From NCBI GenBank assembly GCA_015039315.1, contig WIDE01000121.1, positions 32,067-96,066 of the forward strand: 64,000 nt of DNA. Reading direction: 5' to 3'. This DNA is from Clavulina sp. PMI_390 (Eukaryota > Basidiomycota > Agaricomycetes > Cantharellales > Hydnaceae). Both the position numbers and the translations under genes were made by a program. Each line of letters opens with the position of its first letter. Position 1 is the stretch's first letter. The notes under the pieces were generated by a model. It saw only the letters and a list, made by a program, of their open reading frames with translations. It was not told where the DNA came from and made no database searches. Positions 1 to 64,000 of the stretch are shown here, one piece after another.

Positions 1-805
1 TCTTCAGCAATGGCAGCAAGGAATGTTTCGTCCATTTTTGCTCTTCTGGCTGCCATACTATCGGCGGCATGACGTCCATTCTGAAGACACGCTTGGCACT
101 TTCTCCCTGCTGCATAGGCAGTGANNNNNNNNNNNNNNNNNNNNNNNNNNNNNNNNNNNNNNNNNNNNNNNNNNNNNNNNNNNNNNNNNNNNNNNNNNNN
201 NNNNNNNNNNNNNNNNNNNNNNNNNNNNNNNNNNNNNNNNNNNNNNNNNNNNNNNNNNNNNNNNNNNNNNNNNNNNNNNNNNNNNNNNNNNNNNNNNNNN
301 NNNNNNNNNNNNNNNNNNNNNNNNNNNNNNNNNNNNNNNNNNNNNNNNNNNNNNNNNNNNNNNNNNNNNNNNNNNNNNNNNNNNNNNNNNNNNNNNNNNN
401 NNNNNNNNNNNNNNNNNNNNNNNNNNNNNNNNNNNNNNNNNNNNNNNNNNNNNNNNNNNNNNNNNNNNNNNNNNNNNNNNNNNNNNNNNNNNNNNNNNNN
501 NNNNNNNNNNNNNNNNNNNNNNNNNNNNNNNNNNNNNNNNNNNNNNNNNNNNNNNNNNNNNNNNNNNNNNNNNNNNNNNNNNNNNNNNNNNNNNNNNNNN
601 NNNNNNNNNNNNNNNNNNNNNNNNNNNNNNNNNNNNNNNNNNNNNNNNNNNNNNNNNNNNNNNNNNNNNNNNNNNNNNNNNNNNNNNNNNNNNNNNNNNN
701 NNNNNNNNNNNNNNNNACGCGAAATTCAACGCCATCGCCGGAGCGGAGCAGCGTGTCTCCGTCAGGAAAAGATATGAAGCCGGACATATCGCCCTGAGAT
801 GACAT
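1..805 (-). CDS. BTB/POZ-domain protein, interrupted by assembly gap, 3' end off window
   Basis: The stretch 805 to 717 encodes a start Met followed by a BTB N-terminus of the type FPDGDTLLRSGDGVEFRV, the same signature as the other BTB genes here. After 592 N, the stretch 124 to 1 stays open in one frame and carries the family's C-terminal CxxC motif (KCQACLQNG) followed by a helical tail (MDETFLAAIAEE), running off the window. With paralogues of about 275 residues, the predicted end lies about 25 bases beyond position 1, so the gap size looks right. BTB proteins often act as cullin-3 substrate adaptors; the role here is inferred. Confidence 0.75.
   Translation of the reverse strand, partial: MSSQGDMSGFISFPDGDTLLRSGDGVEFRXXXXXXXXXXXXXXXXXXXXXXXXXXXXXXXXXXXXXXXXXXXXXXXXXXXXXXXXXXXXXXXXXXXXXXXXXXXXXXXXXXXXXXXXXXXXXXXXXXXXXXXXXXXXXXXXXXXXXXXXXXXXXXXXXXXXXXXXXXXXXXXXXXXXXXXXXXXXXXXXXXXXXXXXXXXXXXXXXXXXXXXXXXXXXXXXXXXXXXSLPMQQGESAKRVFRMDVMPPIVWQPEEQKWTKHSLLPLLK
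125..716. other. Assembly gap (592 N)
   Basis: A run of N lies inside a BTB gene. Both flanks read as the same gene in the same orientation, so the scaffold join is probably correct. Confidence 0.99.
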
Positions 806-2071
806 TTTCGTTCACGAAAGGGAGTGTCGGAGGTTGGCGCAACAAGTTAAGCCTGGGTCTTAAAACGCAAAACGTCCACATTAATCGACAGAGGAGACTG
901 GGGGTAGGGAGCGCATTTCCGTACTTTGTGTGGGGTATGAATAGTCGCGACGCGATGAGAAACGAGACGCCACAAGGCACCGTTGATACAACCCAGGTAA
1001 ACTACTGACCTGGCTAGTTGTTGTCTAGTTGCCTAGGCCGAGGATGGTTCTGAAAAGGAGGACGCGCAAACGGTGCCTGGAAGCGGTTCGTGAGCGTTAC
1101 TGAATTGATTAACAATTTGTCATTATGCTGGTAGGTGACGATCCACTTTTACATGGCTGGATGCGAGGTAGAGAATAGTTTGTATAGGCGAAACAAGCTC
1201 GAGATAAAAATGGGGAGCCCTTTCTGCCATATTGCGTGTTGGTTCCAAAGAGAAACTAGCTAGTCAGTCAAGACTTGGATATTGTTTGGGCCGAGGGCCG
1301 CGTGTTTGGTTTTCCCTTCCCCACACATATTTGTTTACTGGTCACACCTCTTGCCAAGAGACTCAACGCAAAATGAAGCACCCATCCCGCAGACCCCGAA
1401 TTCCTGCTCACAGCCATGATGTTGCCGTTTATATTCGCCGAATATCCTCACAATGCTCTGGTAACCACCGCATCCAACGCTGGAGCAATGTCGGTCTATT
1501 CTGAAGCGTTTGATTCCTTATATGGAGTGTTTTCTCCTCTCTTTAGAAGCATACTCCAAACCAGGACAAATGAAGCATCCATGCGCTATTACGACCTATG
1601 GTAATGCTGGTTGCATATGAGTCGATGCTCTCGCTAAACATCTCCACGGAACTCTCACAGTAATGCACTCACTCCCCTTGGCGTTCTCACCACATGCAAA
1701 TCCTTGGCAGTACCGCAGCATCATATTCCCCGTGATTCACCAAACAGCCTAGCGCGAGCCATTACCGATCTTGTTCGCTACAGTGTCGTTTCTATGAACT
1801 ACATGAAGCGTTGCTGGGGCGGGCTCAACCATCCACCTCGTGCAATGCGTTGGTCAACTCAGCCATCCTGAACCCTCAATCTTGGCAGCGCTAATAGAAT
1901 AAATCCACCCCAAGGTCACAGAACGCCGATCACCGACGATTCACCGTCACTGGGAGTGCCCCGGGTGTGGTCGCCGGTCTTCTATGAGAGACTTGAGATG
2001 GTATAAGTACACACTCTCTGATGTTCACATCCTGGTGGTTTCTTCAACCCGTACCTATCTTGTACGGCAAC
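806..2071. other. Intergenic region between divergent BTB and GH3 genes
   Basis: No convincing coding sequence was seen. A TATA-like TATAAG at 2002-2007 lies about 65 nt before the GH3 start codon. The region should contain promoters for both flanking genes. Confidence 0.6.
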
Positions 2072-5000
2072 ATGAGAACCTCCTCGATTCTTCTGCTGGC
2101 ATCATGCTGGATCGCCGATTGGTCAACTGTCAATGCTATCACCTCGACGGGCACTTCATTGTCTGTTGGTGATCCAGCTTCGACTACACAAACTGGAACT
2201 GTCCCAGGCTCCTCATCTGCTCCATTGGGAACTGAAACCACCTCGGCTTCCACCACCGTTGCCACTTCTGTATCCACTACGACCGAGGCTTCCAACCCGC
2301 CAACTACTAGCAGCTCTGCGCCAGAGACAGGAACAGTAACGTCTTTTACCACCGTCATCATGAGCACAATTCCTTCGATTCCCACTGACGGTAAGTTCCA
2401 TTCTCTCTATTTCTCCGAAATTCGATCGCTTCGCCATTCTGCGCGCTAATGAGTCTTCGTTTTTGAATGTGCCTGGGGGATCTACGCTCATGCTTCTTCG
2501 CCGCCATTTATCGCTTGTGGGGAAATATTACTCATCGCCAAGGCCCCATGCCATCGGCACCGTACACACCTCCGCTGCCTGGAAACAGGAATTCAACCCG
2601 CAGCCCGCTTGTTCGCGGTGTTGGAGCATGGGAGGAGCCCGTAAAGAGGGCCAAGGCCATCGTGGCAAAAATGAGCTTAGAAGACAAAGTTAACCTCACT
2701 ACCGGGACTGGTGAGACTCCACTTTCTTTCGTTCCAATACGAACAACCTAAAACGATCTTCTACGTAGGTTGGCAACATGGGCCGTGTATGGCGAATACA
2801 TCAGTATGTAAAATAATCTTCAACTCTTGTTCATTGGATATCTACATTTTCTCCGGATCTTACAAACATCGCATGTTGCTGTAGCCTATTCCGTCAATCG
2901 GGTATACTGGATTGTGTCTCCAAGACGGCCCTCTTGGCGTTCGCCATGCGGATTTTGTGACTGGGTTCCCTGCCTCCGTTAATGTCGCCTCTACATGGGA
3001 CCGAAAACTCATGCGGGACAAAGGCCAGGCGGTAGCTTATCAGCATCGGACCAAGGGGAGCAATGTGCAACTGGTACGCGTAATATGATGTCGCTTCCGC
3101 GCATTGCAGTACTGAGTTCATCCTTGCCGAAAAGGGTCCAATGATGAATCTTGGGAGGGTCGCGCAAGGCGGACGAAACTGGGAGGGCTTGTAAGCGTGT
3201 GGCCTGAATTAGTGGGACTAACATGGCTTATCATTCTCTCCTTCAGCGGTGCGGATCCTTATCTCGCGGGAGAAGGTGCCTACGAGACAATTATGGGTAT
3301 CCAGTCTTTGGGAGTTCAAGCTTGCGCCAAACATTTTGTGGGAAACGAGCAAGAGCATAACAGAACCACTTCGTCGTCAAACATTGATGACAAAACCGTG
3401 AGCATTATAACTATCGCCCGGAGCGATCGTGTTATTCACTTTTAGTTGACTATCGTAGATGCACGAGGTCTATGCTGCCCCATTCCTTCGAAGCATCCAA
3501 GCAAATGTCGTTTCAGTGATGTGCTCGTACAGTCAGTCAGGTCGATTTCCTTTCCTTTATCTCAGGAACTTACATTATCTCCAGATCTCCGTATGCCCTA
3601 GCCTCAGAGCCTTGTCTCCGATATTCTCTGATCCATTCCCGCACAGTGAACGGAACGTATGCCTGTGAAGACGATCGCACCCTCAATCAAATCCTCAAGC
3701 ACGAGTTTGGGTTCCAAGGGTACGTTTTTTTGTAGCAATTCATTCGTTCAAGTCTCACATTATCTTCAGATATGTTATGAGCGATTGGCAAGCGACAATG
3801 TCAACCCTTAGCGCCGAAGCTGGCTTAGATGTATGCTATTCAAGAATGATTTCATCCTGAATGCTAGGCACACTAAACTTCTCTCATGTAGATGACCATG
3901 CCCGGCGATATTATCTATGGATCCAACACGACTTATTTTGGGCAGAATCTGACTGACTATGTCCATAACGGGACGATCGCCGAGGAACGAGTCACTGTAA
4001 GTCATTCGAGCCAATTCCTCTTGAGACATATCGGACCTGATGAGTCATACAGGACATGGCGACCCGTATCCTGGCAGCCTGGTTCCTGACCGGCCAAGAT
4101 AAAGACTATCCTGAAACCAACTTATACTCATGGAATCTGAATTCTCCACTGAATCAGCACGTACAGACTCAGACGAACTTCACAGAATCGTACGTTGCTG
4201 GTCCTTCCCAAGCTACTGCGCTTCCTCAAGTCAAAGGGCCCTCATCTCTCTAAATGTATAGGGTGGCATACGAGGTCGCAGTCGCTTCACATATTCTCCT
4301 CAAGAATGTCAATCATACACTCCCCTTGGTCTCCAAAACCAAAAAGGCGCCAAGGGAGATAGCGCTCATCGGAAGTGATGCCGGCCCTCCAAAAGGCGGT
4401 CCAAACGAGATCGCAAACCGGGGAGGCTATACAGGCACCTTGGCCATGGGTTGGGGTAGCGGGTGAGCTTCATTTCCTTACCTCCGTAGCTTGTGGGTTT
4501 CCGCGTTGTCGAAGGCTGATCAATGTGGATCGATCCTCCAGGGCATGTGATTTCTCAGATCTTATCTCACCACTGGAAGGTATTCAGCCATATGCAAGAG
4601 AGCACAAAACCGCATTGTATTGGACGTTGGATGATTATGATCTGAACACTGCCGGGCTGAATGCAATGTTCAAGGATGTTGCGATTGTGTTTATAACCTC
4701 TGACTCCGGGGAGGGTATGTGGACTACTCTCAAAGAGATTTTGGCCATATCTCTGGGACTCACTCAAGAAATCACTGATAGACTTCATTACAATTGATGG
4801 GAATGAGGGTGATCGAAAGAACCTCACGGCCTGGCATAACGGTACGAGTTTGATTTTGTCACGTCTTCGCACGATTAGCTAATTTTCTGCATCTATAGGC
4901 GATAACCTCGTGCAAACGGTAGCCGCGAACAACACCAACACCATTATTGTCGTTCACTCTCCTGGCCCTCTCATCCTTGATGCCTGGGTCGACCACCCTA

Positions 5001-6012
5001 ACATTACAGCCGTCATATGGGCAGGCTTGCCAGGAGTGTCAAGCGGTGATTACCTTCCTTCCGTTGCTTTACTTTGTTGGACAATTTCTCAAGAATGTTC
5101 TCTCGTCACGCCGGACTTGAGCTAGGTGTCGCACTGGCGGATATCTTATACGGACACTACAATCCTTCTGGGAAGCTTCCATTCACAATTGCCAGGAAAC
5201 CTGAGGATTATAATGCACCACTCATTTGGGATTCTGATCCACATAGTACGTCACTATTCAGCCCATTCACTGATGCTTGCTCACTCCTCGATTCAGCAAT
5301 CAAGCAAATCCCTTACAGCGAACGGTGAGCCCGAAGTTTTTGATCATCATGTGGGGTTCACTGAAGAACCTGGCTACTAGGGTGTTCATTGATTATCGGC
5401 ATTTTGACGAGGTGCGTTCTTCTATGCCTCTTCGGTTTATTCATATTTCCTCATATCTTCCCTGTTCTAAAAGGATGGCATTGAACCTCGCTACGAGTTC
5501 GGATTCGGCCTCTCTTATACCACCTTCAAGTATTCAGGGCTGAAAATCACCCCTCGAGTCCATGGGAATGAGGGAAAACTGGAGGCAGCATGGGAAAAGG
5601 GGAACGTCATCGACACGAGCGTCGGAGCATCTTTGGCTGAATGGTGAGTTTTGAGTATGGCTATGGATACCACCTCCCCTGAATCATATTTGTATCAACG
5701 AATAGGTTGCATGAATCCGCTTATCATGTTACCTACACAATCAAAAACACAGGATCTGTCGCGGGCCACGAAGTTTCTCAACTATACCTATCCCACCCCT
5801 CTGGCGCACTTGAGCCTCCTTCCATTCTTCGTGGCTTCCAGCGGACGTGGCTCGAACCAGGAGAAAGCGCCACTGTCTCACACAACCTGACGCGCTGGGA
5901 TTTGTCTGTATGGAACACCGTACAGCAAGGCTGGAGCAGGCCCAAAGGTACCATTGGGGTTCGAGTAGGAGCAAGCAGCAGAGACTTTAGGCTGAAAGGA
6001 AGCATTCAATAA
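2072..6012 (+). CDS. Secreted GH3 beta-glucosidase, multi-intron
   Basis: Likely hydrolyses beta-linked glucosyl units (cellobiose and similar) outside the cell. It starts with a signal peptide ([18 protein letters not shown]) and a Ser/Thr-rich linker to about residue 105. The GH3 catalytic part then shows [47 protein letters not shown] and CSYSQ. The nucleophile Asp lies in VMSDW (codon at 3783-3785) and the acid/base Glu in SDSGEG near 4700. [16 protein letters not shown] opens the second domain. A fibronectin III-like domain ([18 protein letters not shown]) closes the protein. I resolved exons 2072-2390, 2543-2710, 2769-2803, 2885-3073, 3135-3190, 3247-3397 and one from 3459; later junctions are clear in outline but not each fixed. 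No cellulose-binding module was seen. Confidence 0.9.
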
Positions 6013-6459
6013 TTGTACTAGTCAGATTGGCAACCCCTCGAGGAGCATTTCATTAGTGAACGAGGCAATTTTCCTTCACTTATCATTCTACTTGCCTGAG
6101 GTTTAGAACAACTTGACCTTCTACTGCTTTGAGCTCGCTCTCTTCTGCTTTCGTTGATTCCCAGATTCTCGGGACTTCTCGTAATGGCTCACGACTTGAT
6201 TTAACTGTATATGGATTTATGCAAGTAAACTACATGTACCCACAAAGGCGATCAATCTCGTATAGGGTAGAGTAGAGTGAATAGTAACTAGTTTGAGTTT
6301 TGTGAAGGCTGACAGGTAAGCGCTCGACAGCGATGCTTTCCCGTCGTGGAACTATCTAAAATAGAGTGATAGAGTTATTCATCATGAGGACGAGCACCCG
6401 GGAGAAGAGAGCGATACTTACCAAATACAATTTTTTATGCGCGCTCACATGCCTAGATC
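6013..6459. other. Convergent intergenic region
   Basis: This lies between the stops of the GH3 gene (plus) and a BTB gene (minus). It should hold both 3' UTRs; no further gene was seen. Confidence 0.5.
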
Positions 6460-7311
6460 TCAGACTTGCGCCACTGCTGTTTCTAGCATTTTTCGAAGCT
6501 CTGCACGCAACCCATTCCGTTGTTGGACGTTAGCTGGGCACTGAGCCGTGCAATCAGCACACTGGTTCGAGCGAGCAATAGATTCTAACACGTCCTCGGA
6601 CCACGAAGATTCATCGAATGGATTCGTTCTGAGAAGCTCATCGAACGCCTTGACCGATGGAAGATCCTTGTGTTGTTTGCATGCCCATTGAACCCCGTTT
6701 GACGCGGCGGTTCGCGCTCGGGAAACAACCTGGCGTTTTACCTGGAGAAGCTTCATCACAGAATGACCAGTGACGTGGTGTAGCTCAGCATAATCGCTCG
6801 CATCTTCCTCATTCTTCGCCAGGATGTATCGTTTGGCGCAGAGCCTTTTGCTCTCAGCAAGCTTGAATCGAGTAGATATCGCCCATCCTTTAATAGGAGT
6901 ACAGGAAGACGCGTAGTCCCCGATGAAACGATGTGCAGCATAACTGCTGACGCCAAGTTTATCGACCATCCGAAAGAAGGCTTCAGATTGCTGGGCAGTC
7001 AAGGGCGGAGGTGGATTTTCGATGGGATGGAGGAGTTTAATGAGAATATCGAGCATCTCGCCAGACTCTTCCATGATGAGAGCTCTTTCAACCGGCTCTG
7101 ATCCGGAGCTTGCGAGGTGGCTGAAAGGGTGAAAGGAAGTAGACGCTCGTTTAAGAACCGCATAATCAACTCGAAAAAAGTGGCCATCCGAAGATTTGAG
7201 AATGAAATTGCCGTTTGGGAATGTGATGTATGGGGAAGCGCTAGTGGAGGCTGCAGACGCAGAGGTCGGAGGGGAAGCACGATCGGGAGTTCCAGACTTG
7301 GGTTGGCTCAT
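6460..7311 (-). CDS. BTB/POZ-domain protein, diverged subtype
   Basis: Single-exon gene of 283 residues. The start MSQPKSGTP is preferred over an upstream in-frame Met because the preceding 65 codons look non-coding and a TATA box lies 63 nt upstream of this start. A low-complexity Ser/Ala/Thr leader precedes the BTB signature ITFPNGNFILKSSDGHFFRV. The C-terminal half has the family's WACKQH (CxxH) and QCADC (CxxC). It resembles the BTB gene at 55325-56260 more than its tandem neighbours: both lack the LRRCSTFFNDL stretch and share a LTAAQ/LTAQQ...DK motif. Probable role as a ubiquitin-ligase adaptor or transcription cofactor, by family only. Confidence 0.8.
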   Translation of the reverse strand: MSQPKSGTPDRASPPTSASAASTSASPYITFPNGNFILKSSDGHFFRVDYAVLKRASTSFHPFSHLASSGSEPVERALIMEESGEMLDILIKLLHPIENPPPPLTAQQSEAFFRMVDKLGVSSYAAHRFIGDYASSCTPIKGWAISTRFKLAESKRLCAKRYILAKNEEDASDYAELHHVTGHSVMKLLQVKRQVVSRARTAASNGVQWACKQHKDLPSVKAFDELLRTNPFDESSWSEDVLESIARSNQCADCTAQCPANVQQRNGLRAELRKMLETAVAQV

Positions 7312-7967
7312 AGCTGGTAGTTTATGTAGAGGGTGGGTGACTGGGTGTGGCCGGAAAACTGTGCTTGGCTGTGCTTTTATACTTTTATGAGAGCCTAGCC
7401 TGAGTGGGTCGCCACACGGAGACAATGGTGCGCCACAAAGCATTCGCGGAACCATGTTCAGCCGACCGAGTCTTCGACGGATCAGCCAACCAACCCTTCC
7501 AGCCACTGACTTGGGCCTGGGAAAAGCCAGTTAGCCGGATTATTGCATCCATAGAGCTCGTCCTTCCATAAGAGCGACTCTTACGTGCATCCGTTCACCA
7601 ACGCCTACGAATTGACCCCGCTCTTGGTTTCGATTTGCACATCGTTGCGCACTGTATTGACCCCATTATCGGCCGATTTTGCCTCGTCAAATTACTTCTC
7701 TCTCTCTCACAGGCCTCTATGAATGCGCCTTGAGCTATTAAACGATGAGGTATATCTAACTGGCGACTCTACCTCCTGAGGAGATTCGGCCGAAAACATC
7801 AACTTCTCCAGTCACCCGGGTATTCACACTTTGGAATTAGGCAACATTTTTGGGGAATGTAACGCTAAATTTATTGGTCACGAGAAGATAAAGCGAAGAA
7901 GCGAAGACAAAACTATTCATGAAGACAAAGAAATGGCTGACAGATGTTACAGTACCAGTAAATCTAC
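7312..7967. other. Intergenic, promoter of the 6460 gene and 3' flank of the 7968 gene
   Basis: Apart from the TATA box nothing specific was recognised. Confidence 0.4.
7374..7381 (-). promoter_or_regulatory. TATA box of the BTB gene starting at 7311
   Basis: TATAAAAG on the minus strand, 63 nt upstream of the chosen start codon. Confidence 0.5.
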
Positions 7968-8792
7968 CTACTCCTGCTTAGCAATGCCAGCCTCTTTCCT
8001 CGCAGCCTCATCCAGAATCTTGCTGACATCGGGCAGTGCGCTTTCCTGATATGAGACAAATCCACGAGTGCAATCTCCGCAGACTTCGGCGCGATGCATA
8101 CCAGCAAGGATAGTCGAAGTATACCGCTCCCCGTTCCAGGGATCTTTGTGCCAATCGTCGAGGTACTTCTTTGTATAAGTACTGAGCTCATGGTGCGCTC
8201 CGCACATCCAATTGGTCTGCCCGGCAATTGCTTGAGCAGACGTAGTTGCCTCTGCTACAGTACGCTGTAAGCGCGCTAAAGCTCGAGCGCTGATAGAATC
8301 AAGGTCCTCAATTTCCTCTGTTGATGAGAAGATACCGGGGCCACTCATAATGATACTTCGACATGCTTTCATCCGCGCCTCATCTCTGTTAAACCGAACA
8401 GCAAGGGCCCACGCGCGAAGGGCGTCAAGATCGGATAAGAACATATCAATGATATGACCGATGGTATGGTTGGACATTTGCAGTTTCTCCACTGCAATCA
8501 TGAAATCTATGCCTTCTTCTCGTGTCTTGAGCTCAGGAAGAGCAGCGAGGGAGTATACCGCACGGATTATAGCATTGAGGGTGATACTGGTCTCGTTCAT
8601 TCGGAGTTCTCGTGGAGCGTGTTGTGAGCTCGGTGTCGGCGCATCAGCAGCGCTGGGTAAAACTGAAAGGTCATTGAAGAACGTAGAGCAGCGCCGAAGC
8701 ACCACGAAATCGACTCGAAACTCAACGCCATCACTCGAGTGTAAGACAAGATCACCATCTGTAAAAGAGACGATTGATGATTCCGTGCTCAT
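7968..8792 (-). CDS. BTB/POZ-domain protein (tandem cluster copy)
   Basis: Intact single-exon gene of 274 residues starting MSTESSIVSF. BTB part (residues 8-110): FTDGDLVLHSSDGVEFRV, LRRCSTFFNDL and a helix LNAIIRAVYSL. A middle helical part follows (LDALRAWALAVRF). The C-terminal module has WMCGAHH and VCGDC. Its middle section is almost identical in DNA to the mosaic gene at 10606-11250, pointing to recent duplication or gene conversion. Function by family: possible cullin-3 adaptor; substrate unknown. Confidence 0.85.
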   Translation of the reverse strand: MSTESSIVSFTDGDLVLHSSDGVEFRVDFVVLRRCSTFFNDLSVLPSAADAPTPSSQHAPRELRMNETSITLNAIIRAVYSLAALPELKTREEGIDFMIAVEKLQMSNHTIGHIIDMFLSDLDALRAWALAVRFNRDEARMKACRSIIMSGPGIFSSTEEIEDLDSISARALARLQRTVAEATTSAQAIAGQTNWMCGAHHELSTYTKKYLDDWHKDPWNGERYTSTILAGMHRAEVCGDCTRGFVSYQESALPDVSKILDEAARKEAGIAKQE

Positions 8793-9379
8793 CTTGGCTG
8801 TCTATATAGGATATCTGCTATGTGAATCCAGTAAGCCCGAGTGCTGTGGAGGCGATAAATCACCTATTGAAAATGGTGGAAGCGACACGTCGATCGCTGG
8901 AACCTTATTTTGCAGCAAGTGGTTACTGATAGCGTAAGGTGTGAGGCTGTGTTGACGGAGAAGTCCTATGTAGACGCGCCCCACATTACATACATCGGAA
9001 TTTGCAAACCTCCACAGTCTATCATTTTCCATCATCTATCCTGACTCTAGATAGAACAACGCATCGCCATTCCGTATTGGAAAGAATCTAAGACCATCTC
9101 GTACATTAACCTCGAGTCAGGAAGTTGATTGGAATTATTCCTTGATTGAACTTCTATTTACTTCGATATTTAATCGCTTATGGACCAATTACTTAGTACC
9201 GCCTAAGCGACGCAATATAGGTAGCCATTGGGAAGTTTCAGACCATCTCCTTCTAATGCCAGTCGGCCCGCAGATCGCGGTTTAGTGATATTTCAATATT
9301 TATGAGGAGCAGAATCTCAAGGGTAAAAAACCCACGGAGAGTGACGGTGGACAGATGTTATGACAAAGCCCAGACTCAT
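8793..9379. other. Intergenic between tandem BTB genes
   Basis: AT-richer than the genes; no coding signal or repeat recognised. Confidence 0.4.
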
Positions 9380-10198
9380 CTAGATATGCGTGGCAGCCTC
9401 CGCTTCTTCCCTGACCGCGGAATCCAGAATCTTGTCAATTTTCGGCAATGCGGTTGTCTGGTATGAGACAAACGCGCGAATGCAATCGCTACAGACCCCA
9501 GCGCGATTCATGCCAGCAATAATATTTGAGGTAATCTGCTCCCCTTTCCAAGGATCTTTTCGCCACTCCTTGAGCTGTGTAATTGTGAAGTCACTGAATC
9601 CACCATGGATCCAGCTTCCGCAACTCCAGTCAGTTTTCCCAGCAATTTCCTGAGCCAATTTCGTCGCATTTGCTCCGATTTTTTCGAGGCGCGCAACAGC
9701 CCTGGCGCTGACAGTATCAAGCTCCTGGATCTCCTCCATTGATGAGAAAACATTGAGACCGCCTGTGATTACTTGCCGACATGCTCTCATTCTCGCCTCA
9801 GCTCTTCTAAACCGCACGGCAAGCGCCCATGCGCGAAGGGCATGAAGACCGGATAAAAATATGTCGATAACACGCTCAATGGTGTAGTTGGACATTTGCA
9901 ATTTGTCAATTGCAATCATGAAGTCCAAGCCTTCCTTGTGTGTTTTGAGCTCCGGGGGAGGGATCAAGGAGTAAGCGGCACGAAGTACCGCATTGAGGGT
10001 AGTACCACTCTCGCTCATGTCTAGCTTCAGTGGTGCTTGTGTAAGTGCGTTAGCAGTGCGAGGCAGGGCTGAGAGATCATTAAAGAACGTAGAGCAGCGC
10101 CGAAGTACCAGAGAGTCAACTCGGAACTCTACGTTATCACTTGAGCGCAGGATGAGATCGCCATCCGGAAAAGACACGTTTGATGTTTGGTTGTTCAT
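9380..10198 (-). CDS. BTB/POZ-domain protein (tandem cluster copy)
   Basis: Single-exon gene. The start MNNQTSNVSF aligns with the MSNQASSISF start of the 10606-11250 copy, so the ATG four codons upstream is probably not used. The protein is 272 residues: BTB (FPDGDLILRSSDNVEFRV, LRRCSTFFNDL), middle helices (LHALRAWALAVRF) and C-terminal WSCGSWIHGG followed by VCSDC. The first pair has spacing CxxxxH instead of CxxH, the only copy with this change. Function inferred from family only. Confidence 0.85.
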   Translation of the reverse strand: MNNQTSNVSFPDGDLILRSSDNVEFRVDSLVLRRCSTFFNDLSALPRTANALTQAPLKLDMSESGTTLNAVLRAAYSLIPPPELKTHKEGLDFMIAIDKLQMSNYTIERVIDIFLSGLHALRAWALAVRFRRAEARMRACRQVITGGLNVFSSMEEIQELDTVSARAVARLEKIGANATKLAQEIAGKTDWSCGSWIHGGFSDFTITQLKEWRKDPWKGEQITSNIIAGMNRAGVCSDCIRAFVSYQTTALPKIDKILDSAVREEAEAATHI

Positions 10199-10605
10199 CT
10201 TCTTGACCAAGTGTGACGTTTACACGGTAAATCCAGCAAGTTTCAGCACCAAAAAGGGACTCCACCTACCCAATGTGAGTTGCGGACACGGCACGTTGGT
10301 GGCGAGGTTTGCCCTCTTATCAGAGATGGAGCTTGGTACCCTTGAGGCAGTGTTGAGCAATGTGATCTCCACTTGACGCGCGCATCGGATTACATATATT
10401 TGAATTTGAAAACAATGTTCGTTCTCTGACGTCTTCATCTTTACAAAGCGCCGAAGATCATGGGACGGCATGTCTTGTTGAAATACGGGAGTATTCTGCT
10501 TGTGGACTCGGGCCGGAAAGTCAATTAGACCTAAGTCAAAGTAGAGGGCTGACCGCTCGGTGAGCAGAGATATATATGTGTCATGACGTGGATTATTCGT
10601 CCTGG
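10199..10605. other. Intergenic between tandem BTB genes
   Basis: No gene or repeat recognised; presumed promoter of the 9380 gene. Confidence 0.4.
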
Positions 10606-11250
10606 CTAGGGCAAGCTAGCACCTTCAGCTTCTTCCTGGACAGCATCATCCAGAATCTTGCCGATTTTCGGCAGCACTTCCTTTTGATATGAAATAAACC
10701 CACGATGACAAGCCTCGCACACTTGATTGCGGCGCATACCAGCAAGGACAGTTGAAGTATACTGTTTTCCTTTCCAAGGATCTTCCTGCCACTCTTCGAG
10801 CTGCATCTTTGTAAAATCCGAGATTCCCCCATGAGCCCAGCACAGCGGACCTTTGGAGACCCNNNNNNNNNNGCGAAGGGCGTCAAGATCGGATAAGAAC
10901 ATATCAATGATATGACCGATGGTATGGTTGGACATTTGCAGTTTCTCCACTGCAATCATGAAATCTACGCCTTCTTCTCGGGTCTTGAGCTTGGGAAGAG
11001 GAGTGACGGAGTACACGGCACGGATTATAGCATCAAGGGTGGCACTGGTCTCATTCATCCGAAGTTCTCGTGGAGCGTGGTGTGAGTTCTGTGTTGGCGC
11101 ATCAGCGGCGCTGGGTAAGGCTGAAAGGTCGTTGAAAAACGTAGAGCAGCGCCGAAGCACGACAGAATCGACCCGAAACTCAACGTTATCACTTGAGCGT
11201 AGGATGAGATCGCCATCTGGAAAAGAGATGCTTGATGCTTGGTTGCTCAT
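10606..11250 (-). CDS. BTB/POZ-domain protein, mosaic and broken by a 10-N gap
   Basis: Starts MSNQASSISF at 11250. The BTB part continues to SDLDALR, then ten N (10863-10872), then GPLCWAHGG, VCEAC and a stop at 10606. The roughly 60-70 residues that all paralogues have between these points are missing, so the 10 N hide about 200 bases, or the join is artificial. DNA on the 5' side of the gap matches the gene at 7968-8792 nearly exactly; DNA on the 3' side matches the gene at 11656-12507 nearly exactly; the first 20 codons resemble the gene at 9380. It could be a real mosaic from gene conversion or a collapsed tandem repeat. Confidence 0.6.
   Translation of the reverse strand: MSNQASSISFPDGDLILRSSDNVEFRVDSVVLRRCSTFFNDLSALPSAADAPTQNSHHAPRELRMNETSATLDAIIRAVYSVTPLPKLKTREEGVDFMIAVEKLQMSNHTIGHIIDMFLSDLDALRXXXXVSKGPLCWAHGGISDFTKMQLEEWQEDPWKGKQYTSTVLAGMRRNQVCEACHRGFISYQKEVLPKIGKILDDAVQEEAEGASLP
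10863..10872. other. Assembly gap (10 N)
   Basis: Placeholder gap inside a BTB gene, at the point where similarity switches between two paralogues. The true length is probably about 200 bases. Confidence 0.95.
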
Positions 11251-11655
11251 CTGATTATTATTGAGACATTTGCAAAATAGATTTAGCAACTTCAAGCAGT
11301 ATGGGGGCTTCTATATACCTACCGCGTCATGAATGTAGCGGGTTGACAATGAGGAAATATACCCTTAAAGGAAATGGTGTTTGAGGTCTCAAGGCAGTGT
11401 TTGGCAGGCTGCAGGCGCTTCACAATACAAATGGGAATTTGCAAACAACATTCATTTTCTCCACCAATACCTATCTCCTAGAACCATGCCAGCTCTACTT
11501 CATTGGGAACAAGACGGAGAGGGACCCGCTTTGCACGCTTGGAAGTTTGTCCGACCTGTTCATTAGGTAAAAGCAAATTGCTTCAAGGTCAGAGACCGGA
11601 CCATCCCGAAACGACGAGATGAATGTACTGCCATGGCCAATAGCGTATGGACCCA
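11251..11655. other. Intergenic between tandem BTB genes
   Basis: Presumed promoter of the mosaic BTB gene; nothing specific seen. Confidence 0.4.
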
Positions 11656-12507
11656 CTAGGACGGTTCGGCACCTTGAACCTCTTCCTGGACAGCGCCGTC
11701 CAGAATCTTGCCGATTCTCGGCAGTGCATCTTTCTGATACGAAATGAACCCACGATGGCAAGCCTCGCACACTTGATTGCGACGCATACCAGCGAGGACA
11801 TTTGAAGTATACTGTTCTCCTTTCCAAGGATCTTCCTGCCACTCTTCGAGCTGCATCTTTGTAAAATCCGAGATTCCCCCATGAGCCCAGCACAGCGGAC
11901 CTTTGGAGACCCAATGGGTCTTTCCAGCGAGCGCTTTGGCGGAACCGACTGCTTGCTCTGCAATTCGCTGCAGGCGCGCAACAGCTCGAGCGCTGATAAC
12001 GTCAAGTTCAGGCATTCCTTCTGCTGATGAGAAGATTCCGAGGCCACTAGTAATGACCCTTCTACAGGCGTTCTTTCTCTCGTCATTTCTCTTGAACCGT
12101 ACAGCAAGGGCCCATGCGCGAAGTGGATGAAGAGTTGATAAGAATAACTCGACGACGCGGTCGATTGTGTAGTTTGACATCTGCAGTTTGTCTACTGCTG
12201 TCATGAACTTGATACCCTCCTCGAGGGATTCAAGCTTGGGAATAGGCGTAAGAGAGTAGATAGCACGAAGTATTGCATTTAGAGTGGCACTGTCCTCAGT
12301 CATACGCAGCTCTCGTAGTCGTTCAGGCGAGTCCACATTGTTACTAGACGTCAGAGCCTCGGGGGGAAATGGAAGGGTCGTGAGATCATCGAAAAAGTTA
12401 GAACAGCGCCGCAGTACGACGGAATCGACTCGAAATTCGAGGTCATCAGTCGAGTGGAGGACGATATCACCGTCCGCAAACGACACAATTGAACTCTGGG
12501 TGCTCAT
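11656..12507 (-). CDS. BTB/POZ-domain protein (tandem cluster copy)
   Basis: Single-exon gene of 283 residues starting MSTQSSIVSF, matching MSTESSIVSF of the 7968 copy; an ATG seven codons upstream is less likely. BTB part with FADGDIVLHSTDDLEFRV and LRRCSNFFDDL, middle helices (LHPLRAWALAVRF), C-terminal GPLCWAHGG and VCEAC. The last 80 codons are nearly identical in DNA to the mosaic copy at 10606. First gene of the five-gene minus-strand cluster. Function by family only. Confidence 0.85.
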   Translation of the reverse strand: MSTQSSIVSFADGDIVLHSTDDLEFRVDSVVLRRCSNFFDDLTTLPFPPEALTSSNNVDSPERLRELRMTEDSATLNAILRAIYSLTPIPKLESLEEGIKFMTAVDKLQMSNYTIDRVVELFLSTLHPLRAWALAVRFKRNDERKNACRRVITSGLGIFSSAEGMPELDVISARAVARLQRIAEQAVGSAKALAGKTHWVSKGPLCWAHGGISDFTKMQLEEWQEDPWKGEQYTSNVLAGMRRNQVCEACHRGFISYQKDALPRIGKILDGAVQEEVQGAEPS

Positions 12508-13479
12508 CCTAAAAGACAGTTCATGCAATTGGGTTACCCTGCCTATGGAATTCGACGGCTCGACGAGCGGAACTGTACGAACCAGTCAAGTGCTTCGCTT
12601 CAATGGTCGGATAACGAAGGCTGTGCAAGAGGACGAAGGCAGTGTCCTCAGGATGGCGGCCAAGAGGCAAACACAGTATCTCTAACGCAAACGCTGCTCA
12701 TCAAAGGTCAACGCTACCACACAACGCTGTTGTCACACAAGGCTAATCAATTTCTGATTAGATTTCATTCCTAGCAATCAAGAAGACAATGGTACTATTA
12801 CAAGGGGCAGTGATCATGAGAAGCGGGATCCTCGGAAGCGAAGAAAGAAAAAGGAGACAGGCAGAGATGGCGAACAAATGCAAGAGTCAGAGAAAAGTGA
12901 ATATCCGGACTGATAGGCGAGATGTAAGATATAACCCAGAATAACAAGAGACGAGAGGCAAGACAGAGGAGAGACGGAGAGTCAACGAGAGGGCAGTCAA
13001 AAGCAGGAGGCGAGATGACGTTGGTGAAAGAGGAAAAAAAAAGTCGGCGACAATGAACGAATGCGGAAAGGGTCGGGCCCTACAATTACGACGGAGGTGG
13101 GGGATAAGGTTGAGAGTCTAGGAAATGCGTGTGGATGGCGGTGTTACAGACAGCTCGTACTGTCAAGTACGAGCAGTGGGGAGAAGGTCGGAAGGCGGCG
13201 CGGAAACGCAATGAATGGACGAGAGTGTATATGTGTTGAGGTGGGGAATATACGAGGATCTTGAACGATTCCAATGCAGTGTAGATGGATGACTATGCGG
13301 GGAATATTGCATGTAGTAGATGGCGTGACGACAGGAGGCAAGGTGAGGAGAGGCAGATGTGAAAGAAGGCTTGAATAAGGATAGCCGCAACACACGCTGA
13401 GAGGAGGAAATGAGATGAAGGGACACGAGAGGAGATGGAGCAGAACGATATCGGACTGAGAAGACAGAGGCTTGTCTCT
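12508..13479. other. Intergenic, BTB promoter and cdc24 3' flank
   Basis: From about 12780 to 13450 the plus strand is strongly purine-rich, so the cdc24 transcript would have a pyrimidine-rich 3' UTR. No gene was seen. Confidence 0.45.
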
Positions 13480-16400
13480 CTACTGCACGTAGAGAGCAAG
13501 CGTTGTCAGCCCAGTGTCCAATGCCATCGTCACATCCTCATCCGACCCAATGGAGATATAATCCCCTTCATCATCCACATACTTGATCTTGAGCATTGCA
13601 TCTGGTGCCCGATCACCTCCACACAGCTTGATCTTCTTGTGTACCTTCTCTGCCAGGTCATCGTACGTCACATCCCGTGGGACGGCAATCATGAACAAGT
13701 CCGTCTTGTAATGCACCTTGATCTTGACAGGCGGCTGGCCTGCCACGGTGATAGGCGTGATAGGCGAGACCGCAGCAGAAACATGCTGGCTCGCTACGCT
13801 GCCCTTCTTCTGGTGCTGCTGATACCCGTACGCTCCCGGGGGCGCAGTAGGTGCCTTTGTCCCTTGCCTTAGCACCGATCCCACGTTCGAGTCGCTAGAC
13901 CCATATGGCGTGAGTGGGCTGATCGTGCCGCCATGCTGATCATTCCCAGACGATGCAGAGCTATCGTGCGAGGCCCCCGAGAACTGCGAGCTGCCGCTTC
14001 CACGCTTGTTGGTACCGCCATTGCTCGTATCGCCCTCAACAGTAGTCATGGACGCCGTCGAGCTCCACTCGCCAACCGTGCTGGAAGCAGCGATGCTCCC
14101 GCTGACACTGCGAACCGTGCTCGATGTGCTCCCATAGCGCATCGGCGGCTGGTTCGGAAGTGGTGGCGCACCTTGACCATATGGTCCACGCGGCATGGCA
14201 GCCTGCGCAGGTGTACTCGTCGCCCGTGTTCGCGGCATGCCTTGCTGCTGCTGCTGTTGATATTGCTGAGGCATGGGTCCAGTGGGCGTCTGCCTCCCAT
14301 TCGACATAGGAGTCGTCGCTGCCCTCGCACGCGCCAGTGCAATCTCATGTGCGTCTTGCTCCTGCTCAGAGTAAGCATCAGCCAAACGCACCGAGCTGAA
14401 CTGGGAGCGGAGCCCTGGGCGCTGCTGCTGAGGCCCTGGCCCACCACCAGGTGTCATGGGGTACTGGCCCGAAGGGGTGATGCGCCCACCAAGTGCGCTG
14501 GTCGAGCGGGGATAGCGCTGGCCGCGAAGCGTCGCCTCATCCACAGGCGTGCCTCGGACAGGCGATCGGTCATCGTCATCAAACATGGCACCCCCAGGGC
14601 TTCGTGACGACGCATAGGCGTTATTGAGGTCGGCATCACCAAGGAAGCGCGACAGATCCTTGGAGCGGGTAGGGCCACCAGACGTGCTCGAGATGGATGG
14701 CCCACGTGTATGAGGATAACCCATGGCAGGGCCCGCAGAGAGTGGACCACGATCCATCTGGGGGAGCTGAGAATCGCTATGGTTCGATGGTGGCTGCGAA
14801 TAATGGAGCCTCGAAGCCGACATGGGTGTGTTCCCAGTATTGGGACCCATATACGAGTGACTGTGATGAGGCATGGGCGGCATGCCCATCGAGGTCACAT
14901 TCGGCGTCGATCCACCACCAGCAGACATGGACAAGCTGCTCATACTTGGGCGGCTGACAAGGCTGCCCGTGCTGGACGTGCGGTCGAGCTGCAACTGCAT
15001 CATGCGCTGCTCCTCCTTCTCGCGCTTGCGCTGGGCCTTCTGGGCCTTATGCTTCTCAAGCTCAGTGCGCACCAGCTCGTTAATCGTGCCCTCCCATCGC
15101 TTCATCACCTCCTCCGAACGACACTTGAGCGTGAAGAACTCCAGACCCTCGTCGCCGCGCCACCACACCTCGACGGCATAGTAACCAATGTCCTTGTCCA
15201 TCTGCGCGACTGCCTTGGTGACGTTGGAGAGGAAGATCCGACCCTTGAGCAACAGTGGCGTCGTCTTCTTGCGCGCCGCGGCAGATTTGTCCATGTACGC
15301 AGGCACCGCGGCTGTCGAGTTCTTCTTGCTCAGGATAGAGCTCTTCTTCGATGTGACACTGCTACGGTCGCCTGCCATATCAGTGCTTTCCTTGCAACAC
15401 AGAATGATACGCTCGAAGAGGAAGACGTGATAGTCGCGGTCAACCTCGCTCTTCGTCACTGTGAACAACTCATCGAGTCGTAGTGATCCGAAGCCCGCAA
15501 TCGCGTGCCCCTTCCAGTCGACCACGCGACGCTCAAGGTTCTTCAGCGTCACGTAGTTATCGGACGCAAGGTTCGCCTCGTTCATGCGGGCTGCAATACG
15601 CTTCGCAGCTGCGAGACCATCGGAAAGCTCATTGTAATGCTCCCAGGAAGGCTCGCAGTATTTTTGGAGCGTCTGATCAATCAAACCAAAATCGGGTCGT
15701 AAATCAGTGGATCTGACCCTGGATTACTGCAAGATCATGACTTACCTCAAGCAACAAAGGGTACTTGGTAATCCGCTGCACAGGCTTAATTAAAAAGGCC
15801 TGGAGTTCCGTCTTGGCCTGCAGTGCCGGATTTGCAGGCTGCTCGTCGTCATGGCATGGCAAAATGTTTTGAAAATCAAGTGGGAATGGATGCCAGGGGC
15901 AAGAGAGATCCAGAGCGCGAGAGAAAAGGTCGAGGCCGGGATTATACACGCGAGGAAACGAGGCAGGGGCGTGCGCGCGCGGGCCGGCATGTCGTAACGG
16001 GGCGATGGATGGGGGAAAGGATCGACCGTCGAATTGTTGTGAGACGTTGCCACATCGCGGCACGTTTGAATTCGATGTGGAGGCGACAGGGAAACAGCAG
16101 TGGTGGGCGGGAGCAGACGATGATAGTGGTGCGTCGTAGGCGAAATGACGTGGGATAGGGTGGGGTTGGTAGCGGTAGTGGAATGAAGGATCAACGCGCG
16201 GCGAAGGACGGGACGGTGATCCAAAGACGATTCATCGGCACGGAACGCGAAGAGCGAACGAAGCACGGGGCGTGGACGGCCGACGACACAAGTAGAAGAG
16301 AAGCGAGAATGACCGAGTATCCCAGGTGATCGAAGAAGATTCCGGGAGGAAGATGCGGGGGTCGTAGTTATTGTCGTATTGGCGATTGCAAAATGTGGGA

Positions 16401-18589
16401 GTGGCGAGCACGCGAGCAATAGAAATCCACCAGATAGAGAGAAAAGCAAGGGCCCATGCAATACCACGACAAAAACAAGAGGGGAAATAAGAATGGAGTC
16501 GTCAGTAATTGCTTTCCCAATTTCATGATTCATCGCGCAAAAAACAAAATACGATAAAAGAAAAAGCTGAAATGAGTGCTCCAGGCGTTCATCATGGAAC
16601 CCAGAGGCGGGGATAGGCTGGTCATTCATGAAGGATCATGGAATGACATGATCGAGCGAGGGGCTTTCGCTCGGATTAATCTTCATCAGAAGCGAGAGTC
16701 CGATAGACTCTGTGCACATGCGATGACAGCCACACACAAGGTCGATCCCCCCGCGCATCATCCGCAACTGGGCCCGACACGAGGAACAGCGAAGATGCAA
16801 AAGCAAAATGGAACATCTCCCGCCCAAAAGGTGTTCCCGCAAGTTGCCGACGGGCCGAATCATTTCATTGTTCGAGCCCAGCCAGTTATGGGTTGCAAGG
16901 GGCAAGCCCTCCAGCCTCCCCTCGCTCTCTCAAATTAGGCTGGGCGGAACACGGGACGCCAAGATAGGCGGTGGTGACAGATAGATAACCGATCACAAAC
17001 ATAGGGGGAAAGAACTACGCACCATTAGCTCTTCGGCATACTCGATGGCGAGGTCGCTCGCGGTTGCAAAGTTGGCGCAGAACGGCTCGTAGGCCGAGAA
17101 CATGCCTTCCTATAAATGGTAATACCACGAAAAGTGAAGTGGCACACGACGCCACACAATCGCATGACATGACAGGGTCGATCAGACGGAGCGGAGCCAA
17201 AGTCAGCATGATACACATAGGAGAAAGGAATAGCAGCAGTTGCCACGGAACATGCGGCAAAAAAAATACAGTAACAGCAGCACGTACGTTAGCGACAAAG
17301 ACGTTGCCCCAGCGCTGGTTGGGCCATTTCTGCTCAGCAGTTTGCTCGAGCACGATAGAGAAACGACGCTGCATATCGAGCAGCTCATTAATGTTCATGA
17401 AAATGTTGTGGATGAGGGTGGGCGAGCAGATGTTCTGCTGTCGGAGTTGCATTGCAAAGTCCTACAGATTGGTAACATGTCCTCGTTGTCAGCCCTGGAC
17501 TGTCAAAATGGAGCGCGATCGAAGGCAAGGAAGGGAAAAGGGCCTGCTACCCGCCGCGGATCGCGGCCCGCGCACACGACCCTCTCAACCAGCGGGAGCC
17601 AGAAGAAAGAAGAAAAAGAAGAGCAATCTCAGATGTGGACGCCACACATACCTGGAGGACCTGCAGATCGTTGACAAAGTTACGTTCGCTTTCGACAAGC
17701 TCGGCGGCTGCCTTTTTGCGGCTGGACCACTTTCTCCTGGCAGCCTCGTCCAAGCCTTCGAGCTCTTCGTCATCTTCCATTTCCGGCTCTTCGATGACAG
17801 CCTCTTCATCGAAGCAGTCTTCTGGGATACGGTCGATGAGGAACTGGACGGTGCTCATCACCTAATCAGGCAATGATCGAGGTGACGACGGGGGGTAGGA
17901 GTCATCAGTAAAAGGCTAGATGTAACGAGGAGGGGCCAGAGCACTAAAAGCAAACAAACCTTGACGAAGCCATTCATGTTGCGCGGACCAGCCGTCAGGA
18001 TGAGGTCGCCGATGGTGAACAGCTCGGGCATGTTCATCCATTCAGGGACCTCCCGGTTGAGTTTTGTGAGAGCGATGATAACTTTAGCAGTACATTGCTT
18101 GGCGAATTTGGGATCTTGGGCATTAAAGTCCCGTGGGTCGACGTTGAGATTGGTGACTTTGTACTGCGAGGGGATGGGGAGGGAGTTGAGGAGGAAGACG
18201 AGGGGGGAACCAAGGCAGAGGACATCCCACAGGGTCTGGACAGGGTCTGAGGAACGGCGCTGGGCGTTAGACATGCCATCGTTCATGCGAGATGGCGCGG
18301 TGGATGTAGAGGGGTCTGAGGAGGTCGAGCCTGATGGCCCAGCGGTCGCGGGGGTGGTTGTGTTGTCAGCAGGGGCGTCGCGCTCGATGGCGGTTCTGCG
18401 GGCGAGTTCAAAGTATGGCGCAAACTCGCGCAGACGCTGCAGACGCGATGTGATCGCTAGACATTGCTGGTAGAGAGGGACATTTTGTGATCCCTGTTTC
18501 TTTAGATTGTTCGTGGCAGGCCCGAGTTCTGCCTGGGCGAGGATAACAGAGGGCGCAGGGGACGCAGTAGACTTCTTCCTAGTTGCCAT
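13480..18589 (-). CDS. cdc24: Cdc24-type Rho guanine nucleotide exchange factor (CH-DH-PH-PB1)
   Basis: Activates Cdc42-type GTPases at sites of polarised growth. Six exons join in frame: 18589-17960, 17861-17652, 17461-17288, 17109-17023, 15838-15746 and 15672-13480, giving 1128 residues. A calponin-homology (Cdc24-CH) domain lies at about 40-205. The DH domain runs from AAELVESERNFVNDLQVLQ through LIKPVQRITKYPLLLE (about 250-430). A PH domain (DELFTVTKSEVDRDYHVFLF) lies at about 455-620. A long disordered Ser/Pro/Gln-rich region with a short poly-Gln follows. A C-terminal PB1 domain (KIKVHYKTDLFMI...YVDDEGDYISIGSDED) occupies about the last 85 residues and would bind a Bem1-like scaffold. 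Intron 4 (15839-17022) is exceptional, see the separate entry. Start MATRKKSTASP chosen because the CH domain follows directly. Confidence 0.93.
15839..17022 (-). other. 1184-nt cdc24 intron with giant AG exclusion zone
   Basis: The donor follows EELM (ATG|GTGCGT at 17022) and the acceptor is GAGCAG before codons for PANPALQAKTEL; both sides are phase 0. The other cdc24 introns are 73-190 nt. On the minus strand a perfect TACTGAC lies at 16507-16501. From there to the acceptor no AG occurs (16511 to 15844 contains no CT on the plus strand, 668 nt). By the known logic of AG exclusion zones this marks a distant branch point, about 663 nt from the 3' splice site. Confidence 0.75.
16501..16507 (-). 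promoter_or_regulatory. Predicted distant branch site TACTGAC
   Basis: Exact match to the fungal branch consensus. The last upstream AG lies about 10 nt before the branch A (16502). Confidence 0.6.
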
Positions 18590-21082
18590 TATGGGTCTGG
18601 ACGCTGTAGCATGCGCTGGTAAGTGGGTGCGCAGAGGGTGGTTGTGGTGCGGGCAAGGAGGAAGGGGAGAGGACGGATGGAGAGAAGGCGTGTGGTGGGT
18701 TGTTTGGCCCTGCTTTCTTTGATAGGCTGATCGCGGTGTCGTGTGTACTGCCCAGGTAATCAGTCCGACCACGAAATTATTGTTCTGGTCTCTTCTTCTC
18801 CTTGTGACTCGCTCACGAGGTTCAGGAGGTTTGTGTTGCGAAAGGGGAAGGCAGGCAGAGCTGTCAATTGTGTGTGGCGGAAAGCTATCAGCTCCTGAGC
18901 GACGAAGAGCTGCTCTCAGCCTCTCACAAAGGCCGACAAAAGCCAGCCAGCGCGTTGATGCCGTTACACGACGACGGGGCTGCTCGTCAGCCAAGATGTC
19001 CGGTTATAGACCCCCTCCGATCTTCCCTGCCATCGCACATTGCGTGTTTCTCTCCCGCCGCATGCCCCGCCGCCGCTGTTGTCGCATCCCATACACATCA
19101 GATCATATATGCCTTTGCTTCATGTCCAAGCAACTGGTAGTAATCTATGTATTTTCTGCAGACATTCACTAGTTATCTTTTTTTATTTCCTTTCCCCCCT
19201 TCACTTCTTTTCCCCTCACCTCCCCCACACTTCCACATTTTTTTTTTTTGCTTCCGTAAACTTTTGAATATTTTCATTGCTGTCTGACCTCGAGGCGCTG
19301 AATTCGAGACGGACTTTTTGCCGATGTCAACGCGCCTCCATTCAGTTTCATAGCAATTCAATCGATCGGGGCACTATATTACAGTTCTAGGCGCCGTTGG
19401 TTCTGTGGCTGGGCAGCTCCCTTTCTTCCAAAGGATGCAACATTTTTAGAACACCTTCAGTCCCAAGCCGGCCATCTTCCCGGTAACAAACTATCTCCTC
19501 CCTTGAGTAGTAGAGGTTTCCTCAAGAGGAGAGCGCCTCTGCCGTGCAGGCCCAGTCTCGATTGAGTTGCGGGAGTCTCCGATAGCCGACTATCTACCGC
19601 ACGCTGACAGGCACAAGGGACACACATAACACGCGCGACCTTAAACCCTCTTGATAATCAAAACTAAATGACATAAATTCATGGAACCTATTCCGCCTTG
19701 ATCACCTGGACCGTCCCCCTCCCCTTAGCGAGATTAGAGAGAGATCGGGCCATTATCTACAAGGGGTAATGAGATTCAGATTTACCATGATACAGATGAC
19801 ATGTTTCAGTCATCGTGTCTCGGCCGTGTAGAGATTCTTTTTGAGTTGAGAGGAAAAAGAAATAAAAGAAAAAAGAAAATTAATCCCCGAGGCCCCACTT
19901 TGCTTCTGTCGCGTAGATCTGGGCAGGTAGGTGGGGGAGGGACTCAATAGTGGCATATCTCCGTGTCCGTGCATGGCCATCGACGGACAGACAGTTGTTC
20001 CATCACCTTCTGTACGAGAAGAGGATAATCCTGAGACAATTCTTCGTTCGTTATGCCGGAACTATCCATCAGCCATGACATCATCGACAAGTCTTTCCCA
20101 GACCTTTTCTCCTCAGGAGCGCGAAGGAGCGTGAAAAATGCCACGCGAAACACCCCTATCGATCGATCGAACGAGCGCGCGCAAGGGCCAGGAGAAATTG
20201 CTCCTGTGCATGGGCTCATACCCATAGCTCGGTCTGGAACTCTCCACAAGAAAACTCCACCTCATGAGCATCGAGAAATAAATCCACACTCCATTCATGA
20301 GCATGTGTCAACTCATTGTAAGGATGGATTAACAATATGATGGAGGAGATGGACGCAAGACGGAGCGAAGGTTGTCAATAAAACTCGACTCCACTACTTG
20401 TCATCCGACGCACCCAACCAGCAAGCGATTGCATCCGCTCAGCTCCCCGTATATACCTTTATCACCGATTAGAAGCCTGACTTATTGTTTTAGCGCTTCT
20501 TTTTGATCTCATTCGGCTCGATTCATCCATCATCTTTTTTGGAGCCAAGGCTAGTACGCATCATTTTTCCGAAGGGCTTCGATCACATGCAGTCGAACGA
20601 TTCCATCAATCTGACGGAGGGCGCGGGTATATCTCACTAGCAGAAAAAGAAAAGAAAGAAACGAGAAAAAAGCAGAATCAAATGACCAGGGATGTATACG
20701 CAGTATACTACCACAAGACAGATGTAAAACGAATCAGGAAAGACAGAATACTACAAGGGTGCAACCAATACCAACTATTAGTACTGAGAAAGCCACTGGC
20801 TACATATGCAACCCCGTGGGTAGGTAAGGTAATAGCTATATCAAGAGACCAAGAGAGAGGAAGGAGAGAGCGGGGGAAGGAAACATAAAGCCAGAGATGA
20901 TAGTGTCATTGAGGGGAACGAAAGAGAATGTTCAGGGGACCTTGATAAAGCTATTTGGAGTGTATGATACCATCAAAATGAAAAAGAGAGGCAGACGTGA
21001 TGCATTGAGACTATCAGACATGGAGACTAAAAGCATTAGAGTAGGGAGACACGAATGAGGGGAGGAATGCGACAGTATTTGT
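18590..21082. other. Intergenic between RhoGAP and cdc24 genes
   Basis: About 2.5 kb holding the cdc24 promoter and 5' UTR and the 3' UTR of the RhoGAP gene. A pyrimidine tract (plus strand, about 19173-19260) includes a run of T. No other gene was supported. Confidence 0.5.
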
Positions 21083-24000
21083 TCAGCGCGTTGAAGACGT
21101 GAAGGCGTCGGGAATGGGTGCTCGCGTCTTTTTGGGGCTGGTGGGGGACCTCCCTCCAGCTTGAGATTGTGACTGCGACTCGAACATTCGGCGTGCGTCT
21201 CTCACAGTCCCATCAGGAATTGCACTTGCATTCAATATTGCCTCGCTCAGCTTCCGTGTGGGTGCCCGTTGCGTTGGAGAAGTGGGTACTGACGTCAAGT
21301 TGACGGTGGCAGAGGAAGATGAAGGAGTGGACTTTGGGGAAGGTGCTGTCACCGTCGCCGTGCTTGCCACGCTGACTGGAGACGGCACGCTGCTCGTGGG
21401 GGTCGCCTTGGCTGGGGAGGTCGGCATCGACTTTGAGCTGGCAATGGGCACCGAAGAAAATGGTGTCACTGTCGCTGCGCTAGCAGCACTAAGAGGCGAC
21501 GATAAGCTACCAGAGTTGTTGACACTGATAGTTGGCGAGATATGCGCCGCGGCGAGGACGCTACTTGTCCAGTCATCCTCGCCGCTCGTACTGGGCGCAG
21601 ACGCGCCAATGCTGAGGAGCGGACTGTTACTAGCACTCGTAGCTGCAGCCTTGGTAGAAGATTCGGCAGATCTCCCACCCGACGATGAAGGTCTACCTGT
21701 CGCGGTGTTGACACTCAGGGACCCTGAAGCGTCTCCCGTCCTGCTCCAGTGCTTCTTGCGAACAACGGGACTACCCCCACTGAGCGATGGGCGTGGTGCA
21801 CGACCGTCGTTCTCATCTGTCGCACCGGGGACTTGCAGCGTCAGCCCATGAGACTTGGAGACGGGGGTGACCCCCACTGTGGCTGGTGATGTGGGCTGTT
21901 GCTGTTGCAACATCGCAAGTGCGTCGATCGCTCGTTGCATGGGGTAGTTCGTACTGGATGAGGTAGTGTAAGACGACGGGGGAGCTGCGCTTCGAGTAAC
22001 ATTTCCGCTGCGTGCGCCGGGCTCGTCGAACATGGAGAGCGACAATGGAGCGAAAGTGGAGAACGCAGGAAGTGTTCCAGAGCGGCGGCGGCGCACTGAC
22101 TCTGGCTCTTCTTGAGCATTCACCTTGGCAGAGAATGATGCAACTGATGAAGAGGCCTTGAGATCAGGTTTACTCCTAGCAGCTGTAGCTCTATCCACAT
22201 CTAACGATGTCGAGCCGCCTCGAAATAAGTCGGCAATTGGAGTCTTACTCCTGGCGGGAAGCCCTCCACTCGAACCGTCAGACGACGACCCGCTCGCTGC
22301 AAGTGAGGTCTTGGAAGCACCACGGTTGTCACTGCCGCTTGCCATACCGGACGTGGAGGTCGATGCATGGACTAACTGAATAGCAGTCGTCCCAGTGAGA
22401 GACAGTAACTGCTCACTCCAGCTTTGCCGCTTGCTGCTTCGACCGCTGGCAGTCTTGGAGCTTCCGGTCCCGCTCCATCGTTTTGACGACCCGCTCGCAA
22501 CGGACCACCGCTTATTCAAGGTGATGGTGCTACCAGAATCACGCGAGGGCAACTGAGGGGTTGCCGTGGAGTCGGAGCCGTGGCTTGAGCTGGGTAGGGA
22601 TGGTCGCGGCCGTGGCGAAAGTGGCTGAGCGCCATTCCCAGATGATGACGAGATCCGGGAAGAGGATGAGGTTGGAGAGGTAAGGAGATCCCCTAAGCTG
22701 CCACCTGGTATGATCATGCTGAGATGGGGTGGGCGATTGCGCTCCTCCTCCATCTGACGCTGGAGCTCGAGTGGAGTCGAGATTAACGCCTTGAGGTTTC
22801 CAACAGAACCTTTCCGCATCCGGGAAGGCAGAGTCCCTGTGGGTCCACCTCCGGCCGCGGCGACAAACTCGGTTTTGTCGAACTTTGGCGTTGGAGGAAA
22901 GAATGACGATGAGCGGCGAGACAGCTTGCCAGGACCCGGGGACGGTGCTGGACTCGCCGGCATCTTGGTACGTCTTGTAGGTGTTGTTGGTGTACTCCCA
23001 TAGTCGTTGGTTGAAGTATTACCTCGGGAACGAGAGGACGCGCCAAGCATCATGGATCCAATGGCTCGCAGAGTGGATTGTGTTCGAGTCCTTGGGCCGG
23101 ACGAGTCATTCTCCTCTTCGTCGAGAGTGTCCATCGTCACCTCACTTGCCACGCTGTCCTGACTCTCCCGTTGTTCCTTCCATGGAACAGATGATACTGT
23201 ATTCCCGGTGAAATCAAAGGCATTGGAGAGATTTAACGGGAGCTGCGGAGCAGAGTTTGAAATCGTAGCATATTTCGCTGACGATTTACCCTTGCTACCT
23301 GCCCAACCGGTGGCCACATTATGGGATGAACTATGAGGAGAAGATGGGGAGGAAGATGTCGTCGTGCTGGCACTGGAAGATGGGACGGTGGATGAAGCAA
23401 AAGACGTGGAAGTAGATGGAGTGGGGGAATGGATCAATGAAGGTCCCGGAAGAGGAACAAGGATTGGAGTAACTGAGCCAGGCGGAATCCGACCAAAAGA
23501 CTCGTTCCGCCTCCGCATATTTTCAAATTGCAGCAATTTCATGTCAGACAATGATCGCTGATGGGCGATGCTAGCACTGACGGGAGGCGGTGTTCTGTGA
23601 GCCCTGGGCGCGGTGACGTCGAACATGTCCTCGCTGCGGTCAGAGATGGATTCGTCATATCCGCTCACACTATCCCTATCATCGGCACTGTCAGAAGTTG
23701 AGTCTACCTGTGACGACCGTGAAGGCAATGGTGGTGGTTCGGAGACGAAGAGGTGATCTTGGTGCTCCACAACCAGTTTGAGGAACCGTGATGGAGCACC
23801 AAGCGTCGCGGGAAAGACGGTGAGGAGATTGCCAAGTGGCATCAAGTTTACCTTGTGATGTTCATCTGTCTTTCTGAGAACTCTGCACATTTCGTACAGC
23901 ACCGACCTGTTCTCATCGGGAAGTTGCCACAAGATACGATGAACTCGATCAATCTCGTCGGCCGAGAATGTGGAGGAAGGTAGTTGACCAGAGGGGTTTG

Positions 24001-26464
24001 CAGAAAAGACAGTCTCGATCGCTGGCTTGAGTTCTGAGGTGAAGATGCCTCCAGGTACTAAAGGACCGACACAACAGTCAGTAAACGAACAAAGAGCTAC
24101 AATAGTGTGAATACGCACTTGAGCGGAGGAAGAGTTTGAAAAGAGAAGCAACAGCGTGGGGATCAAGGTCGGCTGCGTTGACACTCTGAAGGTCGTAGTC
24201 GGCACCTGAAGATATGGAGTGAGTCAGAATGATCATATTTTATGGGAGTGGAGTGATTCACCTGCATCGAAATCAACAGCCAGCTTCGTGACAACACTTG
24301 TCTTCCCCGATCGTCTAGAGAGTCGGGCGCGGATGAGTACGCCGTCAGACATGAAATTGACATGACAAACCTAAAAATTCCTTCTTCCTTCACCGCCCAC
24401 ACCTCGAGATGCTGGACACATCGCACCACGAGTGCCGGACACTTCTCTCCTCTCCTCTGCCCTGTGCGCTCATCAATCCAAGGCCGCTTTTCCATCAATT
24501 CCTTGTCGATAGCCGTATCCCGAGCCGCATCGGCTACTAGTCTCCCCATCACAAGTTTATCAACGTACAGTCGACCGTGCGGGCGTCTGATACACCCGGG
24601 GATTTTGATCTTGGCCAGGTCTGACGCCTGATGTATCCCGGCACCGATGTTGATTTCCGAGCTGGACGATGATGGCCCGCGGGTATCAGCTGTGCCGCCC
24701 ATTCCGAACATGTTAAGAGTGGATTGGGCTCGAGAGTGAGTTGGACCTGTGGAGCCCGTCGTCGGCTCTCCCCGCCCACCGAGGCCCCAGCCTTGGGATG
24801 CGCTCTGGGTATGGGAGTGCCCGCCACCAAGAATCCTTTCAAGGCCCTTCCGCCCAAACATGAAACCGCTTACTGCGGCAGATTTAGCTGTATCCTTAGC
24901 AGCCTTCGCGGAACGAGGGAACTTGTCACCACTCCCGGCGCCGAGGGAGCCTGTGCTTGCACTCAAATTAGCGTTACGCTGCGGAGGGGCCAAAGAGCCG
25001 GAGGATGAAGAAGCAGATGCGCCTGGATGACGAGGTGGTGCGGAAAGTTGGGTGTTCAGTGAAGAGGACTGTTGTTGCCGAGGGTGCTGCGGCGGAGCTA
25101 GCGAGCCAGTCATCGCGACACGAGATGCGTGGTCTATATAAAATCGATTCAGAACATAGGGAGGGCGGTGTAAAAACAGCAAAATAACGGATCAACGTAC
25201 CTGTGGAAGATTCAGCACCAGACACTGATCCTTGTCCTGACCCCTGGCTGCGGCCAGAAGCGATCGAGTCCGAAGACTTTACCCCAGCCGCATGTGCCAC
25301 CAGAAGCCCTGCTTGCCCTTGTTGTGATTGCGAAGGCGCCAGCGGGCTTGACACCAGTCTGTCAGCACCCTTCAGCTGCGCCGCGGTGAAAGGAGGGATG
25401 ATATCGCTCAGGCTGGTGCTTCTCCTCTTCCGTAAATCGAATGTCCCCAGGCGCTTCTTGACAGGGCTAATGGGGCTCGTAGGTTCAACAGATGAACGAG
25501 ACGGGGGAGCGAGCACAACAGGCGTCGTGGTTGACCTTGATGCGTTGGACTTGACTGGGGGATTAGGAGCAGGCTTAGGTACAGACGAAGTGATTGTATT
25601 GGGAGGCTTGGGTGGGAAGTGAAAATCAGAGGATGGAATGTAGTCCCGCGATGGAGCGGAATCGGATGGCATGGGAAGGGACTGAGGATCTGATGGCACG
25701 TTGTCGTTCGTGGTGCGGCTGAGAGGGGTAACAAATGCTGCCTTGGAGGGGCTCGGGGTGTCTGCAGGAGTTCGGGTTCCACTTGAGCCACCTGATCCTG
25801 TGGTACTGAATGACTGCCTCGATCCATTCGCGTGATGCACAACACGTAGGTTTGAGGGCTTGGGAGGAGGGATAGGAGGAGCTTTTGAGGGCTTCACCTG
25901 TTTTGGAGGTTTTGGAGACACCGTATCCGACGAGTTCGTCCGTTGTTTGCTGGATGGAGATGAAGGAGCGGAAGAGTTGAAAATGGATGTAAGATTCCTT
26001 AATGGTCCCTTCGAGATAGACGCATGCTGTGGAGAAGGATTATGACTGGATATGGAGCCTGATGCATGGCTATGGGAAGATGTGGACAAGGAAATGGCTG
26101 AAGAACTGATTGAGAAGCTAGTCTCTTCGCTCCTTGGAGACTGGACCAGTGAGCCATCTTCGGTTACAGTCAAGGGTGAAGGCGTGCGCCTGGCAGACGT
26201 AGCAGAACCCGACACAGAGCTTGAAGACGAGTTGGTTTGATCATCGATGAAAAATGGGGTGGGCATCACTTGCTGGAGTGACAACGAGTTTCGGCGCCGG
26301 AAGAGCCCTGCCACGCGCCCGCTCGCTCCACCAGTATTACTCCCATTACCACCGGATCGCTGCGGAGGAGGTGGGTTAACTGGGGCATAATTAGGTCCAG
26401 TGCCGATGTACTGCTGCTGCGTAGCGTCGTCGACTCTAGCGATGCTGAGCGAAGTCTTCGGCAT
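21083..26464 (-). CDS. Large RhoGAP-domain protein
   Basis: Stimulates GTP hydrolysis by Rho-family GTPases. Five exons (26464-25201, 25133-24371, 24314-24262, 24205-24119, 24057-21083) join in frame to 1713 residues; the introns are 56-67 nt. The N-terminal 550 residues are Ser/Pro-rich. The RhoGAP domain occupies about 640-830: ALVVRCVQHLEVW, GIFRRSG with the arginine finger (first Arg of FRR, codon split by an intron), ADYDL, LDPHAVASLFKLFLR, PLGNLLTVFPATLG. The remaining 880 residues are low-complexity Ser/Thr-rich. The gene lies directly upstream of cdc24 in the same orientation. I cannot assign it to a specific yeast orthologue. Confidence 0.88.
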
Positions 26465-28644
26465 GTTTGCAGAATTGATGGCGAAGGCCGCGGACCTGAT
26501 TCGGTGTCTTGTTTTCGAGTGGGTGATTCTAGAAAGAGAGGAACTGTGTCCAAAAGTCTAAAAGAATATGTTTCCGTAGGTCCAAAGGGGGTCAAGTCGT
26601 CCAAGCACAGCTGGCTACGGCGAGAATGATTAGCCAATAACGTAGCAAAGTCGAGAGAAAACGTGGACAAACAACTGTGGTATCTGAGCAGCGCGCTAAT
26701 AGTTGAGGTAGAAATATCGATAAAGCAAGTAGATTAGGAGAACGTCAGCTCGCGCTTTGTGGTCGCATCGAGGAGGAAGGGCTGGACAGGAGAGGGGAGA
26801 GTAGTGGTCACAAGTGTGACACAGCTGATGACATATATATTTGACATCCTCTGTTCCGGTGCCTCGAGTGGTATTGATTGGACCATTTCTCGGGGTTTTC
26901 ACCAGCTCATAACTTTGCCATAGCGTCAGAATACACCTGGATGCAGTCAAGGTGACCACGAGATATGTTTGAATCAATACGGGTAAAGGACCATCATTGA
27001 ATTCATATTTGGACGCCGTCGTAATCATAGATATGGTAGCAAGCAACGAGGGTCGTAGCTTGATGCCTATACCTCGGATGAAGATGAAGATCTTGAGGAT
27101 ATGATAGGCGAGCATATGTGGGACGCCAATCCGCACGCGTCCTGGGTGGTAAATTCGGCGCCGCTTAGAGCCCGTTAATTCGCGTTCAGCATAGAAAGTG
27201 ACGATCAAATGAGCAAGCGTATACGGGACGAATATTCTGGCCAGAGCTGTCTGGAGATACAGTCCCGGAGACGTGGTATAATTTACTTAGATTGCAACAG
27301 GCAACAGGCTTCCTCAAGCAACCCACTTCACATCGATTGTATTCCTTCCCTGTGCTGGAGAGAAATGTGATACCGAACTGATACTGCGAAGAAGCCAGGT
27401 GAGGACAAGGATTGATATGGGCCCTTATCTAGTGCGACGGAAAGGATAGCGCCAATGACCGTTGACGGAACTGGGATCTATTTGGAACCACGTGAGGACA
27501 GATTATAATACTGGGAGCCGACTACAGCGACCGTGAGCACACTTTTCCGTTAAGGCACGCTCCTTATATTATTTCGCGGCACCTGCCAAGACTCCTGGTC
27601 AAAGCCAAGTCGGCTTTGCGATATGTGTGAGCGGGGGAAGGGAATTGACCACGACGGAGCCAGAAGCCAAACACCCCATGTTCCAAGCACCCAGAGAACG
27701 AAACCCAAAAAATCGGGGCCTGAAGCTGCAGGAATATCGTATCGCCACAAAGGAGGGGCCACAACAACTTGGTGGGGTCGGAATACCTTGGTTGTCCCGA
27801 GATGGCAGGTCCAGACCCGTGACAAGACCGAGTCAAATCTCTTGGCAAATCTCAGGGCTGAGAATTTGCAGAAATTGTAGACGTAAGAGAGATCAGAACG
27901 TGTTTTATATGAGAAGGGGGCAACCAGTGTTGCGATAGCGACAGCATCGGCGTGATGAAGAGCCCGGAAAGCAGTCGTGAGGCTTTCCCTACTGAACCCG
28001 GACTTTAAGTACGGTGATAAACACCCCATATGGGGTTATTAACCTCGGAAAAGCTTAACGGATGACCAAGTTGGCCCTCAACGACGTACCAATGCGGTTC
28101 AGGGAGCTAAGTTTAACCACAGCAGTCGATTCGCCACTAGCTCAGTTTAAGCCGCTCAAATCAGTGGAATGGATATTCTTGCACGAAATATTCTCAAGCC
28201 AAAGGGCGATCTTGCGTCTGCTATAGGATAGAGAGAAAAAAGCGACGATCGAGATGTCTTTGAATGGTCCACTGGATAGGGGGAGCTAGTAACGGGTTTG
28301 AGCTCGAAACCAATTGTCCTGTCTTGGTTATAGGACATATTCGAAGTCTTGGGATGAGCCATCGAAGCAGAAGACATTTACAAGTGGTGGGCAGAGCGAC
28401 GACGATCGCCGTGGGAATCTGGGAATGTTTGGTTTGGGGCCTAGTCTGAGGCGTTGAGTGCCTCGAGGTCTGTGCATTGCTCCGACTCTCTGCTCATATA
28501 GCTCCTCTGGAGGCGCTCTGCTGGCACCAGCGCTATATCTTATCAGAGTATTTCTTCATCTCAACAACAATCGATGTGAGTCTCACACACCATGAGGGTA
28601 ACCCAAACGCCTTCTGACGGTTAGATTATTCAACAGATCTTGAC
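26465..28644. other. Intergenic region with one uncertain gene fragment
   Basis: Holds the promoter of the RhoGAP gene and of the BTB gene at 28645. Only the fragment at 26696-27260 showed protein-like sequence; open frames at 27550-28029 look random. Confidence 0.4.
26696..27260 (-). pseudogene. Possible remnant of a membrane-protein gene
   Basis: After a possible CCAG acceptor near 27255 one frame reads TALARIFVPYTLAHLIVTFY, then a charged stretch and two more hydrophobic segments (MLAYHILKIFIFIRGIGIKL and VLIQTYLVVTLTASRCILTL). That is coherent membrane-protein-like sequence, but no start exon, no further exons and no known family motif were found. It may be a decayed gene fragment or chance. 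Confidence 0.25.
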
Positions 28645-29538
28645 ATGGCCTCTGCTGATGAGTCAGGAGGTCAGAAGCCAGCCGACTCGCCACGTCAGTT
28701 TCATTCTTTCCCTGATGGGGACATCGTCTTGCGCTCGGTTGACGAGGTTGAGTTTCGCGTCGATTCGGTGATTCTGCGTCGCAGTTCCGCGTTTTTTGCC
28801 GACCTTCTCTCTCTGCCAGCCCCGCCAACTCCTGATGAGATCGTCTCGTCGCCGATTGATCATCAAGATCCGGAAGCTCTCAAGCTTACCGAGAACAGCG
28901 TCGTTCTAGACTTGCTCTTCCGCCTCATTTATTATCTCGACCCGGAGATGCCAGAAATTCCTGACAGCGAAGCCGACAAGGTTAGCTTCCTGGTAGCGGT
29001 ACATAAGCTCCAAATCACACACCTCGCGGTCAAAGAAACGGTCGCGCGCATCTATTCCACGTTCTCCGCACTCCGCGCATGGGCCTTGGCAGTCAAGTTC
29101 CATGACATCATCGAGCGCAAAGCCGCGTTCAAACGCCTACTTGTTGATTCGGTTAATGTGCTCGCCGAGGTCGAGCAAGTAGAAGAGCTCGATGAGATCA
29201 GTGCACGCGCTGTATTGCGGCTGCATCGTCTCCAACAGAAGGCTCTCACAGAGGCTGCTGTGTTGTTGAAGAGATATCCCGTAGCGTGCGCAAAGCATGA
29301 CACGGCCAAATTCTGGGAGAGCCTTCGGGCGATTTGGCGGGACCGGCCGTTTGCGAACGACGCATATGCGGAGTCTCGATGCTCTGATATTGTTATGGGG
29401 CTGAACTGCGACGAATGCTCCACTCAATTCCGAACGCGCGGTCAGAGCGGAATCCGATACATGACAAGAGAAACTGTCGAGTCACTTCTCAGGGCCACGA
29501 TTGAGGAAGAAAGCGAAGGAGCGGCTGGAGCGCGGTAG
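28645..29538 (+). CDS. BTB/POZ-domain protein
   Basis: Intact single-exon gene of 297 residues. BTB signature FPDGDIVLRSVDEVEFRV and LRRSSAFFADL. A middle section has LLFRLIYYLDPEMPEIPDS and LRAWALAVKF. The C-terminal module has VACAKH and NCDEC. It is the close paralogue of 33119-33997: both share the EIPDSEADK motif and the same length. Together with that gene it brackets an MFS transporter. Family role: possible cullin-3 adaptor. Confidence 0.88.
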   Translation: MASADESGGQKPADSPRQFHSFPDGDIVLRSVDEVEFRVDSVILRRSSAFFADLLSLPAPPTPDEIVSSPIDHQDPEALKLTENSVVLDLLFRLIYYLDPEMPEIPDSEADKVSFLVAVHKLQITHLAVKETVARIYSTFSALRAWALAVKFHDIIERKAAFKRLLVDSVNVLAEVEQVEELDEISARAVLRLHRLQQKALTEAAVLLKRYPVACAKHDTAKFWESLRAIWRDRPFANDAYAESRCSDIVMGLNCDECSTQFRTRGQSGIRYMTRETVESLLRATIEEESEGAAGAR

Positions 29539-30008
29539 GATCATCGCGAAATAAGGTGAACTGAGCCCGCGTCTGGTTTGGCCCAATGTCAAGTCTTACT
29601 CCTCCTATCCAAATTCACTCGGGACGCGTTTTTGTAATCGACAGAGGCGGATTGGTTGCAGGTCCCAAAGATGCGGTCTCTAAAGTAGGAGAAGATTCAC
29701 TTTGTCACAAATATCTCTGATGATGTTCGAAATCGAGATCCCAGCCCGACGCGTGTCGAGGAAGTTAAATGCGTGCTCTACTGCCTCATTCCTGCCTTGC
29801 CCCATGTGTTGGAGACGCTGTACCATCTCAATGACATTTGCACCTTAAACCTTTTCCATATTTCGTGGATTACTCGAGAGGTGAAGAGGCTGACAGATGA
29901 CAAGCGGGCTCTAATTGAGGTATATTAATACATGCGTGCTTGGAGGTTACCATGCTTAGTGCTCAACGCCTATTTGTTGAGATTGATCCATTCAGCTTTA
30001 GCGTATGG
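29539..30008. other. Convergent intergenic region
   Basis: Lies between the stops of the BTB gene (plus) and MFS gene (minus); no gene seen. Confidence 0.4.
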
Positions 30009-32246
30009 CTATTGTGAGCGATCGGAAGGTGGTTCAGAGGGCTGGCTGGGGGCGGGGGTAGCATTAGCTTCCCTTGCGACCCTGGCATCCTCCCGCCAGT
30101 CATGCGTAGGCTCTTTCAGCATGAGAGATTGTATGGCAGCAACCGAGGCTATTATGTGGTGAATTTCATGGTCATTTCCATGAGCACCACCTCTTCGATT
30201 TATCACGAGGAATGACATACTGATGATCGCAAATATGACCCATTGGAGGTAGCCGTTCAGCAGCTGGCGCTCTGCACAATAGGCAAAGAGGGATGTAGAG
30301 ATGGCAGGAGCGAACCCCTCAGGTACGATAAGGGACATTTGGGTTATTGCTGCAGAGAGAGGTGATGTGAGGAACGTCCTTGGTCCTTAGGGTCTAGAAA
30401 TGCGCATACCATTCACAGTGGCAAGGGCTTCAGCTGAAGGAGTTGCATTGTTACTCATGATGCTGATAGCCCTATCAGCGATCGATCGAAGGTTTATCAG
30501 CATTTCAAATCATCAGATGGCTGGGCGGTGTTGAAACAGAGACTCACGGCCACGAAAGCCCCGCAAGACTCCATATAACAAAGAATCCACACATCCAGGC
30601 CCAGAAGACAACGCCGTTCACATCCATCCCCCCTCGTGCCATCATGTTGAGTATGGGGTAGCACACACAGCTAATCGGCCACACAAACATGGCGAGCTTG
30701 TACAATCTGACGACAGATCCTGCGCCGATCCATGGATGAGCCAGCGTTGGACCGTATAGAAACATGATCCCAATCTGCACGAAGGCACGGATGGCCAAAG
30801 AAGCGCCAATTTGAGCTTCAGAGAACCCGAGGCCACCTGCAATAGCAACGAAAGGGGCAAAGTTAATTTGGTTTTTTGTCCGACAGAAATGCCACGAACC
30901 TGACTCGATGGATGTGAATGCAAATAGGGAGTAGACCGAAAACAAGAGCTCGCTTGATAGACAGTTCAGAAAATTGGATACTAGGAGAGCAATGATATCT
31001 CTTGTCATGATTAATCTCCATGAAGTTTTCGTACTCGACACATTTTGGGGAGGTGTGGGCTGAATTTCGGGAACGACGTTTCCAGTTTCATCAGCGTGAA
31101 CTGTGACTTCCACGCGCTGCTTCTTGGGACGGTAAAGTGTCTATCCAAACCGTTTCAGCGCTGAATTAGCGATAGACTCCTTTGATGAGTGAGGGGAGGC
31201 AGTGTTACCTCAGGAAGAAAGAGCATTCCACCAAGCACTGAGACGAATGCGAATCCTGCACCCACAAAGCAGGGCAGACCGAACGGGTATGTGAGCCAAA
31301 AACTCGTGTCAAACATTTCGGGCCAGTGACGTTCTGGATGCGCTAGGAAACCTCCCATGGGGAGCCCAACGATCTGGCCAATCCGGTAGGAAACCATCAT
31401 CGCAACGAATGCCTGGTCTTGCGTCGACCTATACAAAGAGGTTGGCACCCAGAAACGATAGAGATACAAAAGATGAACAGCTCACTTATCAGTAAGTTCG
31501 CCAAGCATCACTTTCACCGCTCTGCAATGGGTCTCATGAGATTCAGTTTCTGCTACTCTGGCATGGCGAACTTACGCCCATACTCCACCCATCCCACCGC
31601 CGATACACCTCGAGAGAATCAACGAAAGGTACGATTGACTCATCCCAAAGAACAACAGTGAAATACCAAGCCCAGTCATCCCAATGAGGATGATTGGTTT
31701 GCGGCCATATCGATCAGTAGCAAAACTTAGCGGGAGGACTAGAAGGAAATTGATTGAGATAAAGGTGTGAGTTGATCGAGAGACCCAGAAGAACGTACTG
31801 GTTATGAAACTGGTGATGCTGAAGATAGATTCCTGTGAACAAGTGGTGAGAACCATTTGGCTGTTACGGTCACTAATGAAATTGCGTACAATCAGGCCCG
31901 AATAAAACCCAACTTGCTCGGGGCCATCGACGACATGGAGCTCGACAAGCATCTGATCTGTGGATGATACATTCTGCGTCAATATCTTAATCTTCTGCTT
32001 GGCGAAGATTGACCAAAGGTTCGTACTTATGAATGGAAAGACAAGCTCGTACGCAAGGGGCTGAACGGCATTGAGTAGAAGCAGAACAATGATGGGACGC
32101 CAATTGTTAGGTGATGAGCTCTGACTAGCTAGGTTTTTTGTCGGCATCGACGTTGATCCAGGTGTAGCTTGCGACTCAACAACACCATGGTCAATGAGTG
32201 GTGTACGCTCAGTATCCTGGGCAGCGACAGACTCTTCAAGGGACAT
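30009..32246 (-). CDS. MFS transporter, ZIFL/multidrug-like
   Basis: Polytopic membrane transporter of the major facilitator superfamily; substrate not predictable. Start MSLEESVAAQDTERTPLIDHG is followed by a cytoplasmic tail and TM1 (RPIIVLLLLNAVQPLAYEL). The family motif A reads FATDRYGRKP. SRCIGGGMGGVWA, KVMLGELTDKSTQ and GLPMGGFLAHPE are typical of the fungal ZIFL-like MFS group. TM helices continue past a central charged loop (VEVTVHADETGN) to SLIVPEGFAPAISTSLFAYC, and the protein ends with a cytoplasmic tail. Several introns interrupt it (for example around 31480-31580, 31130-31215 and 30345-30410). Exon edges were placed from protein continuity and not all are fixed. Confidence 0.85.
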
Positions 32247-33118
32247 GGTAGGCCTTGGTGGGTGACAATGGAAGGAAGTTTGACTCACTCAGAATCGGCC
32301 GACCGCTTCGCGTCATTCCCGTCTCGGCCTAGTCGCATTTCTATTCCATAAGATTCTGTGGCGATACGGTAACGGTGATTAGTTATCACTGCATGTTCCC
32401 AGGCGCGGGGACCAGGTCGCTCAAATGACCCCAAGTCGGTGCTCATTAGCCCTGGTCCAATAAAATAGCTTCGCTTACTTGTGTCGGCGTCGATCTCAGC
32501 TTGGCAGCAGCAACGTATGGTAGTAGCCCACAACACTGCAAACCCAGGCAAACCCAGGCAAACCTATGGCCATGAACACTGATTTATAACCAGCCAAGCA
32601 AAGTATCATCGCACCCGAGACTCTTCAAATGAGTGAGGGCAGCGAGTGCAAGCCGACGACTGGCACTCAAGCCCCAGCAGGCTCATGAGCAAGGCTACCC
32701 ACGATGGAACCCGAGGGACGGCTTTCTGGTCTCATGCTGGCAGACGTAATATCGTAATATATTCGCTTGCTGGAAAAGCAGAGATGCTGAGAACAGAGCC
32801 TCGAGGATGCGGAGTCGTCAGGAACAAATTGCCGTGGGAAAACCACTGTTTGGCTCCAGAGTTGGGAGTTGCAGTGCAGCCTCGTTGGGGGTTGACTTTG
32901 GATGAAAGCTGTACTTCTAGCGTCTCTACCCATAACTTTCTATAAGAAGGGGCCTCTCATCTTCGAACTCTAAATCCTACAATAAGAACTCGCCGAAATA
33001 ACAATAACCCATGTGCGTCATGAGTATTGCGCGAGGCTGCAACAACTCGAAGCTCGAGCCTAATTGCAGCATGATATTCTATCGCTGAATAGCAATCAAC
33101 CATCTTATCACTCTTGAA
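32247..33118. other. Divergent promoter region between MFS and BTB genes
   Basis: Contains a short tandem repeat at 32541-32564. No coding sequence was recognised. Confidence 0.45.
32541..32564. repeat. Short tandem repeat, unit AACCCAGGCA
   Basis: Two perfect 10-bp units plus four bases, about 300 bp upstream of the MFS start. Confidence 0.8.
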
Positions 33119-33997
33119 ATGAGCTCTTCAAGTGATGACTCGGCTAACCAGAAACCAGCGGAACCCAAGTTCCTCTCGTTCCCGGATGGGGACATTGTAC
33201 TCCGCTCGAGCGATGGTGTCGAGTTCCGCGTCGACTCAATAATCCTCCGTCGCAGCTCGACCTTCTTCGTCGACATGCTCTCTGTACCAGGCTCTTCTGG
33301 CATTTCGTCCACAACGACATTAGAGCCCGAGACACTCGAGCTCACCGAGAACAGCATCGTTCTCGACCTGCTATTGCGCCTCCTCTACTCTCTCGACCCA
33401 GAGCTACCCCCCATACCAGACAGCGAAGCCGACAAAATCAGCTTTCTCATCGCAGTCGACAAGTTCCAAATTTCGCATCGCGTCGTAAACGACACAGCAG
33501 CGTGCATCTACGCCTCGTTCCCCGCTCTCCGCGCCTGGGCACTCGCAATCAAATTCCACAGCACAGCACAGCGGAAAGCCGCGTGCGAGCGCGTGCTTGT
33601 CGACTGCGTAGACGTCCTTGGACAAGTCGAGCAAGTCAAAGAGCTCGACGAGATCAGTGCGCGCGCTGTCTCGCGGCTGCATCGCATTCAACAAAAAGCA
33701 ATCAAGGAGGCTGCGGCGGTCATGGACGAGTTCCCCGTTGCATGTTCCAAGCATTCCTCGGGGAGGTGGTGGGATGGTCCTCGAGCAACGTGGAAGGACC
33801 ATCCGTTCGCGAGCGAGGCGTATGCTGATTCGCGATGCTTTGATATTGTGCGAGGGGCGGACTGCGGGGAGTGTCGTATTCGATTCAATGCCTTGGCGCC
33901 GAGGGTGAATCGACAGCTCAAGAGGGAAAAGGTGCAATCATTGTTAGAGGCGGCCATCGAGGAGGAAAGTGAAGCAGTAGATGCCAGTTCGAAATGA
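33119..33997 (+). CDS. BTB/POZ-domain protein
   Basis: Intact single-exon gene of 292 residues, paralogue of 28645-29538. BTB: FPDGDIVLRSSDGVEFRV, LRRSSTFFVDM. Middle: LLLRLLYSLDPELPPIPDS and LRAWALAIKF. C-terminal VACSKH and DCGEC with the same spacing as the paralogue. GC-rich third codon positions suggest active selection. Family role only. Confidence 0.88.
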   Translation: MSSSSDDSANQKPAEPKFLSFPDGDIVLRSSDGVEFRVDSIILRRSSTFFVDMLSVPGSSGISSTTTLEPETLELTENSIVLDLLLRLLYSLDPELPPIPDSEADKISFLIAVDKFQISHRVVNDTAACIYASFPALRAWALAIKFHSTAQRKAACERVLVDCVDVLGQVEQVKELDEISARAVSRLHRIQQKAIKEAAAVMDEFPVACSKHSSGRWWDGPRATWKDHPFASEAYADSRCFDIVRGADCGECRIRFNALAPRVNRQLKREKVQSLLEAAIEEESEAVDASSK

Positions 33998-34203
33998 AGA
34001 GCAAATACGACCTATCCGAGTCCATTCGAATGGCGGCAGTGAAAGCTCTATCGCCGACAGCTTCATGCTTCTTGGTGGTGTATCCAGGCACCTCTATATA
34101 TATTTCCAAAGCACTTTATGATTTTGTTTTCAGGGCATCAGCAAGGCACCCATATGTAAAGCACTTGTCATTTACTTGATGTCAGAATGTATAGACAATT
34201 CAC

Positions 34204-34335
34204 ACAATATGTCAGAGACAAGCACGCGATAATGAGGATGGAGAAGAGTGTAGATTTATTGTGCGACGATGAACGATCTGCGGATGTACAATAACGTGTC
34301 ATGCAAAGATGAGAAAGGAGAAAAGATTAAGAGGA

Positions 34336-34383
<48 letters not shown>

Positions 34384-34457
34384 CAACCATCATCATCTGC
34401 GCCCACTACTTGGGGCGAAAGGTCATCACGGTGGGGATAAGAGACAGGGAATGACAG
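34204..34457 (+). repeat. Dispersed duplicate block, copy 1
   Basis: About 210 bp (without the microsatellite) nearly identical and in the same orientation to 41052-41265. A stretch of some 130 bp differs at only about six positions. It lies about 260 bp downstream of the stop of the minus-strand kinase-NACHT gene. Confidence 0.85.
34336..34383. repeat. Compound microsatellite (AT)n(GA)n
   Basis: About 25 bp of AT followed by about 23 bp of GA. The corresponding site of the second repeat copy has only a short ATATAGATAGAG. Confidence 0.95.
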
Positions 34458-34714
34458 CTAGTATGACCATGCCATGGATCGATCGTCTGATCAGCAACGG
34501 CTCATCACACTGTCATCATCTTGTTGTAGATCCTCTCTATCCTAAGGTAAGAGTGCACAGGTGAACAAAATTCCTAAAAACACGCTACAAGGCTTAGCCA
34601 TCGGGTGGTGACATGGAGTTGCGCGCGCATCAATGGTAGTGGCGGAAACAAGGCAGGGGGCAGCAGTAAACCCGGCCCCATAAGTGATTTAGTTGACGGT
34701 CACATTCAGTGATA

Positions 34715-37700
34715 CTAATGTGAACCGAAATCAGAATCGGAATCAAAATTGGGATCAGAGTCGATCCCTTGCAGCAGGGGTGCTTTTGATTGCGATAGCA
34801 TACTGGATATACGCCGCCATAATGGCGCCTGCAAGCCATCTGGCACTGTGGAGAGGCTCAAACGCAGGGGTGTCTGTTGATCGTGATGGTGCGTTCGCCG
34901 ACCCTTGGATAAAGTGGACCAGGGCCGTAATAACGACCACCTCCCCCTTGGACCATGCGGCGTTGACAATACATTTAATTTCCCGCCCCTTTGCTCAATG
35001 AGGTCATATACTGACTTTAATGCATCCAACTGCCGCGGTACCATTGACCAGTAATGTATCGCAGTAAGAACGTCATCAAGAATGCTGTCTCCAAGGTTGG
35101 GATTTGCACGTTCTTCTAAGAGTGACTGCACGCGCTCCAGGGCTTCAACGTGTGTAGTTGTGATTTCCTTTGCGGAATATCTCCGTATAGAAATGAACTG
35201 CTGGACACTGTAAAAAAGCGGTGTGCGCCAACTGCGATCTCTAACATTCACATTTACTCCATAGTCGTGAACCATTGTGTGGATAAATGATGCACTTGCA
35301 CGTTCCCTGACAGCTAAATGTGCAAAGCCAAAACCGTCACGAGTCTCAGTGCTTGGCTCGGCACCCTTCTCGAGAAAGAGCTTCATAAGCGCTAGCTTAT
35401 CGGTCAATTGTTCATTCTTCCCAAAGAGTTCTGTGATTGGGGAATAGCCTGATGCATCTGGCGCAAAAAGCTCCGTTTTACTGGCAGAGTCACACAGGCG
35501 ACGGAAAATTTCAAGGTTGGGAGGCCTTGGTAACTCTTCACAAAGGTATGGGGAAAGATGCCATGGGCCCAGTATGATTTTGGGACTTTGAGTGAGCAGG
35601 TGGAGGACTGTGACATTCATATTTAGTCCCACCCGCTTCGTAGCCCAGGTTGTGTTATTTTCGAGTAGGTCAGAGAGAATCTCCACATTATTACTCCATG
35701 CTGCGTAACAGATTGGGGTATGCATATTTCCATCTAACGCATTGCGGATGTCCACACCATCATGCTTTGGGAGAGCAAGAATGCGCTTCACCTCTTCTCT
35801 GGAGTTGAGTCGAACTGCCCAATGCAGTGGATGATCGAGGGCATAATCGGTGCCCATTAGATTGTAATCTTTTGATTTATCACTGCACCATTTCACCCAA
35901 TTTCGAAAGGAGGCTGAGTCAGGGTCAAGGAACTGAGCCAGTGCAGGGGCAATCAATGGGTACTGCGATAGAGTTGACTTGGTACACGTGAACCAGTTTT
36001 TCCTTGCATAGTGCAAGAGATGAGGGAGCTTGGGAGAGTTCTGCTCATGGAGTCCGCTCAGCAGAACAATTTCAAGTGTAACACTTGCTTTTGCTAGTGA
36101 AGTTCCAAATATGTCAAGCATCGAAGTGGATGGTGCCTTGACCGCATTTGGGAGCATAGTCGTTTGCAAACAGTCCCTATGACTTGAGAGTAGGTACTCG
36201 TGTATGGTGAAGTGGATGAAGTGAACAACTGTAGTCATTTCTGATGAAGAGTAGGGTTCGTCTTCAAAATGCCCGCTTGACTCACAGCGAAGGAGTCCTG
36301 GTAGCAGCTTGCAGACATCAATATTAGCTCCGTCGGCTGGATGATTGTCATCCGTGCTTGCAAGAGGAAGATACTGCGGATGGTGGTGCAAATGATCAAA
36401 CTGGAGTAGAAGTATTTCTCCAAGCTCCTGGACTGTAAAGGGTTCTTCGGCGGCAATTATGCACTCGAGTACCGCAGCAACCGCACGACGACGTAAAGGA
36501 TGAATTCTGCTCAAGATCCGCTCATATGTGTGATCGAGTGAAGTTGGTATGGTACGGAGCATTTGGCGAGCCTCGTGTGCCGTACACTGATCAAGCTGTT
36601 GGAGCTGAAGGTGGACCCATAAAATCCTGCAGCTATAACTTAGCTCCCACATAAAAACGGAGATTAAGAAAATGCGCACATAGAGTCTGACTTAACAAGC
36701 AGTTCCTCTCTCACATAGTTGAAATCATCCTTTGACCATCCCAACCCTCTGAATCTTGCGCTGTCTAACTCAGCATCAATTAAGGCGGCAATAGTGGCAC
36801 GGTGCGCTTCTTGCTCTTCCAAGCGCAAACAATGACTGCTAAGCCGTGTATCCTTGCCATCAGAGCGATCAAACACTCGTTCAATGTCAGGCTCGGGACG
36901 GCTTGTTGCGAAGATGCAGAGGTTCCAGTCATTCTGACGTGACTTCTGTGCGAGCTCTTGAAGGAAAGGGAGTAGAGAATCTAAGCATTCACTCCTCCGA
37001 CACTCATCAACAGCATCAATGATGAGAAACTTCCGCCCAGGAGTAGGTAGCATGCGATAGAATATCTCATATAGATCACTCTCTGAAGCGGTTGGCCTGG
37101 ATTTGTCCCATGATCGAAGGATTTCTTTGCAGTATGACGACGAGTTGCTGAACATCTCTACGCTGGATGCAAGGAACTTCTTGAATAGTTCTTTCTCGGG
37201 GTCCCGATAGTCGAAGTAAAAGAATGCAAGGGCGGTCGAATGGGTGGGAAGCTCCTCGCTGATGTACTTCACCACTTTGGAGCTGTTTCTGACGATATGA
37301 GTTCACAAGATTTCAATTAGCAAATGACCAATGCATACCACAAAACGCTTTTGCCAACTCCAGCTGGAGTCTACTGTTAATAAAGGAAGGTAGCATATAT
37401 ATATCCAAAACTCACCACCAGCAGAGACCCAAAAAAGTCCTGAGCGTTTGCTAAGCCATTCTCGGAACGATTCATGGTCAAACAACCACTGTGCGTGATT
37501 GGGGACTTTGGAGCCTTGCTTGATTCGCTCCTCCTGATTCACATAAGGGTCGACAGGAGCCAACCATGTGCGTGTTTTCTCATGCTCTGAAAAGGATATC
37601 ATTTGAGGGCTCTCTTCTGAGAGTCAAGAAAAGCATACCAAGCTTCTCTGTCTCCACATCTGATGCCATGAATCCACTGGACCAGCTGTGAGAGCGGAGA

Positions 37701-39731
37701 GAAGGAAGTTGCATCGTGACGGATGGGAAATGCTGTTTCACTGACCAATGTAGTCCACATAGTCAGAAAATTGAGAGAACACCATCCTCATGACCCAATA
37801 ATACAGTTTGACACCAGGTAACGAATTTTGAAGCCTGAAAGGTGGAGAACTTACATCTTGCAAAGATCCTTTCCAGTTGCTCTAAGACTTCGCTACTTGA
37901 TGGTCGCTGAACTGGTTCATGAGCCCACATGCGGATGAGCAGCGACCAAAATTCCGCTTTCATTGGTGCATCCAAGGCAACTGCCTGAGCCGGCTGATCT
38001 GGTCGCACGCCTTTGTTCAGGATTATGGCTACCTGTAGCTCTCTTCGGATTTTAGGGAATGGTAGATGGCCACTCCATGCGTTGAAGTAAGTCATGGCAA
38101 GCCCAAACACATCGCTCTCCTGGCTGGAGTAGAATCCCTCCACCTGACCATTGGAGAGTTCCGGCGCCAAGAAACGACCTCGCCCCCCTTCTTGCCGCTC
38201 GGAGAGGTATCGAGAGACTTCGTGACGAATACGACTACGTCCAAAGTCGCAGAGGACAGGACTATCGAATTTATCAATGAGTATGTTCCCCTATGAAAGA
38301 TTAACGCATTATGAGCGAAAATGTTATCATAATTATGTATTTCACACACCGGGTGAAGATCACCATGGATGATGGGGGGCTTTCGTGAATGGAGATGGGC
38401 AATACCTCGCGCCGTTCCGATCAACTAATAGTGGTGCGTGAGGAACATTCCAGCACTGGGAGTATGACTCACAAGTTTGGTCAGCTCCGACAAAGTAATG
38501 GGGCCCCGCTCAGGGTCACCCAGTCTGTCCTCGAGAGATCCGCGTTCAAGGTACGGTAAAACCATCAGTGGATAAGATTCCTCATTCTCGCGATAAATCC
38601 CTAGGAAAGGGAGAATGTTTGGGTGTTCGAGCTGTGAGTGCGTAATAGCTTCCTGATACAAGAGCTGAGCGGACTATGAGCGAGAGGTATAGCAAGGAAA
38701 CTAAGGAAGCCTCTACCTGGATATGCTCCTGTTTAATTTTCTGTTTACCACTGCAGCTAGTTACCAAAAGCTCTCGAAAAACCACCCCGCCTGCGACTCC
38801 AGGTAACTTTCCTGAGTAAACATGCGCATCACCACCTTGGCCAATACGGTTCTCTCTTGTGAAGTTGATATTCTTGATCATGAAAGGCGCAGGGAGATTG
38901 ATTGTAAGGAAACAACAGTCCTGTAATAGTCGCAAGGTTCTGGGGTATTCATCTGAGCCAGGAGCATATGTTTGCAAGTGCTAAGAGGCAAGATTAGAGC
39001 CAAGTTCTTCTCAACTCCAATGACGAAGTCAGGCGTACAATGTAAATCTGGTTAAGTAGTTCAATCGCGTCAATCGATGAAAGCTGGGTAATATCACTTC
39101 CATGAGAGATCCTAAATCTCCCAAGAAGATTCCAGTCCAGGTCAAAACAAGGTTTAATAGAACCAAACCTGTGGTACTTTGCAGTGGCTGGAGACTGGCC
39201 ATCGGATTGTTTGCAAGTGGGATGTTCAGAATGACCCTTAATTGGTGCTAGGCTTGTATCCTCCTCGACCTGCTGTGCGGGTGGCCCTGGCGGGGGTGCG
39301 TTTGCAACCTTTAGAGAGGATCCAGAAGACCCAAATATATATGGCCCGGGGGTGGATGACAAAGCATGGTCATCGTGAAAGCTCGGAGTAATTTGCGCTA
39401 TATTGAAAGAAGTAGCGCCGTGGAAATGACTGGGCTCATGAGCCTGGATATGTGAGGCAGTGGATCGCATTCTCGGACTGCGAACAGGCGAGTGTACCGT
39501 AATGGAAGGGACGGGATGAAACAGGTTTGTGTGCTCGCCGTCCTGGGGGATGAGCTCAAGCGCAGGTGATGCAATCCGAGTTCTTTTTGGTGGTGGAAGA
39601 GCGTCACTTTCCTCAAGATTAAGCTCAGAGGCTTTGCGAGCACGACGAGCAACCAATTGGAACTCGGAGCCAGCGCCAAGACGTGCGCATTCATGCAAGG
39701 GATCGAAATGGCGTCGCAGTTGGAGTGCCAT
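34715..39731 (-). CDS. Kinase-NACHT-ankyrin fusion protein (NLR/STAND-like)
   Basis: Ten exons join in one frame to 1491 residues: 39731-39039, 38980-38717, 38664-38473, 38424-38350, 38290-37855, 37740-37639, 37586-37416, 37363-37342, 37288-36680, 36626-34715. A Pro/Ser-rich N-terminus of unknown role comes first. A TKL-like kinase (about 260-550) has GQGGDAHVYSG, HGDLHPGNIL, CDFG and LAPEL. A NACHT NTPase (about 590-850) has Walker A AGAGVGKS and Walker B FLIIDAVDEC. A helical region and ankyrin-like repeats (about 1115-1430, such as DHPLHWAVRLNSREEVKRIL) close the protein. The kinase and NACHT parts are joined by a 114-nt intron (37741-37854) with perfect GTAAGT donor, CTGAC branch site and TCAG acceptor. 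If unspliced, the kinase would stop at 37763. Fungal proteins of this class act as intracellular receptors in nonself recognition; that role is inferred. Confidence 0.78.
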
Positions 39732-41574
39732 GGCAGATATACGCTAACACAATCTCGAATCAGGACAGATGGAAAAGAATACGTAGATGCACTACGGAAG
39801 CTGAAAGTTGTGAGGATGGTGTCTGGAGGGCTCTTGTGGCGCGCGCCTAGACTCCTTACTTATTTCTGGGGGTAGTTAGGAGTACACACAGCCTTTCGTT
39901 AGTATTCTAACCAAAGATGGGCATGGCCGTCCGACCGAACAGAAGGCGATGCAACTGTGTACAAACAAGGGTAGCCACGATTCTGCATCCCTCTGGTCCC
40001 CTGCCTTTGATCTCTTTTAATTTTCCTTCCTATCGGCGACATGGTCTATAGTTTTCTATGTGCCCTAGTTAGCTGTTAGAGTATAAGCTCGATTGCTTTT
40101 GTGTATATATATTGTCTCCGTAGTAGTTCTAATCTTTAGTTCTGTCTTCCATCCCGATGGGCCCTGGCCCGGATTTCAACATTAGCTTCGCTTCCAGAGT
40201 CAGGCGAATTGGTTGTTCTTCATTGTTATACGATTTGTTCTGGCAGTCTCCCAAAGCGTCATTCATAGAAAATTTCAAGCTGTCAAGAAGCCAGTAAGGG
40301 AGCGTTCGGAGACCTGGAGCTCTAACCAGGTTATATAATATTGCCAATCAGGGTTTTTCCACAGCGGCATCAAACAGACTGCGCCGTCGCCGTCGCCGCC
40401 TGCAGCATCGCCATATTTCTCTCAATGAATCGCCTCTGTCCTCATCCACGGGCTCTCCCCCATGGTCCTCCTTTTTGACCCAGCGCAGCATGCTGCTTCC
40501 GCCAGCACAGCCCTGCGGGTAGGCGCCGCACGAGACGGCAGATGCGATGCGAGGATCGCCTAATCTTCGAGGGCTCTTTGGGTGGCGGCGTTGACAGTCC
40601 AAGAATGAGGAATTTCACCATGACTGACTTTTATGAGGCTCATCTCCGAGCCGGCTTCAAAAAAATTGGTGAGGTGTCCATGAATGGCCTCGTGAACCCT
40701 GTAATGCTCTCGATCATGTTTACTGGAAGCCAAGTCGCCACCACTGCAATAGGTTTCGTTAGTATCAGGGAGTTTAAATGCAGGACTGATTTCCGCCCCG
40801 CAGCACGGTGCCAGCATCCTCAGACGCTTCTCCTCTTTGAGAACCATTTGAATGCAATCGTCTCCTCTTGAACAATGAATTTGCGATCAAATAATGACTA
40901 ATCGGCCTTCTTCATGCAATATTTTCTCCACAGTGTAGGAGCTAGAATTTTTTTCCAAAACGAAACAAAATCATATTGTGAATGCTCTTTGTCTTCGTAA
41001 AGTGGTCGTAGCATGCTCAAGGCTTGATACGTGTCCACAAATCACATAAAAATGTAAGGGACAAGCACAAGATAATGAAGATGGAGAAGAGTGTAGATTT
41101 ATTGTGCGACGATGAACGATCTGCGGATGTACAATAACGTGTCATGCAAAGATGAGAAAGGAGAAAAGATTAAGAGTAATATAGATAGAGCAATCATCAT
41201 CATCTGCGCCCACTACTTGGGGGCAAAAAGGTCATCACGGTGAGAATGAGAGACAAGGAATGACTGCTGGTAGGAGATATAGTGTTCGGGAGCCTGGAGC
41301 GTTGAGGAGTTGAGGAGTGGAATGGGAATGAGAACGGTGGGAATAGAGATGACGAGGTGAGGTCGAGAGAGAGGATAGAAGAGATGCGGGAGCCAAAGGA
41401 GAGGGATAAGGAGAGTCCCATAGCCTAACCAGATGCAGCATAGAAAAAATCTACTGAGACCATAAACAGACATGAGCGAAAACAGCCCATTCGCTCGCTT
41501 GCCTTCTATGCCTGGACGCAAAAGCGCTCTAGGGGACTCTGCATCCTAGACATGGCCCTGCCCATGTTCTACTA
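39732..41574. other. Intergenic, NLR promoter and carrier 3' flank
   Basis: About 1.8 kb. Contains repeat copy 2 (41052-41265). Open frames around 40100-40870 show no family motif or codon-like pattern that I trust. Confidence 0.5.
41052..41265 (+). repeat. Dispersed duplicate block, copy 2
   Basis: Near-identical to 34204-34457. It lies about 310 bp downstream of the stop of the mitochondrial carrier gene (minus strand), so both copies sit in a comparable 3' position. Confidence 0.85.
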
Positions 41575-43541
41575 CTACGCCAGTAGCTCTTTCACCGTCT
41601 CGTAGACGTAGAAGCTCGTCGCGATGCTGGGGGCCACCTTTAGTAGATTCGGCCATAGACCACGATAGAAGCCTCTGACACCCTCAGAAGACCACATCTT
41701 GTTAATGACCTTGAATGCACCGATTGGCTTGCCGTCTCCTAGGGATTTGAGCCCCGAGACCTGCATCTTGCGGCGAAGGACGTCGAAGGGGTAAGTGAGG
41801 GTCTGAGAGATGGTGCCTAGTGGTCCATGGATGAAGTAGGGCGCAGGAGAGGATAAGGAAATGCAATGAGCCTTCACGAACAAGACTAGAAGTATCGAAG
41901 AGATAACGTACCTGCCATCGCACCACAGAGCAGCTTCTCCCAAGCAGCGTGATCTCTCCCAGGAGGCGTGATGATGCCTCTCAACCACTCGTACGCAGCA
42001 AAGTTGATGCCCTACCAAAAATGGACCAGATTAGCATTTATGTATACCGCGGTCACAGAATGACAATGTTATGATTCGCCGGGGACATCGACCCAACCAG
42101 TGGAAAGAAGAAAAAATGAAGAAATGTAAGACGAGCGATACGTACGACATAAGGTGCGACACCAACGGCGGTGGGGACGATGCCCCTGTACAGCGCACGG
42201 ACTCCGCCTTCCTCCACGTAAATCTTGACCATCATGCCCCACATGCCCGGGATCTTCTCCTTGACTGCAACATTGGAAGCAGCGGCAGTAGCAGCAGCCA
42301 GGGTGCTCATCGCTTGGACCTGCACAGACGACTTGGCAGCTGTGGATGCAGCGGCGAATGCAGGTCGGGAGAGCGCGGATGATGATGATGCTGACGGGGC
42401 AGTGACGGTTGGGAGTGGCGGTAGCAGCGATGATGATGAGCGTGGCAAAGATGCGGTGGTAGTGATGGTGGTGGCTGCTGTTGGTGGCGGAGGGGCAGCG
42501 AGCATCGAGGCTGATGCGATCGACAGGCGCGCTCGTGTGAGATCAAGCGGGTACGTCGCGGCTGTGGGTAGTCCAGTTGCCGTTATCATCATCCATTCAT
42601 TCGTTCAGATATTGCAGAAGAACAATAATCCATTGTATGTATGTCGGTGGGTGGATGAGTGGGTGGAGGTCGAAGGGCAAGTGAATTGAGCGGGGAGGTC
42701 CGTGGGTAGGCAGAGTCCCAGCGATATCGATTAGCAGTAACAGCAAATCAGCCTCAGGAGATCCCGAAGAAAGATAATGATTATACACTACTTACACACC
42801 GAGCATATCCCCGCCAATGCGCCGGCAAGAAGGCGCGTTGGCGTGTCGAGAGGTCGTGCGCCGTCGTTGGAAAAGAACTGCAAAACCGGTATGAATGATC
42901 CGGATCCGTCAAAGGCGGGGGGTCAGCACGACAGCAATAACGATGATAATATTGCTTTTTCGCTGGCGCAAGATACTCGCCTTCTTGAAGGTTTCGTAGG
43001 CAGTGAATTGTACTGCAGAGTAGGGAATGATGCGGACGCAGTTCTACAAGGATGGATTTGGAGTCAGATGCGCCCAACAGCCAGCAGCCAGCAACACAAC
43101 AGCAGGTTGCGACGAAAAAAAGATTGACGACGCACAATTCCATTGCCTCTCATGTATCCCTTGAATCCTTCCTCTTTCCACATGCGCACGAGGGAGCGGT
43201 ATACACCCTTGTACGGTTGTCCACCATCGCGCGGCTGTACCTGCCTGGAGTAGAATAGCCGCAAGTCAGTGGAGCGCCATGTCAAACACGTCGACCACAG
43301 CGAGGAAAAAAACGCACTGGATGATCTTAAGGCGTTCTAGAGGGGACACTACAGTCCTAGAGGCAGCTCCAGCACACCCGCCAGCGATAAAGTATGTTGT
43401 GAGTTGAGAGTTGAGGCCGATCGAGAAGGAGTTCTTCTGCTTCGACTCTTCTGGCGGCTTCTCGGAGGGTGATGAGTGAGGTATTGAGCGAGATGTAGAG
43501 GCACCAGAGGTCGAAGCCTCGTTGGTGGATGAGGACGACAT
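41575..43541 (-). CDS. Mitochondrial carrier family protein (SLC25)
   Basis: Inner-membrane solute transporter. Seven exons join in frame to 411 residues: 43541-43318, 43244-43136, 43043-42981, 42877-42796, 42561-42146, 42011-41912, 41816-41575. The three SLC25 signatures are present: SPLERLKII, YPLDLTRARL and YPFDVLRRKM. Details such as NCVRIIPYSAVQFTAYE and DGARPLDTPTRLLAGALAG resemble the YPR011C/CoA-like carrier branch; the substrate is not certain. The second repeat contains an extra Ala/Ser/Pro/Thr-rich stretch of about 75 residues after SIASASML, making the protein longer than the usual 300. The intron at 42878-42980 uses a GC donor (AAG|GCGAGT), required to keep the frame. Confidence 0.9.
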
Positions 43542-44851
43542 CTACGACACAACCAAATGGAGGAAATGGGGAAGGGGAAGAATAGGGAGAAAGAGGAGGA
43601 GTTGCTGAGGTAAGCAATTCGGTTTCAACGTTCCTCCGGTGCTGCCCCGCAATACTTGTCAAGCGAGAGAGATACGAGGTGGGTCCAACAATTATCAGAT
43701 CTGACGGTGGTGATAGTGGAGTAGGTGGTGGTGGTGGTGCACTCTGGGCGGTCTGGCCCTTCCTCACTCGCAGCGGTTGGTCGGTGGTTACGACGAGACA
43801 GATAGGAGCTTGAGGGATTTGATTGCACCTGAACCCGCCGCTTCTCCGCATACGCGCCTCGTTCATACGCGACCTCTTTCGTCAATCGGACCTTCTGCTC
43901 CCTCGCTAACCAATCAATCTGCTCGAGGATGTCATATCTGCGTCATCGCCTTTCTCGCGTGCCCCACATTCTGCGAAAATCAGCCTGGAATTAAACCAAT
44001 AATAAGTGGGTCATGAACCGTGTTGTGGTGCGTTCTGAATCGCCCTATGAAAGGACTGAATTGCGCTGCTGTTGATTCCGGTGCCAATAGCCTCGGTGGT
44101 TCCTTCCATCTGAACAAAAAAGCATTCTCCCTGTGCCTATGCGCTGCGTCTATGCATGTGAATAGTGGAATCTGCCCTGATATGTAAGATTGGATACGGC
44201 TAGCATCGGCTAACCGGGCCACTCTCTCCACCGCCAAGCGAGCCTCTCCCCACACGCATCGTCATCATCCCTCAGGGTTGATACGTAAAGGAACTGCACT
44301 TTACCAATCGATCATCCTGACTAGCTAGCACTGTTGGAACCCGTGGCCGCCTCACCACACTAGCCCGGAACATGTACCACCACGCTTTTGTGCCCGCTCA
44401 CACCAACACCTCGAGTCCAAACTACTTTACGGCAACCACCAAGAGTCTCGTACAACTAATCCAGCGCACAAGCACCTCCTTATTGATTCTGCTGTGTGGA
44501 TGATGAGATGGTCCCCGAATATGACCACGAACACTGCTCGCTAGAGGCCTGAGTTTATTCCGAGTGATGTGTCTATGAGAGAGCTCATGTTCTGGACACT
44601 GTTGGGACCTGGGAGAGCAAAATCTTCCCTCTTGGCCGATCGGAAATTGTGACCTTCTGGTCACGCGTTATTATGCTCTGGCGCCTCTCCGCGGCATGCT
44701 GTTCATCTGGCGCTCACTCACTTGGAAAAGAGGTGAAGGCTCCCTCATGGATAGGTTTATGTCTATATCTGACCAACTTTTCTTCTCTCAAGAACTCCCC
44801 AGCTTCGATTTAGGCTGTAAATTGTCAGCACTAGACCAGTAGATTCATGAA
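43542..44851. other. Divergent intergenic region
   Basis: 1.3 kb between the carrier and the first F-box gene. Open frames here look random; no RNA gene or repeat recognised. Confidence 0.45.
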
Positions 44852-46877
44852 ATGTCAGAGCCATCCTCGATTGTTGATCGTGATCATTTGTCTTGCCTAT
44901 TGGCGCCTACCCAAATGCCATCCGTCGAGGGCCCCCCTACATGGTCACCTTCCCTGAAGCAAGCCCTTATTGTGCTTGCTACTCAACGTGAATACTACCG
45001 GTTTTGGAAGTACTACATTTGGTGCGTCACTGGTGCCTTTCTACATAAGCTAGAGCCTTACAACCACCACAACAGCTGGGCTCTCTGGGACTTGGAACTT
45101 GAAATCCGACCATGCGATAAAGACATGGTACCTCCTGCTCCCCTCGAATCCTCGTTTATGATTCGTTCTTCTAGCGACAATGCAGTCCTCGCTTTGGTCA
45201 CTTGGGAACCTCCAAGCAGCACAGTTACCCACCCGTTCTCCTCCGGTCTAAAATCAAATAACATAAGAGAGAGAGAGATACTCCATATTCATGGATGCGG
45301 GACGATGCTATTTCTCTCAGCTCTCGTTATGATCGAAGGCCCAAAGGGTCAAGTAACTGGAAAGTACGGCGCAGCTTCCTTCAACCAATCGGATCGGTGG
45401 CTTAGTTCACTGGAAACGACACAGTTTCGTCAATTCCAGAAGGCCCTACGCTCATCGTTGTTTCTCACTCACCGAAATCTGCCCTCGAGAGTATCGAAAG
45501 CAGCCTACCCTCTTGCCGAAGTGCTCAGGGCCGTGGAGCAGCTGCATTGGGATAAGTCCCCGGATGATTCGATCCAGCTCTTGAATCCCACACTTGACCT
45601 TACGTCCTCTTCACTCTTGTCCCGAAAAGTGAGCCTGTTCAGGACGAGTTCACTACCTCCGCTGATTCAATCGTCTTACGTAGACTCCCGCGTCAGGCCC
45701 ACTGGACATCCTGCCGCTCGAGCTCATCCTGATGATCCTAAGCCACCTCCCTCACGACTCGTTGCATACCATGGCACTCCTGAACAGTTCGTGGTGCCTC
45801 ATCGTCACCCCTCGCATATGGGTTGGATTTACCATCAAAGATAGTACGGGCGCGGATGATTTGTACCATCGCGTGAACTCCCTTATTCGTTTTCAGTCGA
45901 GGATGCGATCTCTCAGACGGCTCACGATCGGACCGTGTACCTGGCGCTGGACTCTCCCGCTTCTGAAAGCAATGGTCTATGTATGGCGGAACAGCACTCG
46001 GCTCTCAGAACTATTTCTAGAATCTCTGGGTCTGTTTGAGACAGAAAAAGTCGGCGATTTTAGAGCGCTACTTTTGACTCTGATTGAATGCGCTCCTTCA
46101 CTCCGCTTGACCACATTCAAGCTGGAAGCGCTTGTCTCAAACGACTCGCTTCTGAGGCAGTTCCTCGAACTCCAGCCCTCCATAAAATGTCTTATCGGTA
46201 TTTTCACCGATTCAGAAAGCTCTCATCACTTTCCTCCCAGTTCATTCCTTCCTCAACTGACAACCCTTCGTCTTCGTCGGAAGTGCTTCCCCACCGCGAT
46301 TGCTCTGGTTCCTAATCGGCCCGTCACAGAGGTATGGCTTGATACCTGTGGCGAGGTAACGAAGACTCAGTTTGACGAAGGCTTATTGGCCCTTCAGCAG
46401 TCAACGACCCTTTTGACCTCACTCTCCATTAGCGGTTATTGGGGCAGACCCTCTGGGATCCCACCTGCTGATTGGGTTGAATATCTACAAACTGCCTTTC
46501 CTCGCCTGCAATATCTCAACATCCCTGATTGGCCCCAATTCCCACTCACTGAATCATACTTTCATTTCTCCGAACTGCGCGCATTGCGTATCAGGCTGGA
46601 TCCATCTGTTAATGCTAAACACTTCATAGCGACACTTAGCTCAATGGAAAAACTTCAGACGCTCTATATAAAGCGTTCGAACGAATATGTGTGGACTCGT
46701 ACAACCAGGTGAGAAACGTTGCCTCTATTTCGATCGAGGTTTGCTTCTCATCGCTGGTTTAGGGATTCCTCTCAGCCGGAGTGGTGTGAAAAAGACTGCC
46801 GAAAGTTCGAATGTCCTTGTAAGCAGGGGGCTAATCGTTCTTTACTTCTAAATCTCACGAACGCAATTCCTAGATGA
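44852..46877 (+). CDS. F-box protein with N-terminal module and LRR-like tail, copy A
   Basis: Candidate SCF ubiquitin-ligase adaptor. Exons 44852-45021, 45076-45628, 45684-46708 and 46763-46877 join in frame to 620 residues. Residues 1-240 form an unrecognised module (WALWDLELEIRPC, TWEPPSSTVTHPFSSGL, ILHIHGCGT). The F-box follows in the middle: LDILPLELILMILSHLPHDSL, then LLNSSWCLIVTPRIW. The rest has leucine-rich spacing (LRRLTIGPCTWRW, LSELFLESL, LTTLRLRRKCF, LQYLNIPDWPQFP). The final exon adds a Cys-containing tail (DCRKFECPC). Paralogues lie at 51539-53514 and 61915-63826, with introns at the same positions. Confidence 0.85.
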
Positions 46878-47405
46878 TCATCCAACTAGAGGGCTTCCTC
46901 AAGCGTAACCTGCGGTGTGACTTGCCTTTTCTTGCCCTACTTTTTGGTTTCCTAGCATCAATCTGTCCCGATATTGGAGCAGTCCCTGATTATCGTACAT
47001 CCAGTCACACCATCGATTAATAATGCGTCGCTGATGGCAGCCTAGCCTCACAGACCTCGAAATTGGAATCGTCAAGGCTGCTGACGTGTATCAGTTATCG
47101 GTGGGCACCACTCCCAGTCCGGCTCAGCTCTTTTCATGTGGACTGCTGTTATTCTTCCGAACTGGACAAAGGGACAGAAATTTTCCTGGGCTTTGTTTAT
47201 CTCCAGCTGAATTGACCGACCACACCAGCGAATCCTTTCAAAACAAAGTTGACGTCACAGCCATTGGACAATAACTTATAGCGACCTCACTATTGAGGTA
47301 TAAATCTGCCCACACATCAAAGGATCTTCCACCCTTCGTGCCACAGTTTCCCCCAGCCCAGCCACTTATCTTCCACCTCCACCTCACACTTACCCAAACC
47401 CTAAG
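46878..47405. other. Promoter region of the small acidic-protein gene, copy A
   Basis: Contains the CRE-like, CCAAT and palindrome/TATA elements described next. Confidence 0.5.
47250..47304 (+). promoter_or_regulatory. CRE, CCAAT box, palindrome and TATA box
   Basis: TGACGTCA at 47250-47257, CCATTGG (inverted CCAAT) at 47261-47267, the inverted repeat ACCTCACTATTGAGGT at 47284-47299 and TATAAA at 47299-47304. The start codon lies about 100 nt downstream. The palindrome and CCAAT box are conserved in copy B. Confidence 0.65.
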
Positions 47406-48056
47406 ATGGCCCCTGCATCTGATGCGGACGTAGAGGCTGCAGCCCTTTCTTTCCACAATGAACGCGATGCTGAAAGTCGTGAAGACAACTACGCCGCTAC
47501 TTCCCTTACCTCTGCGCGACAACCCGAGCGCTTCACTGGCACAGTCGACGCACCGTCATCACGTGAAAAAATCCTTTTCCCTAATACACCGATTGCTGGT
47601 AGCACTACCCCTTGGCATACATTCGAGCATGCGTCCACGGTGGATGGAGCCATCTCGTTCCTGTTTGACCTTCAGCGCGAGAACGGTCTTCTGCTAGACC
47701 AGGAGGAAGACATTGCCGACCATGGTCTTGATGCGGGTCCCCAATTCCATAGCTCCATACAAGCCAACTCATTCCTATCTGACCTGCGGCGCGAAAACGG
47801 TCTTATGCTGGAGCAGGAGGAGGATGTTGCCAACGCTGGTCCTTATGCGAGTTTCCGACCTCATAGTTGCGTGCACATGCGCGAGGTGCTCAACGACTAT
47901 GACACCTGTCCGCTGCTACCACTGGTTGCGCGGAGCCAAACACAAGCCCTTGGTGCCGTTGAGGGTCACGAGGACGATGATGATGATGACCTTCCTGAGC
48001 TTCTGCCCATTTCCCCCTCCTCATCTTCGACCAAAGGCCCCCGGTCCTCGAACTAA
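47406..48056 (+). CDS. Small acidic hypothetical protein, copy A
   Basis: Single exon, 216 residues, no known family, no signal peptide or membrane helix. The core STVDGAISFLFDLQRENGLL and LDQEEDIAD is followed by a second, diverged copy (SFLSDLRRENGLMLEQEEDV). The paralogue at 54040 has the module only once; the length difference (38 residues) equals one module. An acidic run of Asp and a Ser-rich tail end the protein. TATA and CCAAT elements and paralogue conservation support a real gene. Function unknown. Confidence 0.75.
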   Translation: MAPASDADVEAAALSFHNERDAESREDNYAATSLTSARQPERFTGTVDAPSSREKILFPNTPIAGSTTPWHTFEHASTVDGAISFLFDLQRENGLLLDQEEDIADHGLDAGPQFHSSIQANSFLSDLRRENGLMLEQEEDVANAGPYASFRPHSCVHMREVLNDYDTCPLLPLVARSQTQALGAVEGHEDDDDDDLPELLPISPSSSSTKGPRSSN

Positions 48057-48926
48057 CATTATTCCGGCTCAACCATCCTCTAGCAATCTAGGCCATCACA
48101 GGATATGGAATGAGGCTAGGGTGTACTCCTTTGGATATGGCCTTTGGTGAGGGGTTGACTATGCATCAGCTAATCGGTCCAACTGTGCGCGTGTGCAAGC
48201 GCTAAGCGGCCAGACCTCAACATATTGCACTATCTATCATTTCTTTAACTCATCTTAAATAACAATGGCATCTGAAGCAGCACTGTCTTCTCATTTCCAT
48301 TCGAAACTCTTTCCCCTTATCTGTTGTGGAGAGCTCGGGCGTTTATCGTATCTATTTTCGCGCGCAGATTTGAGATTTCTACGTTGTTGCCCTCAAAATG
48401 CTTAATGCCATAGTCCTTGCCATTGAGGACCAATTCAACGCCGCTCTACTTCCTATTCCTTCCCCAGGATTTTGCCGTGAAGGGCTCCTCAACACAATGT
48501 GCTAAGCAGGGGAGAGTTCCTGACCATTCCCTATTGAAGGTACGATGCCGGCCACCATAATGAGATAACCCACTCGTGATCAGCCTAAGCCCTCAATCAC
48601 ACTGAGAAAAGTTTATAGCGTCACTCTTCATGTCGGGGGAGTAAAGCCACTCAAGGCCTCACTTGGAGCATCTGGCACTTTAGTGAGCAGCACACCGGCC
48701 ACAATTGGTCGGGACAAATTTATTTATTGGCTAATAGTCGTACAGTATCTTCAGAATATCTAGATTATCGGGAGTCTAGCTGGCTGGTTGTGGATGTTCT
48801 GGTCTATATTTAATCCTTGTGAGCACAGTTCTCGGTTGAAGCGAATTTCGCTGCGCGAGTCTTCGTGGACTTCGACGCGTAATCGCCACCAGAACTGCGA
48901 GCATTGGGGGGCGATAGATTTCTGCA
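48057..48926. other. Convergent intergenic region
   Basis: The first 400 bp still resemble the region after copy B; the rest holds nothing recognised. Confidence 0.4.
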
Positions 48927-50369
48927 CTAAGTGGATGGGCCAGGGAGATTACCAAGACTGGAATTACGGTAGGGGGGCTTCCGACCTAGGCGCGGTGGTT
49001 GACGTGAAGACTCTCCACCACCAGCTTGGAGGTCGCTAGAAACAGAATGGGGAGACAAGGGAGGGGGAGATACGGGAGGAGGAGAGGCAGAAGGGGGAGA
49101 CGGCGAAGACTGGGCCGAACTATCTGTGACGTCGCCCGCCCACCCTGGGGTGACGCTGTAGTCCTTATTGAAGGACGTGCGATAGCGCTGCACAGCATTA
49201 ATCCCGCTGGGTTGCGCTATAGCTTGATCGAGGGAAGCTTCTGGTAATTTCCACCGCACATGTGGAGATGACGGACGAGGGTTTTGGTGCTGGGACCCAG
49301 CCTTGGTGTTATATGTGCGAAGTTGCGGCTCGATTTTTTTGTCGTTCTGAACACCCCCACGGCGCGCAGAGCTAGGTTTTGGTGCCGAAGAGCTACCCTC
49401 CCCATCAAGGTGACGATTATCACCCGAGGAGGTCCGCAAAATCTTGTTTGAACTTGCGCCCGAGCTGCTCGGGCCATCGTCGTACTGAGATGGCCGAAAC
49501 GATATCGAGATATCGGGATCCAGGTAGTCATGAACAAGGTGGGGAGGTAACTTTCCTGAACAAACATAGAAGTTAGCTCGTTTGAAACCCGACTTGGAAG
49601 AAAGGTACATTACCTGCAGTCGGTCGAGTCTTCAAAACCGTTCTGAGACGACCCAGGTTCCGATGAGCAGCCGAGATGATCATTTTCATCCCCTCCTTGC
49701 TCCAAAGCTCATACTCATCTGACCGTTTACCTAACAGAAAGGCGTCAATAAGATGATCCGCGAGCGAGCTAGGGGTCTCTTGGACATACCGGACTGATGG
49801 ACACACAGGGCCCAGCCACAGAAAAGAAAGGGAAGGAATTGCCATAGATTGAAAGGAAGTTGGGACTAAAACCGGAGTCAGCGCTTTCGCGACGCCCAAA
49901 TCTGGAGGGGATCCGACAAGTTAGTAGAGGATTAGACAGATTTTATAGATGGTTGCTGACTTGTCACGTATCTGGATATCCGTCTCGGTACGACTTGGAC
50001 CACCCTGGGAGCCATCAGATCCTTCCATGAGCGCCTAGAAAATTGGGAACAGCCCTTGAGGATAGCTCACTCCACTGAGTCTCACGAAGACAACGACCTA
50101 GGAGCGTATCAGTTTCGGAGGTTGATTATAGTAAGGAGGTTGGAGACAATAACCCACCAACGGTCAAGGCTCTGAGGCTCGTGGCGTAGGTCTGAGTGCA
50201 GGTAGGGGCAAACAACAAACCCTAGCTGGACGGGAAACAAGTATCCGAGAGCAGCGAACGTTCCCTGTTCAACTATGACTCGAGACGGGGTCCGAGGAAT
50301 GGAAAAATGAGCTACTAGGTCCTGCGGCCATTCGAGCTTCGGGGGCCACAGAGAGACTTGTGGTATCAT
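48927..50369 (-). CDS. Unidentified multi-exon protein
   Basis: A chain of protein-like exons on the minus strand: MIPQVSLWPPKLEWPQDLVA (from 50369), then SWKDLMAPRVVQVVPRRISR, then LGVAKALTPVLVPTSFQSMA through VRYVQETPSSLADHLIDAFL and KMIISAAHRNLGRLRTVLKT. After an intron at about 49554-49612 follows KLPPHLVHDYLDPDISISF and a disordered Ser/Pro-rich tail. I recognise no family. Exon edges between 49900 and 50160 are uncertain and the start is a guess. Confidence 0.45.
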
Positions 50370-51538
50370 CAGTGGTAAAGGTATCGAGAGCTGGGGCTGG
50401 GGCCGCTTGATAGGGTGTACCTCCGGGGGTGCGATGGTGTGATGGTAGAACTTGAGAAGGGATATGAGTGATAGAGTAGCTCTTATAGGAATGGTGGGAT
50501 GGTCTCAGATATAAACATAGGTCAGCAGCAGAGAAACGAAGTGACACCGGCCGGCAGAGGGGCGCACAAGGGATGCCGAGGGCATTGCATGGGACGAGAA
50601 TAGATGAATCTGTTCCCGTACTTAGGAATATATATCTCCTCACTGCTTCTCAGCTCGCGCGAAGATGGCGGTCGTGTCGCTGTGGTCACACATTCTGTTT
50701 CATCTCAGGTAGAGGACACATCAGTGATGAACGTCGTCACACGTGACATCTCTTGCCCAAAGGGGCCATTTCACACTTGAGCGCACCATAAATTATCCCT
50801 TCCTAAGCTTTCAGAAGGTCGGGCTCCAACAATCGATTTCATTATACCTGAGCTAGTGTACTAAAAAAGCGAGCCAGGTTGAGAGAAATTCGAGTGAAGA
50901 GTTACCAAAATACGTCTGATGGAGATGCGCGATCAGCTACTCCCATGCAATTTCGGCCTTCTCAAGCTCATCGAATCTACGATCTGGCACTATGCACCCA
51001 GAAATTCAGTCCTAAACGCATAGGAAGGCCCCCCTTGGATGTGAGCTTGACAACATCCAGGAAGAGGCGGCTCCTGTGCTTGGCAAGATTCTTTCCCACG
51101 GGCGTCCTCTTCGAGAGTCAGAGTATTCCAGTAACTCCTCCCTGTCACGTCCACTGTTTGATCCATCATTAGATGGCCCGATTAAAGCTAAACCAGATGT
51201 CGGAAGCCGAATTTTGCATTGGTGCAGGCAGCCTGAGCAATAGCTACTGGTCAGAAATCAATACATTTCAGACTTTCGGACCCGACGTCAGTCCAAATTG
51301 GGACTGTCTCGGGGGTTCGTCGCTAATGTGTGTCTTCTACCTTATCACTCCTCCACTTGAGGTCTTTTCCATATAGAGGTGGTCCAAACGCCCAGAACTC
51401 TACATTATACGACTCCGGCTGACTAAATATCATTTGCAGCAGCTCTTCATCAGATATATTTCAACCCGAGTCGTTGATTAATAGACACAGGATTGTCTAT
51501 CATTTGTCTCGCCATCGGGTCGTTCGTCTCGCGGACTG
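50370..51538. other. Divergent intergenic region
   Basis: No convincing coding sequence. Open frames at 50269-50643 and 50879-51376 lack family motifs. Confidence 0.4.
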
Positions 51539-53514
51539 ATGGCGTCCGGCGGCGCTCCAATATGGTCAGCTCCACTAAACCAGGCATTAGTGGTGCTTGC
51601 AACCCAACGCGAGTATTTTGAGCTTTGGAAATACTATATCTCGTGAGTCAGGCAGTTTTTAATACGAAGGAGTTCCACCGGTTCATAACCACATGATCAG
51701 ATGGGCACTTTATGACTTGGAACTCATAATAAGTCCATGCGGTGAAGATATGGTGCCTAACACTCTGCTCGGCTCCTCCCTCATGATTCGTTTCCCTGGT
51801 TATGATCCAGTCCTCGCCATTTTCACTTGGGAACCTCCAAGTAGTTCAGTCACCCATCCGTTCTCCTCCGGACTAGTATCAAGGGGATTAAGGGAGGAAA
51901 ATATACTACATATTCATGCTTGCGGTACCATCGTACTTCTTTCATCCCTCGTCATGACTCAGAAGAGAAAACGAAAAACGAGCATCTATGCAAAGGCCCA
52001 TTTCAACAATTCCCACCGGTGGTTCAACGGTCTGGAAACAGCGGAGTTCTGTCAGTTCCAGGAGGCTTTGCGCTCATCACTCTTTCTCCTGCATCCAAAT
52101 CTACCCTCTGGATCGGGGCCAGGCTATCCTTTGATTGAATTGCTCCGAGCCGCGGAGCGGTTGCATTGGGAGACGACTTTGGATGATTCAATTTGGCGAC
52201 TGAATCCAACGCTTGAACTTGCACCCTCCTCACACTCTCGCCTAAAAGTAAGTGTTCCACAAAAACCTCACCACCTCTGCTGACAGAATCATCCACCGAA
52301 GATTTCACTTCCATCACTGCTGGATTCCCTACCACTCGAGCTCATATTGATGGTAGTAGAACGGCTCCCTCACGACTCCTTGCGCTCTGTCGCGCTACTT
52401 AATCGTTCCTGGTGCCAACTAGTGACCCCTCACTTGTGGCACGATTTCACCATCAAGGACGGCGACACTGCGAATCACGTACCTTATCGCGTGAACTCCC
52501 TGATTCGCTCACAACTTAGGATGCGATCTATCAAAAGACTCACAATCGGACCATGCACCTGGCGTTGGACCTCTCCACTTCTAAGTGGGATGGCTCATTT
52601 GTGGCGAAACTGTCCCCAACTCTCGGAACTGTTTCTAGAATCCATCGGCCCCTATGAAACAGAAAGAGTGGGTGACTTTACAGCGCTTCTTTTGACATTA
52701 ATTGAATGTGCTTCTTCGCTTCGCCTCACTAAATTCAAACTGGAAGTACTGCTCTCAGACGATTCACTTCTGCGGCGGTTTCTCGAGCTCCAGCCCACCA
52801 TCACACACCTGATTGGCGTTTTCATGGTCCAAGACGACCCACATCATTTTCCTTCACAGCACTTTCTCCCCAACCTGACGAGCATTCGTCTTCGTTGGAA
52901 GTGCTTCACTACCGCCACTGCTCTAGTGCCTGGTCGGCCTCTCGCAGAAGTATGGCTCGATACCTGTGATGAGGTAACACAAACGGAGTTTGAGGCAGGC
53001 TTATGCGCGCTCCAGAAATCGACAGCTTGCTTGACCTCGCTCAGCATTAGCGGCTATTGGAGCCAGCCCGCTGACACGTCGCCTGCCGAATGGGTTGAGC
53101 GTCTCCAAACCATGTTTCCCAAACTAAATCATCTCAACATCCCTGACTGGCCCCACTTTCCTATCATTGGGTCAGATTTCCACCTTCCAGAACTGCGCAC
53201 GTTGCGTCTCAGACTACACCCACTTGCTGCAGCTGAGCCTTTCATGGCATCACTCAACTCAATGGAAAAGCTACATAAGGTGTATTTGGAGCGTTGGCAA
53301 GGAGATGTGTGGGTTCGCTCAACAAAGTAAGCGATGCTGCATCTGTCGGACGGTATTTGTTTCTCATCGCTGTTCTAGGAAATCCTCGCAATCCCAATGG
53401 CGCCTGGGAGTGTCTGAATATCCTTGTAAGACAGGAGCCCAATATTTCTCTAGCTCTAGATCTCACGGGGACATTTTTAGACGACCATCCGGCTTGAGGA
53501 CCTCCTTCGTTTGA
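51539..53514 (+). CDS. F-box protein with N-terminal module and LRR-like tail, copy B
   Basis: Exons 51539-51642, 51701-52247, 52287-53326 and 53379-53514 join in frame to 608 residues. Same order as copy A: unknown module (WALYDLELIISPCGEDM, TWEPPSSSVTHPFSSGL), central F-box (LDSLPLELILMVVERLPHDS) and LRR-like tail (IKRLTIGPCTWRW, LNHLNIPDWPHFP). The N-terminus is shorter than in copy A. The last exon diverges (RLGVSEYPCKTG). Intron phases (2, 0, 2) equal those of copy A. Candidate SCF adaptor by family. Confidence 0.85.
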
Positions 53515-54039
53515 GTCAAACGTAACTTGCGATTCAGTCCTGCCTGCTTCTCCAGCACCTGATCTCCTAGTTGCATTCGGCCACTAGATCGAAGCAGTCC
53601 TTTCATGGTTTGTTCGATTCAGTCGCATCACATTTCAATGAGGCCGTCCCAACATCAGCTTCTCATCTCTCTATGTCGAATTATCGACATGGGTGACATA
53701 TGCCAGTTTTCGATCTATCGAACGCGGCACGCGGGATCCGGTTCAACTCTTGTTGTGCGGCCTCCTGTTAATCCTCCGAAACTGAAGAAGGGGACAGAAA
53801 GTTTTCTGGGCTTGTTCTTCATCGGCTGACTTTACCGACCCCACTAGTAGCTGCTTTGTTCCCCCAGCTTCCCAAACAAATTTGATGTCACAGCCATTGG
53901 ACAATAGTTTATAATAACCTCACTATTGAGGTATAAAGGTACCAATAAATCGAAGGGCCCCTTACCGTTTGTGCTATAGTTTCCCCACAGCCAATCCTCT
54001 TATCTCTTAGTTCCATCCGACACGCGTCCAAAACCTGCC
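53515..54039. other. Promoter region of the small acidic-protein gene, copy B
   Basis: Contains the conserved elements at 53894-53937; otherwise non-coding. Confidence 0.5.
53894..53937 (+). promoter_or_regulatory. CCAAT box, palindrome and TATA box
   Basis: CCATTGG at 53894-53900, ACCTCACTATTGAGGT at 53917-53932 and TATAAA at 53932-53937, about 103 nt before the start codon. The CRE of copy A is here TGATGTCA, one base changed. Confidence 0.65.
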
Positions 54040-54576
54040 ATGAGCACTTCATCCCATCCGCGCGGAGAGGCTATAGCCCTTTCTTTCCAAAATGCACACA
54101 ATGCTAAAAGTTGTAAAAATGACAAAACCGCTGTTTCCATTAGCTCTGAGCGACTGAACGAGCGCTCCACTAGTACAGTCGACACACTATCATCACACGA
54201 AATCATCCTCTTCTCTACTACCCCGACCGCTGGTAGTAGCACCCCTAGGCATACATTCGAGCATGAATCCACGGTGGATGGAGCCATCTCGTTCCTGTTC
54301 GACTTTCAGCAAGAGAACGGTCTTCTGCTAGAGCAGGAGGAAGACATTGCCGACGCTGGTCTTGATGCAAGTTCCCGATCCCATAGTTGCGTGCATGTGC
54401 GTGAAGTGCTCAGCTCCTATGACACCCGTCCCCTGCGGCCAGTGGTTGCTCGAAACCGTACACCAGCCCTCGGTGCTTTGGGGAATCTCGAAGAAGACGA
54501 TGCTGATGACCTTACTGCGCTTGAGCCCGTTCACCCATCCTCATCTTCGGCCAACCGCTCTGGAACCTCAAACTAG
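54040..54576 (+). CDS. Small acidic hypothetical protein, copy B
   Basis: Single exon, 178 residues, paralogue of 47406-48056. It has the module STVDGAISFLFDFQQENGLL with EQEEDIADAGL once only, then SCVHVREVLSSYDTRPLRPV and an acidic, Ser-rich tail. No known domain, signal or membrane segment. Function unknown. Confidence 0.75.
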   Translation: MSTSSHPRGEAIALSFQNAHNAKSCKNDKTAVSISSERLNERSTSTVDTLSSHEIILFSTTPTAGSSTPRHTFEHESTVDGAISFLFDFQQENGLLLEQEEDIADAGLDASSRSHSCVHVREVLSSYDTRPLRPVVARNRTPALGALGNLEEDDADDLTALEPVHPSSSSANRSGTSN

Positions 54577-55324
54577 CATTATTCCAGTTCCACTATCCGA
54601 CAACCTGACCAGTCACCAGACATAGCCGGAGGCTATGGTTTACTCCCTTGGATATCGACTTGGCGGGGGATCAGTAATTGACCAGCTTGTTGGTCCGACT
54701 GTGGGTGCGCGGAGGCGCTAAGCGGAGGAATGTCATCGATGTGTTGCTCTACCTGCCGTTTTTTCAACTTCTTAAATCCTCATGGCATCTGAAGTAGTAC
54801 CGTCTCCCCACACTACCACTAAAGGATAGTTCTACTCTTCCTTCTTATCTACTGTTGAAAGCCGGAATGTTTTCCACTCCCAGGGTATCATCTATTTCTC
54901 CGCGCGAATTAGAAAATATGCACGTTACTACCCCCAGATGCTTTATATTATAGCTCTTACCTTCGGCCATGAACTCAGCGCCGCTCGTAAACTGGCGTGG
55001 TCAACGGGTTACATAATTCGCTTGAGGTCCACTGTATTGCGATCATCTGAGAATCCTGGGTCAATCCTCTGGCTTTTGCCCCAGAAACCGGGACTAATAC
55101 CACCCGGCTCATCATTGCAGCCATGAGGCCGGCTATGCAGCGAGAAGCTGTGTGGTCAGGTGCCTTACACTTCGTCCTCATCTTGCGAGCAACTTCCCCT
55201 CTTGAGGCTACATACTCTATCCCTTAACCAACCCTGTAGGGGAGATGACATGTAATGACTCGTTTAACCACTAATTTCTGGCGCAGGTGACTCATCGGTT
55301 AGGATTTGACTGCTCACAATCCGA
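54577..55324. other. Intergenic region
   Basis: The first part still matches the region after copy A. No separate gene seen. Confidence 0.4.
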
Positions 55325-56260
55325 ATGGCCCCAGAATTCGTTTCATTCGCCAACGGAGACACGACTCTACGATCAAGCGATGGCGTCGACTTCCGTGTAG
55401 AATCTGTATACCTTGGGTTGGTCGCCGAGGGTATTCTTCCACCTACAGACCTCCCTCTCCCGGCTAAAACAGTAGACGCTGAGCACTTTATTCCACTTTC
55501 GGAAACCGGTGATGTCTTGCATCTCCTCCTCGCCCTTATATATCCCAGATCGGACCGCCCAAACCCTCTCGCTTTAACTGCCGCCCAAGGGGAAGCCCTC
55601 TTGCGAGCGATCGACAAATATGACATCCACAGTTTTGTGGTGACGCAATTCGTGAACGAGTACCTCACCTCTCTAGCTCCCATCTCTGTGTGGGTATTGG
55701 CAAAGACCTATCGCTACCATGAAGCAAAGAGAGAGGCTATTCGTCGCTTCATCTCTGACTCTCATGACCCTAACTTTTGGGCTATCCCTGAGTTAGCTAG
55801 AGTCAGCGGCCTTGAGCTAGCAAACCTGCAGCACGTGAAACACGTGGCCCAGAAAGACGCACGCCATGCTCTTGGAGGTATATTCTGGGTTTGTGGTACG
55901 CATGCTCATGCCGAGTGGTATCTAACCCACACCACCACATTGCGTGACGATCCTTTCTGCCTGGACCTCTGGAGCGAAGATGCTTTGCGCGCCATTATCA
56001 CTAAGGAAGGGTGCCCTCAATGTTTGAAGGCTTTCAGCAAGTCAGGGCCCACCCGTCGGCGCGAAAGCTTCAGGGACAGAATCCGGATCATCCTAGATCG
56101 AGCTGCTCAGAGAGGCTCTGATGAAAATTACCTCTCAATAATTCACGAAGAACCGACTAGTTCGACACTTGGACAAAGCGCTGGTCAGTTTCCTAAGTAT
56201 TATTCGTTGCCAATGCCGTTCACAAGACCGACCCCAAACAGAACCCGTTTCCGACGATGA
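55325..56260 (+). CDS. BTB/POZ-domain protein, diverged subtype
   Basis: Single exon, 311 residues. BTB-like N-terminus VSFANGDTTLRSSDGVDFRV, then ALTAAQGEALLRAIDKYDIH, closest to the gene at 6460-7311. C-terminal WVCGTH and GCPQC give the family's CxxH and CxxC pairs. A tail of about 50 residues after the usual family end is Pro/Thr/Arg-rich. Family role only. Confidence 0.82.
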   Translation: MAPEFVSFANGDTTLRSSDGVDFRVESVYLGLVAEGILPPTDLPLPAKTVDAEHFIPLSETGDVLHLLLALIYPRSDRPNPLALTAAQGEALLRAIDKYDIHSFVVTQFVNEYLTSLAPISVWVLAKTYRYHEAKREAIRRFISDSHDPNFWAIPELARVSGLELANLQHVKHVAQKDARHALGGIFWVCGTHAHAEWYLTHTTTLRDDPFCLDLWSEDALRAIITKEGCPQCLKAFSKSGPTRRRESFRDRIRIILDRAAQRGSDENYLSIIHEEPTSSTLGQSAGQFPKYYSLPMPFTRPTPNRTRFRR

Positions 56261-57757
56261 AACGACTTTCACAACTGCCCCAGCTAATGGTCCAGCCACT
56301 ACGTTTCTAGACTGGGGCGGTTTCCAATAATACCACGGCATCACAAAGTCTTACATGATGAGGGAGATCAAAATCACAGTTACCTGAAGTTATCCACAGT
56401 GTTTTCCGCTCATTTTCCCATGAGGATATACTACTGGGGCGGTTTCTTCAATACAAATTCGAAGTAATCGCCACATCGGCCCTACCATCCACATGTTCAC
56501 TTTTAAGGCATGTCTCGCTTCAGGCCGAGGAAACAGCAGCAGCAGGCTTGCCAAAGCAGTAGCAATAAGCGTACACAAAGAGCTCGATCCAAACATACCG
56601 CTTTTCAAGATTAACTCACTCTGAAGACTCTTCTTGTGCTCTAAAACGTTCTTACACGAAATAACGCGCCAACAACATCCACTGAGAACCTATCATGACG
56701 TCTTCACTACACGTGTCTACGACGGATGTGTCAAGTGAGGATGGGGACCATTCACCATCCTCCCCTTCACATCCTCGATATCTATACCGTGGCCATCGGA
56801 GGGGTTCATTCGTGCCTGTTGACGTGCCAGAACTCGGTTCGTTATTCACTATAAAGGCGCCCTTTCATGAAAACCCCCAAGCTCAATGTCAGGTCCTCGA
56901 TAATTCACTCTTTGTCTATAGTTGAGCTGCGCGCCAGACAACGTACCTTCGAATACTCTTACACTAGAACCGCAATGGGAACTCTGGGATATTCGATTGT
57001 TGTCCTCAGACTTTTTGATAAGAGGTTCTATTCCAGTAAGCTCACTCCGTGGCCTGTCGCTCAAGGAGTGAAGTTGAGACTCACTGACTGATCGAACTAA
57101 GCAGTCGGACTGTTGTACTGCATACTTACGGCCGTATTGGGCGGGGCTGCCATAATAAGACGGCGTCATTCTCGGTGTGTTTTCTGTTCCCCACGACCGG
57201 CCTGAGGTGCTGTACTGAACTTGGTCTTCGTCTTCTACCACAGACACGACTTTGCAGATGTATATGGAGAAGTTAGCGGGAGGTGGGATGGGAATAGTCC
57301 ACCATCTCACACACGTACTCCCTCGGGAAGCCGAATATTTGGCCGTCCGTTCAAGACCGCCGGGTGGATTGTTGTCATTGTGACTACCCTAGTGGCCGCA
57401 ATCTACATTACACTATTTGGACTCGTAGTTGGCCTAGCTCATCAAAAGCACTGAGTATGGCTTCATTCATTCGTGCCGCATAGGCGTCCCTGACGTATCA
57501 GGGGGTCCGAGGCACTACCGCGACTGCGTATCATTTCCATTGTTGTATTTTGGGCTCGGGGTTATTCCTCATGGTTATTTGCTAGAAAGCTTTAGTTTCG
57601 GCCTCTTTTCTCTAATGTGTAGTAGATTCATTCTTAGATCCAGTGAATCAGTCTTGTGACGAAGGTCTGCTGACATCAGCTTGAATGGCCTCCTCGTGCT
57701 GTACTGGCACTGCCCGCTGCGCGACTTCGGCTTGTCACTCTCCTCCATTCCACCACC
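56261..57757. other. Region with an unresolved gene
   Basis: Both strands have partly protein-like stretches. The plus-strand candidate is listed separately. On the minus strand 57240-56850 shows GT-AG-like sites and Ser-rich sequence but no family. Confidence 0.3.
56695..57454 (+). CDS. Possible small single-pass membrane protein, spliced, uncertain
   Basis: A first stretch reads MTSSLHVSTTDVSSEDGDHS with YLYRGHRRGSFVPVDVPELG. A later stretch up to a stop at 57454 reads GRPFKTAGWIVVIVTTLVAA, continuing as a clear C-terminal hydrophobic helix. An intron or two would join them but I could not fix the splice sites. Function unknown. Confidence 0.35.
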
Positions 57758-58862
57758 ATGATTCTTGAGAAATGTGCTCCTCCTCCTTACACTCGACTAC
57801 CAGGCTCGTTTTCAGGTGGTCCTCGTCACCGCGTTCACACCAGCCTCGATTCCCTGCCACCCCACATCCTGCTTCAGGTGATATACTGGACGTGCCCTGA
57901 AGGTGCTTCTCCAGCAGAAAGGCGGTATTCGCTCTACTGGATGACTAGTAGCCTCCGATATACATGTCGTAGTATCTGGATCGGTGAGCTATTCCTGCTT
58001 CGTCCATCGGTGGTGGCACACGTCTGATCATGTTCACTCCTAGCTACGATGTACATCCTACGCTCGTCATATCTCCCACTTTACAGTCACCAAATAATAC
58101 GGCCATTCACCTCAGACCCGTTCCCCTCCTCTGCTCCGACACCGTCGTCCCCGTCGCCGGCAGTTGAGAGTACCTCCGCAGTCCTTGAACATGATGTAAC
58201 ACCTATAATCTCAACACAAAGAGAAACCGCAGTGTTAGACCTCTTCATTGTTATCCGCGCACGCCAAGATATGCGCTCAGACGAGTCTGATCTTTATCTC
58301 GACAACGAAGATGACCGCTACCGCGACATGTTCAACTTTATGCAGGTATGTTGTCATCCCCTTCTATTTCTCTGAGAGTAGTATTGATTGCTAACTCCAT
58401 TGTGCCGCGCGTTAGCCAAAAGCCCGCTTAGAGGATCTTGTCCACAAGTATGGCATCCGTTACAACCTAATTTCCCTGCCCACTCCACCCTCCTCCACCC
58501 CGTCCACTGCGCTTCCAACTCCGACCCCCTCATATACCACCATTCCAGTACCACCAGCCTCTCCGTCCTCCCCAATACCTCCAATAGTGCTGCCAACCAT
58601 CTCGTTTAGTGATCTATCTGTCACATACGGCAACCGGGCGGTTTCATTAACAGCACGAGACGCGCAAGGAAAACGGCATGTCCTGTCAGAAGTCCAGAGG
58701 TCACGAGAGACATTGGAAGTGCTCGCGAGAGGGCTAGTCAATGAGTGGTGGCGCCGGGAGAAAGAAGAACAAGAGCGTGCCGCAGTGCCTTTGGTTCCGC
58801 AGAGTCGCAGCAGGGGTACAACTACGGCGCCAAGTTGGAAAGACCGTTGGGTTAGGAGATAG
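57758..58862 (+). CDS. Conserved fungal protein with F-box-like N-terminus
   Basis: Exons 57758-57983, 58044-58345 and 58416-58862 join in frame to 324 residues. TSLDSLPPHILLQVIYWTCP resembles an F-box helix. It is followed by YILRSSYLPLYSHQIIRPFT, ETAVLDLFIVIRARQD, LEDLVHKYGI, a Pro/Ser/Thr-rich spacer and a charged helical C-terminus (ETLEVLARGLVNEWWRREKE). The pattern looks like a protein conserved among Agaricomycetes; no specific function can be given. Confidence 0.78.
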
Positions 58863-60475
58863 TAGTTTCCAGGTATGCTGCGCTCGACATAATGACACCT
58901 CGCGCTAGATCTTATGTGTTGACGGCGGGAAACATCGAAAATTCCGGTTGCTGTCTTTGCTATGTGGAACTGAGTAGACTGAGATTGGAGCCTACCAGAT
59001 TTGGGAAACGCGGGTCTTTGAATTTATTGAGCAAAACACAGTTGCGGACAAGTCTTTAGTTCCGTAATATGATATCAGCATATCGTGTACGATATTCAAA
59101 TGTCAATTCTATTCCTTTATATCATTCAGTGCCGTGATCACAGATTTATTTCATCTGAGATATGCAATAATCCAAAAGCATTACCTTTTGATCCCTTATC
59201 TTAGTAAGGGGATGGGTGCGTTCTGTAGGGTGTCCAGCCTCACGCAGCCATGTTGTCGTCTAGTTACTGGGTATAACTCTCATATTTTCCGCCTCTATGC
59301 TCACCATGGACAAAAACCCTGTTGGAGGATATTGTTCACAAGAATGTATTTCGCTGAAAACTCATCTCCTAACCGACCTTGGCTTACACAAGCTTCCTCC
59401 GCTGATGGTCACAGGTTGCTTGTACATCGAGGGAAGTGTGCAGTGTAGGAGAACGTTCCACAACCTTCCAGATAAAATGAGAAAGATCGAGGGACCGGCG
59501 GTACTATCTACCAAGAGACCCGAATACGCTCTATAGCCCCTCGGAACGTTTTGTATATGAAGGAACCGAATGTAACCTGTGAGAAGAGAAATAGCCAGGG
59601 AAGATAGGAAAATCGGGAAAACGTTGAGGTCGTCACCCGAAGGGTCGAGCGAGGCGTACGCGACGCGATTGGCTCGGAAATAATATGAGCGACCAGCCTG
59701 AACACCTGTGCATTCCGCTGAAGCCAGTCCACCTGTGTTATGGTCGTGACTTCCCAGGCATGAACCGTAGCAATCACCCAGTTGGCATATGCATTTCATT
59801 GCGAATGTTTGCCAAATGTAAAGGGAAATAACTGATAAGCTTCATTGTATACTCAGATGCCGCGGCAATGCACGATCCTCGGGGTGTTTCGCATGATCCC
59901 TTTGCTCCATAATTTCCCATCTTCCACCAGGATCTTGTTCCTTCAAGCTCTCCTTTACATGTATTCGCTTCTTTCTATAGCTAGTCTAGGCTGGTAATTG
60001 ACCAAAAGGTAAGCTCACATGTTGTTGTGCTCTCATTCTCGATTTTGGAAGCTTTGGTGTACCCTATCTAGCATCTTGGCCTTCGCTCAGTACGTCCGTC
60101 GACTATAAAAGAGGGTCCATTTCATCAATGATAATCGCCTCAAATCAGATGCTCAAATTCTTACTCCAAAGGCACCGATTTCCCGTTGTCACTGATAGAC
60201 GCCAGTGTCCATTTCAACTGATTTCCCAAAAAGACTTCTGTGGACCCGCTCAGAACCAGGTGATGCCTTCGCCTTTAGGCCGCACAGTGACCGCCAAGGC
60301 GGTCTTATTCATAGAACAGAAGCTCCCGACCTATAAAAGCTCAAGCAACTAATGGCAACTACTCCCTCAACCCACCTCTACACAGATTTTGCAACACGCC
60401 AAACCTTGTAGGAAATACCATGCCAAATCGCATCCAAATGGAATTTAATTCTTGTTGACCTTATAGCACGAAATC
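58863..60475. other. Intergenic region with promoter elements near its end
   Basis: 1.6 kb without a convincing gene. A TATAAAAG at about 60102 may belong to an unseen transcript; the palindrome and TATA nearer the next gene are listed separately. Confidence 0.4.
60289..60339 (+). promoter_or_regulatory. Perfect palindrome and TATA box
   Basis: GACCGCCAAGGCGGTC at 60289-60304 is a perfect inverted repeat with 7-bp arms. TATAAAAG follows at 60332-60339, about 140 nt before the start codon at 60476. CCG/CGG half-sites are typical of Zn2Cys6 regulators; that link is inference. Confidence 0.5.
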
Positions 60476-61158
60476 ATGTCTCCTCTAACTGCCGCTCAGG
60501 AGGCCGCCTTCGAGGCCGCCATGAACGACGTGAAGATTGGGATTGGAGAGCGTGGCATTGCGCTTGATACTAACAACCTTGCTGAAAAAGCATTGGCGAA
60601 CCGCAAGGTTGAGAACGGTCTTTTGGGAGCAAGTGGAGCCGCCCCCGACGCTGATGTGAAAACAAAGCTGCGCGACGCTGGCTCGGGCTTCGCCACTGCT
60701 TCTGAAGAGCGTCAGAATGCTGTCATCCGGGGAATTGGCAGTGTCATAAGGCGACATGGGACATCGTATGCTATCAGGCATGCTATCATTGCCCTGCCAT
60801 TGGTGGCTATTGCGGTCACCGCTCCTACGGTAATGACGCTTCAGGGAGTGGGACAGCTAGTTGATCACCATGATGGGTGCGTCGTAGTTTCACTACCTGA
60901 CCGCAAGAAACTGGGAACCTTCATTTTTTCTTACGTCTACTTGCATCATCTCCGCAACGCAGTACTGGCGATCAGTATTTCGACACCAACAACAATCTTA
61001 TTCCCGATTCTTTCGTGCAAATTGACACAACTACTGGGCAGGCTTTAAGTCTGCCTCAAGACACGAATATATTGGATTCCGTTGGGGACGCAGCAGATTC
61101 CATCTCGGATACGGTTGTGTCTGTGGTAACATCCATCTTTGGCTTCTTGACCGGTTGA
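60476..61158 (+). CDS. Small hypothetical protein with one hydrophobic helix
   Basis: Two exons (60476-60876 and 60963-61158) join in frame to 198 residues. The N-terminal 95 residues are helical and soluble (KALANRKVENGLLGASG, RQNAVIRGIGSVI). One hydrophobic segment (AIIALPLVAIAVTAPTVM) follows. Then comes an Asp/Asn-rich stretch resembling a degenerate calcium loop (DQYFDTNNNLIPDSFVQ), then an amphipathic hydrophobic end (VVSVVTSIFGFLTG). No secretion signal at the N-terminus. Family not recognised. Confidence 0.7.
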
Positions 61159-61914
61159 CGTGCCCTCGGGTAGCCTCGCTCTCTCCCCCAAGATTAAGTA
61201 TATACTCTGTTATGGAATGAGGGCACAATAATGATACGGAATGGATTTACTGGGAGGCTCTGCAATATCATGTAAGACTGTCCTTCTGTATAACATCAAC
61301 CTCTGCGTGCGAAATATCGCAGTTATCATGGGGCAACTGCTCATCCTACTATAGCAAATATGGTCCTCCGTATCCATCCTAAGGCATAGGGTCAGAATCC
61401 GAGTTGCCCAATCTCTGACTATAGTGTGAGGTTTGTGTTGGCCACAGGCGTTTCATGCGGTATTGTGAAGTGATTAACATGACAGGGTCGGTGTAAGAAG
61501 TGGCGGACAAGTCGCGTGCATGGTCCAGGTGTTCCACAATTTGCATTGACATGACATTTCAACTCGAAAAGACAGGGAAGGCTAGGGTGTCTATCACTCT
61601 ACAGGCTGGTCTTAGCATCCTGAAATCGAAACGGCGTCATACTTTATAGACGTAAGAAAATCCTGCCACATCTACGCGCGCTGCTAGCAAGTGAATCTGA
61701 TCATGTCCATGGGATGTCTTGTGTGTGTCCACCGACTCCAAGCAATTGCATGTCTAGCATCAATAGATATTTTCTATACCAGGGTTTCTGATGTGGACTC
61801 ACAGTAACAGCTATGCTCTGGAACAGAATCCGAAAGGTGCCATTCAGGGGTGTAAGACGCCCTATAAATAAGTTCATTGTTGAGAGGGGAGCGTTGACTG
61901 ATGGCTGAATCTCC
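61159..61914. other. Convergent intergenic region
   Basis: 3' flanks of the small-protein gene and F-box copy C; nothing else seen. Confidence 0.4.
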
Positions 61915-63826
61915 TTACGAATCTTGGGGGAACGAGCGTGTCCAAAATTGGTTTGTCACTTCCACATGAAGTGAATGTAAGTTTTTCATGCTACCGAGCA
62001 GAATCGAGAGTTGCTGTGAGGATATATCGATGGGCTGATGGCTGACTAAGTGAATGGACTGTAAATGGTCGAAATGGATGGCTAAAGCTGGGTCCGTCAA
62101 TAACGACAAGAGAGGAGGATCTGGTAAGCTGAGATGGAGAAGAAGGGGGAATGCTTTTTGGAGTTGGGAGAGCCATCCATCCAAAGTGGCATCTGACCCC
62201 ACGGACTGCTCGATGCCCAGCGAAGTGATGGGGGTAGCACTTTCCTGCAGCGCATTGGGTACCAAATCCAACATCGAATCCCATATCGCGCGTCCGTCGA
62301 CCCAGACCTCGCTTACGTGGCGGCCTGGAACCAGCGAAAGTAATATTGTGCTAGACACATGGCGAAGACTGGTTAGATTTGGGAGGAATGTGGCTGGTCC
62401 GGGCACGCTGATAATCTGGGGAGGAATCCCTGGGGTGGTAATATCTATCAGATATCTGATGGAAGGCTGGGACTTAAGAAATTGGTATAGGACGGATTGA
62501 TCAGTGAGGGGGTAGTAGGCTCCCTTGAATGCTGTAAGGCGAAGTGAAGAGGCGCATTCGATTAGGGTGAAAAAGAGGGCTGTGAAGTCTCCCCTCCAGA
62601 TGCGGGGAGGATCTTCATGGTCAGGAATGGGTTCGTGAAGGAAAAGATGGGAAAGATGGGATGCGTGCTGCCAGATATGAATCATGGTATTCAACAGCAA
62701 CGGTGTCCAGCTCCAAGTGCATGGGCCGATGGCAAGCCGCTTGATTGAATGGAGTCTTAGCCGCGAACGCAGTAGAGACCTGAGGCGCTGGTGCAGCTCT
62801 TCATTGTTATATTCGTCATTATCCTTGATGGTGAACCCTGTCCACAAAGTGGGGGTTACCAGACTGCACCATTCACGATTCACAAGTGCCATGGTGCGTA
62901 ACGATTCAGATCTCAGATGGAGTATGATCAGAAGCTTGAGCTCAAGTGGCAAGGCTTCAAGTGATGCAAGATTCTATCAAGGGCCGTTAGGAAGGTGTAC
63001 GCAGTAGGATATGTTGAAACGCTATGGACTCACCGGTCCAGCAAAACACACGTATTTCAGATCAAGCTCTGGTCCCATCAGGGTGTTCAATTCATCTGAG
63101 TGGCTCCAATGGAGCCGCCTAGCTGATTCCAGCACATTCATCAAGAGGGAGCGCGGAGGGGGTACTATCATGCGGCGAATTTGAGGAGCAAAATGAAACA
63201 TCAAGGTCCGCATGGTTTTCCATAGCCATCGAAAGCCCCTGTTTTCGAGAACGGCCGCTTCCCATCCTCCTATTAGGGTGTCATCCTCGCCAATGCCCCT
63301 TTCATACACTCTTATATTCCGTTTCCTAGTACGGAGCCGAAGGACACTCACAGATACATCAGTCCCAGCTACGTGTACATGAACGATGTCCGGTTCACGA
63401 AGGGTCCTCGATTCAATTTCTTCGTCGATTTCGTGGTATTCTCCATCACTCGAGAAATCCCAGGTGAACAAGAGCACCACAGGGCCCTCATTAGGCAGTC
63501 TGACCGTTAGAGAGTATCCTGGAAATTCTTCAAATGGAGCAATATCCAGATCAAGATCATGAAGCATCCATCTTTGAATTAACAGCAATACCGGATGTTA
63601 GATCAAGGCCCATGGCGCTAGCACCTGATGATCGGGCTGCTCACGAGAGATAGAAAGTCCAAAGCTCCTGTAAGTGTCCATGGCCATATAACACGGTGAA
63701 GGCGTGGCGCAAATCTTCGGGAAGTTCTGGCTCTAAACTATCTGCTACTGCCACGGAGCTCGCCTCGAGGTCTCCGAGATCAGGTTCGCTGTTTGCGGGA
63801 ATTTCAGACTGATGATGATCGCTCAT
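61915..63826 (-). CDS. F-box protein with N-terminal module and LRR-like tail, copy C
   Basis: Exons 63826-63645, 63571-63034 and 62973-61915 join in frame to 592 residues. The order matches copies A and B: N-terminal module (WMLHDLDLDIAPF), central F-box (LPLELKLLIILHLRSESLRT, LVNREWCSLVTPTLW) and LRR-like tail (IKRLAIGPCTWSW). The first two introns have the same positions and phases (2 and 0); the third intron and Cys-containing tail of A and B are absent. It is the most diverged copy and lies outside the duplicated block in opposite orientation. Confidence 0.82.
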
Positions 63827-64000
63827 TTGCGGGGCGAAGATTTTGGAATATAGCGGGTTATTTATCCCCTAGACAGTGGCGATGAGAATACAAGTATCGG
63901 GAAAGTGACGAAAGAGTCGTTCGTGGCAGTTTGTTGGGTGAAGGATCGACGTTCTGGTTAAGCTGTGGTGTCGTGTTTGGATGGCTTCGGATATCCAATC

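Follow-up and report, generated by a model that had tools for sequence, protein, structure and literature searches.

It is still argued whether the spliceosome, once branching has occurred, locates the 3′ splice site by linear search, by diffusion or by a ruler. Distant-branchpoint exons preceded by AG exclusion zones (AGEZ exons) have been described in animals in PTB exon 11, nPTB, GABBR1 exon 23 and alpha-tropomyosin, and the zone lengths given there include 381 nt for human PTB, 438 nt for nPTB, 287 nt for GABBR1 and 590 nt for Fugu PTB (Gooding et al. 2006, PMC1431707). Vertebrate OGDH intron 4a has branch sites near its donor, which serve the choice between two mutually exclusive exons, and a zone of about 280 nt, and this long zone is kept in most of the species compared (PMC7969005). 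In Schizosaccharomyces pombe the branch-to-acceptor distance averages 12 nt, about 40 of some 5250 introns reach 30 nt, and rap1 intron 2 has 39 nt. Branchpoint-distant introns in this yeast need Sde2, Cay1/Cactin and Tls1, with Sde2 already needed at 24-39 nt (PMC9508853).

Intron 4 of cdc24, which encodes a regulator of cell polarity, in the coral fungus Clavulina sp. PMI_390 resembles the animal AGEZ exons in its long AG-free zone reaching up to the acceptor, in the AGs upstream of this zone, and in having its best branch motif and a pyrimidine tract at the zone's 5′ end. Unlike them, it has a fungal host and a zone of 668 nt, compared with at most 590 nt (Fugu PTB) among the lengths cited above, and its branch site is a predicted one. 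It shares with OGDH intron 4a the long exclusion zone and a branch, here predicted, far from the acceptor, but in cdc24 about 520 nt separate the branch motif from the donor, and the intron has no known alternative exon. Like the S. pombe introns it is fungal and has a long branch-to-acceptor gap, although the predicted 663 nt far exceeds the 39 nt of rap1 intron 2. All three factor families needed in S. pombe were matched in the Clavulina genome, where Pfam matches over the cut-off were found for Cactin, Sde2, Hep_59 (Tls1), Prp18, Fyv6 and Slu7.

We suggest, with a probability of roughly two in three, that cdc24 intron 4, with its AG exclusion zone, is a distant-branchpoint intron. Fungal introns had been taken to need short spans, and the loss of AG over about 660 nt would speak, on evolutionary grounds, for a directional search over a long distance. 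It suggests that a fungal spliceosome can search much further along the RNA than usual, and the intron offers a ready substrate for testing such a search. Our literature search, which read titles and the start of abstracts and had most subscription papers outside its coverage, returned no AG exclusion zone as long as this in a fungus. A larger claim is doubtful when taken as a whole: that the Clavulina spliceosome scans over 650 nt between the branch site and the first AG it can accept, across the longest natural branch-to-acceptor span known to us and the first fungal exclusion zone of this size, that the intron is one of a genome-wide class, and that splicing at the DH junction is a rate-limiting control on active Cdc24.

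Structure of cdc24 and its fourth intron

Coordinates are given in Table 1 and refer to the window, the whole 64,000-nt stretch of DNA that was analysed. All five cdc24 introns are in phase 0. In a profile search the spliced frame gave a RhoGEF match of 118.9 bits covering profile positions 2-180, whereas a version read into intron 4 up to the first stop was reduced to positions 2-104. The DH domain is thus interrupted by intron 4, as an earlier note on this DNA had stated. The note's further proposal, that slow or regulated splicing there would gate an active Cdc24, is not supported by this analysis. The deposited Cdc24 protein uses the same intron 4 donor and likewise has the AG-free tract removed as an intron.

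The first two AGs 3′ of the zone end at 15842 (GAG) and, 3 nt later, at 15839 (CAG). The deposited protein passes over both and thereby loses seven residues. Splicing to the CAG at 15839 would give a 60-residue loop, as in 115 of 120 aligned homologue rows, and this loop length suggests that the acceptor is probably 15839 and not 15818, and that the seven extra residues belong to the protein. The GAGCAG acceptor of the earlier note therefore agrees with the homologues, through its CAG, but not with the deposited protein. Use of the third AG in that protein also runs against a strict first-AG rule.

Each of the other four introns contains a CTRAY motif. Introns 1, 2 and 5 fit branch distances of 27-43 nt, and intron 3 has a CTGAC with its A 93 nt, and a CTGAT with its A 72 nt, from the intron end. 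Four nucleotides separate the AG at 16513-16512, the last one upstream, from TACTGAC, which holds the sole CTRAC of intron 4. The predicted branch A in this motif falls at intron nucleotide 521 and would lie 663 nt from the last base of the CAG. Between TACTGAC and the acceptor there is no CTRAY, but the weak TTGAT is present.

Table 1. Features of cdc24 and its introns in window coordinates.
Feature	Position	Strand	Remarks
cdc24 gene, Clavulina sp. PMI_390 (Cantharellales)	13480..18589	minus	CDC24 calponin-like, RhoGEF/DH, PH_10 and PB1 domains
Coding exons	18589-17960, 17861-17652, 17461-17288, 17109-17023, 15838-15746, 15672-13480	minus	
Exon after intron 4	15838-15746	minus	deposited protein has 15817-15746 instead
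Intron 3	17110..17287	minus	178 nt, without AG before the acceptor
Intron 4	15839..17022	minus	1184 nt; donor GTGCGT starting at 17022, tandem acceptor GAGCAG
AG exclusion zone	15844..16511	minus	668 nt without AG
TACTGAC, predicted distant branch site	16501..16507	minus	branch A at 16502
Pyrimidine-rich stretch	16466..16500	minus	directly 3′ of TACTGAC; read by eye, without scoring
TTGAT, weak proximal branch-like motif (rival site)	15875..15879	minus	
GAGCAG tandem acceptor	15839..15844	minus	first two AGs 3′ of the zone, mutually in frame
Third in-frame CAG	15818..15820	minus	acceptor implied by the deposited protein (AG 15819-15818)

The AG-free tract and its possible origins

The zone is bounded by the AG at 16513-16512 upstream and by that at 15843-15842 downstream, and 657 nt of it follow TACTGAC. 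From its composition (C 37.6%, T 29.3%) 18.2 AGs were expected and none was observed, whereas GA, with the same expectation, occurred 23 times. The exact probability of no AG given this composition is log10 P = -9.5. In 502 nt upstream of the zone there are 17 AGs against 23.3 expected, approximately the normal frequency. With runs of N set aside, no dinucleotide has a longer gap than this on either strand of the window, and the zone exceeds the minimum of 100-150 nt of AG exclusion upstream of the acceptor used as the criterion for AGEZ exons. The earlier note's account of a TACTGAC adjoining the last AG, followed by some 660 nt without AG up to GAGCAG, was confirmed, and its figure of a dozen or more absent AGs was, if anything, an underestimate. 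No tandem repeats were found between 15800 and 17060; the repeat search detected short direct and inverted pairs only, which we took for chance.

Under a distant branch point, the first step of splicing would use the A of TACTGAC, and in the second step the spliceosome would search linearly and take the first acceptable AG downstream. Because any AG arising in the intervening 657 nt would serve as a premature acceptor and break the DH domain, purifying selection would remove AGs up to the cluster at 15842-15818.

Alternatively, branching may occur at TTGAT, in which case the AG-free tract would reflect composition and chance, or be left over from a former distant branch site. The A of this motif lies 37 nt from the end of the CAG, which is a normal distance when set beside introns 1, 2 and 5. 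AG-free runs can also exceed the branch distance, since in a 297-nt run elsewhere in the genome (stretch L003) about 90 nt lie between the sole CTRAC and the acceptor. Both this run and the presence of TTGAT near the acceptor count against a distant branch point, and on the heavier of two tail fits (below) 0.12 runs of this length are expected in the genome. However, TTGAT is not a CTRAY, which each of the other four introns has, composition alone accounts poorly for the tract, and a proximal branch leaves the start of the zone beside the sole CTRAC unexplained. We therefore consider this alternative unlikely.

It is more improbable still that the tract acts as an internal promoter or as regulatory DNA of another kind, or that it holds an alternative exon, with the loss of AG as a side effect. 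The composition of the tract resembles that of pyrimidine-rich fungal upstream regions. The open frame pointed out in the earlier note (16629-15790, minus strand, 279 codons) does exist, and the note warned that it could be mis-annotated as a gene. Our crude home-made gene finder took part of it as exon; the deposited Cdc24 removes the tract as an intron. AG-free introns may thus be read as exon by gene finders. Against such a role, a Pfam search of the frame gave no match and an Rfam search a single one, far below its gathering score. The tract contains six ATGs, and AG is absent although GA is not depleted. Since it holds no AG, no standard acceptor is possible inside it. Dinucleotide shuffling of the tract left a fully open frame in 147 of 2000 cases, so that the frame needs no separate explanation.

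RNA folding, which shortens the branch-acceptor distance in some yeast introns (PMC9508853), would here pair 16478-16457 with 15861-15839 and bring the acceptor near the branch site, and a fold of 16515-15830 did give 21 pairs, the highest pair probability being 0.72. The duplex of the two arms has -27.0 kcal/mol, an energy that 7 of 500 shuffles attained. This explanation is very improbable and was mostly rejected, as the pairing nearly disappears with flanks (three longer contexts gave 0.17, 0.00 and 0.32 expected pairs, a slightly shorter one 19.5), the region shows no excess over shuffles (z = 0.67; 14 of 20 folded at least as well), 57 of 300 segments drawn at random from the window equal or surpass this pairing with the 3′ arm, and folding would make AG exclusion unnecessary.

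AG-free runs elsewhere in the Clavulina genome

The genome sample examined came to 257 kb, made up of the window and 20 further stretches of this genome, and the cdc24 zone was its longest AG-free run. The next complete runs were 297 and 285 nt, and one further run of 330 nt ends at a stretch boundary. Ten dinucleotides, forming five strand-complementary pairs, were counted, and the longest runs lacking the other four pairs were 284 nt (CC/GG), 262 nt (AC/GT), 179 nt (GA/TC) and 148 nt (TG/CA). When an exponential was fitted to the AG-free runs of at least 150 nt other than that of cdc24 (14 runs), it predicted 0.0008 runs of at least 668 nt per 257 kb, or 0.12 in 39.4 Mb; fitted to the 81 other runs of at least 100 nt, the prediction fell to 0.000001 and 0.0002. 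Scans of plasmids and of contigs from viruses and prokaryotes turned up no relative, but such viral and prokaryotic collections are uninformative on orthologues.

The tuned version of our gene finder predicted 182 introns, 96 with supported flanks, of which 72 (45-300 nt, no N) were kept for measuring distances; a looser earlier version had predicted 2500, 20 with supported flanks. The tuned set is noisy: in cdc24 itself, intron 2 was given a wrong acceptor, intron 4 was divided at an acceptor at 16567 and intron 5 was missed as such. A branch-like motif was present in 56 of the 72 crude introns and lacking in 16. The acceptor was the first AG after the motif in only 31 of the 56, although many motifs or introns may be wrong; this count, too, runs against a distant branch point with AG exclusion.

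We inspected ten of the long AG-free runs that come next in length and scanned the frames after six of them with Pfam. The frame following the run at window 42752-42564 matched Mito_carr over the cut-off, another had a match below it, and four had none, so that most of the scanned runs are not established as introns. CTRAC motifs in the first 20 nt numbered 2 over the 15 AG-free runs of at least 150 nt, cdc24 included (about 6.7 per kb), and 5 over the 67 runs of 100-149 nt (about 3.7 per kb), compared with an overall density of 1.3 per kb. Because CTRAC is only weakly concentrated where long AG-free runs begin, a genome-wide class of distant-branchpoint introns in Clavulina is suggested rather than shown. 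Among all 30,847 AGs, CTRAC followed within 14 nt in 416 cases and TACTRAC within 13 nt in 20.

The cdc24 gene and its AG-free zone

The minus-strand gene encodes Cdc24, with Pfam matches to the CDC24 calponin-like, RhoGEF, PH_10 and PB1 families. Its six exons joined into a single frame of 1128 residues, and all five introns are in phase 0. The best homologue was the deposited protein, "hypothetical protein DL93DRAFT_2172329 [Clavulina sp. PMI_390]" (99% identity over the queried part), from a genus placed in Cantharellales. Reading through intron 4 added nine residues before a stop and ended the RhoGEF match at profile position 104 of 180, so that retention of the intron would presumably abolish exchange-factor activity.

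Features of the cdc24 introns and other AG-free runs (window positions unless a stretch is named)
Feature	Position	Strand	Length (nt)
Intron 4	17022-15839	-	1184
Donor GTGCGT	17022	-	
Last AG of first half of intron 4	16513-16512	-	
AG-free zone of intron 4	16511-15844	-	668
TACTGAC in intron 4	16507-16501	-	7
Proximal TTGAT	15879	-	
Next AG after zone	15843-15842	-	
First in-frame AG (GAG of tandem acceptor GAGCAG)	15842	-	
Second in-frame AG (CAG of tandem acceptor)	15839	-	
Third in-frame AG (CAG)	15818	-	
PANPALQ segment	15838-15818	-	
AG past the branch A of intron 2	17483	-	
Intron 3	17287-17110	-	178
AG-free run at intron 3	17314-17112	-	203
Neighbouring AG-free runs	42752-42564	-	189
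	42185-42014	-	172
Apparent intron, stretch L003	4846-5195	-	350
AG-free run, stretch L010	3014-3235	+	222
Ns	~120-740		602 (count of Ns)

From its composition, the zone should hold 18.2 AGs, and it has none (exact chance 10^-9.5). GA, with the same expectation, occurred 23 times, and both AT (43 vs 29.9 expected) and CG (65 vs 44.7) were in excess. Run lengths were compared in 257 kb, comprising the window and 20 further stretches of the 39.4 Mb genome. The next complete AG-free runs were of 297 and 285 nt, with one further run of 330 nt cut by a stretch end. Since the longest runs lacking the other dinucleotides counted reached 284 (CC/GG), 262 (AC/GT), 179 (GA/TC) and 148 nt (TG/CA), the second-longest AG-free runs are ordinary and the cdc24 run is not. 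When an exponential was fitted to the other 14 runs of at least 150 nt, the expected number of runs this long was 0.0008 in the sample and 0.12 genome-wide; a fit starting at 100 nt gave far fewer. Based on composition, run-length comparison and tail fits, the run is far from chance locally and probably ranks with the extremes of the whole genome.

Predicted branch site and rival readings

Intron 4 contains only one CTRAC, inside TACTGAC. Among 30,847 AGs, 416 had a CTRAC fully within the next 14 nt and 20 had TACTRAC within the next 13 nt. With the intron's sole CTRAC beside it, the zone thus begins at the place that a scanning model from this predicted branch site calls for. These features match those of distant-branchpoint exons in animals as described in the consulted portion of PMC1431707, where the zone sizes include 381 (human PTB), 438 (nPTB) and 287 nt (GABBR1), and 590 nt in Fugu PTB exon 11, with a predicted branch site at -566. 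At 668 nt the Clavulina zone is longer than that of Fugu PTB, and 663 nt separate its predicted branch A from the end of CAG. No zone exceeding 668 nt was found in that portion's comparison, and no fungal zone of comparable size in the titles and abstract openings of the literature searched.

Alternatively, the proximal TTGAT could be a branch site at normal distance and the AG-free tract an accident or relic. The motif is present, but weak. In L003, one of the further stretches, the sole CTRAC of a 297-nt AG-free run lies about 90 nt from the acceptor and the run continues well beyond it; runs of this kind can therefore exceed the branch distance. In one predicted fold a long stem draws acceptor and branch site together, but it was lost when flanking sequence was included, and 57 of 300 random segments equalled its pairing. 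Reading the tract as exon or promoter leaves the absence of AG, with GA present, unexplained.

Splicing from the distant TACTGAC is possible given the factor genes: Cactin, Sde2 and Hep_59 (the family of Tls1), along with Prp18, Fyv6/FAM192A and Slu7, all had genome matches over the Pfam cut-off. In S. pombe, according to the consulted portion of PMC9508853, Cactin, Sde2 and Tls1 promote splicing at long branch-to-acceptor gaps; the gap there averages 12 nt and reaches 30 nt in about 40 of some 5250 introns.

Acceptor choice

Three in-frame AGs lie past the zone. The deposited protein, in which 17023 is followed directly by 15817, uses the third and lacks the seven residues PANPALQ. The segment from EGMFSAY to KYPLLLE was 60 residues long in 115 of 120 aligned rows (the best 120 of 534 matches), four others having 58, 59, 59 and 63. 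It has 53 residues in the deposited protein and exactly 60 with the second AG. The RhoGEF domain model hardly separates these acceptors (118.9 bits with the second AG vs 116.1 with the third). Homologue loop length suggests that PANPALQ is coding, and the second AG is favoured as acceptor; the deposited form possibly reflects mis-annotation or an alternative acceptor.

Other introns and AG-free runs

The other four cdc24 introns all carry CTRAY, with the A 43 (and 4), 27, 93 or 72, and 31 nt from the intron end. Intron 2 holds an AG about 6 nt past the branch A that would be bypassed, in agreement with the animal model, which in the same portion of PMC1431707 tolerates bypass of AGs within 12-15 nt of the branch point. 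Intron 3 has no AG before its acceptor; the AG-free run there includes some exon, and a CTGAC has its A 93 nt from the end.

In a noisy set of 72 introns predicted ab initio, the nearest AG upstream of the acceptor lay at a median distance of 32.5 nt (95th percentile 75, maximum 132), and the nearest GA at a median of 14 nt (maximum 80). The acceptor was the first AG after a branch-like motif in only 31 of the 56 motif-bearing introns of this noisy set.

The apparent L003 intron (GTGAGT ... TTTTCCAG) contains the 297-nt run, and the open frame after it had no Pfam match. The run in L010, another further stretch, has CTGAC 12 nt after its start, a layout as in the cdc24 intron; the surroundings examined gave no gene evidence. 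The Ns in the window mark an assembly gap or masked stretch. Of the two AG-free runs that lie close together in the window, the 189-nt one is followed by an open frame with a Mito_carr match.
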